A stretch of DNA of 64,000 bases from positions 1-64,000 of the forward strand of contig BLSF01000052.1 of NCBI GenBank assembly GCA_012862575.1. The letters run 5' to 3'. Positions 1-64,000 of this stretch are shown here, piece by piece. The DNA comes from Parietichytrium sp. I65-24A (Eukaryota; Sar; Bigyra; Thraustochytrida; Thraustochytriidae). The notes under the pieces are model-generated. The model was not told the origin of the DNA. It did no database searches and worked only from the letters and a program-made list of their open reading frames with translations. Each line of letters opens with the position of its first letter. Position 1 is the first letter of the stretch. Made by a program: the position numbers and the translations under genes.

Positions 1-718
1 TTATTTTAGCTCGGTGTATCACGCCAACGGCGTGTCCAAGGTCTCGTCCGATCGGATCTCGTTCGTTTATCATCTCGTGGCGCTCTGCTGTCTCGTCATC
101 CCTGGGCCTTACGTATTCCTAGAATTGAAGAGGTCGATGAAGCTTGGCGATGTCTTGATGATGTCTTGATGATGTCTTGACGATGTCCTCGGGGAACTAT
201 TGTTTCGAAGAACTTTCTCCCGAAGCAATGCCTAGTTTCACCGAACTCACATTCGAAACTCTATACATTTCATACGAGTTTCCAAGAACATCGGAACAGT
301 TCCCCTGTGTTCGGGGGAAAGCCTTGGAAGCGGAACCCTTCTCGATGTCAAGAAAGCCAAGAAGATTTGGAGATATTTGGAGCTCAATGATTCCTTGTAG
401 CATCTTGTAGCGCCCTTGTCGCTCCAACGAGAGAGTCAAGACGATCAGAATAATTAATTCGGAATTCGGGAGACAGATTAGACAGATACTGAGTACTGAC
501 TGTGAGTACGACACTCGAGCACCGATACTGACACGGGCGAAGCGCAAGTTGGCGCGCACATTGGCGGATTGAGGATATGCCCTCCATCTCAGACTGGCTC
601 GCCGCCGCCGCCAAGGAACTGCCCGCTCTGTTGTCCGCCACCGCGATGGCCTTGTCCTCGGCGCTCAGTGAGGACAAAGTTGGTCGCAGACCCTCTGTCA
701 AGAGTTCCAAGACAGGAA
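1..718. repeat. Tandem duplication, copy 1
   Basis: This block is about 95% identical to 720-1424, from the very first base of the window up to the N at 719. The copies differ by scattered substitutions and by indels at short repeats, for example an extra 'gccaagaagatttggagatat'-type insertion near 350 and a different arrangement of the 'gagagagtcaagacga' repeat near 430 and 1140. Both copies begin at the same homologous base (ttatttYagctcgg). It holds only the 5' flank and first 47 codons of the gene that is complete at 1283. It may be an unmerged allelic contig rather than a true duplication. Confidence 0.9.
577..718 (+). pseudogene. Truncated 5' copy of the hydrophobic-protein gene
   Basis: This frame starts at ATG 577 and matches the first 47 codons of the gene at 1283, with two nucleotide differences in 142, both changing an amino acid (V4I and S38R, copy 2 to copy 1). 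It is cut by the N at 719, after which the sequence jumps back to the upstream flank, so the frame beyond the N is not a continuation. It is either a broken tandem copy or the end of a redundant contig. I favour the assembly explanation. Confidence 0.6.
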
Positions 719-719
719 N
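719..719. other. Single ambiguous base (N) at a duplication junction
   Basis: A lone N separates two near-identical 0.7 kb blocks. The sequence on its right restarts at the base homologous to window position 1. This is what two overlapping contig ends joined without merging would look like. Confidence 0.9.
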
Positions 720-1424
720 TTATTTCAGCTCGGTGTATCACGCCAACGGCGTGTCCAAAGTCTCGTCCGATCGGATCTCGTTCGTTTATCATCTCGTGGC
801 GCTCTGCTGTCTCGTCATCCCTGGGCCGTACGTATTCCTAGAATTGAAGAGGTCGATGAAGCTTGGCGATGTCTTGATGATGTCTTGATGATGTCTTGAC
901 GATGTCCTCGGGGAACTATTGTTTCGAAGAACTTTCTCCCGAAACAATACCTAGTTTCACCGAACTCACATTCGAAACTCTATACATTTCATACGAGTTT
1001 CCAGGAACATCGGAACAGCTCCCCTGTGTTCGGGGGAAAGCCTTGGAAGCGGAACCCTTCTCGATGTCAAGAAGATTTGGAGCTCAATGATATTCAATGA
1101 TTCCTTGTAGCATCTTGTAGCCCTTGTCGCTCCAACGAGAGAGTCAAGACGACGAGAGAGTCAAGACGATCGGAATTCGGAATAATTCGGGAGACAGATA
1201 CTGAGTACTGAGTACGACACTCGAGCACCGATACTGACACGGGCGAAGCGCAACTTGGCGCGCACATTGGCGGATTGAGGATATGCCCTCCGTCTCAGAC
1301 TGGCTCGCCGCCGCCGCCAAGGAACTGCCCGCTCTGTTGTCCGCCACCGCGATGGCCTTGTCCTCGGCGCTCAGTGAGGACAAAGTTGGTCGCAGCCCCT
1401 CTGTCAAGAGTTCCAAGACAGGAA
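720..1424. repeat. Tandem duplication, copy 2
   Basis: This is the second copy of the 1-718 block and runs straight into the intact gene at 1283. Within both copies a short 'gatgtcttgat' unit is itself repeated (about 147-186 and 865-905). Confidence 0.9.
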
Positions 1425-2206
1425 CGTCTGAGTCGAGATTGTCGAGCTCTTGTGTGGATGGGGGTCCTGCCGGCGAGAAGGAAGCGGCTGTGGCCCGCAA
1501 GCTTGAGCAGACGAGAGCTTCACGGGGTGACGCGAATGATAGTGTGGACGGTGGCAAAGGATATAATTTGAAAGGCGGCTCACAAAGCGCAGACTGCCTT
1601 AGGCCGGACGCTCGAGACCCTGAATATGCGCGCAAAAGCAACCTTGTTGAAGCACTCGCCATGGATCCCAAGACGGCACTGAAAGGTATCGCTGCCGACA
1701 CCCGGGAGATGCTGAAGGCTGGGGCCAGAAACCCTTGGGGCGCGGCGCGGAAAACTGGCGCTTTCGGCAGAGATCTTCTCCAGGACTCTACAAGTGAGGC
1801 TATGGGCACGGTGAGGAGCTTTGCTCGGAACCCGCACCACTGGATCACCAACTTGAGCGCGCAGAGCTTGGCGAGAGGGTCGGGGAAGTGCGCCTTTGTT
1901 CTCTTCATCGCGTGCACCGCACTTCTCGCCTTGGTCGCTACTCTGGTTACCTTGGAAATTGTGCTCGTGGTTGTGGTCTTTTTGATTGGCTGGGTTCTGA
2001 CCTTGGTGGCTCTCTTAGCCGTACCGATTGTTGCGTTAAGCTTGGCTTTCACCATCTTTTTAGCAGCAGGTTCGTCTGCGTTTGCTCTGGCAAGGACCGT
2101 TATACGAGAGAGGGCTTGGATCGGAATCAACCTCAATGCATGGGCTGAAAGAGTGCGCGACCGTGCGCACAGGCAAGACAAGACCGAGTCGCTTCATCAA
2201 AGCTGA
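1283..2206 (+). CDS. Unknown protein with a long hydrophobic C-terminal region
   Basis: This is a single-exon frame of 307 residues starting at ATG 1283; the duplicate copy keeps the same start. I do not recognise the family. Residues 1-200 are hydrophilic and rich in Ala, Ser and Lys. Residues about 208-283 are almost continuously hydrophobic (CAFVLFIACTALLALVATLV onward), long enough for two or three membrane passes or a hairpin, and the last 25 residues are basic. A soluble N-terminus plus a 70-residue hydrophobic block is also the look of some lipid-droplet or ER hairpin proteins, but no oleosin proline knot is visible, so that is only a thought. A long antisense frame (1144-2181) overlaps it; I prefer this strand because it has an ATG and a plausible membrane protein. 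Confidence 0.6.
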   Translation: MPSVSDWLAAAAKELPALLSATAMALSSALSEDKVGRSPSVKSSKTGTSESRLSSSCVDGGPAGEKEAAVARKLEQTRASRGDANDSVDGGKGYNLKGGSQSADCLRPDARDPEYARKSNLVEALAMDPKTALKGIAADTREMLKAGARNPWGAARKTGAFGRDLLQDSTSEAMGTVRSFARNPHHWITNLSAQSLARGSGKCAFVLFIACTALLALVATLVTLEIVLVVVVFLIGWVLTLVALLAVPIVALSLAFTIFLAAGSSAFALARTVIRERAWIGINLNAWAERVRDRAHRQDKTESLHQS

Positions 2207-2577
2207 CGGCATACAATTTCAATCTCTGGTAGAAAACAGATTTTTTTCAAATGAAAGCGAACCTGCCGAGACATAGCGTGTTTCGGGGAAAATTATATAT
2301 GTATAAAAAAGAGAGTGCCGCAAAAACCCCAAAACGTCAAAGCCCCCATATGTTGCTGTTAAATTATTTTAATTTAAAAGTATTTAATAGAAGAATTCAC
2401 AGTCAATTCGCATACTTTGACGCGACAAGCACCGACATAACTGGGAGAAATAGACGAGCTCTATGTACAAATAAATACAAGCATTGCCCAAATTGAAAGA
2501 GTTGCGCGGTTGCTTGCCTTTCCTCTGGCTTTCTATAATTCTGAAAAACAGTTGCGAACAACTGCGACTAGTGAACC
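2207..2577. other. Convergent intergenic region
   Basis: This 371-nt stretch lies between two converging genes and must hold both 3' ends. It is AT-rich (for example 2350-2400). I see no gene or RNA in it. Confidence 0.6.
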
Positions 2578-4422
2578 TCACAGAACAGAGAGGTTGTCCA
2601 CAACGCAAAAATCAGGGATCGGAACATTCTGCAGCAACAACGGTTTCTGCACTCCTGCGGGACCCATCGGTAGCTTCCAGAGGCGTACAAGCTCGTCGCC
2701 ACCGCAGGAAGCGAGCGCGATTTTCCCATCTACGGTACGAACGGGCGTGAGGCTGGACACAAAGTTGCGATGCGCGGTGCGTTCTTTGATGCTGTCGCCT
2801 TCACAGCTGTGCTTTGGAGCGGTGAGAAGTGATGGCGCAACATCTCCACTCCCGCCATCTCGAAGAGCTTTGACCTGGTAAGAACTACAGTCTCCAATTG
2901 GTTTCCACATTCTGGGATCGTATAGCCGCACAAATCCCTCGACGCTGGTGGAGTTGGAGCGGAAAGAATCCGAACTTACACCGCCACCAACAGCAAGCCA
3001 AGGCAGCTGACTACCGTCTTCTTCTCCGGGTCCCCAACAGCATGCGAGAACGGCTGCGCCGAGGCTGAGCCTGGCGACTCTCTGATTGTACTTTTCGCGA
3101 GGGTCGCAAACGTTCACCACTTCGTCATCTCCCCCGGTGGCAAACACGGCGCCACTGTGCTGGATTGCCTGTTCCGCAACGGGCTCTTCAAAGGGACTCA
3201 ATGCATGCTGCCCGCTCGTGCTCCAGGAGCAGCACCTGATTCCGTAGCTGTGTAACGACATCTTGGAGATGCAGCCCGCGTCTGGCCTGTTCAGATCCCA
3301 CAAGCACGCATTCCAGTCCTCGCCACCGGACAACAACGTGCCGCTCGAGATTTCAACGTCCGAGCAGGTCACAAAGTGCGAATGACCCTCCAGTACCGCG
3401 CAAAGATCGAAATTCCATGTGTGCGAATCTCTGAGAGGCTCCGGGGACGCAGCTTTCCAAAGGCGAAGCGAGCGGTCCCTTCCTCCGGAGACTATGAGCG
3501 GCGAAGGCGCGTCGCTGCTGGACCCGCTCGTGGGCCAGGTTGAAATCGTCTGTATCGCGTCGCCGTGGGCGCGGTTCAGCTCTTCCGACGACTTGAGCAG
3601 CTGCACGCCTTTCGTCGTCCGGTTCACCTCCAGAACCCTAATTCGCCCGTCGGACGATCCTGTCACGATGAACTCGGCGGCCACCGATTCGCCCCCGGCC
3701 CTGTAGTTGGGCAGCCTCAGCAGCGCGCTGCACGAGATGGACTCGGTGAGAGGCAGCTTGTACGTGAACCTGGCGCAGTACTGCCCGTCGGGCCCGGGCT
3801 CGTAGACGCGCAGCTCGTCCTGGTACGAGTGGTGCGAGTACTTTGCGGCCATGAGCAGATCGCTGGGCGCCGCGGCCTTGCGCATCGAGAACGACTTTGC
3901 CGTCTGCAGGCATTCGCGCGTCTCCGAGTTCTCGCTCTCGCTCTGCCACGGCATCACCCTCGCGAGCCGCGAGGCCAGCCCGCTCTCTTCGCTCTCTTCG
4001 CCGTCTTCGCCCGACTTGCGGAACGACCCCGCGGAAAGGCGCTCGCGGGCCAGGTCGGCGGCGATCTCCTCGTCGCTGCGCAGGTCGATGAGCGGCGGAG
4101 TTTCGGGTCTGGGCGGGTCCCTGCGGCGGCCCACGATGGCCTGCACGTCCGCCATGGCCGTCACCTGCGAGCGGAGCTGCGGGGTCCGGTGTAAGAGGTC
4201 CGCGATGGCGCGCTTCAGGGCGTGGTTCGCGAACACGACCCGGCTGGTGAGAGGGAAACCCGTCAGAGGAGACAGCACCTGCGTGTCTTCGCACGTGCGG
4301 ATCCACTCTTCGATGGCCGCGCGCTCGTACGTGTGCCCGTCCGCGGCGACCACTGGGTCCAGCATTATAGTTCCCATTATGGGGCACGAGTACGTGTCCA
4401 CCTCTGCCGCCTGCTCCGACAT
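2578..4422 (-). CDS. U-box and WD40-repeat protein, probable E3 ubiquitin ligase
   Basis: This is a single exon of 614 residues. The N-terminus carries a U-box (about residues 11-80: YSCPIMGTIMLDPVVAADGH, then TYERAAIEEWI), the E2-binding fold of U-box E3 ligases. The linker (about 95-190) is charged. The rest is a WD40 propeller with blades ending in GGRDRSLRLW, GGEDWNACLW, GGDDEVVNV and CGGDELVRLW. The U-box-then-WD40 order is that of the splicing factor Prp19, but the U-box here is of the plant PUB type, so orthology to Prp19 is unlikely. I chose ATG 4422 because the U-box begins ten residues later. The frame stays open for 174 more codons upstream (to 4944), but those codons are low-complexity and run through the promoter repeats. 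The substrate is unknown. Confidence 0.85.
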   Translation of the reverse strand: MSEQAAEVDTYSCPIMGTIMLDPVVAADGHTYERAAIEEWIRTCEDTQVLSPLTGFPLTSRVVFANHALKRAIADLLHRTPQLRSQVTAMADVQAIVGRRRDPPRPETPPLIDLRSDEEIAADLARERLSAGSFRKSGEDGEESEESGLASRLARVMPWQSESENSETRECLQTAKSFSMRKAAAPSDLLMAAKYSHHSYQDELRVYEPGPDGQYCARFTYKLPLTESISCSALLRLPNYRAGGESVAAEFIVTGSSDGRIRVLEVNRTTKGVQLLKSSEELNRAHGDAIQTISTWPTSGSSSDAPSPLIVSGGRDRSLRLWKAASPEPLRDSHTWNFDLCAVLEGHSHFVTCSDVEISSGTLLSGGEDWNACLWDLNRPDAGCISKMSLHSYGIRCCSWSTSGQHALSPFEEPVAEQAIQHSGAVFATGGDDEVVNVCDPREKYNQRVARLSLGAAVLACCWGPGEEDGSQLPWLAVGGGVSSDSFRSNSTSVEGFVRLYDPRMWKPIGDCSSYQVKALRDGGSGDVAPSLLTAPKHSCEGDSIKERTAHRNFVSSLTPVRTVDGKIALASCGGDELVRLWKLPMGPAGVQKPLLLQNVPIPDFCVVDNLSVL

Positions 4423-4648
4423 GCTGCCCTCCGACTGGCGACTTGCGAATTCCGACTTGGCTCGGACTATCTCCCGATACGTTTCCCCGACTCCTTCGCC
4501 CTCCGCCCCTCTTTCTCTCGACCTCTCTTTCTCTCGACCTCTGCTGTCGGCCGGCTCTGGTCTAGTCTGGTCTGGACTGGACGTGCCCTCTCTCTGAGCG
4601 ACCCTTGGCAGGGCACGGCGAAACCGAGGAAGAGGCGGGGAAACAGGC

Positions 4649-4850
4649 GCGCGAAAGGTTGCTGGAACGTTCCGAGCTTGCGTGGAGGTGTTCAGCGCCG
4701 GAGAAGGAAGGTGAGGTAGGTGTGGGGAGCAAGTGCGCGAAGGGTTGCTGGAACGTTCCGAGCTTGCGTGGAGGCGTTCAGCGCCGCAGAAGGTGAGGCA
4801 GGTGTGGGGAGCAAGTGCGCGGAAGGTTGCTGGAACGTTCCGAGTAAGGA
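4649..4850. repeat. Three tandem repeats of 82-86 bp upstream of the U-box gene
   Basis: Units run at 4649-4734, 4735-4816 and 4817-4850 (the last partial). Each begins gcgcgaagg-ttgctggaacg and the full units share ttcagcgcc and gtgtggggagcaagt blocks. They lie 230-430 bp upstream of the U-box start codon, in the position expected of a promoter or 5' leader. Confidence 0.9.
4664..4841. promoter_or_regulatory. Three heat-shock-element-like palindromes (GGAACGTTCC)
   Basis: The perfect palindrome GGAACGTTCC occurs at 4664-4673, 4750-4759 and 4832-4841. It matches the inverted pentamer pair nGAAnnTTCn bound by eukaryotic heat-shock factors. The spacings of 86 and 82 bp come from the repeat unit. 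Only two adjacent pentamers occur per site, whereas strong elements usually have three or more. The next gene downstream on the minus strand is the U-box ligase, so stress control of a protein-quality-control gene is an attractive inference, not shown. Confidence 0.5.
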
Positions 4851-5467
4851 TGCGTTTAGCGATATGTACGCCCCGCGGACAAGAGAGTGAGTGAGTATCC
4901 CTGCAACAATACAAGTAGCATCTGCGCGGACATTTTTCATGCATGTCCGCTCTCTATGAGATGGATTGTCGCCCTCCAAGTAGATACTAATATAGACCTC
5001 TCACTCAGCAATTATAATAATAAAATTAGAAATTGCGATGAGGAGACGAGAGGTTGCAAAACCGCGAAGAAACTGTCTTGCTGGGTTGAAGGGTGTACAT
5101 TTTCTGTTGTTTTCCGCTCGTTCGAGTGAGCTGGCAAAGGTCATGCAAGAAGTGAAGTACCAGGTACGTTTCTTTCCACAATTGTGAAAAGATTGGAACT
5201 TGGGAAGATTTTCTTGTGTACAGTTTCAAAGAGGACAAAATTGCAGCCCTCAATAAACTAAAACCTGTGCAAGTTGGGCAAATTCACCATCTGCGGAAGG
5301 TACCTCATTAGTCTAGTCTACGCAGTTTGTTGAGATGGTTAACCGAAAAGCTGTAGTGGAAAAAGGGAATTGATTGAGAAACGAGAAATGAGAAATGAAT
5401 ACCTTTAGAACAAGCACTTTTTCATTAAAAAGCGCCCCAATACAAACAGCTGCAAGTAGAATTTAAC
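4851..5467. other. Intergenic region between ABCA 3' end and U-box promoter repeats
   Basis: No gene is visible. The stretch is AT-rich around 4990-5040 and lies between the 3' end of the ABCA gene and the upstream side of the U-box gene. Confidence 0.5.
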
Positions 5468-8400
5468 TTAAACCGATGAGAGAGCATTGGACTGAGCTCT
5501 GTGGTCAAAGCCGCGGTGGCGGAGCAACCTGACGATCATCTTGTGCGCAGTCTCGTTCAAGTAGCCAATCTCCTCAAGGTGAGCTTCGTCCGCGCCAGCC
5601 AGGTTCATGAAAACGTCTTCAATGCTGGCTTGATTCAACAGCCAGTGATGAATGCCATGCTCCGAGAGTTTGCCTCTAAAAAGAGCGTCAAACGCTTTGT
5701 AAAGAGAAAAGCCAGACCGTGGGAAATGGATTCGAAGGACCCCATTCAAAAAGTTGCCAAGCACGGCTTGCTCGCAGACGGATTTCCGAATGTAGTCGAA
5801 GGCTTTGTTTCGCTGCTCACGATCGACAGAGAGCAACAAAGTGTACCCGTTTCCGAAGCGGTCTTTCAATCGTTGCGGAGAGTCGATAGCGCGCATTCGG
5901 CCCTTGGTCATTAGCACTATCCGGTCGCTCAAAGTCTCGGCTTCAATCATGCTTTGAGTGGTGATAATCAGACTACAGTTGAACTGCGCCTTAAAATAAT
6001 TAATACAGGCCCAGCTCGTGCGACGCGTGAACGGGTCCAACCCCGTAGAAAACTCGTCCAAGAATGCAAAGAACGGGGTGCCAAGCATCGCGAGCGCCAG
6101 CGAAAGCCTTCGCCGAGTCCCTCCACTCAGCTCTCCGACTTTAAAGCTCATGTAGCTGGTCAAGTCCAGAAGGTTTGCGACACCGTGCACTACTTCTCTC
6201 AGATGATCTTTGCGACACTTGAGACCACGCAATTGAAGAAAGAGCATCAAGTGCTGCTCGACAGTGTAATTGTACCAAAACCCTCGATCGGTCTGCGGAA
6301 TGTAGGCGATTCCATGGAGCAATCGAGAGAGTTGGTAGCTAACGTCGTAGTCTTTCAGCATGGCAACACCCCTTGTGGCATCAAACTTGTTCATCAGTAG
6401 GGCGCCGCATGTACTCTTCCCTCCACCATTCGGCGCCAAAAGAGTCACAATTTCACCTTCAGTAACAACCAAATTCATGTCTCTCAGAGCAACTGTTCGC
6501 CCTTGCTTGCCGTAGAAAACTTTGCTCAAATTCTTCAAGAGTACTACGACCGCGGACTTGGATTTAGATGTCGAGGCAGCGCCTCTTGGCGAGTCGCCTT
6601 TCAAGTAGCTCGCAGCACGATCACGCTCTTTTTGGACACAGACCTGTTCGCGGAATTCTCCAGAGCTCTCTGACCCACTGCACGGCGATCCTTCTTCGCA
6701 GTCTAGCTCACTGTCGTCCGTATGAGACGCAGGAATGGCGCAACGTTGACACGCCAAGTCGCACCACTTTGGCATAAAGGTCGGACCAGAGCAAGTGCAA
6801 CACAGTCCCTTACAGCAAGCGGCCAGGACCTTTTTGAATGCTTTGAGCACCTGCAAGCGACACCACAGTGCTCTCGATGAAGGGAAGGTTTTCACCTTGA
6901 ACATCCAACAGCCCGCGACACTCCAAAGGACTCCTCCGGCAAAGAAAAGCTCCAAATTTAACCCCAACACTCCAGTATTATCAGTCGTACAACCACCTGG
7001 AAGCGAGTAATTGCTCGTATTTTCCAAACTCAGAACCTCAAAGTTGGTGAAGGAATAAAAGTACGAGGCGATGGACATGAATAAACCTATGGAAGGCACG
7101 AGCTCCGCTGACGGAGCCATCGAGCGATAAGTGCGGCTGAAGCAAGGATTTGTCAAAGAGACTTCATGCTTGCGTAGCCGGCCCGAGGTTCGCGGGTCCA
7201 CTGGGCTCGCCATGATTGCGCAGTTCGAGCCAACGGGAAAGGTGTATTGAATGTAAGTGGAAGCCCCAAAGAACAAGAACGGGATTACTGTACCAAAAAT
7301 GAACAAAACAAAGCTCCCCACAAAGGCAGACTTTAGGCTGCTGCGAAAACACGAACTCAATGCAAGTGACACACCAGACATTCCGATCGCGAAGCAGACT
7401 GCTATGGCCCAAATGAAGCCATAGCTACCCACCTTGTTGGTGATACGAAAAAGAATCAGAGGCACACCCACGTTTTCGGTATCGAATTCCCATACCGAGC
7501 TTGAGATGAAACAAACGCATTGCGAGTTGCGAACTGCAAAGCACTCCAAGTACTCTACATTTTCATAGATTTCATTCAGTGATCCCAGAAAGTACAATGC
7601 AGTGAGAGGTAGCAACGAAATCAAAAGCATTGTTCCAACGTAAAACACATACTCGGAACAAGCGAAAGCTGCGAACTTGCAGCGGTGAAGCTTCAAGAAA
7701 TGCAAAAAGCCGCTGTTGATCTCAAACACAGTACTTGGAATCAAGAGTGTCGGCGTGAAACTCAGTACTGCTGTGAAAGCGATTGCGTCGGCTTGGATTT
7801 CAGTACTAGTGGCCTCGATTGCAACAAGGGCGATGAGCAACAGCATCAAGGTAAGCCACTTGGTCACCGCTTCAATAGTCAAGAGACGGGTTTTCGTATT
7901 CTTCCATATGAGAGTTAATGTCTGCTCACCCCACAGGTGGCACCCCGAATGATGCTTGCTTTGATCCGAGAGGATTAGAAGCGCTTGCCGCTCATCGCCG
8001 CGGGCCAGCAAGGAAACCGCATCCAGCGCTGAGCTCATCGTATCCTGGGTCACCGTGAAGCGCCCAGCGCTCTCCTTACTTAGCGGTGAGTGATCTGCCA
8101 CTACTCTTAAGAAAACCTCATCCTGTGAATGCAGTCGAAATTCGCTCGTTAATGTTCCTGTACGGTACCGATCAATCAAAAGGAATAGAGCAACCTCAAT
8201 GTGAACCACTCCAGCCTCACCCAAGCCAACAGCACGCTACTCGAGCAATTTCGAGCCAAACCAATCAACCAACCAACCAAATCAAATCAGATCAACGTAG
8301 TCAAATAGCTTACCAGAGTCGTGTTACTGACGCCAAACTCGCAGATTTCAGACTCGGAGCTTTCGATCCACTCCAACATTTCCTTGATGACATCTTGCGG

Positions 8401-10956
8401 CTGCGTGCTTGACGTCTCCTGCGCTGTGTGCGACTTTGAATAAAGTCGCGGTTCATCCTTGTTCTCGTCCCCGCCATGGATCTCGCCTGCAGACTCGAAT
8501 TGTCTCTTCTGCGGTCTTATGTCGATCGTACTGCCGCTTTTTGGTTGGCCCAATTTCTTCACCTTCGTTTTGTCTGCTGACCCAGCCCCGGTCTCCAGGG
8601 ATTTCATCTCAATAGCGCATTCTTTGGACCCAGAGGCACACTGGGCCTCAGGGCTGCATCGCACTTGAATGCTCTGACGACTCTCTTGCGAATGCTCGCT
8701 TGATGGCGTCCCTCGCGGCCTTATACAAACGAGAATAAATCCAGACGAAACAGCTTGAATTACAAGAGCATAGTCTCGAATTCGAGGTTGGAAACGGGAC
8801 TGAAGCGCGTGAACCACGTGGGAGATGCTCTTGGACTCCTTCGTGAATAGGGTCATTTGCAGTAAGTCGCCGTAAGTGCACTTCAGGTTGAAGGGGGTAT
8901 CGTCCGTCAGGATCTTTCCCTGGTCCATTATAATCAGCCTGTCCGCGAGGGTCTCCGCTTCCTCCATGGAGTGAGTGGTGACAAGAACAATCCGGTTTTT
9001 CTTGACATTGTCTATGTGTTTCCAGATATATCTCCTATTTACTGGGTCGATGGCGGTGCTGGGCTCATCTAAGATGACAAGACCACCTTCCGTTCCTATG
9101 GTTGCCAGAGCCACAGACAATCTCCGTCTCATACCACCTGAAAGGGCGTGAATCGTGGAGTTGCGCATGGACCCCAAATTAACTTGCTGGAGCCACTCAT
9201 CGACAACCCCGGAAACTTCCTTGTTTGGCACACCGCGAAGACGCGCATAGAGCGTGAGATGTTCTTCTGGTGTGAGATCATGCAAAAGCCTGTCGTCTTG
9301 AAAGCAAATACCAACATGCCGAGTAATGGCCCTGCTCACAACAATGGATCCTGCGCTCGGCCGAATCTCGCCAGCTAGTATATTTAGCAATGTTGACTTG
9401 CCCGCTCCATTGCGGCCGCATATCTTTTTAAGGCAGTTTGTTGATTGGTTGCGCAAGCGCAAGGGTCAAGCACACACATCAATTTTCGGTCAGAAAGGCC
9501 TCGAACTCACGGTGGACGTCAAAGGCGCGAAAAGATACCCCAAGGGAAAACTTACAATGGAGACTTGTCCGGGAGAGAACTTCACCGACACCGACTTTAG
9601 AGACTTGAGCGCTTGCTTGGGATATTGCATGGAGACATCCTCGACCGCAATGTCACTAGGAGACTCGCTCCCGATGTCCATCGCAAAGCTGATGTTTGTT
9701 GTGCTACGCAAATACCTGATTCTAGAGAGAATGAGGGTCCCCACTGCATATAGCAAAGACAAGAGCGCCAAAAAGCCAAGTGATGATCCAAAGCTGGTCT
9801 GCGAGTGATCGATCATCCCATCATTGGCCACTTGATAATGCGCGTCTGCAGGACAGGAGAGCTGCCTCGGCCCCGTCGAAGCTTGGTACGCTGCTTCCGC
9901 ATACAGCTGCGAGGTGGTTATGTTGTACGCTGCAAGGGCATCCAAATTTGAGCTACCTAGTAGTTTGGTGATGATGGCTGGTGCCGAATCCGAGAAAAAC
10001 TCTGTGGAGTCGAAGTAGGAGCTGTTGAAAAGCACGGATGACACAATGAGCGTAATTGCTGAGGTAAAGTGAAAAGTCGGAAAGAAAAAGAGAACTACTA
10101 TCCGCAGTGTGTCACGCGCATTCACTGGATTCCACAGAATATCTTGGCTGGATGCTTGATACCAGCACCCTTCGTATTCGCTGTCATCGTCCAAAAGGAG
10201 AGGGACTGTGCAGTTGGACCAGGAGCTGCAGGAGCTCGAGGCTGAATCCAGAGAGGGAGACACGACAACCTGGTTGCGACAGTACGTCTTATTTGTGCTC
10301 CTTGCAGCAAAAAACGGTGGCCCTTCTGAGATGAGGAGGTTGGCGATACCGGCCAAAAAGTACCCCGAGAACACGAGCACAACAATCAACACCGAGTAGC
10401 GTGTATAACGAATGATTCCCAGCGCCGCCTGCACGAAGAAGCTGATTCCAAAAAGAGACGCCAGATGGAGCAAGAACAGCGGCGCAAATAATGCCCCAAA
10501 AGATGTGGATTCGTATACAAAGTCGGGAACAGCACGGGCAAACCCGGCCCCTACAAGAGAGCTAAGCAGAGACGTCCCTGTGAACAAAGTCCACCAAGAG
10601 AGCCACATATGCGCCTGGATGGCAAACCCGCTCCATCGCGCCGCATCAAGCAAAACGCTGTTGCGCAACTCTTCCATCACGAACGATACCGCCACCAACA
10701 TTGACACCACCGGGCCAAGGGCAAGGAGGCACGAAGCGTATGGGTTTATGCGCGTGTAGTAAGCGCTATTCACGTCGGTGGGCGCGCCGCATTCATCAAA
10801 CCCTCTCTGCGGAAGCTCTCCCATGAGCTGCAACTCATCACAGCCATAATTTATCAGCACAAACACAGGCGTCGCAAACAGCACGATGGAAGCTTGCAAG
10901 GGCCGGCGAACAAACACCTTTGCACTCTTGCGCACCAAGCCCCCGTAAGCATCCAT
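5468..10956 (-). CDS. ABCA-family full-length ABC transporter, three exons
   Basis: Exons are 10956-9556, 9423-8314 and 8122-5468, giving 1,721 residues. Both introns (132 and 191 nt) are phase 0 with donors GTAAGT and GTAAGC. The order is TMD1, NBD1, TMD2, NBD2, as in ABCA lipid exporters. NBD1 has Walker A GRNGAGKST (about 470-478), signature LSGGMRRRLS, Walker B VILDEPST and switch motif TTHSMEEAE. Joining exons 2 and 3 restores TTLDEVFLRV, an ABCA family motif, which supports the splice site. NBD2 is degenerate: Walker A is APNGGGKST (about 1400), signature LSGGTRRRLS, Walker B FLDEFSTGLDP, and the switch histidine is Gln (TTQSMIEAE, about 1560). The gene probably moves lipids across a membrane, with NBD1 as the main ATPase. 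The substrate cannot be read from the sequence. Confidence 0.92.
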
Positions 10957-13900
10957 CGTCCAGACGTCCAGACGAGTCGGGCCACCCGCCCGCCCGCCGG
11001 GGTCAATTCAGTACCTTTGGACCTTGACGGCCAACCCAATGAATGTCCCCCAACGCTCCCGATCTCACACTTTCTTCCTTCGAACAAGCCTCCAACCTCG
11101 CAGATTCTGCGCCTTCCACACTGACAGTCGCAAAACTAATTGCCACTTTCGCCACTTTTGCCACTCTTCCCAGCAATCAAAATGTGCTTCCACCTTCGTT
11201 CATATTTATATATTTATGTATTGTATAAACTATATAAACAACGCTCCCCACGTGGCTCAGCTCGCTCTTTCTTCTCTCTCTCTCTTTCTCTCTCTCATTT
11301 TCTCTCTTTTTTTCTCTTTGGAACGTCTGCCGACGTAAGTATTGAGTGTTTAGAGTTTGTGGTATCAAGGCGCTATGAGTGATGGGTACTAGCATGTAGC
11401 GCTGAAATATTTGGGTTCTGGTTGCTGGGAGTTCTCTCTCACACTGTCAATCGAACCAAGTTGTTGGAATTTGGAATTTTTTGGCTTGAGGGTACTGCTA
11501 GAATAGGAATATACTAGTTGAATTTGGGAGGGTGAGAATTATGGTTCTGAGCTGAACGGGTGTGATGTTCCAAGCTTCGGGCCTTCTTTTTTCGTAAGTT
11601 GGGTTCTTAGCCAGAACCGGGATGCGCTAGTGTAGTCTCTCTTAAGCTGCACCAGTTCCTAGCACTACCTATATCACTAAAATGCCAACTAATATGCCAT
11701 GCGACTTACCGGATGTTTAGGGGTAGGATTGAGTGCTAGAGATGGTTGAAGCTCGCCAAATACTGGCGAACTATTGATCTCTCATCTCTAGTAGAGAGAG
11801 GCTAGCGTGATGTATATTTCGTAAAATCTGATTCATGAGGCATTGTTTTAAATATGATCTCGTTTGAATCGTCCGGTAAACTAAATTTTTACGGGTAGAA
11901 CTTGCTTCAAGCACTCCGAAAACGTGCTCGAAATGAACTATATTAAAGTGGTCATTACGCTTTGCATGTTTGCAGTTTGGCAGCATCCAGGTGGTCTTAA
12001 CATGTACATTATTACTTGCTTAACTTTAACCACTGAGAGTGCCGAACTGTCCTAAACAGCTAGCGAAAAGTCTCCAACACAACTCAACTCACAGCTGTAT
12101 CGTTTGCGACGAAAATGGGCCCGTTCTTTTCGAAGGGACCACACAATGCCGCGGGAAAGAGAGCAACGAGAAAGTAAAGTTGTACTCTGCTCTGCTCTTC
12201 TGGATAGCCAGCGGCGCGCGTTCCGAAGAGATCTTTTGAAATCTTTTGGAATGTTGCATCGGAACACTGAACTTGAAAGTTGAACCAGATATATTTTACA
12301 GTCAGGAAGCTGTATAAATGTTGAAAAAGAAAAGGTTTCGAGCCACCGTCGAATCCATCAAAAGCCCTTCATCACCCCGCTTAAAACAAAATGTAAAGGG
12401 CTTTTGGCATGAAAAGACCTTTGCGATCGAGGGATTGGTCATGTTGGCGGATTCAGCCAATCAGCAAATGAGAAGAGCAGCTCGAAAGCGCAGCCTTGCG
12501 TTGGTCCGGGTCCGGGTCCGGGTCCGCTTCTGTTGCTGCTTGGACCCAGAGCCTAAAAGCGAGGAGGGTGGTCCTTGGGAAAATGGCACAGCGCTAAAAA
12601 CTCTGCGCTGGATCAACCAAACCAAGGTTCAATATTGATGCAGGCCAGATCCGTGGGCCAGCGTGGACCATGTCCGCGAGAATGAAATGTCCAGTTCTGT
12701 TCTCTATCAATCCCGTTTTCGGAAGACTGAGTCGGTAAGCGGTCATGCGTTCAATCTATCCTTCCATCTCAAGGCTGTCACGGTCAAATCTTCAAGGAGT
12801 TCCAGCGCGAGCATCTTGCAAGTCGTTCCTCTTCACACCAAAGCACAGAGTTGGTGGGCAGAGAAGTTCTCCGCCGGAGAGAGACATGCCAACGGCCGCA
12901 AAGCGTTCAACGTGCTACGAATGTGCAAACGGGGCGATCTGGATTGCTGAAAATGGCGGTCCTCAACAGCGCAAGCAAGCAAGTAAGCTAGTCAGCAAGC
13001 AAGCAACCTGGGCCGGGCGGGTGGGTTTTCGACTTGAAGCCATCGCCGCTAGATGTCTACATGCAGCTCGGCGAGTACAGCGAAGAGGGCGAAGGGCACA
13101 AACTTTGGCGAGGTACTCAGTACCGGTACCCAGTTACTTACTCGCAGTCAGTCTGTGCACACATACACAATGAGAACGGCGTTCACTGCGTTCACTGCTG
13201 GTCACTGCTGGTCACATCGCGAAATGCCTTGTGCGCCACAAGCCACAAGAGCCCAACAGCCACTCGGCTCTTCCACCACAATCTCCACAATCTCCACATA
13301 TCTCTACGCATCGCACTGCCCAAACCTACGGCAAAGGAAAGACAGTGAGAACAAGGATGACGAAAATGAGAAAGAAGATGAAAGGGGTGTGCGCCATGTT
13401 CCGCATCTATTGTACTTGCTGGTTGCTGCTTACTGACTTCCAGCGCCATCATGTGTCACAAGTGTGGACCAGCGCAGCGCTGTCAGGAGAGAGATCCATC
13501 GATAAGTTAGTTTACAATGTTTACAACTTTATGGTCATGAAATGTCATGAAGTGCTTGACTTGCAGTTCGTTGAACTAGAACTCGGAGGCTCCCTCTCTC
13601 TTCTCTTCTTCTCTTCCTCTCTGTGTACTGACAGCGAGTATTGTGCTATGCTTGCAGTGTCAAGTGTCAGTGTCAGTGTACAAAGTACACTCCGCGAACT
13701 GGAAAGCAATCGGCTCAGCTGGCGAGCTGGCTAAACGTACTGCTCGAAGACGTATTATGCTGAATGCTCAAAGAGCTCAAAGCCTCTGAGCTGACGGAAC
13801 TGGAACTGGTTAACTTCATCTTTATCTTTTTGCTTGCTTGCTGGCTTGCCGTCCATCGTCGTGGACGCTGTACTCAGAGCGGAAGCCCGGAAGTTTAGTC

Positions 13901-14167
13901 ACTGAAAGCTTGTTTGCGTTTACGTTTGTTATTGCAGCTGAGGGGCAAGAGCCAGCCAGCGAGCCGGTCAGTCAGCCAGTCAGTCAGCCAGTCGCGGGGG
14001 CTTAGTGCTGGGCTCTGGAGCACTGGCCTGCGGAGCTTGGAAGGGAGGCTGCGGCCACGCAACGATTCTGCTGCTTGGGCAGACACCTTTCGACCTCAAA
14101 CAGCAGCAGGGGCAAGAGCAAGGGCAAGGGCAAGGCGAGCAGCAAGTAACGTCGTGAGAGAAGAAGA
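10957..14167. other. Divergent intergenic region, 3.2 kb
   Basis: This is the shared upstream region of the ABCA gene (-) and the unknown gene at 14168 (+). It contains an AT-rich TATA-like patch (11204-11240), a CT-rich microsatellite (11265-11322), GTCCGG tandem repeats (12508-12530), AAGC repeats (12970-13010) and CAGT/CAGC repeats (13966-13994). Many short frames exist, but all are low-complexity and overlap on both strands. I see no gene I would defend. Confidence 0.5.
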
Positions 14168-15041
14168 ATGGCAGTCGTGGCAAGCACCGGCGAGAGCAAG
14201 TTTAAGGCCATCTTGGCCTCGGAGGCGGACAAGCACAGACTTGCAAGCCGGTTTGCGGATAAACAAGTGGTGAACGTGATCAATCTCGCTGGCAAGGTTC
14301 GGCTTACCACTAACGTGACTACTCTTGCATTTTCGGAGAAGTTTTGCTATCCAGAGGAGAGCAAATGGTACAAGAACGCGGGGTCGTTCGAATTTCTGGG
14401 TAAGTTTGTCACGGCACTTTTTATCGAGAAAAGGTCAGCTTTCTCTCAGAATCATATGTTTCGGTAACTGACCCGCCATTGCGATCGCAAAAGACTCTGG
14501 GTCGGCTCTCGCTCCAAATCTGTGGGGTTGCTTCAGATCAAAGTATGCGACCACGACTTATCAGAGCGGCCAAGACTTTCTTGTGGTCTGCGAAACTGGG
14601 CTCATTGTGGTTCGCGGAGCAGAGAGTGAAGAAGAGATCACTTGGGAGAATCTAAAGGATATCATGAACAGCCAAAAGCAGATCTCCATTATCGCAGTCA
14701 CTGGGGAAGAAGTGGAGCAAGGAAAACCTCGTCCGGCAATTTCCAAACATTTCAGCTGCGGCAGCGAGGGAAACAACAAACTCTTGGGGGCGGTCTTGAT
14801 ACACATGAAAAAGAAGAATCTTGCTTCGCACGGGCTCAAACCGCTTATTACGAGGCTCTACACCAAACCAGGATTGAGTAGTAAGTATTTCGTTTGTCGT
14901 GACTTGATTGTGAAGGTAGAAATAAATAGTGAACCACGAGACTAACTCTTGCGCCTGCCAACGCCTCGCTCGCACGTCACAGAGTGGTATGGGTCATTCC
15001 CTGAAGATGACAAAGATAAACCAAAAACAAATCTTCGTTAA
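14168..15041 (+). CDS. Unknown conserved-looking protein, three exons
   Basis: Exons are 14168-14399, 14494-14880 and 14983-15041, giving 225 residues. Both introns (94 and 102 nt) have GTAAGT donors and an upstream TAAC (ggTAACtg, acTAACtc), and both joins keep the frame. The protein starts MAVVASTGESKFKAILASEA and ends in a charged tail (FPEDDKDKPKTNLR). The middle (VVCETGLIVVRGAESEEEIT) looks like beta strands. No membrane segment or signal peptide is apparent. I do not recognise the family and assign no function. The consistent splice signals make a real gene likely. It converges on the cyclin gene. Confidence 0.7.
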
Positions 15042-15357
15042 TCTCCAGCGCAAGAAGGTGTGCTTACGCTCACTTTAAATAAAGAAACAAGAAAATTTTT
15101 TAATGACCAGTGCTCATCGAATTATCCCCACACACAACCGCTCGTTGTCTTCGTCATTGGATTCCGTGAGCTCAAGCGACGGTCGCAAACGGTGAGGGCA
15201 GTACAAACCGGGGCAAACTTGTAAGGTGGGAGAAAAAGTACATCAAAATAGTTGTTTGTTGAATGAGGAACAAAAGTCGGTACCTATCACAGGTCAGATC
15301 GTTGTCAAATGTCAAAAGAGTATGTGCAAGAGCCGCCAGGGCAGCAAGCAAGCAGAG
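15042..15357. other. Convergent intergenic region
   Basis: This 316-nt stretch lies between the 3' ends of the unknown gene and the cyclin gene. AATAAA at about 15079-15084 (within 'ttaaataaagaaac') could be a poly(A) signal for the upstream gene. Nothing else is seen. Confidence 0.4.
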
Positions 15358-16806
15358 TCAAAAGTAGACCGTCTTTCCGCCAATCACGGGTAAGTCAGTT
15401 CCAGAGTAAGGTTTAACGCGGGTGGAGACATGCTCATAGCTAGAGATGGAGTATTTCGTGTGCACAGCTCGGCGTTCGCTGCGGCCCTTGCAGCTATTTT
15501 GGTGCAAGGTATGTATCCTGCGAATGATGTGAGCGAGGTATTCTCCGTCAAAGCCAGTGTAGTGGAGCAGCTCCTTTGACCATATCGCGCTGAGCGGCTT
15601 GTCATCGTTCACGATGCGCCTCGCGAGAAAGATGCACGCCGCTGCAACGTGGTCCGGAGGAACGCCGAGCATATCGCAGCTCACCAGACAGAGCTCCGCA
15701 AGGTAGTTGCTAAGGTGTTTCTCAACTACGGTGGAGCATCCGGCCCGCTGAAAACGGCGGAGAAAAGCTTTCGGGGTGGCCATGGTGAGCTGAAAGTCTA
15801 GCTCCTTCAGAACCACCGTTTCCATTTCAAGCATGGCCTCCCTGGTGATGGAACGGTCTGCCATCAGTACGAACTCATCGACGTGTGGGGCATACTGCTC
15901 CTCGTACTTTGCGGCGATCAGTAGGCACACGCACCCCACCAGCTGTAGCTCGGGCCGCGTCACTCTCCGTCTGGAGAGGAACCGGTCAATGTATGCCACG
16001 CTCAAGTAGAGCGTGTCAGAGAAAAACATGTACTCGTCGGACACCTCCACCAGCCAGTCCACAAGAATCTCGCGCATCAGAGGTGTGATGCGGTTCGACT
16101 TACTGCCCTTCGCCTGAGCCCTGACCATGTATTTTGGGTCCACGGGATACTTGAACTGAAGCGAGCGCAGAAACGAGTAAATGTCTTTCACATAGGTGTT
16201 GCAATACAGTGGGTTTCCCGGGTACCGGGTGTCAATGTCCTCAATGTCCGGCCCCATGACTGTGGTGTTGAGTCCCCTGGGGCAGTCCGCGCCTGCTTTT
16301 ACTGCAACCCCTTCGCCGTACCAAGGAGATTCGTTCCTGATGTTCTCGAGCTGATCTTTCCTCCGTTGCTGTTGGTCCTGTGTCTGTACGTAGTCGCTCT
16401 CTACGCGCCTCAGCGAGACTGCCTTCGACTCTGCGACATCTAGTCCGCTGCCGCAGTCTTTGTCTTCGGCTTGGCTGCTAGGCGACTCCCTTGTGCGTTG
16501 TCTGTACTTTGCCGCTTCGGTTTTGCTCATTTTGCCTTTCCCATGTCTGGGGAGCGACAGTGTGTCCAGTCCATGCGTGCTTGCTTCCACGGAAGAAGGC
16601 ATGCGTTCCGACTGGTCCGTGTCGCAGTGTTTCTTTGCGGAGCGAATCCTGCTAGCCTTGACGCTACTGGAGTGGTTGGTCACATCGTGCAATGCCCGGC
16701 GAGGAATCTTGCGCATTTCGGTCGAGGAAGAGCAGCTCAACGGCATGTGCTCTCCAGCCACGCAAGTCACCGCTCGCTTCTTGCAAAGCCTTGCATCTGC
16801 GTCCAT
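15358..16806 (-). CDS. Mitotic cyclin, A-type-like
   Basis: This is a single exon of 482 residues. The start is ATG 16806; the three codons upstream open with GTG and are not used. The N-terminus has a destruction box RRALHDVTN, the APC/C degron of mitotic cyclins. The cyclin box (about residues 240-370) includes MREILVDWLVEVSDEYMFFS, YIDRFLS, LQLVGCVCLLIAAKYEE and the second-fold entry TPKAFLRRFQRAG. These features are closest to plant and animal A-type cyclins; B-type is the alternative. The protein would bind and activate a cyclin-dependent kinase in S/G2/M and be degraded at mitosis. The 230-residue N-terminal region outside the degron is rich in Ser, Arg and Lys, as usual for the family. 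Confidence 0.9.
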   Translation of the reverse strand: MDADARLCKKRAVTCVAGEHMPLSCSSSTEMRKIPRRALHDVTNHSSSVKASRIRSAKKHCDTDQSERMPSSVEASTHGLDTLSLPRHGKGKMSKTEAAKYRQRTRESPSSQAEDKDCGSGLDVAESKAVSLRRVESDYVQTQDQQQRRKDQLENIRNESPWYGEGVAVKAGADCPRGLNTTVMGPDIEDIDTRYPGNPLYCNTYVKDIYSFLRSLQFKYPVDPKYMVRAQAKGSKSNRITPLMREILVDWLVEVSDEYMFFSDTLYLSVAYIDRFLSRRRVTRPELQLVGCVCLLIAAKYEEQYAPHVDEFVLMADRSITREAMLEMETVVLKELDFQLTMATPKAFLRRFQRAGCSTVVEKHLSNYLAELCLVSCDMLGVPPDHVAAACIFLARRIVNDDKPLSAIWSKELLHYTGFDGEYLAHIIRRIHTLHQNSCKGRSERRAVHTKYSISSYEHVSTRVKPYSGTDLPVIGGKTVYF

Positions 16807-19028
16807 TTCACCCACCCTCTCTTATGCGCCAAGATTTCTCCAACTCCAACCCCAAACGACCAATTTCAAACTGCTTGTTCCGATCGATCAACACCTTACG
16901 CAGCGAGCCTGTCTCCTCATAAATTTCGTTTTCGTCCCACTCCGCAAGCCACAACTAATAATATCCACCTGCAATAAATGTCCGTCCAGCTCCTGCGTCT
17001 CTGCGTCTCTCACTGCTGTTCTCGTTCTTGTTCTCGTTTGAGTGCAACTGGAAATGAATCAATGTATGCAAGCAACCTCCTTCTTTCCTTCTTTGCTTCC
17101 GTCGCTTTCTCTCTCTCTCTCTCTCTTGCTCTGCGCGAGTGGCGCTTTTCCGCGCGGCCAATAATTGCCACTTTCTCGCGCGGGACTCGAGGGACTCGTG
17201 CACTGCCCGCGCTCTTAGCAGCTACTACTTGGACGGGTAGGTAAATGCGTTCCGGAGAAAGTGGGGTGTTTTTTCCCCTGCAAGGCCAATAAATGTCGGT
17301 TTCTGGGCTCGCACGGAAGCACGGAAGGGAAGGCAGGCGGAGGGAGAGCTGGAAGAGCAGCGTGGGGCGGAGGTGGAGGAGGGTGAAGCGAATGGCAGAC
17401 GAGCGTGTTCCTCGCGACAGCCCCAGAAAGAACCCGCGGCACTCGTGTGACGATGATGTTGAGATGATGTTGTTGATGATGATCCCAGATGCGCCAACCG
17501 CCCACAGCGTTGGAGATATGAAGATATGAAGATAAGCTTGGCTATCCAGTCTCCAGCCTGAGCCAATCTGCCCGCGACAGCTTGTCGAGCACCTTTCCCG
17601 GGCAGCAGACCGTGACTGCGCTGCGCCGGAAGTGCCTATATTTACTGTGAGTGAGAGAGTGAGAGAGAGTATCTCTTGTCTTTCTTTCTCTGAGGGAAAA
17701 AAAAACAAACTAAAAAAACAAGAAATGAAAAAGGTCACTCCAACAACAACTCCGACACAGGCAAGAACTCCTACCATAAGAGGTAGGTGGCCTAGCGCAC
17801 CACTTTACTACGACTCGGGTAGAGTGTGTTATTGGTTTGGGGTAGAGGGAGGGTAGGGGTGGGTAGGACTCGGTGAGGGAAAATTTCGTGTCTCCCACAT
17901 CTCCCACACATAATAATAGATGAATGAATGAATGAATGAATGGAAAGTGTGGCTGTATCTCTTGTTGATCACCCTCAATCAAATGAAATCAGTTGAAATC
18001 AATTGATTTGAAATCACTAAAGGGGCTTGATTGAAAGAGAGAAACAATGAAAGGATTGATTCGATTGTGTTGTTTGCACATGGCCAGCTAACGATTCAAG
18101 TCCAAAATTCACAGCGCTTGTAAATTTACAAGGAAGGCGTGGGAAAAATGGGGGACGACGACCTAACCCGCGGGATGCCACCCTAACCCAGAGAACAAGA
18201 GAATGCTCGCCGTATTCGCGAGTACGGCACTACGCGCATATTGTAGCATCGTACCCGTGAATCCCGCGAATACGTTTGCGGAACGCTTTCACCCTTTATT
18301 TGTGCTCCACCACACGTGTGCGCTTCATCCTTACCCATCTGATTAATGATTCCTACGCACGTGACCATCTCTCTCTATCCTCTCCTACAGACCAATAGCG
18401 GAACTTTATCCATCGCTAACCTTTTACACTCCCAACTACCCGAAACAACTGCTAGTAACTTCCATATACCATGCATAGTCAAGTAGCCTCTCCTTAACTC
18501 CACCCTATAGCTACGCCCATCCGTAGGAGTCTGCCGGAAACCCTAACGTCCTCTTACCATGGCTTGAAGAAGGACTGGCAGCTAACGAGTACAAATAAGA
18601 GTCAATAGGATCGGGGAATTGTGCGAAGGTTTGTGAGAGTGAAGATGAGTGAAGGTGAATGTGAATGTCAAATAATGTCAATGTGAAAGTGAGACAGTCA
18701 GAGAGAGCGTTCGAAGGAAAGTCGTTCCGAGTTTGGAAAGTTTAGAAGGTTTAGAACGAGCTGACTCAACTCAGCGTGCTGTGCGAGACGGAGTTGCTGC
18801 GAGCGGGACTTGGCGAAGGGACGAGCAGAGCTGCTGCTTGAGTGTCGGTGGCTGGTGGCACTTGCAGTGTCGGCTTTTCGTAGGTCGGACGCCTTTCATT
18901 TGGCTGTGTGGTTTGGAGCTTGTCGAGCTGGAAGCGTTTTCAGATCTGCGAGAGCACTGCGTTGAGCTAAAGCTGCGTCTTGGACGACGAGAGGTTGGCT
19001 GTGGAAAGTAGTGTTTCTTCTTGATACG
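16807..19028. other. Divergent intergenic region, 2.2 kb
   Basis: It lies between the cyclin (-) and ZIP (+) genes. It contains CT-rich runs (17080-17140), an ATGATGTTG repeat (17450-17485), GAATGAAT repeats (17918-17940) and a TTGAAATCA repeat cluster (17985-18015). A 255-residue minus-strand frame (17010-17777) is low-complexity and rejected. Around 18140-18560 the sequence is non-repetitive but has no usable frame. Confidence 0.5.
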
Positions 19029-20408
19029 ATGAAGCGAGCAGTTGTTTGCGCATTTGGCGCGGCGTCGATTGGAGCGTTGGTGGAGCATTGCTCGGCAGCT
19101 ACAGCCGCACAAGTGGCGCTGGAGATGTGGGACGCAGACGCAAACGGAGGTCTGAATGCGACGGAGATTGATGCACTGATCATGAAGCTTACTGGCGGAG
19201 CAGAGGGCGTGTGCGATACTGGCGCAGAAATTCTCGGTAACAGCTCGGAGGCGACCACTGAGCTCGAGATTCAACAGGTGCTCGCCAACGTGTACCCGTG
19301 CACCGTCAAATTAGTCACCGCGGCTTCTATTTCTGTTACGCACGGCGAGGAGACGTACTCTTGCCACGTGGAGGGCGACGAAGAAGAGGAAGAAGAAGAA
19401 GAGGAAGATGAGCATGAGCATGACCACGAACACGAAGATGAGGAATTGCACGTGGTTGCAGGGACTGCAGAACTCCACTGCGAGGCCGTGGAAGAAGAGG
19501 CTGTCGCTCTGGAGATCTCGTTCAAGGTGTGGGCACAGGCCCTCGGAGCGGCATTCATTGCCGGCTTGTGCTCTCTAGTGGGCGTGCTGATGATCTTTTG
19601 CTGGAGTAAAATGTTAGATACTCGGGTGTTGAACGACACAGTTGCCTTCGCAGTTGGTGTCCTACTGTCTGCGGTGTTTGTCCACGTCCTTCCAGAGGCA
19701 GTGGAGAATAACGGCGGCTACAACTGGCAAATTGGCTCTACCTTTTTGGGCGGAATCTTTTCGGCTTTCATGATTGAAATCGCCTCTAGTCTTCTCGGGG
19801 CCAAGCACAGCCACCATCACGATACGCACGACCTCTCGCACTCCATGACCGAAAAGGAGATTGAGCAGATGCGTGAAGAGGGGCTGGTATCCATAGAGGC
19901 CCCGGAGCCCTCCAAAAAGCCGATTGATTACTCGCTGGTGAGCAACATTGTCATTGGGGATGGCTTCCACAACCTGACGGACGGTTTTCTCATCGGAGTG
20001 TCTTTTGCGGCTTGCGAGGAGTCAAGTCTCGGGTGGGTAATCACCGCGGCTATCGTGGCTCATGAGCTGCCGCAGGAGCTCATTGACTTTTTTGTGCTTG
20101 TTCGTGCCGGTCTGTCCCTGAAGATGGCCCTACTTTTTAACTTTTTGAGTTCCATGGCTTGTGTGGTTGGAGTGGTCATCGTGCTTGCCGTGCAGGCGTC
20201 CATCACCGACCAACAAAAGGCTTATTTGCTGTGTTATGGTTCTGGCTTTTTGGCCTACATTGCGCTGTCAGAACTGCTGCCAACTATTGTTGACCAGGAC
20301 TCCCCAAAGCGCAAGTTGCTTCGCTTTGTCTTGGCGATCGTTGGCGCAGTTTTGGTCGGCATGCTCCAGCTCTTTCACCTCCATTGTGAAACTGGACACA
20401 ACCATTAG
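19029..20408 (+). CDS. ZIP-family divalent metal transporter with EF-hand and His/Glu-rich domain
   Basis: This is a single exon of 459 residues. ATG 19029 gives a signal-like start (MKRAVVCAFGAASIGALVEH); the frame upstream lacks an ATG. Residues about 36-47 (DADANGGLNATE) fit a canonical EF-hand loop with acids at positions 1, 3 and 12, Asn at 5 and Gly at 6. An acidic His-containing stretch (EEEEEEEEEDEHEHDHEHED, about 117-140) and a second His cluster between TM3 and TM4 (HSHHHDTHD) are typical ZIP metal-sensing loops. TM4 carries HNLTDG (H314) and TM5 HELPQE (H345), the paired metal-binding motifs. In the LIV-1 subfamily TM5 reads HEXPHE; here the second His is Gln. The likely role is Zn2+ or similar metal import into the cytosol. 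Calcium control through the EF-hand is inference. Confidence 0.92.
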   Translation: MKRAVVCAFGAASIGALVEHCSAATAAQVALEMWDADANGGLNATEIDALIMKLTGGAEGVCDTGAEILGNSSEATTELEIQQVLANVYPCTVKLVTAASISVTHGEETYSCHVEGDEEEEEEEEEDEHEHDHEHEDEELHVVAGTAELHCEAVEEEAVALEISFKVWAQALGAAFIAGLCSLVGVLMIFCWSKMLDTRVLNDTVAFAVGVLLSAVFVHVLPEAVENNGGYNWQIGSTFLGGIFSAFMIEIASSLLGAKHSHHHDTHDLSHSMTEKEIEQMREEGLVSIEAPEPSKKPIDYSLVSNIVIGDGFHNLTDGFLIGVSFAACEESSLGWVITAAIVAHELPQELIDFFVLVRAGLSLKMALLFNFLSSMACVVGVVIVLAVQASITDQQKAYLLCYGSGFLAYIALSELLPTIVDQDSPKRKLLRFVLAIVGAVLVGMLQLFHLHCETGHNH

Positions 20409-21396
20409 TTTCTTAGTTTCCACTCCTCAAGTCACTGCGCGATCAGCGAGCGCAAGATATTCGCATTTCCCAAGCGTGCATGTATTGTTTCCCTTTTGTT
20501 GATCTGTTAATTGATACTGATTTCGAGAACCTGAAATGAAATAATAGCCCGTCCAATACCAGCAAAACTAAAACTAAATCATCGTACGAAAGTTTATGTC
20601 CTCCTGCACCCATTGGCCGAATCGAATTGTGCAAATAAACAGTCGACAACCTCGTCTTTGCATTCTCAACTGTACATCCAAGCCGCAGCCAACTTGAACA
20701 ACATCGTCTTCGCTTCGCGAACCATCTCTTCCTTCCAAAGTCCCTCGTCGCCATACAGGAACAATCCCAGAAAAATATCGCGCCGCCACCACCGCCACCC
20801 TCTCTGCGTCACCTTGATCCCTACGTGACGCGAACCGTCTCATTGCGCACGTCTAATTCCGCGCGTCTGCCGTAACGCAGAGTCCCATGTCACGTGTATC
20901 TCGCCCTCGACATCAGAACGTGGATGAGATTGAATTGATTGAATGTGAATGAGTCAATGGAGAGTAAAGCTTTGACTGATAAAGAGATCGAAGACACTGT
21001 GGAGCGCCGTCGCAATAGACACAAGAGACACAAGGGACACAATAGACGCAAGAGCATTTGATTGAAAGAGCGGAGAACGCGTTCGTTTGTTCGCTGCTTC
21101 ATCGGCGTGCTGGGCGTCGGAGAGATCTCTTGCTCCAGAGCACGCTCAAGTGGTGGGTGGACATTGTGTACCAAGTTTACCAAGTGAACCAAAAGTATAA
21201 GGTGAAATTTGCTGCTTTAGCAAGGCTGCCAGCCGCTCGCGAAAGAGGGAAATCGTTTGGTTGCTGTGCGGTACGCTCCGCAAGGTCGCGGTTCACGGTC
21301 GTGTTCATTGGCAGTGGAGTTGAGTGTTGAGTGTTTGGGTGTCTCTTTTGTTGTTCTAATTAGAAGGATTTTGAGACTCGAATTGGGGAAGGCAAG
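20409..21396. other. Intergenic region upstream of eIF2B epsilon
   Basis: Both neighbours point right. Short frames on both strands are not supported. The stretch 21010-21060 has AAGAGACACAAG-type repeats. No RNA gene is recognised. Confidence 0.5.
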
Positions 21397-23772
21397 ATGG
21401 GCAAGAAGAAGAGCGGCGATAAGAAGAAGGATGACTTTGCAGTGAGCGATGACATGTCGAAAGTGCCGCTGCAGGCTGTGCTCCTGGCGGATTCTTTTGA
21501 GCAGCGGTTCAGGCCCGTTACTCTGGAGACCCCAAAGGCTTTGCTGCCTCTTGCGAACGTGCCTCTGATCGAATACTCGCTGGAGTTTCTTGCAGAGTCC
21601 GGGGTGAAGGAGATATTTGTCATCTGTGGGTGGCTCGGCGAGAAGGTGCAGGCTTATCTGGAGGAGTCGCGTTGGGCGGACAGCGAGGAGCCAAAGGTGC
21701 ACGTGATTCGCGTTAGGGGCACTTCGAATGCGTGCCACGCCATTCGCGAGCTAGACAGCATGGATAGACTCAGGTCGGACCCTTTCGTGCTTCTGAGCGG
21801 CGACGTAGTGTCCAACATCAAGCTCAAGCCCATCCTGGACGCTCACATCGCGCGCAGGAAGGATAAGAACAATATCATGACCATGGTTTTCAGCACAGTG
21901 GACCAGAGGAGCAACAGGCTTCGCCCGCTCGACGAAGAACTTGCGCTGGTGCTTGACCCTGAGACCAAGCAGGTGCTCAAGTATGAGAACAACTTGTCTC
22001 AGAAGAATGTGGGGTTCCCGAACGCGGAGCTCTTTAGTGAGCATCCCAGCGTGGAGTACTGCTACAACTTGCTCGATTGCAATATTGATATTTGCTCACC
22101 AGAGATGGTGGTGCAGATCGCAGAGAACTACGACTACAGCGACCTTCGCAAAGATTATGTGCGCAACGAAGTACAGAATCGCGAGTACGGATACCGAATT
22201 TTCGCGCACATGCTCACTTCTCCGAGTGACTACGCTTGCAGAGTCCGTTGCCTGCGCACCTACGACGCCATCTCCAAAGATATTGTGCGCCGCTGGCTCT
22301 ACCCGCTTGTGCCTGACGCCAACTGGATGTCTGAGGAGACCAGCTACGCGTTCGAGCGCGGCTTCCGGTATCGCGATGATCGCGTCAAAATTGCTCGGTC
22401 AAGCAGCGTGGGCGAAAACACAATGCTCGGGGCGGGTTGCGAGATCGGCGAAGGGGCAGTAATTGTGGACAGCATCCTTGGGCCTGGCTGCATCGTTGGG
22501 GCTGGCGCAGTCGTTCGGAACTCTTATCTGTGGAACTCTGTGGAGGTGAAAGCCGGTGCAAAGGTCTACAGCTCTATCTTGTGTGACGGTGTCGTGATCG
22601 GCGAGAACGCTTGTGTGAATCGCGGTTGCCTCCTTTCCTATGAGGTGCGAATCGACAGCGAGTTCGAGACGGCCCCATTCGCTCGCATCACGACGAGCAC
22701 CAAGAAAGATGACGACCAGGACGATGGGTCCGACTTTGGCGAGTTCACGGACGATGAAGCAGAGGCGGAAGGTTTGGGTTCCTCTGAGAGCGTGGGCAAT
22801 CGCAGAAAGGCAAGCAGTGGCGCGGAGACTCTTCCGTTGGACGAAGGCGTCGTGGGCAAGGGCGGGGCTGGAGTTCGGTGGTTGAAGCCGTCTGGAAACT
22901 CAACTCGCGATGTTCCAGAGTGGGCGAAGGAGACCTTTTCCAAGCTTGTCGCCGACTTGAACGACCCGAGCCTGAGCTACCAGGATGTGAGTGGAGGGGT
23001 AGGCTGCACAGAGCTGGAGGAAGAGCGTAAGCTTGTTTGGTCAGACCTCGGAGAGTTGCAGGTTGAGGACGATGACGACGACGACATGTTTGGTGATGGC
23101 CAAATGAACACAGAGCAGAGCGAGGACTTGCGTCTTGTACAATTTGTCTCTGAGCTCATCACTTCGCAAGGGCACGGCGATAACATCGAGCACAGCAACG
23201 TTGTTCTTGAGTTAAACGGTCTCAAGTTTGCCCAGAACAGAAGCTTTCAGGATCTCATCTATTCAGCGGTGCCGTGTATGCTTGGTGACGCAGCAGAGGC
23301 TGCCTCGTCACGCGATGAGGCGCTGCGAAATGTGAAGGCGAAGATCGAGATGTGGGTGCCTACGCTGCAAAAACTCAAGGTGGATGCCCCCCAGGAGTCG
23401 GCTTTTATCTCCGCTGTCGAACTTGTACTTCTCTACGGATACAAGCAGGCGTCGCTGGCAGGCTTGGAGGTTCATGCGCGATCATTCGACCCAGCCGAGT
23501 ATGCTATCGTGGAGTCACTTCAATCAGCGCGCGAAGCATTCCCGTTACTGCTGTCTCACATGTTTTTGAAAGGCCTTGTGACTGCTGCTGGTATCAGTCA
23601 GTGGCTGGAAGAGCACAAAGGATGCCGGGTTCCGAACAACGTGTTAGGCAACCCAAATCTCCAGCTCGTTCTGGGCCAACTTTTGGCCGAGGACTCCGAC
23701 GATGATTCTGAAGAGGACTCTGACGAGGATGATGAAGACGACGACGAAGAAGATGATGATGACGATGCATGA
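21397..23772 (+). CDS. EIF2B5: Translation initiation factor eIF2B subunit epsilon
   Basis: This is a single exon of 791 residues, somewhat longer than the usual roughly 700-720. Epsilon is the catalytic subunit of the eIF2 guanine-nucleotide exchange factor in the cytosol. The N-terminal nucleotidyltransferase-like domain begins PLQAVLLADSFEQRFRPVTL and continues ETPKALLPLANVPLIEYSLE, characteristic of eIF2B epsilon. A left-handed beta-helix of hexapeptide repeats follows (about 333-410: GEGAVIVDSILGPGCIVGAG). An acidic linker leads to the C-terminal W2/HEAT domain that binds eIF2, ending in ISQWLEEHKG. The last 25 residues are almost pure Asp/Glu, an acidic tail longer than the family's usual aromatic/acidic box. 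Start ATG 21397 follows a purine-rich leader. Confidence 0.95.
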   Translation: MGKKKSGDKKKDDFAVSDDMSKVPLQAVLLADSFEQRFRPVTLETPKALLPLANVPLIEYSLEFLAESGVKEIFVICGWLGEKVQAYLEESRWADSEEPKVHVIRVRGTSNACHAIRELDSMDRLRSDPFVLLSGDVVSNIKLKPILDAHIARRKDKNNIMTMVFSTVDQRSNRLRPLDEELALVLDPETKQVLKYENNLSQKNVGFPNAELFSEHPSVEYCYNLLDCNIDICSPEMVVQIAENYDYSDLRKDYVRNEVQNREYGYRIFAHMLTSPSDYACRVRCLRTYDAISKDIVRRWLYPLVPDANWMSEETSYAFERGFRYRDDRVKIARSSSVGENTMLGAGCEIGEGAVIVDSILGPGCIVGAGAVVRNSYLWNSVEVKAGAKVYSSILCDGVVIGENACVNRGCLLSYEVRIDSEFETAPFARITTSTKKDDDQDDGSDFGEFTDDEAEAEGLGSSESVGNRRKASSGAETLPLDEGVVGKGGAGVRWLKPSGNSTRDVPEWAKETFSKLVADLNDPSLSYQDVSGGVGCTELEEERKLVWSDLGELQVEDDDDDDMFGDGQMNTEQSEDLRLVQFVSELITSQGHGDNIEHSNVVLELNGLKFAQNRSFQDLIYSAVPCMLGDAAEAASSRDEALRNVKAKIEMWVPTLQKLKVDAPQESAFISAVELVLLYGYKQASLAGLEVHARSFDPAEYAIVESLQSAREAFPLLLSHMFLKGLVTAAGISQWLEEHKGCRVPNNVLGNPNLQLVLGQLLAEDSDDDSEEDSDEDDEDDDEEDDDDDA

Positions 23773-23884
23773 GTAGACTAAATATAAAACACTTTTCACG
23801 AATCAAAAGTATTTGGGCAAATTCTAGCTTTAATTTTGTTTTTTATTTTGTGTACAGGAAGGGTCTTCACTTTGCGAACACATT

Positions 23885-24310
23885 CTATTGCAAAGTGAAG
23901 ACTCTCTTTGCAGTGACCTTGCCATTTGTGAGCGACATCTCCATTGTATTTGAGCTTGTGAGCCTACGCACAATCACGATGTCCGAGCCTCTCGATTTTG
24001 TGTACAAGACGAGCTCTCCATTAGGGCCCCATTCGGCCCTGCCGGGAGTTTTCCCTTCAGAGCTCTCGATGGTTTGCTCTCCGCTGCCGACGCACAGCTC
24101 GTTTTGCGTTGACTGGAAGCCCTTTGTCTGAATTTTAACATTGTCGCCTTGGTGCTCGATAATCATTTGCGCCTTGCCGACCTCGAAATTCATGGACGAG
24201 GCAACCTTTCTCTTTGCCCAGCCAACGCCGAGACTCTTTAAAAACTCATCCATGTTTTCCTGGCTGGTGTTGAGCCATGCCCCGGTGTAGTTGATCTCGA
24301 CGACGGCCAT
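23885..24310 (-). CDS. Fatty-acid-binding-protein-like (intracellular lipid-binding) protein
   Basis: This is a single exon of 141 residues, close to the usual 130-135 of the FABP/CRABP family. The N-terminus, GAWLNTSQENMDEFLKSLGV then GWAKRKVASS, matches the family signature (G-x-W-x3-S-x-E-x-hydrophobic-D/E..., two short helices, then GVGxxxRK). The rest has the alternating strand pattern of the ten-stranded barrel: KAQMIIEHQGDNVKIQTK, ELVLYTKSRGSDIVIVRRLT, ending in KRVFTL. I chose ATG 24310 because family homology begins at once; the open frame extends 61 codons upstream as a Gln/Lys/Ser-rich stretch. It would bind fatty acids or similar lipids in the cytosol. The family is known mainly from animals, so its presence here is unusual if the organism is an alga. 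Confidence 0.85.
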   Translation of the reverse strand: MAVVEINYTGAWLNTSQENMDEFLKSLGVGWAKRKVASSMNFEVGKAQMIIEHQGDNVKIQTKGFQSTQNELCVGSGEQTIESSEGKTPGRAEWGPNGELVLYTKSRGSDIVIVRRLTSSNTMEMSLTNGKVTAKRVFTLQ

Positions 24311-25146
24311 CTTCCTATCCTTTCCTTCGCTTTCTCGTGTGCTGTTTTGAGCTTTGGACGACTGTGATATACTTTCTTGGTTTTGCCTTGGCTGTTTTGG
24401 GTTTTTGGGTTTTGGACCACCTGTCTTGTCAGCCGCGGGAATCAGACCACGACACCGATCTTCTTTGCGTCTGAACAACACGCATGCATTCATCCCGCTC
24501 TATACTTGCAGCAGCGAGTTGCCCAACGCCTATGGACGTTCATTTTCAGTACATCAATGATTCCTATAACTGTGTACAAATGCACACACTACTCCGCTGA
24601 AGTGCTCATACTAGTGTACTCAGTACCGGTACTACGTGTTTCTCGCCGTTTCAGCACATTCAATGCTCTATTCAGCGAATGCAAATTTGAATGAGTGAGT
24701 GTTCACTGATTCTGAAAGAAGAACAAGAAGAAGAAGAGCAAGCAAAGGAAATGTGAACGACTGTTCAGTGGCAGGTGTGGGGTGGGCTTCCGAGTCGTTC
24801 TTGCACAATACATTTTATTCAGAATTCAGAATTCAGGATTCACGATCGATCAGTGCACCAGGTCGGATGGAAGATGTTTTGTGGACAAGTGCGCTGAAGA
24901 GAAGGTGCAAGTCGTTGCGAAATTAGTGTGCATTGCCCAACGATAGCAAGATGAATGGCGAATGAACGAATGGGCTGCGCTGCGCTGACGACAAGGGTGG
25001 CAAGAGAGGATTGGATGGGGCTCGACAAACGCACGGGTGATCGAATTCGTGAAGGGGACGGTACTAGTACTCAGTACCTCTGGACTAGAGAGAATAGTCT
25101 TTATTGACTGTGAATGTGACACATCTTTTTTTCATCCTTCGGATAG
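24311..25146. other. Intergenic region upstream of the FABP-like gene
   Basis: This 836-nt stretch lies between the 5' side of the FABP-like gene and the 3' end of the ankyrin gene, both on the minus strand. It contains two copies of a GTACTCAGTACC-type motif (24616-24632 and 25061-25078). No gene is seen. Confidence 0.5.
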
Positions 25147-27372
25147 TTACGAGGTTTTTTGATTGAGAAACCAATCGCGCCCGCAAAAAGACAAAACGTG
25201 ACCCATCAGGTCGGTAGACAGTCGGCCGTTCGACGAACCGGACAAGAAATACTCCCCTGCACGAACAAACTCATCGTTCCACAAGTCGGCGTTCTCCAAG
25301 GTGAACGGTTCGAATGCGCTTTCGAGGTATGGTCGCGTGAACTCGCCCGCACATGAGAGCAAGAGGCTCTGGTCCTCTGCAGTAAACGGAAGCTCGCGAC
25401 GCTTGAGGAATGCTAAAACCCCACTGACATCATCCAAAGTCGCCATAAAGTGCTCTTGGGCAAATTGTGGCTTCAAATAGTTGTCGAACCATCTCGTTAA
25501 AGCTTGATTTTTCTTGCCCTCTGCGATGGCCCTTAGGCGAAGGGCTGTGGCTTCCGGCAGCTTTGAAGACAAACTCTTCAAGATTTTCACCAGCAAGCGA
25601 AGGTGGCCCCTATGCGCCGCATACTCAAGTGCTGTGGCTCCACTATGCAAGGCAATGAGCGGGTCAGCGCCGAGTTCAAGAAGGTATTCCACGCACTTTT
25701 CGTTGCCGTTCGCACATGCCAGAACAAGTGCGGAGGCGCCGTTCGAGAGAAGGAGATTCGGGTCCGCCTTGTACTTGCCAAGCAGAGGGATCATTTCAGG
25801 CTGGTGATGTCTCACCGCTACAATAATTGGGGAGGATCCGTTGCCTTTGCAGATGTTGGGGTTCGCGCCGCCCTCTAGTAACAGTCTGGCAATCTCGAGG
25901 TGGCCCTCCTGGATGGCAGTCATCAAAGGCGTGGTCCCGTCTACGAGCTGGACGTCAAAATCTGCACCTTGATCGATCAAGAACTGCGTTGTGCCGGAAT
26001 GGCCTCGAAACACTGCCACGGAAATGGCGGACACCAGATTTTCCATGACTACACGCGTGTCCGCGCCGTGACTGCAAAGCGTTTGCATCGTTTGCAGATC
26101 GTCTTTGTAGGCTGCAATCATGAGGCATGTGCTTCCTGAAACAAGACTCTGGTTGGGATCCACTCCCATACACAAGAGTAGATCAATAATAGGGCGACAT
26201 ACGAGTCTCACGGCCTCACACAAAATTGATATGGTGGCGGTGTTTCCAGGGTCTGTCAGCAAGCATGCTGGAAGTTTGATGCTGCGAATGTCCACCCAAG
26301 GGACATGCTTCGCGGCAAACTTGAACAACATGCTAGCGAGCGCACGGGCTTGCTTGAAAGCAAGGCGCATCATGTTGTACAAAAGGTGTGGTATGATCTC
26401 GGCCACGAAGGCATTCACGCAGCTAGATTCGTGGCTGACATGTCCACAGTTAACGGGGACGGTAGTCTGCGCCAAGAGCTTGCGAAGCTGCCTGAGAGAG
26501 CTACGAAACATGAGCTTGTTGCCAGATCGCACGCATACCAGAAGAGTCCAATAAATATATAACGCCGCCTCCTTCTTAGTCTTTGAGCCGGTGACGAGCG
26601 ACTGCAGATGCTGGTGGCCGAGAGGAACCTTACTCATGACGATCTGAGCCCTTTCTTCCGACTCGATGCGCCTCAGCTTCCGCATCGCTCGCCTCTTTAC
26701 AGAGGCATGAATGAGCGAGGACTCGTACGCCTCTCTAGTACCCCCGCAAAAGTCAATGTTTTGCGGTGACAACACTTCCTCCATCTCGAGTGAGACCTCG
26801 GCGCTTCCTTCCGACGTTTTCTCGCAAAAGATCCTCGAGCTGACCTGCAGCGCATTCTGCAGGCACGAACACATGGAGCGCATGTCTTTGGCGTCCACCT
26901 CCACTTCTATCCTGCGAGGCAAGTCCAACCCGCACCTGCATTCGCAGGCACACTTGGTCCCACATTCGCACCGCAGTGGCCCGCCTTTGCTGCCGAGTGG
27001 ACTATCGGCCACATTCGGCTTGTACACGACCCTAGGCGGCATGCACACGACGGTTTTATGTCTCAACTTTGCGTAATCAACTTCGTACACTTTGGGATGC
27101 TTTCTGGCGTGGTCCTTGTCCAAGTTGGCCACGGCCGTGCAGCACACCGGGGGACATCTTTGTGGCATATTGCGTCTCTTCAAGTACGCTGAGACCCTAT
27201 CTTCCGCTTCTTCCAAGCAGCGCACTTCGCCAAAGACGACTTGCGCGGCGTGCGGGTCTTCTCGGCCGACCTTGCCGCCCCCACCGTTCGAAGAGCACGA
27301 CTCCGAGGCCCACTCTGCCGGCAGCTGTCGTTTTCTCCCTGCCATCGAAGCCATCGCCATTGACATCGACAT
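25147..27372 (-). CDS. Ankyrin-repeat protein with N-terminal Cys cluster
   Basis: This is a single exon of 741 residues. The first in-frame ATG is 27372 (MSMSMAMASMAG...). Residues about 134-150 form a dense cysteine cluster (CECGTKCACECRCGLDLP) that could bind metal; I cannot match it to a named finger. The middle (about 180-380) is helical and unrecognised. At least six ankyrin repeats follow (about 384-600), with units such as DGTTPLMTAIQEGHLEIARL, LLLEGGANPN and NGASALVLACANGNEKCVEY. The C-terminal 140 residues are not ankyrin. Ankyrin arrays bind other proteins; partner and process are unknown. A TATA-like run lies at 27723-27742, about 350 bp upstream of the ATG. Confidence 0.88.
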   Translation of the reverse strand: MSMSMAMASMAGRKRQLPAEWASESCSSNGGGGKVGREDPHAAQVVFGEVRCLEEAEDRVSAYLKRRNMPQRCPPVCCTAVANLDKDHARKHPKVYEVDYAKLRHKTVVCMPPRVVYKPNVADSPLGSKGGPLRCECGTKCACECRCGLDLPRRIEVEVDAKDMRSMCSCLQNALQVSSRIFCEKTSEGSAEVSLEMEEVLSPQNIDFCGGTREAYESSLIHASVKRRAMRKLRRIESEERAQIVMSKVPLGHQHLQSLVTGSKTKKEAALYIYWTLLVCVRSGNKLMFRSSLRQLRKLLAQTTVPVNCGHVSHESSCVNAFVAEIIPHLLYNMMRLAFKQARALASMLFKFAAKHVPWVDIRSIKLPACLLTDPGNTATISILCEAVRLVCRPIIDLLLCMGVDPNQSLVSGSTCLMIAAYKDDLQTMQTLCSHGADTRVVMENLVSAISVAVFRGHSGTTQFLIDQGADFDVQLVDGTTPLMTAIQEGHLEIARLLLEGGANPNICKGNGSSPIIVAVRHHQPEMIPLLGKYKADPNLLLSNGASALVLACANGNEKCVEYLLELGADPLIALHSGATALEYAAHRGHLRLLVKILKSLSSKLPEATALRLRAIAEGKKNQALTRWFDNYLKPQFAQEHFMATLDDVSGVLAFLKRRELPFTAEDQSLLLSCAGEFTRPYLESAFEPFTLENADLWNDEFVRAGEYFLSGSSNGRLSTDLMGHVLSFCGRDWFLNQKTS

Positions 27373-28082
27373 CGGCGATAGATGCTCCCGCAATCTCCGC
27401 AGACGTCACCTCCAGCGGACCGAACCAAGCACGATTGCACGATTGCACGATCGCAAACGACAAACTACAAAACTACAGATTACAATCTACAAACCACGCT
27501 GCCAAGAGCTGTCCGCGAACGCACTTTTCGGCTGCGCGTATGCGCTGGTGTACGCGTACTCCTTCTATATCTGCATACACATGCGCATATGTGTATTTCT
27601 GTGTTTGTCTGTCTTTCCCTCTGTGAAGAACCGTCGCTCAAAAGTGCTCAAAACCTCAAAAGTGACAGTGGCTTTCGGCTGGGGAGGTCCGCCGGCCACC
27701 CGACGCGCGCAAATTTTCGCGGCTATATATAATGTTATATAGGCAGTAGAAGCGGGGGAAGGAAGGGGCAGCGGAGGGAAAATTCGCGCGTGTGCAGGGC
27801 GGGTTGCAGACCTGGATGAGAAGACCGGGGATGGAAATCGCTGGTATTATTCGTATCAGTATACTGAATGACTGACTGTGAGTAAGTACTTTGTTACTTT
27901 TGTTTGTCTTTCCGTCTTTTTGTCATATTCATTCCCTCGTAAGTTTATCAGCCAACCGACGATAGATTCATTCAGATGATATCAAAAGTCACTCTTCCAC
28001 ATTCATTTATTCATTTATTCATTCAACTTGCAGAACCTGGAATCACAAAAAAAAATTGCAAACGAAAACGAACGAAAATGAA
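27373..28082. other. Intergenic region upstream of the ankyrin gene
   Basis: It includes a TATA-like tract at 27723-27742 and ATTCATTTATTCATTTATTCATTCA repeats near 28000-28025. No gene is seen. Confidence 0.5.
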
Positions 28083-28479
28083 AAACAAACGAAAAAAAAA
28101 AAAAAGCGAACCTCTTCTACTCCTGCCTTCTCCCGCCCCCTTCCCCTTCCTTCTCCCGGGCGGCCCTTCCTCCTCCCGGTGGTGAGACACTAGCGCTTGG
28201 TGTAGTGGTGGTGTACTATGGTGGAGATAGAGTTTGAGGTAAGGCAGGGGGAGGTGGTGCAGAGAGGAGTTGCGTTCCGCACCGGCAATGGGTGGGAAGC
28301 GGAGAACCCAGAGGGCAGGGCAGCAGTAGTAGTTACTATGGGAAGGATAGATGAAACTTGCGGAGAGGGTTCTCCGGTTCTTTGCGGAATGAGTTTCGCA
28401 GAATCGGTGGAATTCTGGCGGGAGAAAAGTGGAGTGGGAACGGGTCTTTCCGAACACTATGACATGATGGCGGTAGGAC
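28083..28479. repeat. N-joined tandem duplication, copy 1
   Basis: This block repeats at about 28499-28910 with an offset of 427 bp (ATGGTGGAGAT at 28218 and 28645). It begins at an A-rich homopolymer tract and ends exactly at the N at 28480. A short frame within it (28218 onward) is paralleled by 28645-28911 in copy 2. The 88-codon frame is unrecognised and has no other support as a gene. Confidence 0.88.
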
Positions 28480-28480
28480 N
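28480..28480. other. Single ambiguous base (N) at a duplication junction
   Basis: This lone N has the same architecture as the one at 719: copy 1 stops at the N and copy 2 starts just after it with a similar A-rich tract. Confidence 0.9.
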
Positions 28481-28498
28481 CAACGAAAACGAAACGAA

Positions 28499-28910
28499 AA
28501 TAGAAAACAAACGAAAACAAAAAAAAAAAAAAGCGAACCTCTTCTACTCCTGCCTTCTCCCGCCCCCTTCCCCTTCCTTCTCCCGGGCGGCCCTTCCTCC
28601 TCCCGGTGGTGAGACACTAGCGCGTGGTGTAGTGGTGGTGTGCTATGGTGGAGATAAAGTTTGAGGTAAGGCAGGGGGAGGTGGTGCAGAGAGGAGTTGC
28701 GTTCCGCACCGGCAATGGGTGGGAAGCTGAGAACCCAGAGGGCAGGGCAGCATTAGTATGTACTATGGGAGGGATAGATGAAACTGGCGGAGCGGGTTCT
28801 CCGGTTCTTTGCGGAATGAGTTTCGCAGAATCGGTGGAATTCTGGCGGGAGAAAAGTGGAGTGGGAACGGGTCTTTCCGAACACTATGACATGATGGCGG
28901 TAGGACTATG
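28499..28910. repeat. N-joined tandem duplication, copy 2
   Basis: Near-identical to copy 1, with few substitutions and homopolymer-length differences. After 28910 the sequence continues into unique DNA. Confidence 0.88.
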
Positions 28911-30144
28911 ATACTCGCCAGCGTAAACCCTGGCAACGGAAATGTGTTCCTGTGGAGCACCCACTGTGGTTACGTGAAAATGGTACTGATCTGTAAGCAC
29001 GAAATGGACAACTTTGCTTCTTCGACTATAGTATATATTAATGAAGGCTTACCACGAGACTGAGCGAGCAGTTCCGGCTAGGACTAATACTACCTCTTAA
29101 CGGGATCAATATTTATGCTAGTAGGGACTATCCTCAGGTTCGGTGTGTCAAGAACATTCGAGGTTGCTGAAGCAATTTCCCACACCTTACCATACACCTA
29201 CCGCATACATTAGCATGTTCTTGGTGAGCAATGCCCTTGTGAGGGAGAAGCCCCTCCATTGGCTCGCACTTTCCTTTCGAGTGCTACTGGGTTATTAACT
29301 ATTGTGGTAGCAAGCTGGTGTGTGCCGTGCGGTGTGTGGAAAAGAACAAAAGGAACCGCGAGGCACTGAGGTCGGCGCTATGACGCTATTAAGTGTCCCT
29401 TTGGATGCTTATGATTTTCGGTAGTTAAAATTGCCGGAGTCCTAGACTGATCGATGCACTCTGGGTGATGGACATGTGCAATTTGCAAACATCATTGTTC
29501 GATGAACACCACAAACTATAAAACAGAATTCAGAATTCAGAATGAAAAACAAGAAAGAAAAGAGTCAAAGGAAGGAAAGCGATCAACCAAAGCATACGAG
29601 TCAATTTTGTTGTTGTTGTTGTTGTTGTTTCATTTTACAGAAATCTCCCGAGTTGTGCTGACTGCGCCACAAAGACCATCTCGCAAATTAGTCGGGAGTC
29701 CCGCCAACCTTTCGAACCACTTGCTCTCCACGATCTGCGCAGGAAAGAGATCCAAATCAAGAACCAACACCTTACAAATGCACCTCAACTCATTACACTT
29801 CACTCACTGTCAAATTTTAAAATCGCAAAGAGAAGCTAGCTCGTCCGGCAATCAGCTCCTACTGCCTATATACTTGAAACAGTAGTCACTCGGGTTGGGC
29901 CAAGAGAAGCAAGATGTCGTTCAAGAGAGGGTCGTGAAAGAGAAGCTGCCCTAGCTGCGCACTTGTTTCGACCGCTTTGCGAATAGCCATAGCAAATAGC
30001 AAAAGCAAACCGTGAGTTAAATAATAAATTAAGGTCGAGATCTGAGGATCTCTGAGGTCTGCGTATTCTGCGTGTTTGCTGTTCAAATCAATGAAATCAA
30101 GACTGACGGCAATGTCCGGTGCTGCTTTGCTTCCCCTTCACTCC

Positions 30145-30179
<35 letters not shown>

Positions 30180-31541
30180 GCCACTCTCGCCCCTTTGACA
30201 AACTTTGGTTTGTGCAAATAGTGCCAGTCTTACTACGTAACACTGGCAAACCGTAGCCTTACCGGTAAGTTCTCTCGTCCAGAGTCCGAGTCGATTGTTA
30301 GGGTGTTCTGTACTGGCTGCACTAGTCCATGTCTCGCGATCTAGTGCGGAGAGAGGGGAGCAAAAGTTGTCGAGAATGGTGGCCCATTTTTCTTCTTTGC
30401 TTCTTTCTATTGAAATTCTTTTTGTTGTGTTCTGTTCTGACAGCGATTTTAATTAATGATTGTGGTATATCTGGAGGCGCTTTGTGACTGGCAAATTTGT
30501 CCATAATTCCTTCGCTTGGATGGATAGTTATAAAAGTTAACAAATGCTGGCGATTTGGATAGCGCAGGGAATGCAGAGCGCAAATAAGTTGATTGACCGC
30601 GTCTCATATCAGCTCTTCAGCTCATCAGCTCGTCTCGTCTGTGGTTATGGATGTGAAGAAAGACTGGTCGCGAAACGTCTTTCACCCTGCGTTGATGATG
30701 TTGATGTTGATGTTGATGCATATGTTGACGATGAAAGAGAAGCAGGCCGTGTGAGAAGGTGTTTGAAGTGATCAGCGAGATTTGAGTTCACCCATGTTCA
30801 CTGTCATCAAGGAAGATCGGCGGATACAAAGAGCGCGGAGAATGCGGGGAACGCGGAGAATGTGCAACGATCAAACGCGCGCGAGCGGACGACGTTGCAG
30901 TCATCTCCGAAGCACAAGCGCCGCTGCTTCTCTTCGTCTGCTTCTCGTTCGCCTTCTGTGACGCTGACGCTGACTGCCCAGCATCCCACCCCATTGCTAA
31001 CTGAGTGCGAGCCAAACGAAGATGACGCTGATTAGGTTACGAGCACCTGTTGGTTGATTTTGATTGACAGTGATTTCAAGATTGACCGATCGTGGTCGAG
31101 AAGTAGGGGCTTGTCTGTTGATCGCCGATGATCGCTCAAGATCTTGGCATTGGATAATTTGATTTGCAGCCACCAACTTGAACGCGGCCTTGGACTCGCA
31201 ATTCGCAAGTGACAGCAAACTGAGTCCCTGAATGAGATGCCCAAAGTGTGAAGGATCCAAGCCTCCCTTTTGCCTTTGATTGTGCTCACCGTCACCTTAC
31301 GCTTAGGCTAAAGGCTAGTATCTAATAACGGTTGTAACCCTGTGCCAGGTCAAAAGTATCATCATCTTTTCAATCTTCTTCTTTATTTTTCATTACATTT
31401 TCATTTTCAACTCGCGCATCGTGATCGAGTCTGACGGGCTGCTCACTTTCGAAATGTAAAATTGTACAATTGCAAATTTGCAAACTTGCAAACTTGCACG
31501 CCGCGGCTAGCGTTGCTAAACTTCGAGGCAGAGCATCCAAT
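28911..31541. other. Intergenic region, 2.6 kb
   Basis: No gene is supported. It contains a TTG repeat (29606-29630), a CT-rich tract (30140-30185) and a GATGTT repeat (30694-30722). Frames here are short and compositionally biased. Confidence 0.5.
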
Positions 31542-32870
31542 TCAATGAGTTTCTCTCGAAAGCGTATCTGGCGATTTGTGCAGCAGTGCCATGAACAGAC
31601 CACTCGTGCCTGAGGTCTGTGGATCAAAATACAGTGTCTTGGGCATGTCCTCGCTCCGCCGAAACGGAACCAGAGAGCAAGATATATCCAGCAAAGAAGC
31701 GCTTGACTCCTTCGCTAAGAACCAGCGAACAATTTCTTCATTTTGGCGCTTTGAAAAGGAACAGGTACTGTACAAAAGCCTCCCGCCTGGCTTGAGTTGC
31801 TCGTACCCATTGCAAAGGAGGCTGCGCTGGAGTGACTCCAGCTCAGCACTCTCCGTGGCCCATTGCTCGAACAGCTCCTCCAGTCGGTGCGCGGACCAAT
31901 GGTCGCCATCCGAGCTTTCGTCCAGGTGCTTGAGCACATGCTTGAGCGACCCCTCATGACTGCACTGCGTGTCTACGAGAACCCTGTCAAACTTGATTTC
32001 GCTTCCGTGCATTGCACGCAAAAGTGAGTCGCGTTCAGCTCGGGAGAACTCCATGCTGTGCCGAATACGTTTGCTCAATCGCTGCCTCGGGCGTGGGATG
32101 TGGAATGGGTCTTGGCCGCCGTCTAACTTGCTACTGGACGGGAAGAACGCATGGTCAAGCGCTGAGTCCCATCTTATTGCGCTGCAGTCGTATTCGTGCG
32201 AAGCAGCGCACCCCACGTCGTAGTTAAAATGCCTCCCATCATAATGCGAGAGTGCAAAGTGCCAAAACGGAGGGTCTGCAAGACCAGGAATTGCAGCTCC
32301 AATGCGGTATTGCCGCGCGAGCCCAGCGCAAACGTCCAAGCGCGTCTTTGAAATGTCCACACCCACTAAGACTCCATCTCGCTGCATCTTGTCAGACAGC
32401 ACCAAGAGCTTTGCGCCTGGCGCGCAACATAAATCCAGGGCAGCCATCCCAGGGCGCACGCCGAGAGCCTCCACGGCAACAATGGAGGCCGCATCCAAGC
32501 CTTGCATCACGCCACTTCGGTACGTCTTGTGCAGCGAAACGCTTCTACCCGCAGGAATTTGCCAGACTTCGTCATCGTGGTCTGCATCTTCAACATCAGC
32601 GCCATCCATGGTTGGACGAGAGAGCCGCCTGCCTCCATTCACTTGCAGGAATTCTCTCGCATCTCGCATTGCCGAGCGATGCACCTCGCCAGCAGCTTGG
32701 GCGCCATTCCGCAGGGACCAAGCATTCCACATCTGACTACCCAGCGATCGAATCCTCACAAACCGGTCGAGCTCAGCGTGCAGTTGTCGTAAGTACCACG
32801 CCTCGCCCACTCCATTTTCTTTCAAGAACTTGACAACTGCCATTGGCAGTCTCGCGCTGCCAGAAGCCAT
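31542..32870 (-). CDS. NOL1/NOP2/Sun (NSUN) family RNA cytosine-C5 methyltransferase
   Basis: This is a single exon of 442 residues. The SAM-binding motif I is LDLCCAPGAKLLVLSDKM (about 145-162) followed by VGVDIS. Motif IV reads VDTQCSHEGS and motif VI LLYSTCSFSKRQNEE. The family uses the motif VI Cys as nucleophile and the motif IV Cys (normally in a Pro-Cys-Ser context) to release product. Both cysteines are present, but the motif IV proline is Gln here. The protein would methylate cytosine C5 in tRNA or rRNA; I cannot say which. ATG 32870 is the first in-frame Met; nine further open codons precede it. No PUA or other accessory domain is evident. Confidence 0.88.
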   Translation of the reverse strand: MASGSARLPMAVVKFLKENGVGEAWYLRQLHAELDRFVRIRSLGSQMWNAWSLRNGAQAAGEVHRSAMRDAREFLQVNGGRRLSRPTMDGADVEDADHDDEVWQIPAGRSVSLHKTYRSGVMQGLDAASIVAVEALGVRPGMAALDLCCAPGAKLLVLSDKMQRDGVLVGVDISKTRLDVCAGLARQYRIGAAIPGLADPPFWHFALSHYDGRHFNYDVGCAASHEYDCSAIRWDSALDHAFFPSSSKLDGGQDPFHIPRPRQRLSKRIRHSMEFSRAERDSLLRAMHGSEIKFDRVLVDTQCSHEGSLKHVLKHLDESSDGDHWSAHRLEELFEQWATESAELESLQRSLLCNGYEQLKPGGRLLYSTCSFSKRQNEEIVRWFLAKESSASLLDISCSLVPFRRSEDMPKTLYFDPQTSGTSGLFMALLHKSPDTLSRETH

Positions 32871-33475
32871 GTTGAGACCACCAGTCGCACCAATCAAGCA
32901 AACTCCGGCGCTCTCCTATTTATTGTTGTATCGTTGTATTGTTGTATCGTTGTAATTTGATGTATTGTTGTGTATTGATGTATTCACGGGTCGCTCGCCA
33001 GGTCCAGTGCAAAGCAAGAGCTGCTCGTGCACGTGTTTTTCATAGTTAATCTCCTCTTTGCAAAGAGCCCAAGTGCTATCTCTTCTATCTTTGCTCCTTC
33101 GAAACAAATACTTCTTCGCCTTCTATGTATGTCTTTCGAGCTGCTGAGGACACGTGCTAGTATGTGTGCACTTTGTGAGTACACGATAAGGTCCTCGCAC
33201 TTTTCCAGAAATCAGCTCGCTCATTTCTTGTCTTGCACTTCTGTTAAGGGCTCTTACCTGATACTCGTACTGTACTCTTGAAAGTTCTGCAACACAAGAC
33301 TCGGCTGCGAGGATTTAGTCGTTCCGTGTGTGGTTAGATTGAAAAGGCTTAAGTTGCTCCGGTTTGCGTATTAGGGAGTGCTAATCTGATGATTGGTGTG
33401 GAAGACTAACCTGCAGGTCTACCACATTGCATAACAAATGCCCGAATCTCTTCCTACCAGCCATTTATGTAATTT

Positions 33476-33559
33476 ACTAGCCTAGCCGAAAGAACACCCA
33501 CGGTTCTCTTTAATCACGAACAAACATACCGTTCCTCACCTACGGAACGCATTCTCCTG
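33476..33559. repeat. Direct repeat, copy A
   Basis: It shares with 33599-33693 the blocks actagcc..., gaagaacacccacggttctc, tttaatcacgaacaaac and tacggaacgcattctcctg. The two differ mainly by a short insertion in copy B. Confidence 0.85.
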
Positions 33560-33598
33560 ATCCTCCCTCACCATCCACTACCGCAACTACCGCAATTC

Positions 33599-33693
33599 AC
33601 TAGCTAGCCTGGCTGGAAGAACACCCACGGTTCTCTTTAATCACGAACAAACCTCTCGTTCTTTGTTCTTTTTCTACGGAACGCATTCTCCTG
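33599..33693. repeat. Direct repeat, copy B
   Basis: This partner of 33476-33559 lies 123 bp further on and is about 11 bp longer because of extra T-rich sequence before the tacggaacgc block. It lies about 260 bp upstream of the NOB1 start. Confidence 0.85.
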
Positions 33694-33949
33694 GCCCTAA
33701 AGAGGAAAGAGCGAGAGAGACACAGAGAGAGAGAGAACGTGTGGGACTACACGCGGTCCAAAACGTGTCCCCGCGTACACAGTAACACAGTAACACAGTA
33801 GCAACCTAGCAAAGGCGCTGAGGTTGCTTAACGCATATTGCTAGGGTGCTTAGGGCTGGCGATTGAGACACTTGAGACGATTGAGACTTTCAAAGACGGA
33901 AAGCGAAGAAGAGTTGAAACTTGGAAGTTCTTCAAGTGTGCTTGCAAGT

Positions 33950-35704
33950 ATGGGAGACATGGGAAATATGGGAGATTTGGGAGATATAGGAGATGGTGAG
34001 AAGATGAAAATGAATGTGAAGATGAAGGACAAAGGAAAGACGGTGGAGCATTTGGTGGTGGATTCAGGAGCAATCATTCGTCTTGAGCAGCTGTACCATC
34101 AGTCAGAGCGTTTTTATACGGTGAGAGAAGTTCTGAGTGAGATTCGCGATGCGAATGCGCGAGCGGCGTTGGCCAATTTGCCTTTCGAGCTGGAAGTGAA
34201 GGAGCCCTCGGAAGATGCCATTCGTGCCGTGGTTGACTTTGCGAAAAAGACCGGAGACTTTACTGTGCTCTCCAAACCGGACATCAAACTCATGGCATTG
34301 ACCTACATGCTGCACAAGCAAGTGCACGGTGTGCAAGGTCTTCGAACAGAGCCGCTCAAGCCTGGCCAAACGGAAGACGACACGGAGGCAGCAACGAGCG
34401 GCGACAGGAACGAAGGCTCCTCTCAGTCTGATTCGGAGGACCTGGAATCTCAGCCGCCAAAGCTGAACATCAAAGAGCTTGGTGTGCAAAAGCCCGGCGT
34501 GTCATGGGCCGCTGCTCTCAGAGGAGCCGATGCGAAGAAGGATGCCGATTCTAACCCGTCGCAGCAGTCCACCCCTGTGCCAGCTGCTGCGGTTGCCCCA
34601 ACTCCCGCGGCTGCTGGTAGCAAAGCTGGTGGCGCATCGTCGATGTGGGACGATGACGACTTTGCAGGGGTTGCTTCTCAGGACAGTGTCGCGCTCGAGG
34701 CGCCGGTGTCTGGCGCAGGAGATGCAGCCGCCGATGCTCAGGAGGAGTGGCCGTCGCTAGATTGCTCGGCAGCAAAAGATGTAGACCATTTCTTGGAGAC
34801 GCAAAAGGTGCTCTCCGAGGAAGTTAGCGAGATCAGCCGTAAGCAGAATGCAAAGGCGCAAAAACGCGAGGCAAAGCTCGCGGCGTTGCACGAAAAGCGT
34901 CAGAAAGAGGAGGAAGAGGCGCGCAAGTTGGCAGAGGAGCTTAATGCGTCTTTGAACCTGGAAAAACCCAGCGTAAGCCAGTCCAGTCGCTTGATTGGTA
35001 TTAGTGGAGTCCGCGTGGACGGTGGTGAAGGTGAAATATTTGAAGACGATGGCGAAGGTTGGGTTACCACAGAAAACATCGACCTCGCCGTATCCCTTGG
35101 TTTCAACGGTGAAAGTAACGCAAATCCTGCCAAGCTAAAGACAGAAGATTTTAGGGTTGCGTGCATCACAACGGATTATGCCATGCAGAACGTCATGATG
35201 CAGATGCAACTTCGCTTGATAAATGTGGAAGGCCGCTCCATCACCTCCGTCCGCCGGTTTGTTCTTAAATGCGATTCTTGCGCAACCATCTGCCGCCAGC
35301 TCGATAAGCGTTTTTGCCCGTCATGCGGGAACCCTACTCTAGCGAGACTGTCTTACTCCATCGACGCGAATGGGGTCATGCGCTACCATTACAAGAAAGG
35401 CCGCACCGTCAACACCCGTGGCACCAAGTTTTCCGTTCCTAAGCCACGTGGAGGTCGCGAGGGCGATCTTCTCTTCACCGAGGATCAGCTGCAGATGGGC
35501 TGGTGGCAACAACAGGTCAACAAAAAGACGAGCTCGACCTCCATGTTTGGTGAGCATATTACCGAGAGTCTTGGTTTGAAGCTAGAGTCACACGGCCAGC
35601 ACCTCCGCATTGGCTATGGACGCCAGAACCCGAACGCTGCGAAAGGCCGTGAGCGTCGTGGTAAGAAGAAGAAGCGCAGCGAGAAGAAACCTGGCTACTT
35701 GTAA
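33950..35704 (+). CDS. NOB1: NOB1, 20S pre-rRNA endonuclease
   Basis: This is a single exon of 584 residues. NOB1 is the PIN-domain nuclease that makes the final cut of 18S rRNA in pre-40S particles. The PIN domain spans about residues 38-135, starting VEHLVVDSGAIIRLEQLY, whose Asp is the first metal ligand, and including VLSKPDIKLMALTYML. A low-complexity acidic and Ala/Pro-rich linker follows. The zinc ribbon has CDSC (441, 444) and CPSC (456, 459), with MRYHYKKGR after it, and the C-terminus is very basic (RGKKKKRSEKK). ATG 33950 is the first in frame; it opens a run of MGDMGNMGDLGDIGDG encoded by 9-bp repeats, so a later ATG (for example 33959 or 33968) is also possible. Confidence 0.93.
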   Translation: MGDMGNMGDLGDIGDGEKMKMNVKMKDKGKTVEHLVVDSGAIIRLEQLYHQSERFYTVREVLSEIRDANARAALANLPFELEVKEPSEDAIRAVVDFAKKTGDFTVLSKPDIKLMALTYMLHKQVHGVQGLRTEPLKPGQTEDDTEAATSGDRNEGSSQSDSEDLESQPPKLNIKELGVQKPGVSWAAALRGADAKKDADSNPSQQSTPVPAAAVAPTPAAAGSKAGGASSMWDDDDFAGVASQDSVALEAPVSGAGDAAADAQEEWPSLDCSAAKDVDHFLETQKVLSEEVSEISRKQNAKAQKREAKLAALHEKRQKEEEEARKLAEELNASLNLEKPSVSQSSRLIGISGVRVDGGEGEIFEDDGEGWVTTENIDLAVSLGFNGESNANPAKLKTEDFRVACITTDYAMQNVMMQMQLRLINVEGRSITSVRRFVLKCDSCATICRQLDKRFCPSCGNPTLARLSYSIDANGVMRYHYKKGRTVNTRGTKFSVPKPRGGREGDLLFTEDQLQMGWWQQQVNKKTSSTSMFGEHITESLGLKLESHGQHLRIGYGRQNPNAAKGRERRGKKKKRSEKKPGYL

Positions 35705-36665
35705 AAATTGTTGACCCACTTATAGATGATAATTTCGTTGTTGCAATCCGATTTTCAAAGTGAGACTACCCCCACCCAAAAGGGATCCTTGTGCTTCAGC
35801 TTTCCAAAGCAGCTAGCAAGCCGAATTTTCAAACCAAACAACTGAATTCTGAATTCTCAATCAACTGAAAGAAACCATCCCACACGTGGTTGCCCCGACA
35901 TCAAATCCCGGGCAACTTGAGAAGCACGAACCAAATCACGACAGAAAAAAATGACATTGTACACGCGACTCAAACTTTCACGCAAGCCCGCGAAACGAAA
36001 CCACATCACAACACATTCCTATTCCACTGCCAACATTGTCAACATTCCATGTTCTGAATTCTGAAATCCCCACGACCAACTCAAGCTCACGCCAATAGGC
36101 GCCCCACACTTTCCCGAGATTCCATTCCCACCCACCTATACTATTACAAACTATAGTGAACAGAGAGCCCTTCGCGAACAAAAGAACATCACGGGGGTCA
36201 TACGGCGCCTTTGCTCACACATACCGGCGCATACATGCTCGCGTGACTCGCGTGGAAGAGAAGAGTGCGCGTGCGTGGAAGATAGATAGATAGATAGATA
36301 CTCATTGATACATTGTTTGACATTGACAACATTGACAGTGACAGTGAATGAATACATTGACAGTGAATCATTGTCTACGTGGAAAATACATTGGTCGACG
36401 AGGACAAAGGACAAGACAAGAAGGTGCATAGACAGAAGACAGAGGGAGGCTTCCACTGCCAACCTTGCACAGTGCGTGTATGTTGTTTCGTTTCGTTTCG
36501 TGTCGGTTGTTATAAGTCTGTCTGCGTTTGCGTTTGTGTTTGTGTTTGCAGTTAATACAAAACACAACTTGGACGCGACTTGGGCCGGAGCTTTGGAAGA
36601 CAGAGAAAGAGAGAGCTGCACGAAGGGCGGTTTGGCGAAGGCGAGTGAGGTGTAGGAGAGCGGAA
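35705..36665. other. Intergenic region upstream of the GDAP2-like gene
   Basis: It contains GATA repeats (36282-36300) and ATTGACA repeats (36303-36370). A tract of GTTTGCGTTTGTGTTTGTGTTTGCAG ending at about 36550 looks like a 3' splice site, so a 5'-UTR intron is possible. No gene is seen. Confidence 0.45.
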
Positions 36666-38111
36666 ATGAGCGTGATGGCATGGAGCAAATGCGGCGAGGT
36701 AGACTGCGTTCGAGTCGAGGCTGCGGAGACGGCCGTGGACGGAGAGGCGAAGTTTAAGGTCGATGAGCGCGTGAATGATGTCATCATGCTGGTGAAAGGG
36801 TCGCACAAAATGTACGCGGATCTTCGTGTGCAAGCGCTCGTGAACCCCACGAATGGCACGTTGGATGACTGGTCTGGGCTGAGCGGTGCGCTGCTGCTGA
36901 AAGCTGGGCCGACCTTGAAAGAAGAGTGCGGATTCGTGCCCACGAGATGCCAGACCGGGGAGTCGAAGATTACACGGGGTTGCAATCTCCAAGCGCCGTT
37001 TGTGATTCACACGGTGGATCCAAAGTACACGGAGGAGTTTCAGACGGCTGCAGAGACCGCTCTGCACGGTTGCTACAGGTCTTGTATGTCGCTGGCCATG
37101 GAACAGCAGCTTCGCTCGATTGCTTTTCCGTGCGTGTACTCGGAGCGGAAAAAGTACCCCCGCGAAGAAGCTGCGCACGTGGCCATCCGCACCGTTCGGC
37201 GGTTTCTGGAGCGGTTTCCCGACAAATTCGATCACGTACTCTTTTTTCTCGATAACGACAGCGATTTGGAAATCTACAAACGGCTTTTATGCATCTACGC
37301 GCCACGCAACGATCGCGAGCTGGCCTGGTCGATGCTGAACGCACCAGCGGATTGCGGCAACGAGTGGGGCGAGAGGGTGATTGCTGATCGTGAGATTCGC
37401 ATCCAGGCGAACCCGTTCAAACCAGTCGCTCATTCTGCAAAGGCAGGCACGGGTACATCGCCTGGCTCCCTGGAGAACGGCAGTGCAGCTTTGCTTGCTA
37501 CAAATGCTGCGGGCGGGGCGTTTCGAGAGTACGAAGATGTTGTGTATGGAACAGACGCCCTTGTGGACAATGCTAATTACGCCAAGTACCTTGAGAGGGC
37601 CAAATTTGATGACCTGAAAGATATCCTGGCGCTCAACATTGTCTACCACTCTGGAGAAGACGAGATGGGCCGACCAATCATATGCTGGGTAGTTTCCAAC
37701 ATGAACGTGCCAAAGCTAGACCTTGAGCGCCTCTTCCTATACACAATATTTCTTTGTGACGGCCTTGTGACCCCTTCCAGAGGTTACGTGCTGGTCATCC
37801 TTGACAGTAATCTGACCATCGGAAGTATGCCAAACATCACGTGGATCAAGTCTTTGTACGAGGATGTGATTGGTCGCAAGTACAAGAAGCACATCAAGGG
37901 GATGTACGTCGTTCATCCCACAATGGCCACAAAGATGCTTTTCTGGGCGGCCATGCCCTTTGTGTCATCCAAATTTTGGTACAAGCACAAGTACATCGAG
38001 TCTTTAGAAGAGCTCAGCCGATACCTGCCCTGCGACAACTTGATTCTCCCAAAACGTGTATACCAAGCCGACGCTCGCGCGGAAGCTGCGCGAAATGCTT
38101 CATGGTTTTGA
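36666..38111 (+). CDS. GDAP2-like protein: macro domain plus CRAL-TRIO (Sec14) domain
   Basis: This is a single exon of 481 residues. The N-terminal macro domain (about 40-190) has VQALVNPTNGTLDDWSGLSG, SKITRGCNLQAPFVIHTVDP and SIAFPCVYSERKKYP, matching the ADP-ribose-binding loops. The C-terminal half (about 315-460) is a Sec14/CRAL-TRIO lipid-binding fold: DEMGRPIICWVVSNMN, RGYVLVILDS, KGMYVVHPTMATKMLFWAAM, FVSSKFWYKHKYIESLEELS. The combination defines GDAP2-type proteins, found in animals and plants. Its molecular role is poorly defined. I chose ATG 36666 because the upstream extension is Arg-rich, lacks an ATG and follows a possible splice acceptor. Confidence 0.9.
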   Translation: MSVMAWSKCGEVDCVRVEAAETAVDGEAKFKVDERVNDVIMLVKGSHKMYADLRVQALVNPTNGTLDDWSGLSGALLLKAGPTLKEECGFVPTRCQTGESKITRGCNLQAPFVIHTVDPKYTEEFQTAAETALHGCYRSCMSLAMEQQLRSIAFPCVYSERKKYPREEAAHVAIRTVRRFLERFPDKFDHVLFFLDNDSDLEIYKRLLCIYAPRNDRELAWSMLNAPADCGNEWGERVIADREIRIQANPFKPVAHSAKAGTGTSPGSLENGSAALLATNAAGGAFREYEDVVYGTDALVDNANYAKYLERAKFDDLKDILALNIVYHSGEDEMGRPIICWVVSNMNVPKLDLERLFLYTIFLCDGLVTPSRGYVLVILDSNLTIGSMPNITWIKSLYEDVIGRKYKKHIKGMYVVHPTMATKMLFWAAMPFVSSKFWYKHKYIESLEELSRYLPCDNLILPKRVYQADARAEAARNASWF

Positions 38112-39116
38112 ATCATGTGCCAAACGCCCCTTGCTTCGCACGAGAGAATTCTGACTCGTTACTCGTTTGAATTGCGATCTTTTTTCGGAGCCCAATCTTT
38201 CGATCAATCACACTCTCAAATGAACACTTGGACATACTTGGACCAAAGGACACAAACACAAACTCCTAGTTCTCCTAGTCCTAGACCACAGATCTACGAA
38301 CCTAGGGAGCCATTGGATCAACGAGCTGTTCGTTGTATCAAAAATAGTGCCGTTGAATGAATATGGCGGAGCTTCGGCATTTGGCAGTCGCAGTCGACTC
38401 TCTTTTTCCCTTGTCCGGACAAGCATTGAAGTCTTAAATTACTCTCCATTTGCATTGCCACGACTTTAACCCTCGATTAGTCCAAACGCTAATAAAGCTG
38501 GAAAAAGGTGCGTTACAAATGTCGAAATCATTGATGCGCGTTGCCATCACGATATGAATGTCAAGTTATACGGAATACGGAATTGACTGCTGGAAGGGTT
38601 TGAGCAGTGTTAAAAGAGCCATCGATGCGTTTTTGAGCGTCCTTCTGACTCTTTTTTGAACGCTGAGTTCCGGGTGTTTTGATTTTGTGGATCCTGGAAT
38701 CTGGCTTTTTTCGTTGTCGGTATGGGTGTGATGTGCCAGTCTGCGTTGATGCGAAGGTGAGCTTCTCCAGCGTCTTTGAAAAGAAAAGGTAGAATTCGTT
38801 CTATGCAATCTGCGTGGAGGAGGACGAGAAGTGGAAAGGGGGCTGATGTGAATTGCGCAGTCGACTACATGTGCCCTCACATGACATTTCGCAGTCGAGA
38901 ATGTTGTGAATGTGGGTGAAGATTGCTCGCATAACTCCGTAGCCACTCCATTGCAAAGGCGTACCCGAGAGACTAGCTGCTACGCCAATTCGTTGCAGTT
39001 GCCCTCGCATCGGAGGTGGGAAATAAAGACCATGCTAATCACTGTTCAAAGCGAAGCGAAGCAGAGCGAGCTGCGAGGCGTGAAAAGTCGCCGCGGTCCA
39101 TCTGTTGCGCCGAAAG
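38112..39116. other. Intergenic region between GDAP2-like and channel genes
   Basis: About 1 kb with no supported gene. Short frames (38566-38946 -, 38801-39010 -) are not convincing. Confidence 0.5.
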
Positions 39117-41336
39117 ATGAGCGCGCGAATCGCGCCAAGCGCGAGGCCCTTGGAGCCGTCGCTGAGTAAACGTGATAGCCAAGCGATCCTGGGGAACATT
39201 GGGCCCATTCAGCGGTTGTCGGTTGCGTCAGGACTCGGTGAGATCTCTATTCTGCAAACACTGCAAAAGTCCACGGATGGCAGATCAAGCTCACCGGATT
39301 TGCAGACGACGCCGCGAATGGTGATGAACATGGCCAAGATGAAATCGAGGGCCAAGCGAGCCAAAATGAACGTTCAGACTTCGTACAACATTCCACGAAT
39401 CAAGATTGTGCATGACGATGTATTGCCAAAGTATATTATTGCTTGGGACAGCAGATTTCGCCGCATTTGGGACTTTGTGGCGGTTTGCTTTGTGTTGTAT
39501 CTTTCGTACAAAATTCCAATCGGGATTGCATTTGACGATCTGTGGACTTTTCCATCGTGGCTCGACTACCTAATGGACATTTTCTTCTATACGGACATCT
39601 TGCTCAACTTTCGCACCGGGTTTCTTCACAATGGCCATCATATTACGCACCCGACGCTCATTCGGGAACATTATTTATCTGGTTGGTTTTGGGTGGACGT
39701 TCTCGCGTCCTTGCCATTCGAGGTCTTTTTTGGTGGTTTGTTGGACAAAACTGCGAGAAAGGGGCTCAAGATCTTCAAGTGGCTCAAATTTCCAAAGCTT
39801 TTGAGAGTGGGGTAAGTGAGCGCGGACGGTTGTTGGTTTCTATTTCCCCCCCCTTTTGTACCTGAGAAGGTTGTTGTTGGCTCACGCTTTCTGCTCCAAT
39901 TGAATGAACACAGTCGCTTCCTACGACTCATGAAACAGAACGCGAAATATTACACGCTGATCACATTGTCTTGCTTCATGGCGTTCTCGGTCCACTTGCT
40001 GGGGTGCATATGGGCGTCCGTTTTGAACCCCTGCTTCGAGGAGAATGACTGCACAGATGCGCAGATGACGGCGTACTATTTTTCCGCCGTTTATTCCGCT
40101 ATGACAATGCTTTTCAATGTGGCCTCCGGCACCGAGTTTGTCACAATTTTGACCGCCGTGACAAACTCCTCGTCTGATAGCAGTTCTTCGATCTCGGTGG
40201 TGGACGAGCTTTACATGAGCAACAACAAGTCCATTGCGCAGTATCCGGACTGGGTTCGCTTCACGGATGAAAACGTGGCTACGGAGATGAGATGGATTTA
40301 CATTTTCACGCTCCTCGGAATCGTGGTTGGTTTCGCTCTCATGGTTCAGATTATTGCTGAAGTGGTGAGCATCAGTCTTCATCGCAGTGACGGTTACCGC
40401 AAATTTTACAAAAAGGTTGCCACCATCAAGCAGGAGATGATCAATGCCGGTCTACCGGACACGTTGATGTATAAAGTGCAGCGCTACTATGACTACCTGT
40501 GGATGAACAACAAGAATGGTATCTCCTCCAAATCGTCGCACATCCTCACGGACTTGGATCTGTCCACCTCTCTGCGGAAAGAAATTGCTCTCGCTATGCA
40601 CGGCGATCTCATCAAGCGAGTGACGATCTTTGAAAATTGTAGCGACGACTGTGTGTTTGACATCGCCATGCGACTCCACAATAACATCTACTTGCCCGAG
40701 GAAATTATTTTCCACCAAGGCGATACTGCGAACGCGCTGTACATCGTTCGGGAGGGCGTAGTGAAATGCTTTTTGCCTGACGAGCTCATGGGTCATGAAC
40801 CAAAGCCCAAGGAAAGTGTGGCAGAGGACAGTGCCGATGGCCCAGACTCGAACGTGCGCTATATGGGAGAAGGCTGTTTCTTTGGCGAGCTAGCGTTGCT
40901 CACATCTACGCCTCGGAGCTGCACTGTCGCGAGCCACACGATTTCAGAGCTCAGTGAACTTTGCAAGGAAGATTTTCACGATGTAATGACTCGTTTCCCG
41001 GAATTGAATCAGGAAGTTTTGGACGAGGTTTCGGAGCAATATCCGCATATGGCAGATCGCATCAGACTATACTCGCCAAAATTCGGCGGTCATTTCGCGA
41101 ACAACGGCAGGCGTCGTATGCGGCATTCGTCGATTATCAGCGACCAGACTTCTCCCCGGCAAAGCTTCTCGTACAGCAACATTCACAACTATGCTGCGAG
41201 CGAACCCGAGCCAGTGAGTCGAATGGAGCTGGACAGACTTTTAGACGAACGATTTGCTCGCTTAGAGGAGAAGGTCGTTTCTCGCCTCGAGCAGGCGATC
41301 GCACGTAGCCTAGCCCATGCCGTTCCTTCGACTTGA
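39117..41336 (+). CDS. Voltage-gated-like cation channel with cyclic-nucleotide-binding domain
   Basis: Exons are 39117-39811 and 39914-41336 (intron 102 nt, donor GTAAGT), giving 705 residues. The join restores KLLRVGRFLRLMK across S4. S1 (about 115-140), S2 (WLDYLMDIFFYTDILLNFRT), S3 (GWFWVDVLASLPFE), S4 and S5 (LITLSCFMAFSVHLLGCIWA) match EAG/HCN/CNG-family channels. After S6 comes a C-linker (FYKKVATIKQEMINAGLPDT) and a CNBD (about 480-600: GEGCFFGELALLTSTPRSCT). The pore is odd: the selectivity-filter position reads MLFNVASGTEF (about 297-307) with no GYG or GFG, followed by a long Ser-rich insert before S6. Gating by cyclic nucleotides is plausible; K+ selectivity is doubtful. The first in-frame ATG is 39117. 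Confidence 0.9.
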
Positions 41337-41671
41337 GAAGGTATCTTTTGCTTTTGTGCCCGGGTTGTAATGCAATTTTTTCGTTGGAGACAATTTTTTA
41401 TTTTCTTCTTGTTTCTTAACTCGTTTCTTCACGCACACCTGCTTGTTTGCCTATCTCCAAAACGCACATGTGGCCGTCGCATCCGCGCCGTGGAGCACAT
41501 GCCAAGCGTCTCGACGGAACAAGGAGCAAAGTAATGGCGAGACAGATCAGTTTGGCAATTACATGTTTTTTCTTCTAACACTAAATTTTCACAAATGAGA
41601 AAGAGAAATGCTCAACGTCTACTCGGGCAAGAGCAAAAACCTAATAATACACACAAACTATACCAGGGCTT
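41337..41671. other. Convergent intergenic region
   Basis: This 335-nt stretch lies between the 3' ends of the channel and carrier genes. It is AT-rich around 41380-41420. Nothing further is seen. Confidence 0.5.
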
Positions 41672-42735
41672 TCACTTTGTGGAGAGCGGTGTCAGATACT
41701 CTTTGGCGAGAGACTCCTTGATATACGTGTATGCAGCCATGCTGCAGCCATTCGCTAGAAAGCTGCGAGCCAATCCAGGAACTATGCCGCGAAACATTGT
41801 TCCTGACCTGACCACATCCACAAGGAGCCTCGGAGTGCTCTGCCCTTCGTACAACCCAGACTGTCTTCTACTCTTGACGATATCCAATGGCTGTTGTTCG
41901 AGCACAAATGTCAGTGCAACTTGTTGAGACGAAGTACGCAAAGAGGCTCACTTACCCAGATTGTTAGCCATGCAAAGTTGGCACAGATTGCTCCGGTCAT
42001 GAACGGACTCAGCGAGTCGTTCGGAAAGATTTGTTTGCTAAAGTCAATATAAGTAGAAAATGCGCAAAACAGGCCGGCGTTGCGAAGCAAGGTCACGCCG
42101 AGACCTTTGTAAAGCTCAGTGAACTTCCATGGCTGCTCCACTTGTCTGCGAACCTTTATGTAATCGAATGGGCCCTCTGTTCATTTGCGAATATATCCAG
42201 TAGAAAGGCCATCACAAGCAAACATGGAGAGGAGATGAATAAATCAGCATCACTTGTAAAGTCCAAGGAGACAGCTAGCAAGCGAACGAAACGTACCTAC
42301 GAGGCCACGCCCGATGCCTCCGCACAGCCCGGCCATGGCGACTTGCACGTCAAAAAAGCCACCAAGTCTTTCCCACTTGCCGACCTTGGAGTGGATGAGG
42401 TTGAGCGTGTTCGTGTACACTCCAAACTGTGCACTCCTGAACAACGTCCCGCCCACAAAGATCGGCATGCCGCCCCTGTACAACCCGACGATTCCTTCAT
42501 TCTTGAATAGCGACACGCCGACCTGAACCATGTTCTTGGTGGACGATGCCTGCATCCTAGTCTTGATGGTCTCCACTGCGTTTCCCAATGCATTCATTTC
42601 ACACAAGCCCGTCAGCCACCTATCGCACATCGCCAGCCTCACTTCAACCCACTCTCAAAACTCACTCGGTTGCCCCACGGCCACGCTCGTGAAGCCATAC
42701 CCGGCTCCAGCGATAAAGTCCACGAAATACTCCAT
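41672..42735 (-). CDS. Mitochondrial carrier family (SLC25-like) protein, four exons
   Basis: Exons are 42735-42666, 42575-42297, 42176-41956 and 41890-41672, giving 262 residues. The introns are 90, 120 and 65 nt with donors GTGAGT, GTACGT and GTAAGT. Each join rebuilds a carrier signature: QPMETIKTRMQ (exon 1/2), EGPFDYIKVRRQ (exon 2/3) and WPLDIVKSRRQ (exon 3/4), the three P-x-[DE]-x-x-[KR] motifs of the three-fold repeat. FIAGAGYGFTSVAVGQP opens repeat 1, and GLYRGGMPIFVGGTLFRSAQ and GLGVTLLRNAGLFCAFSTYI are even-numbered helices. It should exchange a metabolite across the inner mitochondrial membrane; the substrate is not evident. At 262 residues it is shorter than the usual roughly 300. 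The intron density is exceptional for this window. Confidence 0.9.
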
Positions 42736-43727
42736 CTCGACCCACACGCCTCGCGCCTTCAACCGCACCTCCCCGAGAGACTATGTCCAATAAACACCAC
42801 GGCAGATAGATACCTCGAACCTTGCTCGCCTGACCAGCGTGGGCTCGCACTCTGCACGGCCTGTCGTTTCGCACGTCTGGGCACCTGTGTCAACCTTGTC
42901 AACCTTGTCAACCGCTCGACCGACCGCGAGTATGACGAGTACGACGAGTACCACGAGACGTGAGATGTGAGATGTGAGATGTGCGAGAACGAGCACGTCC
43001 GAGTGGTCTGAGCAGTCAGAGAGCAGTCTGGACTTTTCCAATGGATGAAACATACACTTGATAACTTGCACTTGGGCTACTTGGGCACCGACCCACTAGC
43101 TCTAGTAGCTCAGCACTGCCGCGTCCTGGACTTGGTGCTAAGTAACACAGAATTCAGAACAGAATTCAGAAGTTCAGGTAAACGTGAGGATACTAATCTA
43201 AGCACTTATCAGTGTCCGTCGATGAGAGAGTCTGGGCTGCGAGAGTCTCTCAAGCGGTGCAAATCGATTTGTGAGTTTTCCTTGTGAGGCTGGCCGAGGG
43301 GGTTTTGGGTTAGCGAAGGTGATACTTTGGCAGAACTCATTTTGGCTTAAAAAAGTGTTAAAAAACAAATTTGTGTTTCGGGCGGCGCTCGGACTCGATC
43401 TGAATAAACTATGCTATTCGAACTTCTCAATTAGTAGTTTTTTCCATCAATCATCAAATCAATCAGCAGTAATTAGGAGTGGTGTTTAATGTGCGCTTCG
43501 TGTAGAATGTTTAGGAACTATAGAAAGTTGTAAATGCAAAATTGTTGTTTTGGCGTTGGCGAAACTGAACTGCGGAATCGGGAAAGGCTGAGCGTCGGTT
43601 TGAAGAGATCTTTTGAATAACAGAGATTGGAGAAAGAGGCAAAAGGTATCAGGTCGATTGGTGAAAGTTACAACAGAGTTAGGACACAAGGCAGCTAGGT
43701 ATACGCGCCTCGGTTGGAATATCTAGA
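42736..43727. other. Intergenic region with 9-bp tandem repeats
   Basis: Upstream of the carrier gene, 42893-42990 is a patchwork of 9-bp repeats: AACCTTGTC (3x), ACGAGTACG-type units and GTGAGATGT (4x). The rest (43000-43727) is AT-rich and has no supported gene. Confidence 0.5.
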
Positions 43728-45577
43728 CTAGAGAGATTCTTTGGGGAAGTCCTCAAAGAAGTTGGCGTCCATGATGTCGAAGAGCTCGCGCTTGATGCGA
43801 GAGAAGGTGGAGCGCTTCAGAAGAGCGAAGGAGCCGTCCGGAAGAATGAGCTCGCGCAGCTTGAGCAGATTGTTGGAAGAGATATTGACTGGAAATTTGG
43901 CGTCGGGGGCGATATAAGTTTTCAGCAACTCTTGTCCCTTGGCCTGTGCCTCGGGGGAGTTTTCGCCACGCGCGTCAACAGTTTCCTCAAAGTCCTTAAT
44001 AGCGAGCCAGCAGAGGACGCTCTCGTGGCCAAGCTTGCGCCTGCAAAAGTCAATAAAATCTGCGCTCTGGTCTGGGTCATGGAGGATCTTCTCGAGCCGC
44101 TCATTGGACACTTCATCACGCTCAATATCGTAGAATGATGAAACTTGCACAACGCTCGATGGAAGGGGGCGAAGACGCTTCGAAAGCTCGCGCACCCTGC
44201 TTCTCCAAATGGATGATTTCACCTTGCCGAAAAAGTCTCTGGAAGATCCAGCAGACTTGCTCTCCGGGTTGTAAGATGAAGAGAACAAGTCCTTGGACTG
44301 CGAACCAGTCTTGCGCTGGCTCGACTCGTACTGCGCAACGAGACTCTTTGGTACATGGAAAAAGTGCAAAACGATTGCCACTGCCAAGCTAAAAACAACC
44401 TTGATAACTGCAGCGATGATGTAGACGTCAATTTCTAGCACGTCGTAACCCCATGATCTGGTCTCTGCAGGCCGCATTAGAGACATGGCACCGTTCAAAA
44501 GCATGACAAGAGAGGCAAAACTGAGGATAGCAAAGAACTGTCGGTACTTGCGCTTCAGCGTGAAAATAATCCGCTCTGTGCTAGACTTTGATGTGGCCGC
44601 GCCAGATGTCTGCTGGCGTCTTAGATTTGGTAGCGACGGCATGGACGCCAGTGCTGACTTTTTCGACTTTGGGACTGTTTGTTCAGTAGAGTCTATAGTC
44701 CCGTTCGACAAGCCGGTTCCGTGACTATTTTGTGGGACCATGGCTTGCAATGCACTCTCAATAATCTTGACGTTGAACTGTAAAATGAGACACAAAGTGG
44801 AAAAAAAAGACATGTTAGACTCGAGATTCTTCTCGCGCTTTCCATAGAACCTCCGACTTTCTACTCCCCGCAGATCTCCGTCGCTCTGTGATTTCGTATT
44901 CAACTTACCCAGCCGACAACTCCGATCAAGAGCAAGGTCAGGGTGCCTCCAAACATCTTGACTGCTTCCCAGAAAAAATAGTTCTCGTAGTCCACCATGC
45001 CAACTAGCTCGAATCCCACAAAATTGCAAAAGGTAAGGACAGCAAAGAGGGCGATGTGCCGCGGTGGCAACCCGTGATCGTTGCGCTTCATTCCCTTTGC
45101 ACAGAGACACCAAAAGTCCACAATGTAGAGCCCGAGCATGCACGCCGTCGTGGAGATGAGCTCATCGATCACAAAGTACAACTGAGGCGGGAGAATGCCG
45201 TGAAGCCCAATCGGGTCGATCATCTCCACGAGGAGCGACAGCGATACAGCAAGACCACAGGCGTAGACTTTAGTCTGTGCGAGGCTGGACATTCTCCGTT
45301 TTACGGCCCTGGAGAATTTCCTCAGTGCGACAAACCTGAGCAAAAATGTTACAGTGGCGTAAAAATTGAACGCGGCGATTATAGCCTGCAAGGCAATCCA
45401 CCCGCTTCCCAAATGCTCGCCATACGTCTGTGTACAATTCGCCGCGGTGAGAAGCGGCGAAGACCTGTTTTGCTCGTAGATCTCCAGAGACTCCTCGTCG
45501 AACGTGTTGGGGAAAATGCACACCGATCTCGTGCTGATCATCGAGAAGGTGTCGTTCATCATGTTTTCGTTCACCAT
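43728..45577 (-). CDS. Seven-transmembrane protein with C-terminal RGS domain
   Basis: Exons are 45577-44909 and 44777-43728 (intron 131 nt, donor GTAAGT, branch-like tCTAACa, acceptor ttttacag), giving 572 residues. I count five hydrophobic segments in exon 1 (for example LQAIIAAFNFYATVTFLLRF, LYFVIDELISTTACMLGLYI, MFGGTLTLLLIGVVGW) and two in exon 2 (about 304-325 and 341-364), seven in all. The C-terminal 120 residues (about 451-572) are an RGS domain: RLEKILHDPDQSADFIDFCR, VLCWLAIKDFEE, then LLKTYIAPDAKFPVNISSNN. RGS domains speed GTP hydrolysis by G-alpha. The architecture recalls plant RGS1. Between TM5 and TM6 is an 80-residue Ser-rich loop. The N-terminus is short, with NxT/S sites. 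A ligand-regulated RGS at the plasma membrane is the inferred role. Confidence 0.88.
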
Positions 45578-48500
45578 TTTCCCTCGCGAGTCCTTCGCGC
45601 CCGATCACAACCCTCACAGGACCTAGCTCGACTCCAAACGCATAAAGTCGACGCCAACCTTGCGCCACCCACCAGATGCAGCACCAGCGAGATGCACTCC
45701 CTCGCCCTCTCACTCTGTCTGTCTCCCTGCCTTGCCCGAGGACCTGGGTCAGCCTTCGAAACGTGGGACACGTCAGACCGAAATGGAAAAGACGAGGAGA
45801 CAATCAAGGCGACGAGAATGAAGGAATGAATGATTGAAACAACGACCTAATTTAGAAACAATCAACAACCTAAAGGCAGACCAGAAACCGTCTAGACTCA
45901 CTCTCACAGAGCAAAGAGCAAGTCAACATCCCCAGACTCCCCAGACTCAAACTTTGGCCGGCCAAGTGCAGTCCAAAAGGGGGATTGAGCTTTGAAAGTG
46001 GTTCACGTGACTGCCTGGCCTAGCCACTGTCTATCCTTACCTTCAACTCCACAACTCCGCAACTCCGCATTGCATTGCATTACATCACATTACATTGCAT
46101 TGTATTACATTCACTGCACGTTTACCAGGGGGGACTCAGTGGCTCTGGACTATTTGATATGCTTTCCGAGTAAGAGGTGAGAGAGAAAAAAAGCAGGTGA
46201 GCGTGCACAACATGAATCGCTGAAAGGCCGCACAAACTGCACAAGCACATGTAGACTTGCGTGCATCGAAATCATCTCAAGGATGTAGCCAAATCTTTTT
46301 GCTTTTCTTTCTTGGCCTTGCTATCATTTATTCATTTCATGTTTTTGTTGTTTTGAAAGAAACAAACAGACTCGCTCAAAAATTTACACTACTCCTGTCT
46401 ACTGCCTGTGAGTCCTGTGAGTAAGTAAAACAACTCACTTGCACAAATTGCCAATAATTGTCACCCACTACGGTAGAAGCTAACGACACCCTAGATGTTC
46501 TTGAGTAGGAGATTGGACTCACATGGCATGCGCACACGCTCAATCAGTCCAAGTAAGTTCTCTCTTTTTCACTCTCTCTTTTTCTCTCTTTCTCATCCAC
46601 CCTTCGAGCTTTGGCTATCAAATCTTCCCCTTGCAGCTCGACCTTTACTTGTTCTTTGTTGGAAACATGAAACATGAAACATCAGTCGCTCCAAAGTTTG
46701 TTTCTGCGTTTTGGATTAACCTTGACAAGTTAGAAGAGGGTTTAGTTTTGTACAAGTTTCCATCACAATGCTTGAATGAAAGAGCCACGAGATGGACGAG
46801 GGTAAAAGAGGCCAAACTTGGAGGCTTTCACAGGCAGTTGTGTGCGTGGAGCTTTGTGTGGAAAAATTTTGAGTGCTTTTGTCAGAGCTTGGAAGGTTGA
46901 AGGCAAAGTGATTTGTGAAATGGTTTGGTTGTTTTTCAAGATTCTTGATTGATTGTGAACTCGATTTTGTTTTGACTGTGAGTTTGCGAGTTTACAGGGG
47001 AAAGGTAAACGTTACACTGCGCGATTGTCCTCGCCCGTTGCACTCGTAGATGACACTCGCGAGCGAACGATGAGTCAAGACTCTGATCCGACATATCCTT
47101 GAGATCCTTGAGCGACTTTGAAATTGACATTGAAATTGAGTTCGAGATTGAGTTTGAGTTTGAGATTGAGAGAGCTACATAGCGCGATGCAATGCAACGC
47201 GATCTTCGCTCGAGACTGCGGAACAAACTCCTTCCATTCCTTCCATCGACCATATGACATAGCTGACAGCAGCGAGAGAACGCACTTGGCACGTTCACCA
47301 GTTCACATTCCGCCTTGTTGGAAGTGGAACGGCGAAACCTTTTGCTACTCGCAAGAATCGTTCCAGTCGAGAACGTAAGGTCTGACCGACCTGTGTGTAG
47401 AGGGCTTGCTGTCGTCAAGGTATCTTCCTTCTTTCTTCTGTGCCGGTACATAGTAGCTACACAGCTACATAGCGTGCATATAAAAGGTGGAAGAGGTGGA
47501 AGGGCGAGTGCAAAATGTGGCTGCCTGCGAGCGGGTAAGCGCATTCATAGTTTATGCAACAAACGAAGCAGCTTGAGCTTTGCAAAAGCAAATGCATGTG
47601 AAATGGGAAAAAGTGCGATAAGAATGGGTTTTGCGTGAATTTGCTGCCCCATGGCACGGGTGTGATCGCGAAGGTACACATGCACTCGTCGACCTCGTTT
47701 TCACGGAACCGGGCTTCATCGACAGTGAGCCATTTGCGCGTCTGGCCTTGGCCTCGGCCTTGTCCGCATTCGCATTCGCATTCGCCTTCGCATTCGCAGT
47801 CAGCAACTTAGACACGCACACACGACATGAACACGACCACGACCACGCTCGCACACCGCAAGGAGGGAATAGAAATGGGAGGTACGCTTATTGCTGTTCA
47901 CACAACAGGCGCAATAAGCCACTACCCCCTCCCCTCCCGCCACGTCCCCCCCCTCATCGCCAGCTTGCGAAAGCCCGTGGGCCCGTGGCCACGTGGCCAT
48001 GCCGTCCTAAAAGAGTCCACATGAAACCTACCGAGCGCCAGTCAGTACCTCTGTCAGTACCTCGAGCTGTCCTAGTTCGCTGCGGGTCCGAGGAGGGATG
48101 ACGAGACCTGGACAACTCGCTGTCAGAGTCCGGGCGAGGGACCGAGCAGGTCAGCTGGAGCCCGAAAGGCAAAGTCAACTAATTACTTCCGATCGGTCGG
48201 AACACAAACAGAGAATAACTGTGTCTACGAATGTGACGCTCGAGTCTCCCGCTCGAGTCTCCCGCGGACGTAAGTAGAAAAGAAAAAGAAAGAAAGAATT
48301 ATGGCCCTCATCGACACAACAAAAGTAGTTGCAACCGACCAAAATGGCGAGGTCCTGTATGCCAAGCCAGGCTTGGAGAGGACGTTTTATGACATATGAA
48401 GAGCTATTTGCAACCTTGACGTTATCGCGGCCCAGGCCAATGTCATCCAACCCAGTCATTTCGAACCATACCTGCAGGGACGCGGGTTTGGTCCGCTCCT

Positions 48501-49294
48501 CGTACCGGCAGAATGTGACTCAATATCAAAGTAAGCGGGGAGAAAGAGATGGAAGAGTCTCGGGGGGGGAGTTTCACGCTACCTTCTCAGAATCGTACTC
48601 TTTTTCTAACTACACATACTTTTTTCTTCTTATTCCAACAGAGGGAAAGTAGATACACTGAGAATGCAAAGGGAAAATACAGCGATATGAAAAGAATGGA
48701 AATGTACGCGACTTGCTGACGCTGAAAAGAAAGCCGGTTCTCCTGCGCGTGGAAATCAATTGCGTCACCGATGTGTTGCTGTTCGACGTCTGGTTCCCAA
48801 GGCCAACCGGTATTCGCATACCGCACAGCAGGCGCGATCGTTCGCTTCAACCTCGCAATCTAGTCCGACATTTTAAGGATGCCAAAGCAAAGCTTGTCGA
48901 ATCTCGCAACACCGATCTTTTGCCCACCGCCTCGGAGGCGTTGTCCTTTTTTGTTCCACTGTACATGAACAGATGTTGTCGTACTTTGTTCTCTAATTAG
49001 AAAATTTTAGTTGCTAGTTCGTTGGTGAAGGAAGCATCGCGTAAAATCATAAGAAAACAAGGCTGCTGCTGATCCGGGCAACTCCAAAGCTGGGCTACAA
49101 AACAGGTGAACTTTTCGGGTTCAAGCTAAAGCTACTGGTCCTGAAACGCTCTCGGGAGGCAATGAATGCAAATGGATGGTGAGACTTGAAATCGGGCTTT
49201 GTTTCGAGGTCTCCCACCGCAAACGGAGCGTTAGATTCTCGCCACTGGTGAGCAACATGAATCGAAACTTTAGGAGGCATAGTCGCTGTGGCGT
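45578..49294. other. Intergenic region, 3.7 kb
   Basis: It contains short tandem repeats: CATTACATTGCATT (46070-46110), ATTGAG/TTTGAG 6-mers (47108-47172) and CGCATT 6-mers (47762-47797). The few longer frames (for example 46523-46900, 47631-48101, 48713-49000) are low-complexity or unrecognised, and I do not call them genes. Confidence 0.5.
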
Positions 49295-50011
49295 CTATTT
49301 GGTTGATTGCAACATGGAGTCTATTGTCTCGCGACCAACGTAAGCTGGTGGCGCAAAACCAGTGCCAGGATCGACTTCCGGAAACACCTTCGACAGCTGC
49401 CCCTTGTGGAAGAGAGCCAGAGTTAGTGCTGCAGTGTCCACCTTGAGCCTCTCGCAAAGCTCGGGGTAGTTTGAAGAGCACATGCGCGCAAACTTGACCT
49501 TTTCCGAGGACAAAGCCCTGCTACAGCGCACAAAAGTCGGGATGAAATTTACGCAGTCGTCGCTGGAGGGGCTGTAAAGACACAAGATAAGGGTTGGGCA
49601 AGACGGCTCGCCGGTTAGGTACTTCTCCAGCATAGATGTCGAGAGCTCCGGCACCTCTTCCCACGAAAATGTCGGCCGAGGGGCGACAACGTAGCCTATG
49701 AACAGCGCAACGCAGTACCACGCCATCAACTTTGAGCTCAGCAAGAAGCTTGTGATGAGCAGTGCACCCTTCAGATACGTCAGCACAGACGCCGCAAAGG
49801 CTTCCATCGACGATGCTTTTTTGTAGTTGACAAGCCCGAGCACCGCAAATGTAATCCAAACCTCTGCTTCCCTTGTCACGCCCACGACCCCATCCTGAGC
49901 AAGCTCCCCAGAGCCCATTGCGAATTGCCGCGTGATCCCATACGAGGCCAGCACCAGCGCATTGTACACGTAATACACCTGCGCAAACCTGCTGAGCGAC
50001 TCCAGCTCCAT
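49295..50011 (-). CDS. TMX2-like thioredoxin-related transmembrane protein
   Basis: This is a single exon of 238 residues, ATG 50011. Membrane segments lie near residues 10-30, 50-65 and 80-112 (LKGALLITSFLLSSKLMAWY, CVALFIGYVV). A thioredoxin-like domain follows: PTLILCLYSPSSDDCVNFIP, FARMCSSNYPELCERLKV, LALFHKGQLSKVFPEVD. At the active-site position it has SDDC rather than CxxC; animal TMX2 likewise lacks CxxC (SNDC). The protein would sit in the ER or mitochondria-associated membrane. It is shorter than animal TMX2 (about 296) and has no obvious KKxx tail. The assignment rests on topology plus active site, so it is moderately sure. Confidence 0.7.
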   Translation of the reverse strand: MELESLSRFAQVYYVYNALVLASYGITRQFAMGSGELAQDGVVGVTREAEVWITFAVLGLVNYKKASSMEAFAASVLTYLKGALLITSFLLSSKLMAWYCVALFIGYVVAPRPTFSWEEVPELSTSMLEKYLTGEPSCPTLILCLYSPSSDDCVNFIPTFVRCSRALSSEKVKFARMCSSNYPELCERLKVDTAALTLALFHKGQLSKVFPEVDPGTGFAPPAYVGRETIDSMLQSTK

Positions 50012-50715
50012 ATTGGCGTTCGGTCAATTAACCGACCAATCAGCCAACAAACAAACAAGCCCCACTCTATTATCGCCTGCGACCGCGCTTGCCTGGTGAC
50101 CAACTCTTCCTTCAACCGACCGACACGACCGACACGACCGACACGACCGACACGACCGACACGCTGCTCTTGCCAAGATCGCAGAGAACACAATCCCCGC
50201 GTCTGTAAAGTCTGTAATGTCTGTAAGTCAGCGGAGAATGTGAGTTTGCGCTCGGTAACTCTACGCCCTACGTGAACTGTTCATCTTATGGATGGACGTA
50301 TCGAGGGCTTGACCAGGTGATGTGTCTATTATGTCTATTGCTGTCTGCGACTTGTGCTTGGGCTGACTGTCACTAACAGTAAGTGCGAGCGAGCTCGTTT
50401 GCCGGGGTGGTAGTTCATCAACGTGAAGATGAAGAGCATCACGCCCAAGGGGGAGCAAGTGCAAATGAATTGCTCGCGGAGTCTCCCACCTTGGGGCTGA
50501 AGATTTGCTGAAGTAATGCGACGACGCTCAAATACAAGACATGTCCATTAATGAAAGAATTAGTTTGGCTTGGTTTGGGTTTTTCTAAGTTTGCTTCTCG
50601 TCGAGAGACGGAAGGCAAGGGGTTGTGTAACGTCAGGTGTTAAATCTATCAGGTTGCAAGAGCCAGAGGCCATTTTGCCAGTTGGGGACGGGGGAATGGA
50701 TTGTACTATTTCAAG
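50012..50715. other. Intergenic region with 10-bp tandem repeats
   Basis: About 100 bp upstream of the TMX2-like start, 50113-50162 holds five copies of a 10-bp unit (cgacacgacc). The remainder has no supported gene. Confidence 0.6.
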
Positions 50716-52659
50716 TTAAAAGGAAACGCGCTTGCGCAGTTTGTTGTGGCCCAGGAGAGCCACAGAGCATATGCTGAGTACGCAAATCCCGGCATTGGAA
50801 CTGAGACCGGATTTCACGGTGTCAACCCAGCCATCGAAACTGTTCGGCCTGTCGTCCGAGCGACAGTCTCCTTCAGAGTTGTTTGGTGATTCATCGGATT
50901 TTGGCTGTTCGATGCAATCTGCCTTTGCTTTTCCGGAGCTGTATGGGCATTCTGCAAAAGCGCTCAGGTTGAGGATGGCAGGCGGCATGGTTTCATTGAC
51001 AGCACTCGACTCACAATCCATATCAAACGTGTCTTCTGGGCATTCAGTCCCAGCGTCGCTCATGGAATCAAAAGCGCTGTTTGGTGTTGGGATCGGGGTC
51101 GCGATGGAAGAAGTGTCATCCATGTCGAACGGACCACGACGCCTGGAGCAAACGGAGCTTGATGAGCTCGAGTGCAGATTGAGGCGCTCCTCAATATCTT
51201 TAATAAACCTTGGCTTTGCGTGCGAGTCTTGTGTGGCGTATTCGAGCTTCTTTTCGATTTCGGTGATCATGCGGCCCTTGACCGACTCCAGCTCTGCATC
51301 CATGATCTGGCCGAGCTCGGCGCGAACTACGTCAAGCACAGGGAAGACGGGGCGCTCATATGTTTTCTTCAGCGCACGAACAGGCATCTTCATCGAGCCC
51401 TTTGCGTCCGAGCCAATCACATTGTTTGCGAGGGCAAAGTGGCGGTAGAAGAAGCCCCCGAGCAGACCGGACTCGAGGTACTCTAGCGCCTTGGCGTAAG
51501 TGTACATGTCCAAGTTCTCCTCTGGGTGTTTGTAGACGTCGAGCACCAAGTTTGCCATCTCGCGCTCAGAGAGTTCGGATTCTGGAGTCTCTGAGAGCTT
51601 AGTGATGAAAGGCGAGAACAGAGTCTGAGTAACTTTGCGGAGTAGCTTCACTGAAGACGAGCCAGCAGCAGAGGCACCGTCGAGCTCGACCTTGAGCTTG
51701 AGGTAGTCGCAGTTGATCATGGAGGTGAGCATCATGAGGTGCTCACCGAGATAGTCCAGAATTCGGGCTGCATTACGCATGCGGTCAGATGCACCCTTCC
51801 AGTTCTCAAAGAGATCGGCCATCTCGGTAGCGCCCATGAGTCGCTGCAATACAACAAAGCTCCAGCATTCGGTCACAAGGTGTGCGTTCCTAAAGAAGAA
51901 GTCCTCGTCGTGGTTGAAGGTGGCAGAGGTCAGCACACGGCAAGCTGCCTCGGGCTTGACCATGGTGGCGTACGGAAGGCACGGCTTTCCCGAAAACCCA
52001 GTGTACGGGGAGAGTCCCACCACACTGCGCAGCTCAGACATCTGCGCTTCGACTCCAAGATTGACGACCCACTCGCCGAAATTGTCTCGAAAGACGCCAG
52101 TGATGTTGCGCACCAGTTTCTTCACACAGCACCTCTCCTCTTCTGTCAGATCTGCGAGACAGGTTCTGAGTGTGGAGATGAGTTCGGAGATTGCTACAGA
52201 CTGGCTGAGATCAGATGTGTCACTGCAAATCAAGTCGTCTGCCGATGTGCGCATGGCACACGCGGCGCTCTCCATGTCGCCCATATCACTCTCATACATG
52301 TCTGAAAAGATGCGCAGCTGCGTTTCGATGTCTTTCGCCACGAGCTCCATGCGAGAGCTCTTCAATGCGTACTTCCTCCTGTCCTTCACAAAGTTGGCGA
52401 ACAGCAGGAACGAGAACTCGATACTCTGCATGCCAGCTCTGAAGCACGCACCGAGCGGCATGTGCATTTCGTCGGCCTCCTCCCATGTCTTCATCACGGG
52501 AACGAGCTGAATGTACTCTTCGTACACAACTCGCACTCGCTCTTCGCGCTTGGCGCGGGTGGACAGACCACCTGTCAGCCTTGCCATGGGGCATCCTTGC
52601 ATGGCAAGTTGTCTCAGCTCCGGCGTGGGTGACCTGGACTTGTCCATATTTGCAGGCAT
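50716..52659 (-). CDS. Unknown helical protein with C-terminal membrane anchor
   Basis: This is a single exon of 647 residues, ATG 52659 (a second Met lies four codons on). I do not recognise the family. Residues 1-480 are mostly amphipathic helix (for example MPLGACFRAGMQSIEFSFLL, LVTECWSFVVLQRLMGATEM, LVLDVYKHPEENLDMYTYAK). Residues 480-610 are Ser-, Asp- and Pro-rich and probably disordered. The last 25 residues contain one hydrophobic stretch (AGICVLSICSVALLG) followed by HNKLRKRVSF, the layout of a tail-anchored membrane protein with the bulk in the cytosol. The clean 1.9-kb frame and sensible composition make it a convincing gene despite the lack of a name. Confidence 0.8.
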   Translation of the reverse strand: MPANMDKSRSPTPELRQLAMQGCPMARLTGGLSTRAKREERVRVVYEEYIQLVPVMKTWEEADEMHMPLGACFRAGMQSIEFSFLLFANFVKDRRKYALKSSRMELVAKDIETQLRIFSDMYESDMGDMESAACAMRTSADDLICSDTSDLSQSVAISELISTLRTCLADLTEEERCCVKKLVRNITGVFRDNFGEWVVNLGVEAQMSELRSVVGLSPYTGFSGKPCLPYATMVKPEAACRVLTSATFNHDEDFFFRNAHLVTECWSFVVLQRLMGATEMADLFENWKGASDRMRNAARILDYLGEHLMMLTSMINCDYLKLKVELDGASAAGSSSVKLLRKVTQTLFSPFITKLSETPESELSEREMANLVLDVYKHPEENLDMYTYAKALEYLESGLLGGFFYRHFALANNVIGSDAKGSMKMPVRALKKTYERPVFPVLDVVRAELGQIMDAELESVKGRMITEIEKKLEYATQDSHAKPRFIKDIEERLNLHSSSSSSVCSRRRGPFDMDDTSSIATPIPTPNSAFDSMSDAGTECPEDTFDMDCESSAVNETMPPAILNLSAFAECPYSSGKAKADCIEQPKSDESPNNSEGDCRSDDRPNSFDGWVDTVKSGLSSNAGICVLSICSVALLGHNKLRKRVSF

Positions 52660-55600
52660 GATGCCAATATATTCAAATAAGCGCGAAGACTGGCCTCACT
52701 GTCAACACGGGACTGCTTTGAGAACAGGTTTTGCCGGACACTGCTTTTCTGCTTTCGGCAGCTTCTGGCCAAGCCCGCTGCAGGCTCCGGGGTCGGTTGG
52801 TGTACACCTGAATACGCGGCCAAGCAATTACGACTCTCTACCTGCGTTCGTGTTTGCGGGTTTGCGACCAACACGAGGCGAAGAAAAAGTGTACACGGCC
52901 ACGGTCCCCACGCTTTCTTTCTTTCTTTCTTTCACTCTCTATATATATATATCTCACGAATTCACGGCTCTCTCTTTTCCGTCACTCTCCAGGTGCGCGA
53001 ATTCCCGCTTTCCAAATTCTCTCCACCGTGTTAATCACGGATTGCCGGGCACGCTCCCACGTCTCCTGCAGACACCTTCCAACGCTCCAGATGTGCAAAA
53101 TATACGTATACAAGCACATATATGTATATACACTATATGCTTCCATGCATATATATATATCTCCTAATCCTGGTCCAATGAAATTATATATATATTAATG
53201 TTATACGTATTTATAATATATGCGTTAGTGCATTGGGTTACTAGTATACACAATATGCGTTCCATAGGAAGCCTTGTCCATGCACGTAGGGATATTGCTA
53301 TGTCCAGAGGGTTTTGGTTTGTGAGTGTGGAGAGGGATGCTATGATTATTTCTATGGTATAGTACTCCTTCTTCTTTCTGGCGCGTCTTTCGATTCGTTT
53401 GGTCTTGCCTTCTCCCTCTTCCACGTTGCAAGTCGCAAGTTCTAGTAGATCCCTCTTAACCATTTCACCTAGGTTATGCTAAGATTCATGGTAAGCCGCA
53501 GCTAGTGTGCATAAATTCGTTTTCTTGATTCTGCTACCGTATCTGGTAGAGAAGTGGATAAGCCAACCCCACTTGAAGCGAATGGGCGGTAAGGGGTACT
53601 ACGCTGCGCGGATAGGATCGGCGCGAACTTTCTCTCCGTGTTTCTCCCTCTCTTTTCTCTCCTTCTCCCCTCCTCTCTTTTTCTCTCATTTTGTAAACAA
53701 ATTCAACAATGTTTGGACCTCTCTTGGGAAGTCTCGGCGCGAGATAAGTGAGGAAAGCAGTGAGAGGAGAGTGGTTGAGAGGGGTTGATGGTTGATGGCA
53801 GTGGGAGGAGAGAACGGAGAGAAAGGAGGCTCTTCCTTCTCCTCGTGTCAAATTCCAAGATCAACCCACCGCAGGTAGTCCAGGGAGTCCCAACACTGCG
53901 CATCCCTACCCTCTCGCCACTGAATACTTTCTCACTCGAGTGCTCTGGTGGACCGTGTCGATCGTGTCGATCGTGTCGGAGCAAGGAAGAAGGAGGAGAG
54001 AGGGAAAGGGGAAGGAGTTTGTCCGAGAGGGAAAACTTGAACGCGTTTACAAAATTTGAACTAGCACAGTCTTTGAGACTTGATTTGTATCCCCACAGCT
54101 AGTACAAACAGCACAAAGTCTGGACTACGAGGTTGACTTTTTGGATAAGCTCTGTCTTTTTCTTCTTGGGTTCATTCCAGAGCAAAATGGACGTTCTGGG
54201 AGGGTCTTGGCAAAATGACGTAATTGTTTCCCCTAGCAAGCTTTCGCTAAAAATCAGACCTCGAAAACTCGAACTGGAGAAACTCGAGTAGGACTGTCAA
54301 TAAGACCCCAGAATAGAAATAATTAATCAACGTTAAGACCTATTTACAGGTATTCATTCCGACATTTCCGCCCTGATTTCTCAGATGCCAAAAGACCGTC
54401 TTTTAATCATGTTATATATGCGAAGAACAGGGAGCTTGTTCAGTTTTAAATACTGCAATTGAGACATTCCATATGAATTCAGGAATTCTTAGCAGAGCAA
54501 CAATGAGGACCCGACTCGGTAAGATCACCACCAACTCCCAAGGAGCAACGGGCCGCGCGGACTAAGGTACCCCCCTTTAACCGTTTGGACGACAAATTGC
54601 GTCAGTGGTTCTCTAATCGCATATGTTTAATGCTCTACCACGGATTAATCATGTTGGCACGAGATTCTCGGAATGTGAGCCTAGATGCCCCCTTTTCCCC
54701 TCTTCCAGGTAAACGTTCTGTCGAAACTCGTGATTGATTAATTAACCTCTCGAATAAAGGGGGTAGTGAGCACGTTATTGAACTCTTTAAAAAGACCGAG
54801 CCATGAAAAGAATAAAAGACTGTTCTATCTATAAGAGCGACTAATCATTTCCTTAATATCAACTATTTGGAAAAGGGGGTCCAACGGATGGGAAGGTATG
54901 GTTAGAAAGATAAAGTTATTAGAAGCTGGGCTGGCCCATCACCTCTCCCTCTTCGTGTACACAGAACGGTAAGGATTGGTACTACAGTGAGTGAGAGTAC
55001 TTGAATATTGAACGCTGGATGGATGGACCGTGCAGAGGAAAATCCAAGTCGAGTAGCAAAACTCGATAAACAATACTAGTGAAAGATGGATCAAAATTTT
55101 GTTTCTCCGTGTTTCTCCGTCTCCCACAGGTCCACCATAAGACTATACATAGTAGAACCACTGAGCCCAATTTTTACATTCCAACCTTCGAAGATAACCA
55201 GCACTAGTCAACTGGTTAGATCCTTGTCCTAGCAATGTAGGACTCGCAGTATGTCCAATTGCTGAATTCTGTTCTGAAAAGTTCGGGAAAAAAGAAACGA
55301 ATCTCGGAGAGTGCCAGCCTAGATCAAGTTTTTCAATTCACGCGAAGTTCGGCGCAAGGTTGTGAGGTGACTTCCAGGCTTGCACGAAAAATACTTTTTC
55401 AAAACTCAGGCGCTCTCTGTTAGTGATCGGAAAGAGAGCAATCGAATAAATTAAGTTAATCGCTGCTTCACACTCTTTCGCTTTTTCTTCTTTCTTCCCA
55501 CCCTCCCGCTCCATTTGAGAGGGCGCATACGTAGATCAGCCAAGGTGTCTAGTGCTATTGTATACAATGGGAGAAAGATGCTAGCACCAATCTCCGAATT

Positions 55601-56424
55601 CATGCGCGCTGTGGGGTTCGGGCAATGGGTACTATGAGCAGCTGTGCGTTTGCCATACTCGCGAGTATGAGGAAAATGCGCACCAAAAGGGGGCTGTCAT
55701 CACTGTCGTCCATTTCCCATGCTAGATTACTGTTTACACTGACCGATATCTTATTGATGAAAACCGTGCCACAGAGAGGAAACAATAAGAAGCTCTTGGA
55801 AGCTGTATGTACTCTAGTTCTCCCGAGAGACGAGACGAATGAGTCGATTCTTGAAAGTATGTGGAGACACAAGAACAGAGGACACGTCAAGAACGATCAA
55901 ATTAAGATCAAAACCAAATCAAACTTGCCTTTCCGAACTTTTCTTTACAGTCAGCATTTCTGACAGTACATTAATGTGTTGTTCGAAATACCACTCATTT
56001 GCAAGATGAACGATTTTACAAGTTGCGCAATTTTACAATTTTACAATTTTCTCAACTCCCGGGGACAAGAACTCTCTTCGAGCGAGGCACTGACGGCAAG
56101 GAACGAAATAAACAGCAGAGACGCTACGCACGCGCAAAAGAGTAGACTGTGTAAACCGAGATTCCCAGCCATTAACTCGTGTGGCTTTCGCCGAAATTAT
56201 TCGAACCCAAGGCTTCCCCTGCGGTTTTCGAGTAAGTATTACAACTGCTTCAATAAATCTAATCTTTTAATGTCTCAAAACAAGAAATTCCACTGGTTCC
56301 AAGCAGAACACACGGAAGCGAATATTCCCAGCGCTTGGTATGAGAAACTTTGCCCTCGGCATGGGCCAGGCACAAAAAAAAAAAAGAAGAAGAAGAAGAA
56401 GAAGAAGAACGCTTCTTTTAAAAT
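52660..56424. other. Gene desert, left part (3.8 kb)
   Basis: It contains a CTTT microsatellite followed by (TA)n (52916-52960), several AT-rich stretches (53100-53235), CT-rich runs (53630-53690) and a 10-bp GTCGATCGTG repeat (53955-53980). From 54100 to 55600 the sequence is non-repetitive yet has no frame over about 60 codons. No gene is supported. Confidence 0.5.
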
Positions 56425-56449
56425 NNNNNNNNNNNNNNNNNNNNNNNNN
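56425..56449. other. Assembly gap (25 N)
   Basis: A run of 25 Ns lies between two similar sequences: (GAA)n-cgcttcttttaaaat on the left and (GAA)n-gctcttttaaaatt on the right. The matching flanks suggest two ends of the same GAA-repeat locus, so the true gap may be negative or filled by GAA repeats. Confidence 0.9.
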
Positions 56450-59400
56450 AAAAAGAAGAAGAAGAAGCTCTTTTAAAATTAGCTTTCGGAACAGAACCAC
56501 AAGATGTGAGTATTGACTCGCGAACTTGAAGAGTTAACTAAATTTCGATTAACATGGACATATTTTTTGAAAGTCATCAAATGCAAAGGCTCTTTTTAGT
56601 CAAAGACACGCGAAGCCCGCAGAGACTGTGAAAGCAAGAAGGCTTTCTTTATTAATTTATCCCTCGAAGCCACACGCGCGGGAGCCTTGACTCGAGCGCA
56701 TGAGTATATTCTCCCCCGGCCGAACCGAAGAAAGAGAACAACTTGCACTCAAGGACTGCTCACCGCCACACGTCCATCTCCTCAAATGTATTACAACTTA
56801 CTAGCAGTTGAACTTTGAAGCGATGTAAATTCACAAAAGCAAAGCAATGCAATGCACGTGCGCTTGCAATGCAAATGCAACACACCATACCAAGCTGTGG
56901 GGGTACACACTTGTTGGCGCTGCGGGTTATGGCTAGCTTGAATTTACATGGCGACACTAAGACCCATGAAAGTCGGGGATTCCTGGTCGCCCATCCACCA
57001 CTTCCTTCTCTCTTGACTCCAAGCCACCGCTTTTGCCTCTCTGCTGTAGTTTCCCCGACTCACAGCAATCCTTCTTCTTTCCCATTCTCCCTTCCCTCTG
57101 TAGGAGCCGTACAACCCTATCCGTTAGGTTATTTATAAGCTCTTACAGAAGAGAGGGAGGGAGGGGAAAGGGGGAGGAGAAGAAAGAGGAAAAAGGAAGG
57201 AGCTCTCATCGGAGGATAATTTTCCGGCCAATAATTGATTCCGTAGAGCAGTGGGGGCGGCCACTGAAAACGCTAGTGCAAAGGAAGCATTATTCCTTGT
57301 TCACTGCAAAGCAAGTCAAAAAAGAAAGAAAGAAAGAAAGAAAGAAAACGAACGGATATACCAATTCACACTCACAGTCAAAACCTGTCGCGCGTGAGCA
57401 AAGTGTATGGAGTTCATGATCAATAATGGCAGCATTGAGCGTTTGTGAACCCTTTTCGCTAGCGCTAAATATCAGAAACGATAAGAATTGGTCAACGGAT
57501 CCTTTCCAAATTGAACGACTGCAACACATTGCAATACCGACAGAGTGACTGTGAGTATAAAGTTTCTTCAACTTTCTGGGTTGAGAAGAAGGCGCGTAGC
57601 TTGACTAGGCCAGATGAAAAGAAAAGAATTGTTACCGTTGATGACTTTTGAACCGCCAAAAAAGTGCGAATGCGTGAAACTCGACTGGAGAATGAAGGTG
57701 AAAATTGAATCATTCGTGCTGAAATGACAGCAAGATCTGGCGGCACGCGCATCTCTGATGAGCCGAGCGTAATCAGAGATGCAGACGTTTCTTCGAGGAT
57801 GGGCAACGCGTTTGCTTTTCGAGATTTCTCGAGGTTTAGTATCCCCAAGTCCCGCAACAGGTCAAGCAAAGATCAACCTGCTCTGGAAGTCCATGGCCAA
57901 TCTCGCCAATCTCGCCAACGCCCAACGGTTGATTCCCCGCCTCGATTAAATTTAGAAATGGTTGAGCCATACTATTTCCACTGGCTAGGTAAAGTGATTC
58001 TCGGCTCTTGGAACACACTGCTCCCGGGTCCTGGCTTGCACGAAAACCATCTTGAGTAAGTCAATGTTGAAGGAGTTGCTTGGGGGAAGGTGATCAAGGA
58101 CCACGAAAAGAAAATCGAGATTAGCGGCGCGAGGAAGATTCTGACACACAAATATACGGTTTCAGAATTCGGAAAACTCGCGAACGCGTTGCAGGTTTTT
58201 ATGCGGAATCCCGCAAACACACAGCATGTTCCTTCAATTTTATTGCACTGCATGCGGGCTTTGAATTGGACGCCTTCGAGTGGTTAGCTCGTTTGGATCG
58301 CGCTGAATTCTCGACTCTGATCTCCGGAACACGCGCGGTTCCGAAACGCGGAGGAACGCTTCCCGGAATCCTGGGGTGGAATGTGGTGAATGTCCCACAG
58401 CTTTGACTCCCCCGCTGGTTGTCACCCTCATCATTCTTGACTTTGACGATTCAGAAATTAACATGAACCCGGTGTTTTGCATGCCTTGAAACTTCTTCGA
58501 ACACTTGAGCGGAATCACAAGACTCGTCGCACTCGGAAAACAGACCGCGAGCAGCACTGCAACGCGAGCGCTTTAGCCGTACAAGGTCTGCAAATCGACG
58601 GTAGTATGCTACGTTGCAGTGCGCCGTCGCGCTCGTAACCACTCAGCGAGCGTATGGACTTGGGGCACTGAGCGGAACCAGACTAACGATACAGAGCAAT
58701 CCAATCTCTGAGTATTGCTGCAGTACAGTCGACCTAACAACTGCGCTCTAGACACACGCGCAGTATTCTGAGCTTGATCCTTTCGTTTTAAAAAATTCAA
58801 AGCGCTGCCAAAACCATCAGGATCGGGCTCTGACCATAACACGCACTGCCCAGAGTATGGTGACGACATGACACAATGCAGGAACGAATAGCCTGACGCG
58901 ACTCCGAATCAATCCATTATTTTACCCATTCCTAGAACTCGCGCCGCGCACGTCGCGTCTCTCTGCCCACTCGCAGTCAGTTGTACTGGTACGCACTCCC
59001 GTGCCGACACTGAGTAATTCAAATCGTGCATCGCACGTGAATCTCGAGTGCCCGCCCCCAGCTCAGGGCATCTTTACATTAGGGTACCATAATTTCCTCA
59101 CACTAGGCGTACATCGCTCGTGAATCTCGTATGCATGTGCTCAAAGCGTCCCTCTGGCGACGCCGGATCTCTCTCACGACTCCTAACGAGGACTTGAACG
59201 GTCATGGTCACGGTTTCGCTTCCTGCACCGGATTACTTCTGGTCATGGTTTCGCTTCCTGCACCGGATTACTTCTGGTCATGGTTTCGCTTCCTGCACCG
59301 GGTTACTTACTATAACCAAAATTACAACTACAGTGTAGTACATTACCTTCATGGTGACAACACTGTGACAACAGTGGATGGGACGCTCTGCTACAGCCAC

Positions 59401-59837
59401 TCTCTAGCTCTGAGCTACTGAAGCAGGGATAGCAGGGATCGAAACTCCACTTGGTAAGCGAAACTCCACTTAGAATCGGCCGTCGACTATTAGCACCCGA
59501 CTCTTCACGACCGTGACCATAGCTACCATAGCTACTGACCCTGGTTGCAAAAGATGGCAAAAGGCGTTGACGCCACATGTGTATATATATACTTTTAATA
59601 TAATAATGAACGTATGCATGTATACGAATGCAAGGACGCGCAGTGTATCGAGGGACAAGAGACAAGAGACGAGAGACGAGAGACTCGCGCGCCGGAGAGA
59701 CTCTTGCTAGGTTTTGTACATCTATCTATCTCCTGACTGCGATTCGCAGTTCGATTCGCAGCTCCAGGGAGGTAGCTGGTCGCCGGAGAGCGCAGCCTGC
59801 CCTCGCCTCCCAAAGCACCTGTTGTGCGGTCCGCGAT
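56450..59837. other. Gene desert, right part (3.4 kb)
   Basis: It contains a GAAA microsatellite (57318-57346), a repeated 'cggattacttctggtcatgg' block near 59222-59300, and a TATA-like TATATATATAC at 59581-59591 ahead of the sulfatase gene. Two short plus-strand frames at 57724-58059 and 58090-58287 could be remnants or exons of a small gene, but I could not join or recognise them. Confidence 0.45.
58561..58680 (-). other. tRNA-like tandem hairpins (uncertain)
   Basis: On the minus strand, CGCTCG-ctgagtggtta-CGAGCG (a D-arm/A-box-like hairpin) is followed directly by CGACGG-22 nt-CCGTCG. The first loop resembles a tRNA-Ser/Leu A box. The second stem has too long a loop for an anticodon arm unless it carries an intron, and no clear B box or acceptor stem follows. 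It may be a decayed tRNA-derived element. Confidence 0.2.
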
Positions 59838-62800
59838 ATGTGGAAGAGTGGCGAAGCGCGGAGCAGGCTTTTGCAACTGGAGAAGCGGCTGGGACATGGC
59901 ATGAAGCACTCGAACCTGCATGTGAAGATGGCGGCGTGGCGGACGCTGTTGGTGCTGACGATTATTATGGGGAGCTTGGGGTGGGCAAAGCTGAATGTAA
60001 AGCACTTGGGCGATGACATGGTCCCGGTGGAGAGACTCACCGAGCCGCGCCCCATGCAGCGGGAGAAGTTTTGGGATAAAATGCAGTCCGATGGGCTGGA
60101 CGGAGTGCTGATGATTCTCGGACAGGATTGGGGCTCTGCGGACCTGCCTTCGGATGGCGAGCTAGAGAACGGTGCCACGATTCACGGCTTTCGGGCGGCC
60201 AGCCCTGATACCACAGAAGCCGTGGCGGGAATCCTCACTGGGCGCTTTCCTGCGGAAGTGGACGTGGATTGGGAGTCTGAGAACTGGGCTCTCCGAGTTG
60301 GAACAGTCTACAGCGAGCTTTCTAAGGTTGGCACAAGCAAGGTGCGAGTCGGGCACTTTGGCAGTTGGCCATTCAAAGGGGTGAGAATTGAGGACCTCGT
60401 TCACGAGAGCTTGGCCACCGCCAATGCAGAAGAAGCTCTCAAAGCGGCGGAGCTATTCGTTGAAGATTGCATCGCCAAAGGCGTAAAATTTTACGTCAAC
60501 ATTCTGCTGCCCATGCAGGACGTGGCCTTCCATCCGACGGAGCGATCGCACAATTGGACATCCGATATTGGTGAGACTGAGCGAGAATCTGAGCCGTGCG
60601 AAACTTGCAAATTCTGCACCGATATAGTGCGTGCCAGCGGCAAGTCAAGGTATAAGAGCTGCCCTGCTCTTGTATACGCTCAAAGCAGAGCTAGGGAAGA
60701 CCGCTTGTACGGTCATTTTATCCAGAGGATAATTTCTAAAGAAAGAAATGTGGTCGCAGCGTTTGCGAGCACGAACGGGCCCGAAGTCCCACAAGTATAT
60801 GGGCATGCTGCTGGCAGGACGCATTATAGAGGCTGGAAGAGGTCTCTCTACGATGGAGGCATTCAGGTGCCTCTCAAGCTCTGGTTCTCAACGCGAGACC
60901 CAAACTATTATTTTCAAGATCAAGTGAACGACTTTCGGAGCAACTCTCTTCGAGAGAGCAGCAAGGCTCTCTTCGTGGCTGTGGACTGGTTTCCCACGGC
61001 TTTTCACCTACTGATGGGATCAAACGAGCGAATGTCCGAGCATGTTCTAAGATTAAACGGGATAGACCATTCTGCTTTTATCCTCGGAGCAGATTTAAGC
61101 GAGCAAAAGCGCCCCTCACCAATCTTCTGGGCAACTCCGCACAACGCCCCTGGCCACTGTCATGGTGAGGCCCCTGGTCTTCTGATGATGGAGGAGAAGC
61201 AGTTCAAGTATTTTGCAGAGCCAAGCGGACACGATGGCAACCGCTCGAGTTTGAAAGACGAAGAGTTTTATCAAGTTTACGAAATTGCCGAGCAAGCCGA
61301 TCGTTTTGAGCACAACTCTGATCTGGTCAAGCATGGAGATCGGGTGAATACATGTCGAAAGAAGCTTTTAGATTGGTACGAATCGCTTCCACGGCGGATT
61401 CACAGTGGATGGAGAAAGAGCTGGGGCTGCCGTTCTGCTCTACAGAAGGCTACGGCAACTTTCAAAGATATCGATGACGGTGGAAGAGAGCACATCTCGC
61501 AGTTGGCATCCCATCGAGTCCAAAAATCGCCGCTTGGCATAATTTTGATGCTCGCCGACGATCTCGGAATTGGCGACGTATCTTTATTCGGCGACCGCGA
61601 TTTAAGCGGCGTGAAGAGTCGCGTGGCTTTCAAGCCGGACACACCATCAATTGACGCGCTCGCTCGCAAAGGAATGATCATGAAGAATTTTTATTCGGCG
61701 TCTAGTATATGCTCACCCACCAGAGCGGTAAGTTCAGGTGTCGCAAAAACCTGGGGTGTTGCACGCGGAAGCTAACTCGTGTATTCGTTTGGTGGCGTAG
61801 TCAATTTTGACCGGAAACTACCCCTTTCACAAAGATGTCGCAATGCACTTCCAGACTCAGCACGCAAGACGAACCAGCTTGCAACTCGGAGTCGCAAATT
61901 ACCTTGGTGACGCGAACGACGCGAAGCGAAATTACTTGACAACTGTATTTCGCGACACCGGCTATCGCGTAGGGCACTTTGGAAAGTGGCATTTGGGGAA
62001 CCTCGTGAATGAGGGCGGGGTACCCGTGTCCGATGCTCGGTATGGCCTCACGGACTACCGTGTATACTCGGCTGTGTTTGACAAATCAGAGCCAAAGTCC
62101 AAGCGCTTTACGCATGATCAGTGCTTTGCATCTCACATCCAGAAAGATATTGTTGACGAAACTCTGAACTTCGTCACGGAGGCACTCGAGCAGAGGTCAA
62201 GCTACTTTGTAAATGTTTGGTTCCAAAACAGCCACGCCCCGCTGAATTTGGCAACAAGCTATGACCAAGCTGCAAAGCTTGGATACCCATCCACGAGCAA
62301 CCCGTTTCCTGGCCAACCGGAGGTGAACTCGAAAGGGAAATTTCCGAACAAGAATGTTGACAAACATGTTTCACATCAGATCTACAGAGCGCTTGTCCGC
62401 GACCACGACAATCAGGTAGGCCGAATCGTCCGATTTATCGAGGAGCGAGGACTTGCCAACGATACCATCCTCATTTACCTCTCTGACAATGGTCCTGAAT
62501 ATCAATCCATGTATCACGCGAGCGTCGGCTCCAGCGAGCCGTTTAGAGGTGGGAAACGCTCGTTGCTCGAGGGCGGCCTACGCATGCCGTTTGCGATGCG
62601 CTGGGATGGCGTCTTGCCGGCCCGAAGCAACCTTCCTGGAATCGGGTCGACGATGGATTTGATGCCAACCCTTCTAGATCTTGCTGGTATCAAAGGAGCT
62701 GTCGGCGAAGATGAGCTGGACGGAACCAGCTGGTTCGCAAAGAACTCTGACTTGGATTCCGAGCGCACGATTTTCTTCGAAAACAGGGGTTGGGCTAATG

Positions 62801-63183
62801 GAGGCGACTGTCGCGATTACACACCTCGCTTTGCCATTCGCCACGGACCATACAAATTGTACTTGGAGCCGCGAAATCCTAAAGGTCTGCAGCCCGGAAA
62901 ATTTCAGAACGCAGCCTTGCATAATGTCGAGTTAGATCCGAGCGAAACGCTAAATCTCCTGAAAACAGAGGGCGCGAACGCTCACCAAGTCTTGGTACAA
63001 CGCCTCACCACCGAGCTCGTGTCTTACTTGCGCTCGGATAAGTATGACACAAGATTCACGCCTCCTGCTGGGGTTAGAGGTAAGAGGCGGCAAGCCTTTT
63101 TCAAGTGCAGGATAGAGGCAAGGAGCGCGAACTTTGTGGTGAGATCACGCTACAAGGCTTCCGATACGGACTTTTTTGATTGA
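59838..63183 (+). CDS. Sulfatase with fused N-terminal pseudo-sulfatase domain, two exons
   Basis: Exons are 59838-61727 and 61801-63183 (intron 73 nt, GTAAGT, branch gCTAACt), giving 1,090 residues. A signal peptide or anchor (AAWRTLLVLTIIMGSLGWA) follows the start; an earlier in-frame ATG at 59628 exists but adds no signal. The C-terminal domain is a complete sulfatase: ADDLGIGD (D574, D575), signature CSPTRASILTG (C625, R629, the formylglycine site), GHFGKWHLG, SDNGPE and GGKRSLLEGG. The intron falls inside the signature. The N-terminal half is homologous but dead: GQDWGSAD for the metal site, TTEAVAGILTG for CSPTRASILTG, GHFGSWPFKG for GHFGKWHLG, STNGPE for SDNGPE, while GWKRSLYDGG is kept. 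The likely role is hydrolysis of sulfate esters, perhaps on cell-wall polysaccharide, in the secretory pathway or outside the cell. The dead domain may bind substrate. Confidence 0.92.
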
Positions 63184-64000
63184 AAAGTCCTTTTTTGATT
63201 GAAAAGTCAACGCGAGTGTTTCCTGACGGGCATCGTTTTTCAACAGTCCAATAATTGAATCTGCTGCCATTAGGCTGTCTTGTTCGAGTACATACCGGTG
63301 CTCACCGTCAGTTCCGCACACAAAATTTATGTCACTGACTTTGATATACTTCGTTTCACTGTAATCATTTTCATTTTTTGTTCCAAAGCACGTTCTATTC
63401 TTTTGTAGATCCCTCGCTCGAGTAGGTTTTTCTGCACCACTTTTTTTCTCTTTCTATCTCTTTCTTCATTATTTAAAGCCCTGCGCCACCCAATGCTGAC
63501 CACCAACAGATGTATTATTGATGTCTGTGAATTGCCTGCGAGTGTTACCAGCGAGAGAAGTCGACATCTTCTTCACACCATCCGGAACTCACAAACTTCC
63601 GCTTCGCGATTAATTCTGGCCAGGACAAGTTTGCAACAAAATTCTGCACGACCATTCCAAATCGTGTGCTACTACCTGCTGCTGTTCGTCAGCGGTTGCG
63701 TCTTGTCGAGCATTATTACCTGGCCAACTCGAAGACTCTCTGCTGCCAGCGTCGTTTACATGTTGGTTGCTAAGCATGTCGGAAGGGTGCATTTGTCCGT
63801 TTCCAGTTTGCGGGCCGTGACATTGACTCTTGATTTAAAAGAGCGCGAGCAAGAGATGAAGAGCGTCACGCGAAGACTTTGCGACGTCACCTGAGCTTGC
63901 CCACACTGCTCGCCCAAATTGCCGACAATGAACGAAACGAGATTCTGTTTCAAGAGTCATCATCAGATGTGTGCAAAGTCGGGTTTTCCCACGAGACTGA
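63184..64000. other. Intergenic region to window end
   Basis: Repeated 'ccttttttgattgaaaagtc' units flank the sulfatase stop (63187-63208). A 133-codon plus-strand frame (63493-63894) with one hydrophobic segment (IVCYYLLLFVSGCVLSSIIT) follows an ATTATTTAAAG box. It could be the first exon of a gene outside the window, but nothing confirms it. Confidence 0.4.

Follow-up and report, generated by a model that had tools for sequence, protein, structure and literature searches.

One gene in the window, by which we mean the whole 64,000-nucleotide stretch of Parietichytrium sp. I65-24A DNA that was analysed (contig BLSF01000052.1, positions 1 to 64,000), is predicted to encode two sulfatase domains in a single chain, the first with a broken active site and the second with an intact one, and two diverged sister genes elsewhere in the genome share this layout. 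Sequence and models thus uphold the initial annotation of the locus as a tandem sulfatase whose first domain is a pseudoenzyme. In our judgement the product is probably a formylglycine-dependent sulfatase of the secretory pathway, with a pseudoenzyme partner built into the same chain, and it exists as three paralogues.

The gene model, built from the DNA, makes 59838-63183 on the plus strand one two-exon gene with a product of 1090 amino acids, laid out as follows.

59838..61727, plus strand: exon 1, residues 1-630, holding the entire N-half, the linker and the C-half as far as CSPTRA, with a GTAAGT donor after 61727.
59937..59987, plus strand: hydrophobic segment at about residues 34-50, a putative signal peptide or signal anchor.
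60090..61496, plus strand: N-terminal degenerate sulfatase domain, residues 85-553, as predicted from hhalign, AlphaFold2 and VIA-align.
61521..63180, plus strand: C-terminal canonical sulfatase domain, residues 562-1090, split by the intron, as predicted from PF00884, phmmer and the motif residues.
61728..61800, plus strand: intron of 73 bp, phase 0, GT..AG (GTAAGTT...GGCGTAG), whose excision rejoins CSPTRA with SILTG.
61801..63183, plus strand: exon 2, residues 631-1090 and the stop, the remainder of the C-half (PF00884, 96.3 bits).

As the open frame of exon 1 (59610-61775) is free of stops from the N-half via the linker into the C-half, both halves belong to one gene at the DNA level. That two adjacent genes, or an assembly join, had been mistaken for one is already refuted at that level and is extremely improbable, since in addition to the frame crossing the junction two further contigs carry the same layout, one of them in an unbroken ORF of 1184 amino acids, so that three contigs concur. 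The top 17-residue hydropathy window of the 1090-aa protein scores 1.65 at residue 36, and the other three windows in the list of the four most hydrophobic lie within the sulfatase domains. Translation could alternatively begin at a later methionine, residue 31.

The two further loci with both halves were recovered by searching the genome of the organism itself with each half, and both lie on other contigs.

C24:358683-361670, minus strand: paralogue, a two-exon gene with a 90-bp intron, 1109 aa.
C86:105490-108381, minus strand: paralogue, an intronless ORF, 1184 aa from the first plausible Met.

The C24 intron is placed elsewhere than that of the window gene, inside the DN-G motif, and the C86 protein has a tail rich in Ser, Thr and Pro and is hydrophobic at its C-terminal end; the N-termini of both proteins are hydrophobic too. 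Each has the dead N-half and live C-half of the window gene, at identities of 25-39% among the three N-halves and 38-52% among the three C-halves. This recurrence in two paralogues is new beyond the earlier observation.

Active sites were compared at ten positions (D48, D49, C88, R92, K148, H150, H220, D293, N294 and K319 in the numbering of an Arenibacter sulfatase, L007), which we take to be the catalytic and metal positions of sulfatases. All ten are kept in each of the three C-halves, whereas three of the ten are kept and seven changed in each of the three N-halves. Read in the order window, C24, C86, the N-halves have Q/Q/K at D48, D/D/D at D49, T/A/H at C88, V/L/Y at R92, S/L/L at K148, P/P/P at H150, D/D/D at H220, T/T/T at D293, N/N/N at N294 and K/K/K at K319. 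In the available part of one study of sulfatases, the Cys and Arg are named as catalytic and the Lys of G-K is among the most conserved residues (PMC5066984). The corresponding sites of the window gene are listed below.

60123..60128, plus strand: first metal-site pair, degenerate, with Q96-D97 instead of D-D.
60210..60224, plus strand: degenerate formylglycine motif T-T-E-A-V, residues 125-129, in place of C-x-P-x-R; the paralogous N-halves have A/H in the nucleophile column and L/Y in the Arg column.
60360..60371, plus strand: GSWP, residues 175-178, in place of GKWH.
60519..60521, plus strand: D228, at the position where HAPL has its His; the three N-halves all have Asp here.
60771..60776, plus strand: T312-N313, in place of D-N, with Thr in all three N-halves and the Asn retained.
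60837..60839, plus strand: K334 of YRGWKR, the retained FRGxK lysine.
61710..61724, plus strand: intact formylglycine motif C625-S-P-T-R629 of the C-half.
61984..61992, plus strand: intact K692-W-H694 of the C-half.
62233..62235, plus strand: intact H775 of HAPL in the C-half.
62485..62490, plus strand: intact D859-N860 metal site of the C-half.
62554..62556, plus strand: intact K882 of FRGGK in the C-half.

Missing from the window N-half are therefore the Cys nucleophile and the Arg of its motif, an Asp from the first metal pair, both Lys and His of GKWH, the His of HAPL and the Asp of SDN; D97 of the acidic pair, N313 and K334 are kept. The initial annotation had listed the Cys, the Arg, the acidic pair and the Lys/His as lost from this copy; the list stands except for the acidic pair, of which the first Asp alone is gone. 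Its statement that the C-terminal copy retains every listed catalytic residue was borne out at all ten positions. Neither the C/S-x-P-x-R signature of family S1 nor a complete metal site is present in the N-halves, which have varied residues in the nucleophile and Arg columns and replacements at D48 and D293 beside the retained D49 and N294. All three lack catalytic residues that are conserved in active relatives, one of the marks of a pseudoenzyme.

The C-half, by contrast, is by its residues a canonical formylglycine sulfatase of family S1, with the signature, the D,D...D,N metal site and the catalytic Lys/His set, and would be a working, formylglycine-converted secretory sulfatase. Three matches to the formylglycine-generating enzyme family (FGE, PF03781) were found in the genome. 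When exon 2 of the C-half was searched with phmmer, two of the three best solved chains were S1_16 sulfatases (9fo1 and 7oza), with 9s8f between them, and S1_16 chains are also among the best listed Foldseek matches of the N-half model.

On profile and structural evidence, the N-half is a diverged domain of predicted sulfatase fold, as the initial annotation had proposed. Searched separately against PF00884, exon 2 of the C-half scored well (see above) and the N-half reached 22.6 bits, just under the 25-bit cut-off, over profile positions 205-299 only (a third of the profile); NCBIfam profiles gave no match to the N-half. A home-built HMM, made from the three C-halves, 10 other sulfatases of the genome and two bacterial ones (15 in all, each with its motifs intact), scored 45 bits on the window N-half, 80 on that of C24 and 102 on that of C86. 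Homology was significant when a profile of the three N-halves was aligned to one of the three C-halves with hhalign (probability 99.8, E 1.9e-27, 400 columns), and the landmarks ILTG, GHFG, NGPE and KRS that had been pointed out in the two halves are all present. AlphaFold2 modelled the window N-half with a pLDDT of 77.1 and a pTM of 0.84 from a 37-row alignment that includes other sulfatases. By VIA-align this model matches the Pedobacter sulfatase 7stv with Z 35.2 (rmsd 2.9 over 371 residues), 7stt with Z 35 and the S1_16 sulfatase 9fo1 with Z 34.6, its nearest solved folds among the matches listed being 7stv, 7stt and 9fo1; with Foldseek its best E was 2.3e-19, and the best 50 of 808 matches (E <= 10) were all sulfatases. 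A model made from the three N-halves alone, an alignment free of sulfatases, had a pLDDT of 43 and is too poor to read; its search gave a partly independent check. Among the 50 Foldseek matches listed for it, most were chains of the alkaline-phosphatase superfamily (best E 0.014), headed by lipoteichoic acid synthase, phosphoethanolamine transferases, YejM and sulfatases; a few were unrelated folds, and none of the PDB chains reached E 0.001.

PF00884 was run over the genome and gave at least 29 rows at no fewer than 26 loci (own-genome counts are lower bounds), made up of the three tandem genes, one non-sulfatase on C32 and 22 others. The C32 locus (L040, 27.4 bits) was left out because we take it to be a PIG-N-like GPI-anchor ethanolamine-phosphate transferase. 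Four of the 22 others (L019, L037, L038 and L039) are split by introns or stops and were not used; the C-x-P-x-R motif is present in both of the two of these that were inspected. The 18 that were aligned all keep eight core positions (D48, D49, C88, R92, K148, H220, D293 and K319), with H150 and N294 variable and N294 replaced by His in seven of the 18. Among the 18 are the sulfatases on C30, C64 and C14b, whose end branches (1.68, 1.68 and 1.55) are similar in length to the 1.56 of the window N-half. The eight core positions are also kept by 28 of the 30 bacterial rows of a second alignment, the exceptions being L043 and L058.

Relatives of the N-half in genome contigs came to 72 candidate stretches, reduced to 11 loci at 23-25% identity, none of which is a pseudoenzyme like the N-half because all ten active-site positions are kept in each. 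Of 22 stretches in viral contigs none was confirmed, and phages gave one weak match (27% identity, E 0.03). In the phylum to which Arenibacter belongs, 7 of 296 genomes match the C86 N-half (E <= 1e-10), and the C86 C-half, the only query used there, matches 94 of 294 genomes of the phylum of a Planctomycetota MAG (E <= 1e-20). No prokaryotic tandem of a dead N-half and a live C-half was seen among the fetched loci; one candidate, L048 with an open frame of 1073 aa, was rejected, as that frame holds one sulfatase domain and the second match lies in a different frame of the locus.

In a tree of 35 rows, containing 18 non-tandem sulfatases of the genome, the N-halves form a clade (100/100), the C-halves form a clade (100/99) and the two clades are sisters (95/93). 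A tree of 42 rows with more bacteria, six of those 18 and all but four near-copies of the 11 genome-contig loci, gave the same three groupings (N clade 100/99, C clade 98/96, sisters 90/95). The branching order window,(C24,C86) is identical in the N clade and the C clade, and again in the wider tree. Because the N and C clades are separate and share this order, the two-domain gene is most likely older than its multiplication; and because the same seven active-site residues are missing from all three N-halves, the loss of the active site most simply predates the multiplication as well. A further character fits one origin of the N/C pair.

61158..61160, plus strand: C441 of PGHC, a Cys common to the three N-halves and the three C-halves.

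This Cys, that of G-x-C ahead of the C-terminal strands, is C441 and C967 in the window protein; at this column it is absent from all 36 other rows of one alignment and from all 29 of the second. A longer signature of all six halves, C-x4-P, was rejected, as the C24 C-half has Ala in it and only the Cys is common.

The internal duplication put forward in the initial annotation is favoured by the sisterhood of the halves in both trees and by the unique Cys, but is not proven. A fusion of two already distinct sulfatase genes, the first of which decayed later, seems rather unlikely to us: it would be compatible with a tree in which L007, L009 and L043 join the C-halves and the N-halves stay outside, which is 6.7 log units worse and is not rejected by the AU test (p 0.17), and it has a precedent in planctomycetes, where the authors of one study interpret a two-domain sulfatase gene as a fusion of unrelated genes (PMC4807772); against it stand the sister grouping and the presence of the Cys in all six halves. 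Forcing the C-halves with all 30 bacterial rows gave p 7e-5, a result that we dropped as support for the N/C pairing; the forced clade also breaks up unrelated groups, and the test is silent on the sisterhood because some bacterial rows group with the other sulfatases of the genome. Caution is needed in reading the trees, as the window N-half is a long branch. The nearest relatives in both trees are sulfatases of Planctomycetota and Bacteroidota and not the other sulfatases of the genome, in a sampling where bacterial rows were fetched with the sequences of the tandem family and the own genome was the sole eukaryote searched; acquisition of the family by transfer from bacteria is only a possibility.

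The dead N-half is probably kept for a non-catalytic job, as the same layout persists in the two diverged sister genes. Its reading frame has stayed open for about 470 codons in the three genes despite the low identity among them, and 73 of 385 columns are invariant across the three N-halves (a weak measure, with three rows only), including shared cysteines and switched pocket residues. In 36 reference rows, 67 columns are conserved at a level of 80% or more, and at five of these the three N-halves share one new residue, namely Y to R119, T to V171, H to D228, D to T312 and E to D339, two of the five being catalytic; at V171 the window C-half also has Val. Between the N-halves and the C-halves, 11 columns are invariant within each set yet different, among them H to P178. 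Common new residues at positions of the former active site hint at a retained non-catalytic role. Within 5 residues of that site lie 22 of the 67 non-catalytic invariant N-columns against 42 of the 308 variable ones (Fisher p 0.0003), a clustering that is partly general to any sulfatase. Catalytic columns have been lost no more often than other conserved ones (3 of 9 kept in all three N-halves, against 17 of 58; Fisher p 1.0), so the N-half has diverged throughout and not solely at its active site.

We propose that an ancestral sulfatase gene gained a second copy of its domain, most likely by internal duplication, that the N-copy then lost catalysis, and that the entire two-domain gene multiplied into three paralogues, each with a dead N-half. 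The N-terminal hydrophobic segment would target the chain to the ER, where Cys625 of the C-half would be converted to formylglycine, and the C-half would cleave sulfate esters. The N-half would retain its fold and a remodelled pocket, in which D97, N313 and K334 are kept and R119, P178, D228, T312 and D339 are fixed in all three N-halves, and would work in cis without cutting. Our first choice for its part, offered tentatively, is that it may hold the sulfated glycan for the live half; the second choice, that it packs against the live half as a pseudo-dimer and so stabilises or tunes it, appears less likely.

Fixed R119, D228, T312 and D339, with the retained D97, N313 and K334, could instead be taken as the mark of a different enzyme that cuts another bond without formylglycine. 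We consider this very unlikely, because the presence of T, A and H at the nucleophile position argues against new chemistry in the N-half, and with Q, Q and K at the first metal Asp the domain retains no conserved nucleophile and its sulfatase-type metal site is incomplete. The N-half might also be passive baggage, or a mere prop for folding or secretion that was retained with the signal segment and linker and could not be lost cleanly. Its divergence throughout its length would suit such a history, as would its being most diverged in the window gene (45 bits, against 80 and 102) and the start of the C-half, which has no hydrophobic stretch of its own except a core strand; the long open frame at such low identity in three genes, and the invariant columns with their shared cysteines and switched pocket residues, make it unlikely.

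Compared with S1 formylglycine sulfatases (PF00884), the C-half has all tested catalytic and metal residues as well as SDNG, FRGxKRSL-EGG and HAPL, and the predicted fold of the N-half is the same; unlike them, the N-half is without the nucleophile, the Arg, the Lys, two His and two metal Asp, and there are two domains per chain. Among published relatives, the gene of two planctomycetes from Porphyra that encodes two sulfatase domains has been interpreted as joining unrelated sulfatases that differ in origin, and the available text of that study does not mention loss of an active site (PMC4807772); in the present family the halves appear to be sisters, and each of the three paralogues has one dead half. 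Nine sulfatases of Lentisphaerae and Planctomycetes lack the signature Arg, with Ile or Leu instead, and may be inactive (PMC5066984); they resemble the N-half as homologues with a broken signature, but the Arg is the loss named in the part of that paper at hand, which does not mention fusion to an active copy. The open-access literature searched yielded, among the matches listed, no pseudoenzyme fused in cis to a formylglycine sulfatase, a weak negative as it covers open access only; pseudoenzyme, sulfatase and formylglycine never occurred together in it, and phrases for inactive or pseudo-sulfatases gave nothing of this kind among the matches listed. The earlier remark that this is not a named architecture holds for the literature searched, with the qualification that the planctomycete gene with two sulfatase domains is in print.

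The initial annotation had also spoken of other algae, and for a photosynthetic algal host we found no support, because neither PF00504 (light-harvesting) nor PF00427 (phycobilisome linker) was matched in the 42.5-Mb assembly, in which lack of a match does not show that a family is absent. The FabA family also gave no match in the assembly. In a survey of algal sulfatases none was retrieved from the red algal genomes examined, and the words 'tandem' and 'two sulfatase' are absent from its main text (PMC4659905).

Kinases and phosphatases offer well-known cases of pseudoenzyme partners. The best functional parallels are the JAK kinases, with a JH2 pseudokinase and a JH1 kinase, and FAM20A/FAM20C (PMC10211241, as far as its available text goes); the D1-D2 pairs of receptor tyrosine phosphatases (PMC7320164, likewise in part) were also compared as pairings of a pseudo with a live domain. 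These systems differ from the present one in that their folds are unrelated to it and that regulation is experimental there and here would be deduced from sequence. The three genes may constitute a lineage-specific family of cis pseudo-sulfatase/sulfatase proteins, in which after internal duplication the N-copy became a fixed reader of sulfated glycans or a regulator, working on the live copy beside it in the chain and kept through two gene duplications. Such proteins would be an extracellular analogue, among sulfatases, of the JAK pairing of pseudokinase and kinase, although we hold this full reading with reserve. Three diverged paralogues with a dead domain are a natural experiment in what a sulfatase fold does without its chemistry, and may give insight into how sulfatases are held on sulfated polysaccharides.

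In the intronless paralogue of the tandem sulfatase gene on contig C86, a long region rich in Ser, Thr and Pro and a hydrophobic C-terminus close the protein, and judged by its sequence this tail resembles that of a GPI-anchored surface protein. The window gene lacks a Ser/Thr/Pro-rich, hydrophobic tail of this type.

L006 (C86 locus) 408-1020, minus strand: Ser/Thr/Pro-rich stretch and hydrophobic C-terminus of the paralogue

Upstream of the window gene, approximately 530 bases before the sulfatase start codon, lies a tandem repeat whose copies show 97% matches. Elsewhere in the window, the domain order of one protein, Macro then CRAL/TRIO, is that of GDAP2, and the sole family match of a 658-aa frame was to the plant Hs1pro-1 N-terminal family, below threshold (19.4 bits; cut-off 25).

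Window 59205-59308: tandem repeat, 35-bp unit, 3 copies
Window 36516-38108: single protein with a Macro and a divergent CRAL/TRIO domain
Window 50716-52692, minus strand: the 658-aa frame

Some of the other sulfatase matches in the same genome were clustered, with three inside 8 kb on contig C2 and two inside 5 kb on each of C45 and C68.

A sulfatase pair, its genes overlapping by 13 bases, was found in G132, a genome of the sampled phylum of the Planctomycetota-titled MAG.

L066 (G132, contig C1) 629-4374: sulfatase gene pair, both on the same strand
L066 629-2809: downstream gene of the pair, containing the best match to the C86 C-terminal half in the search of that phylum's genome sample

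In the downstream gene, S-S-P-A-R replaces the C-x-P-x-R of intact relatives, GQWYLG their GKWHLG, and DPGAPL their PHAPL; from these motifs, it is possibly an independent degenerate or Ser-type sulfatase copy adjoining an intact one.
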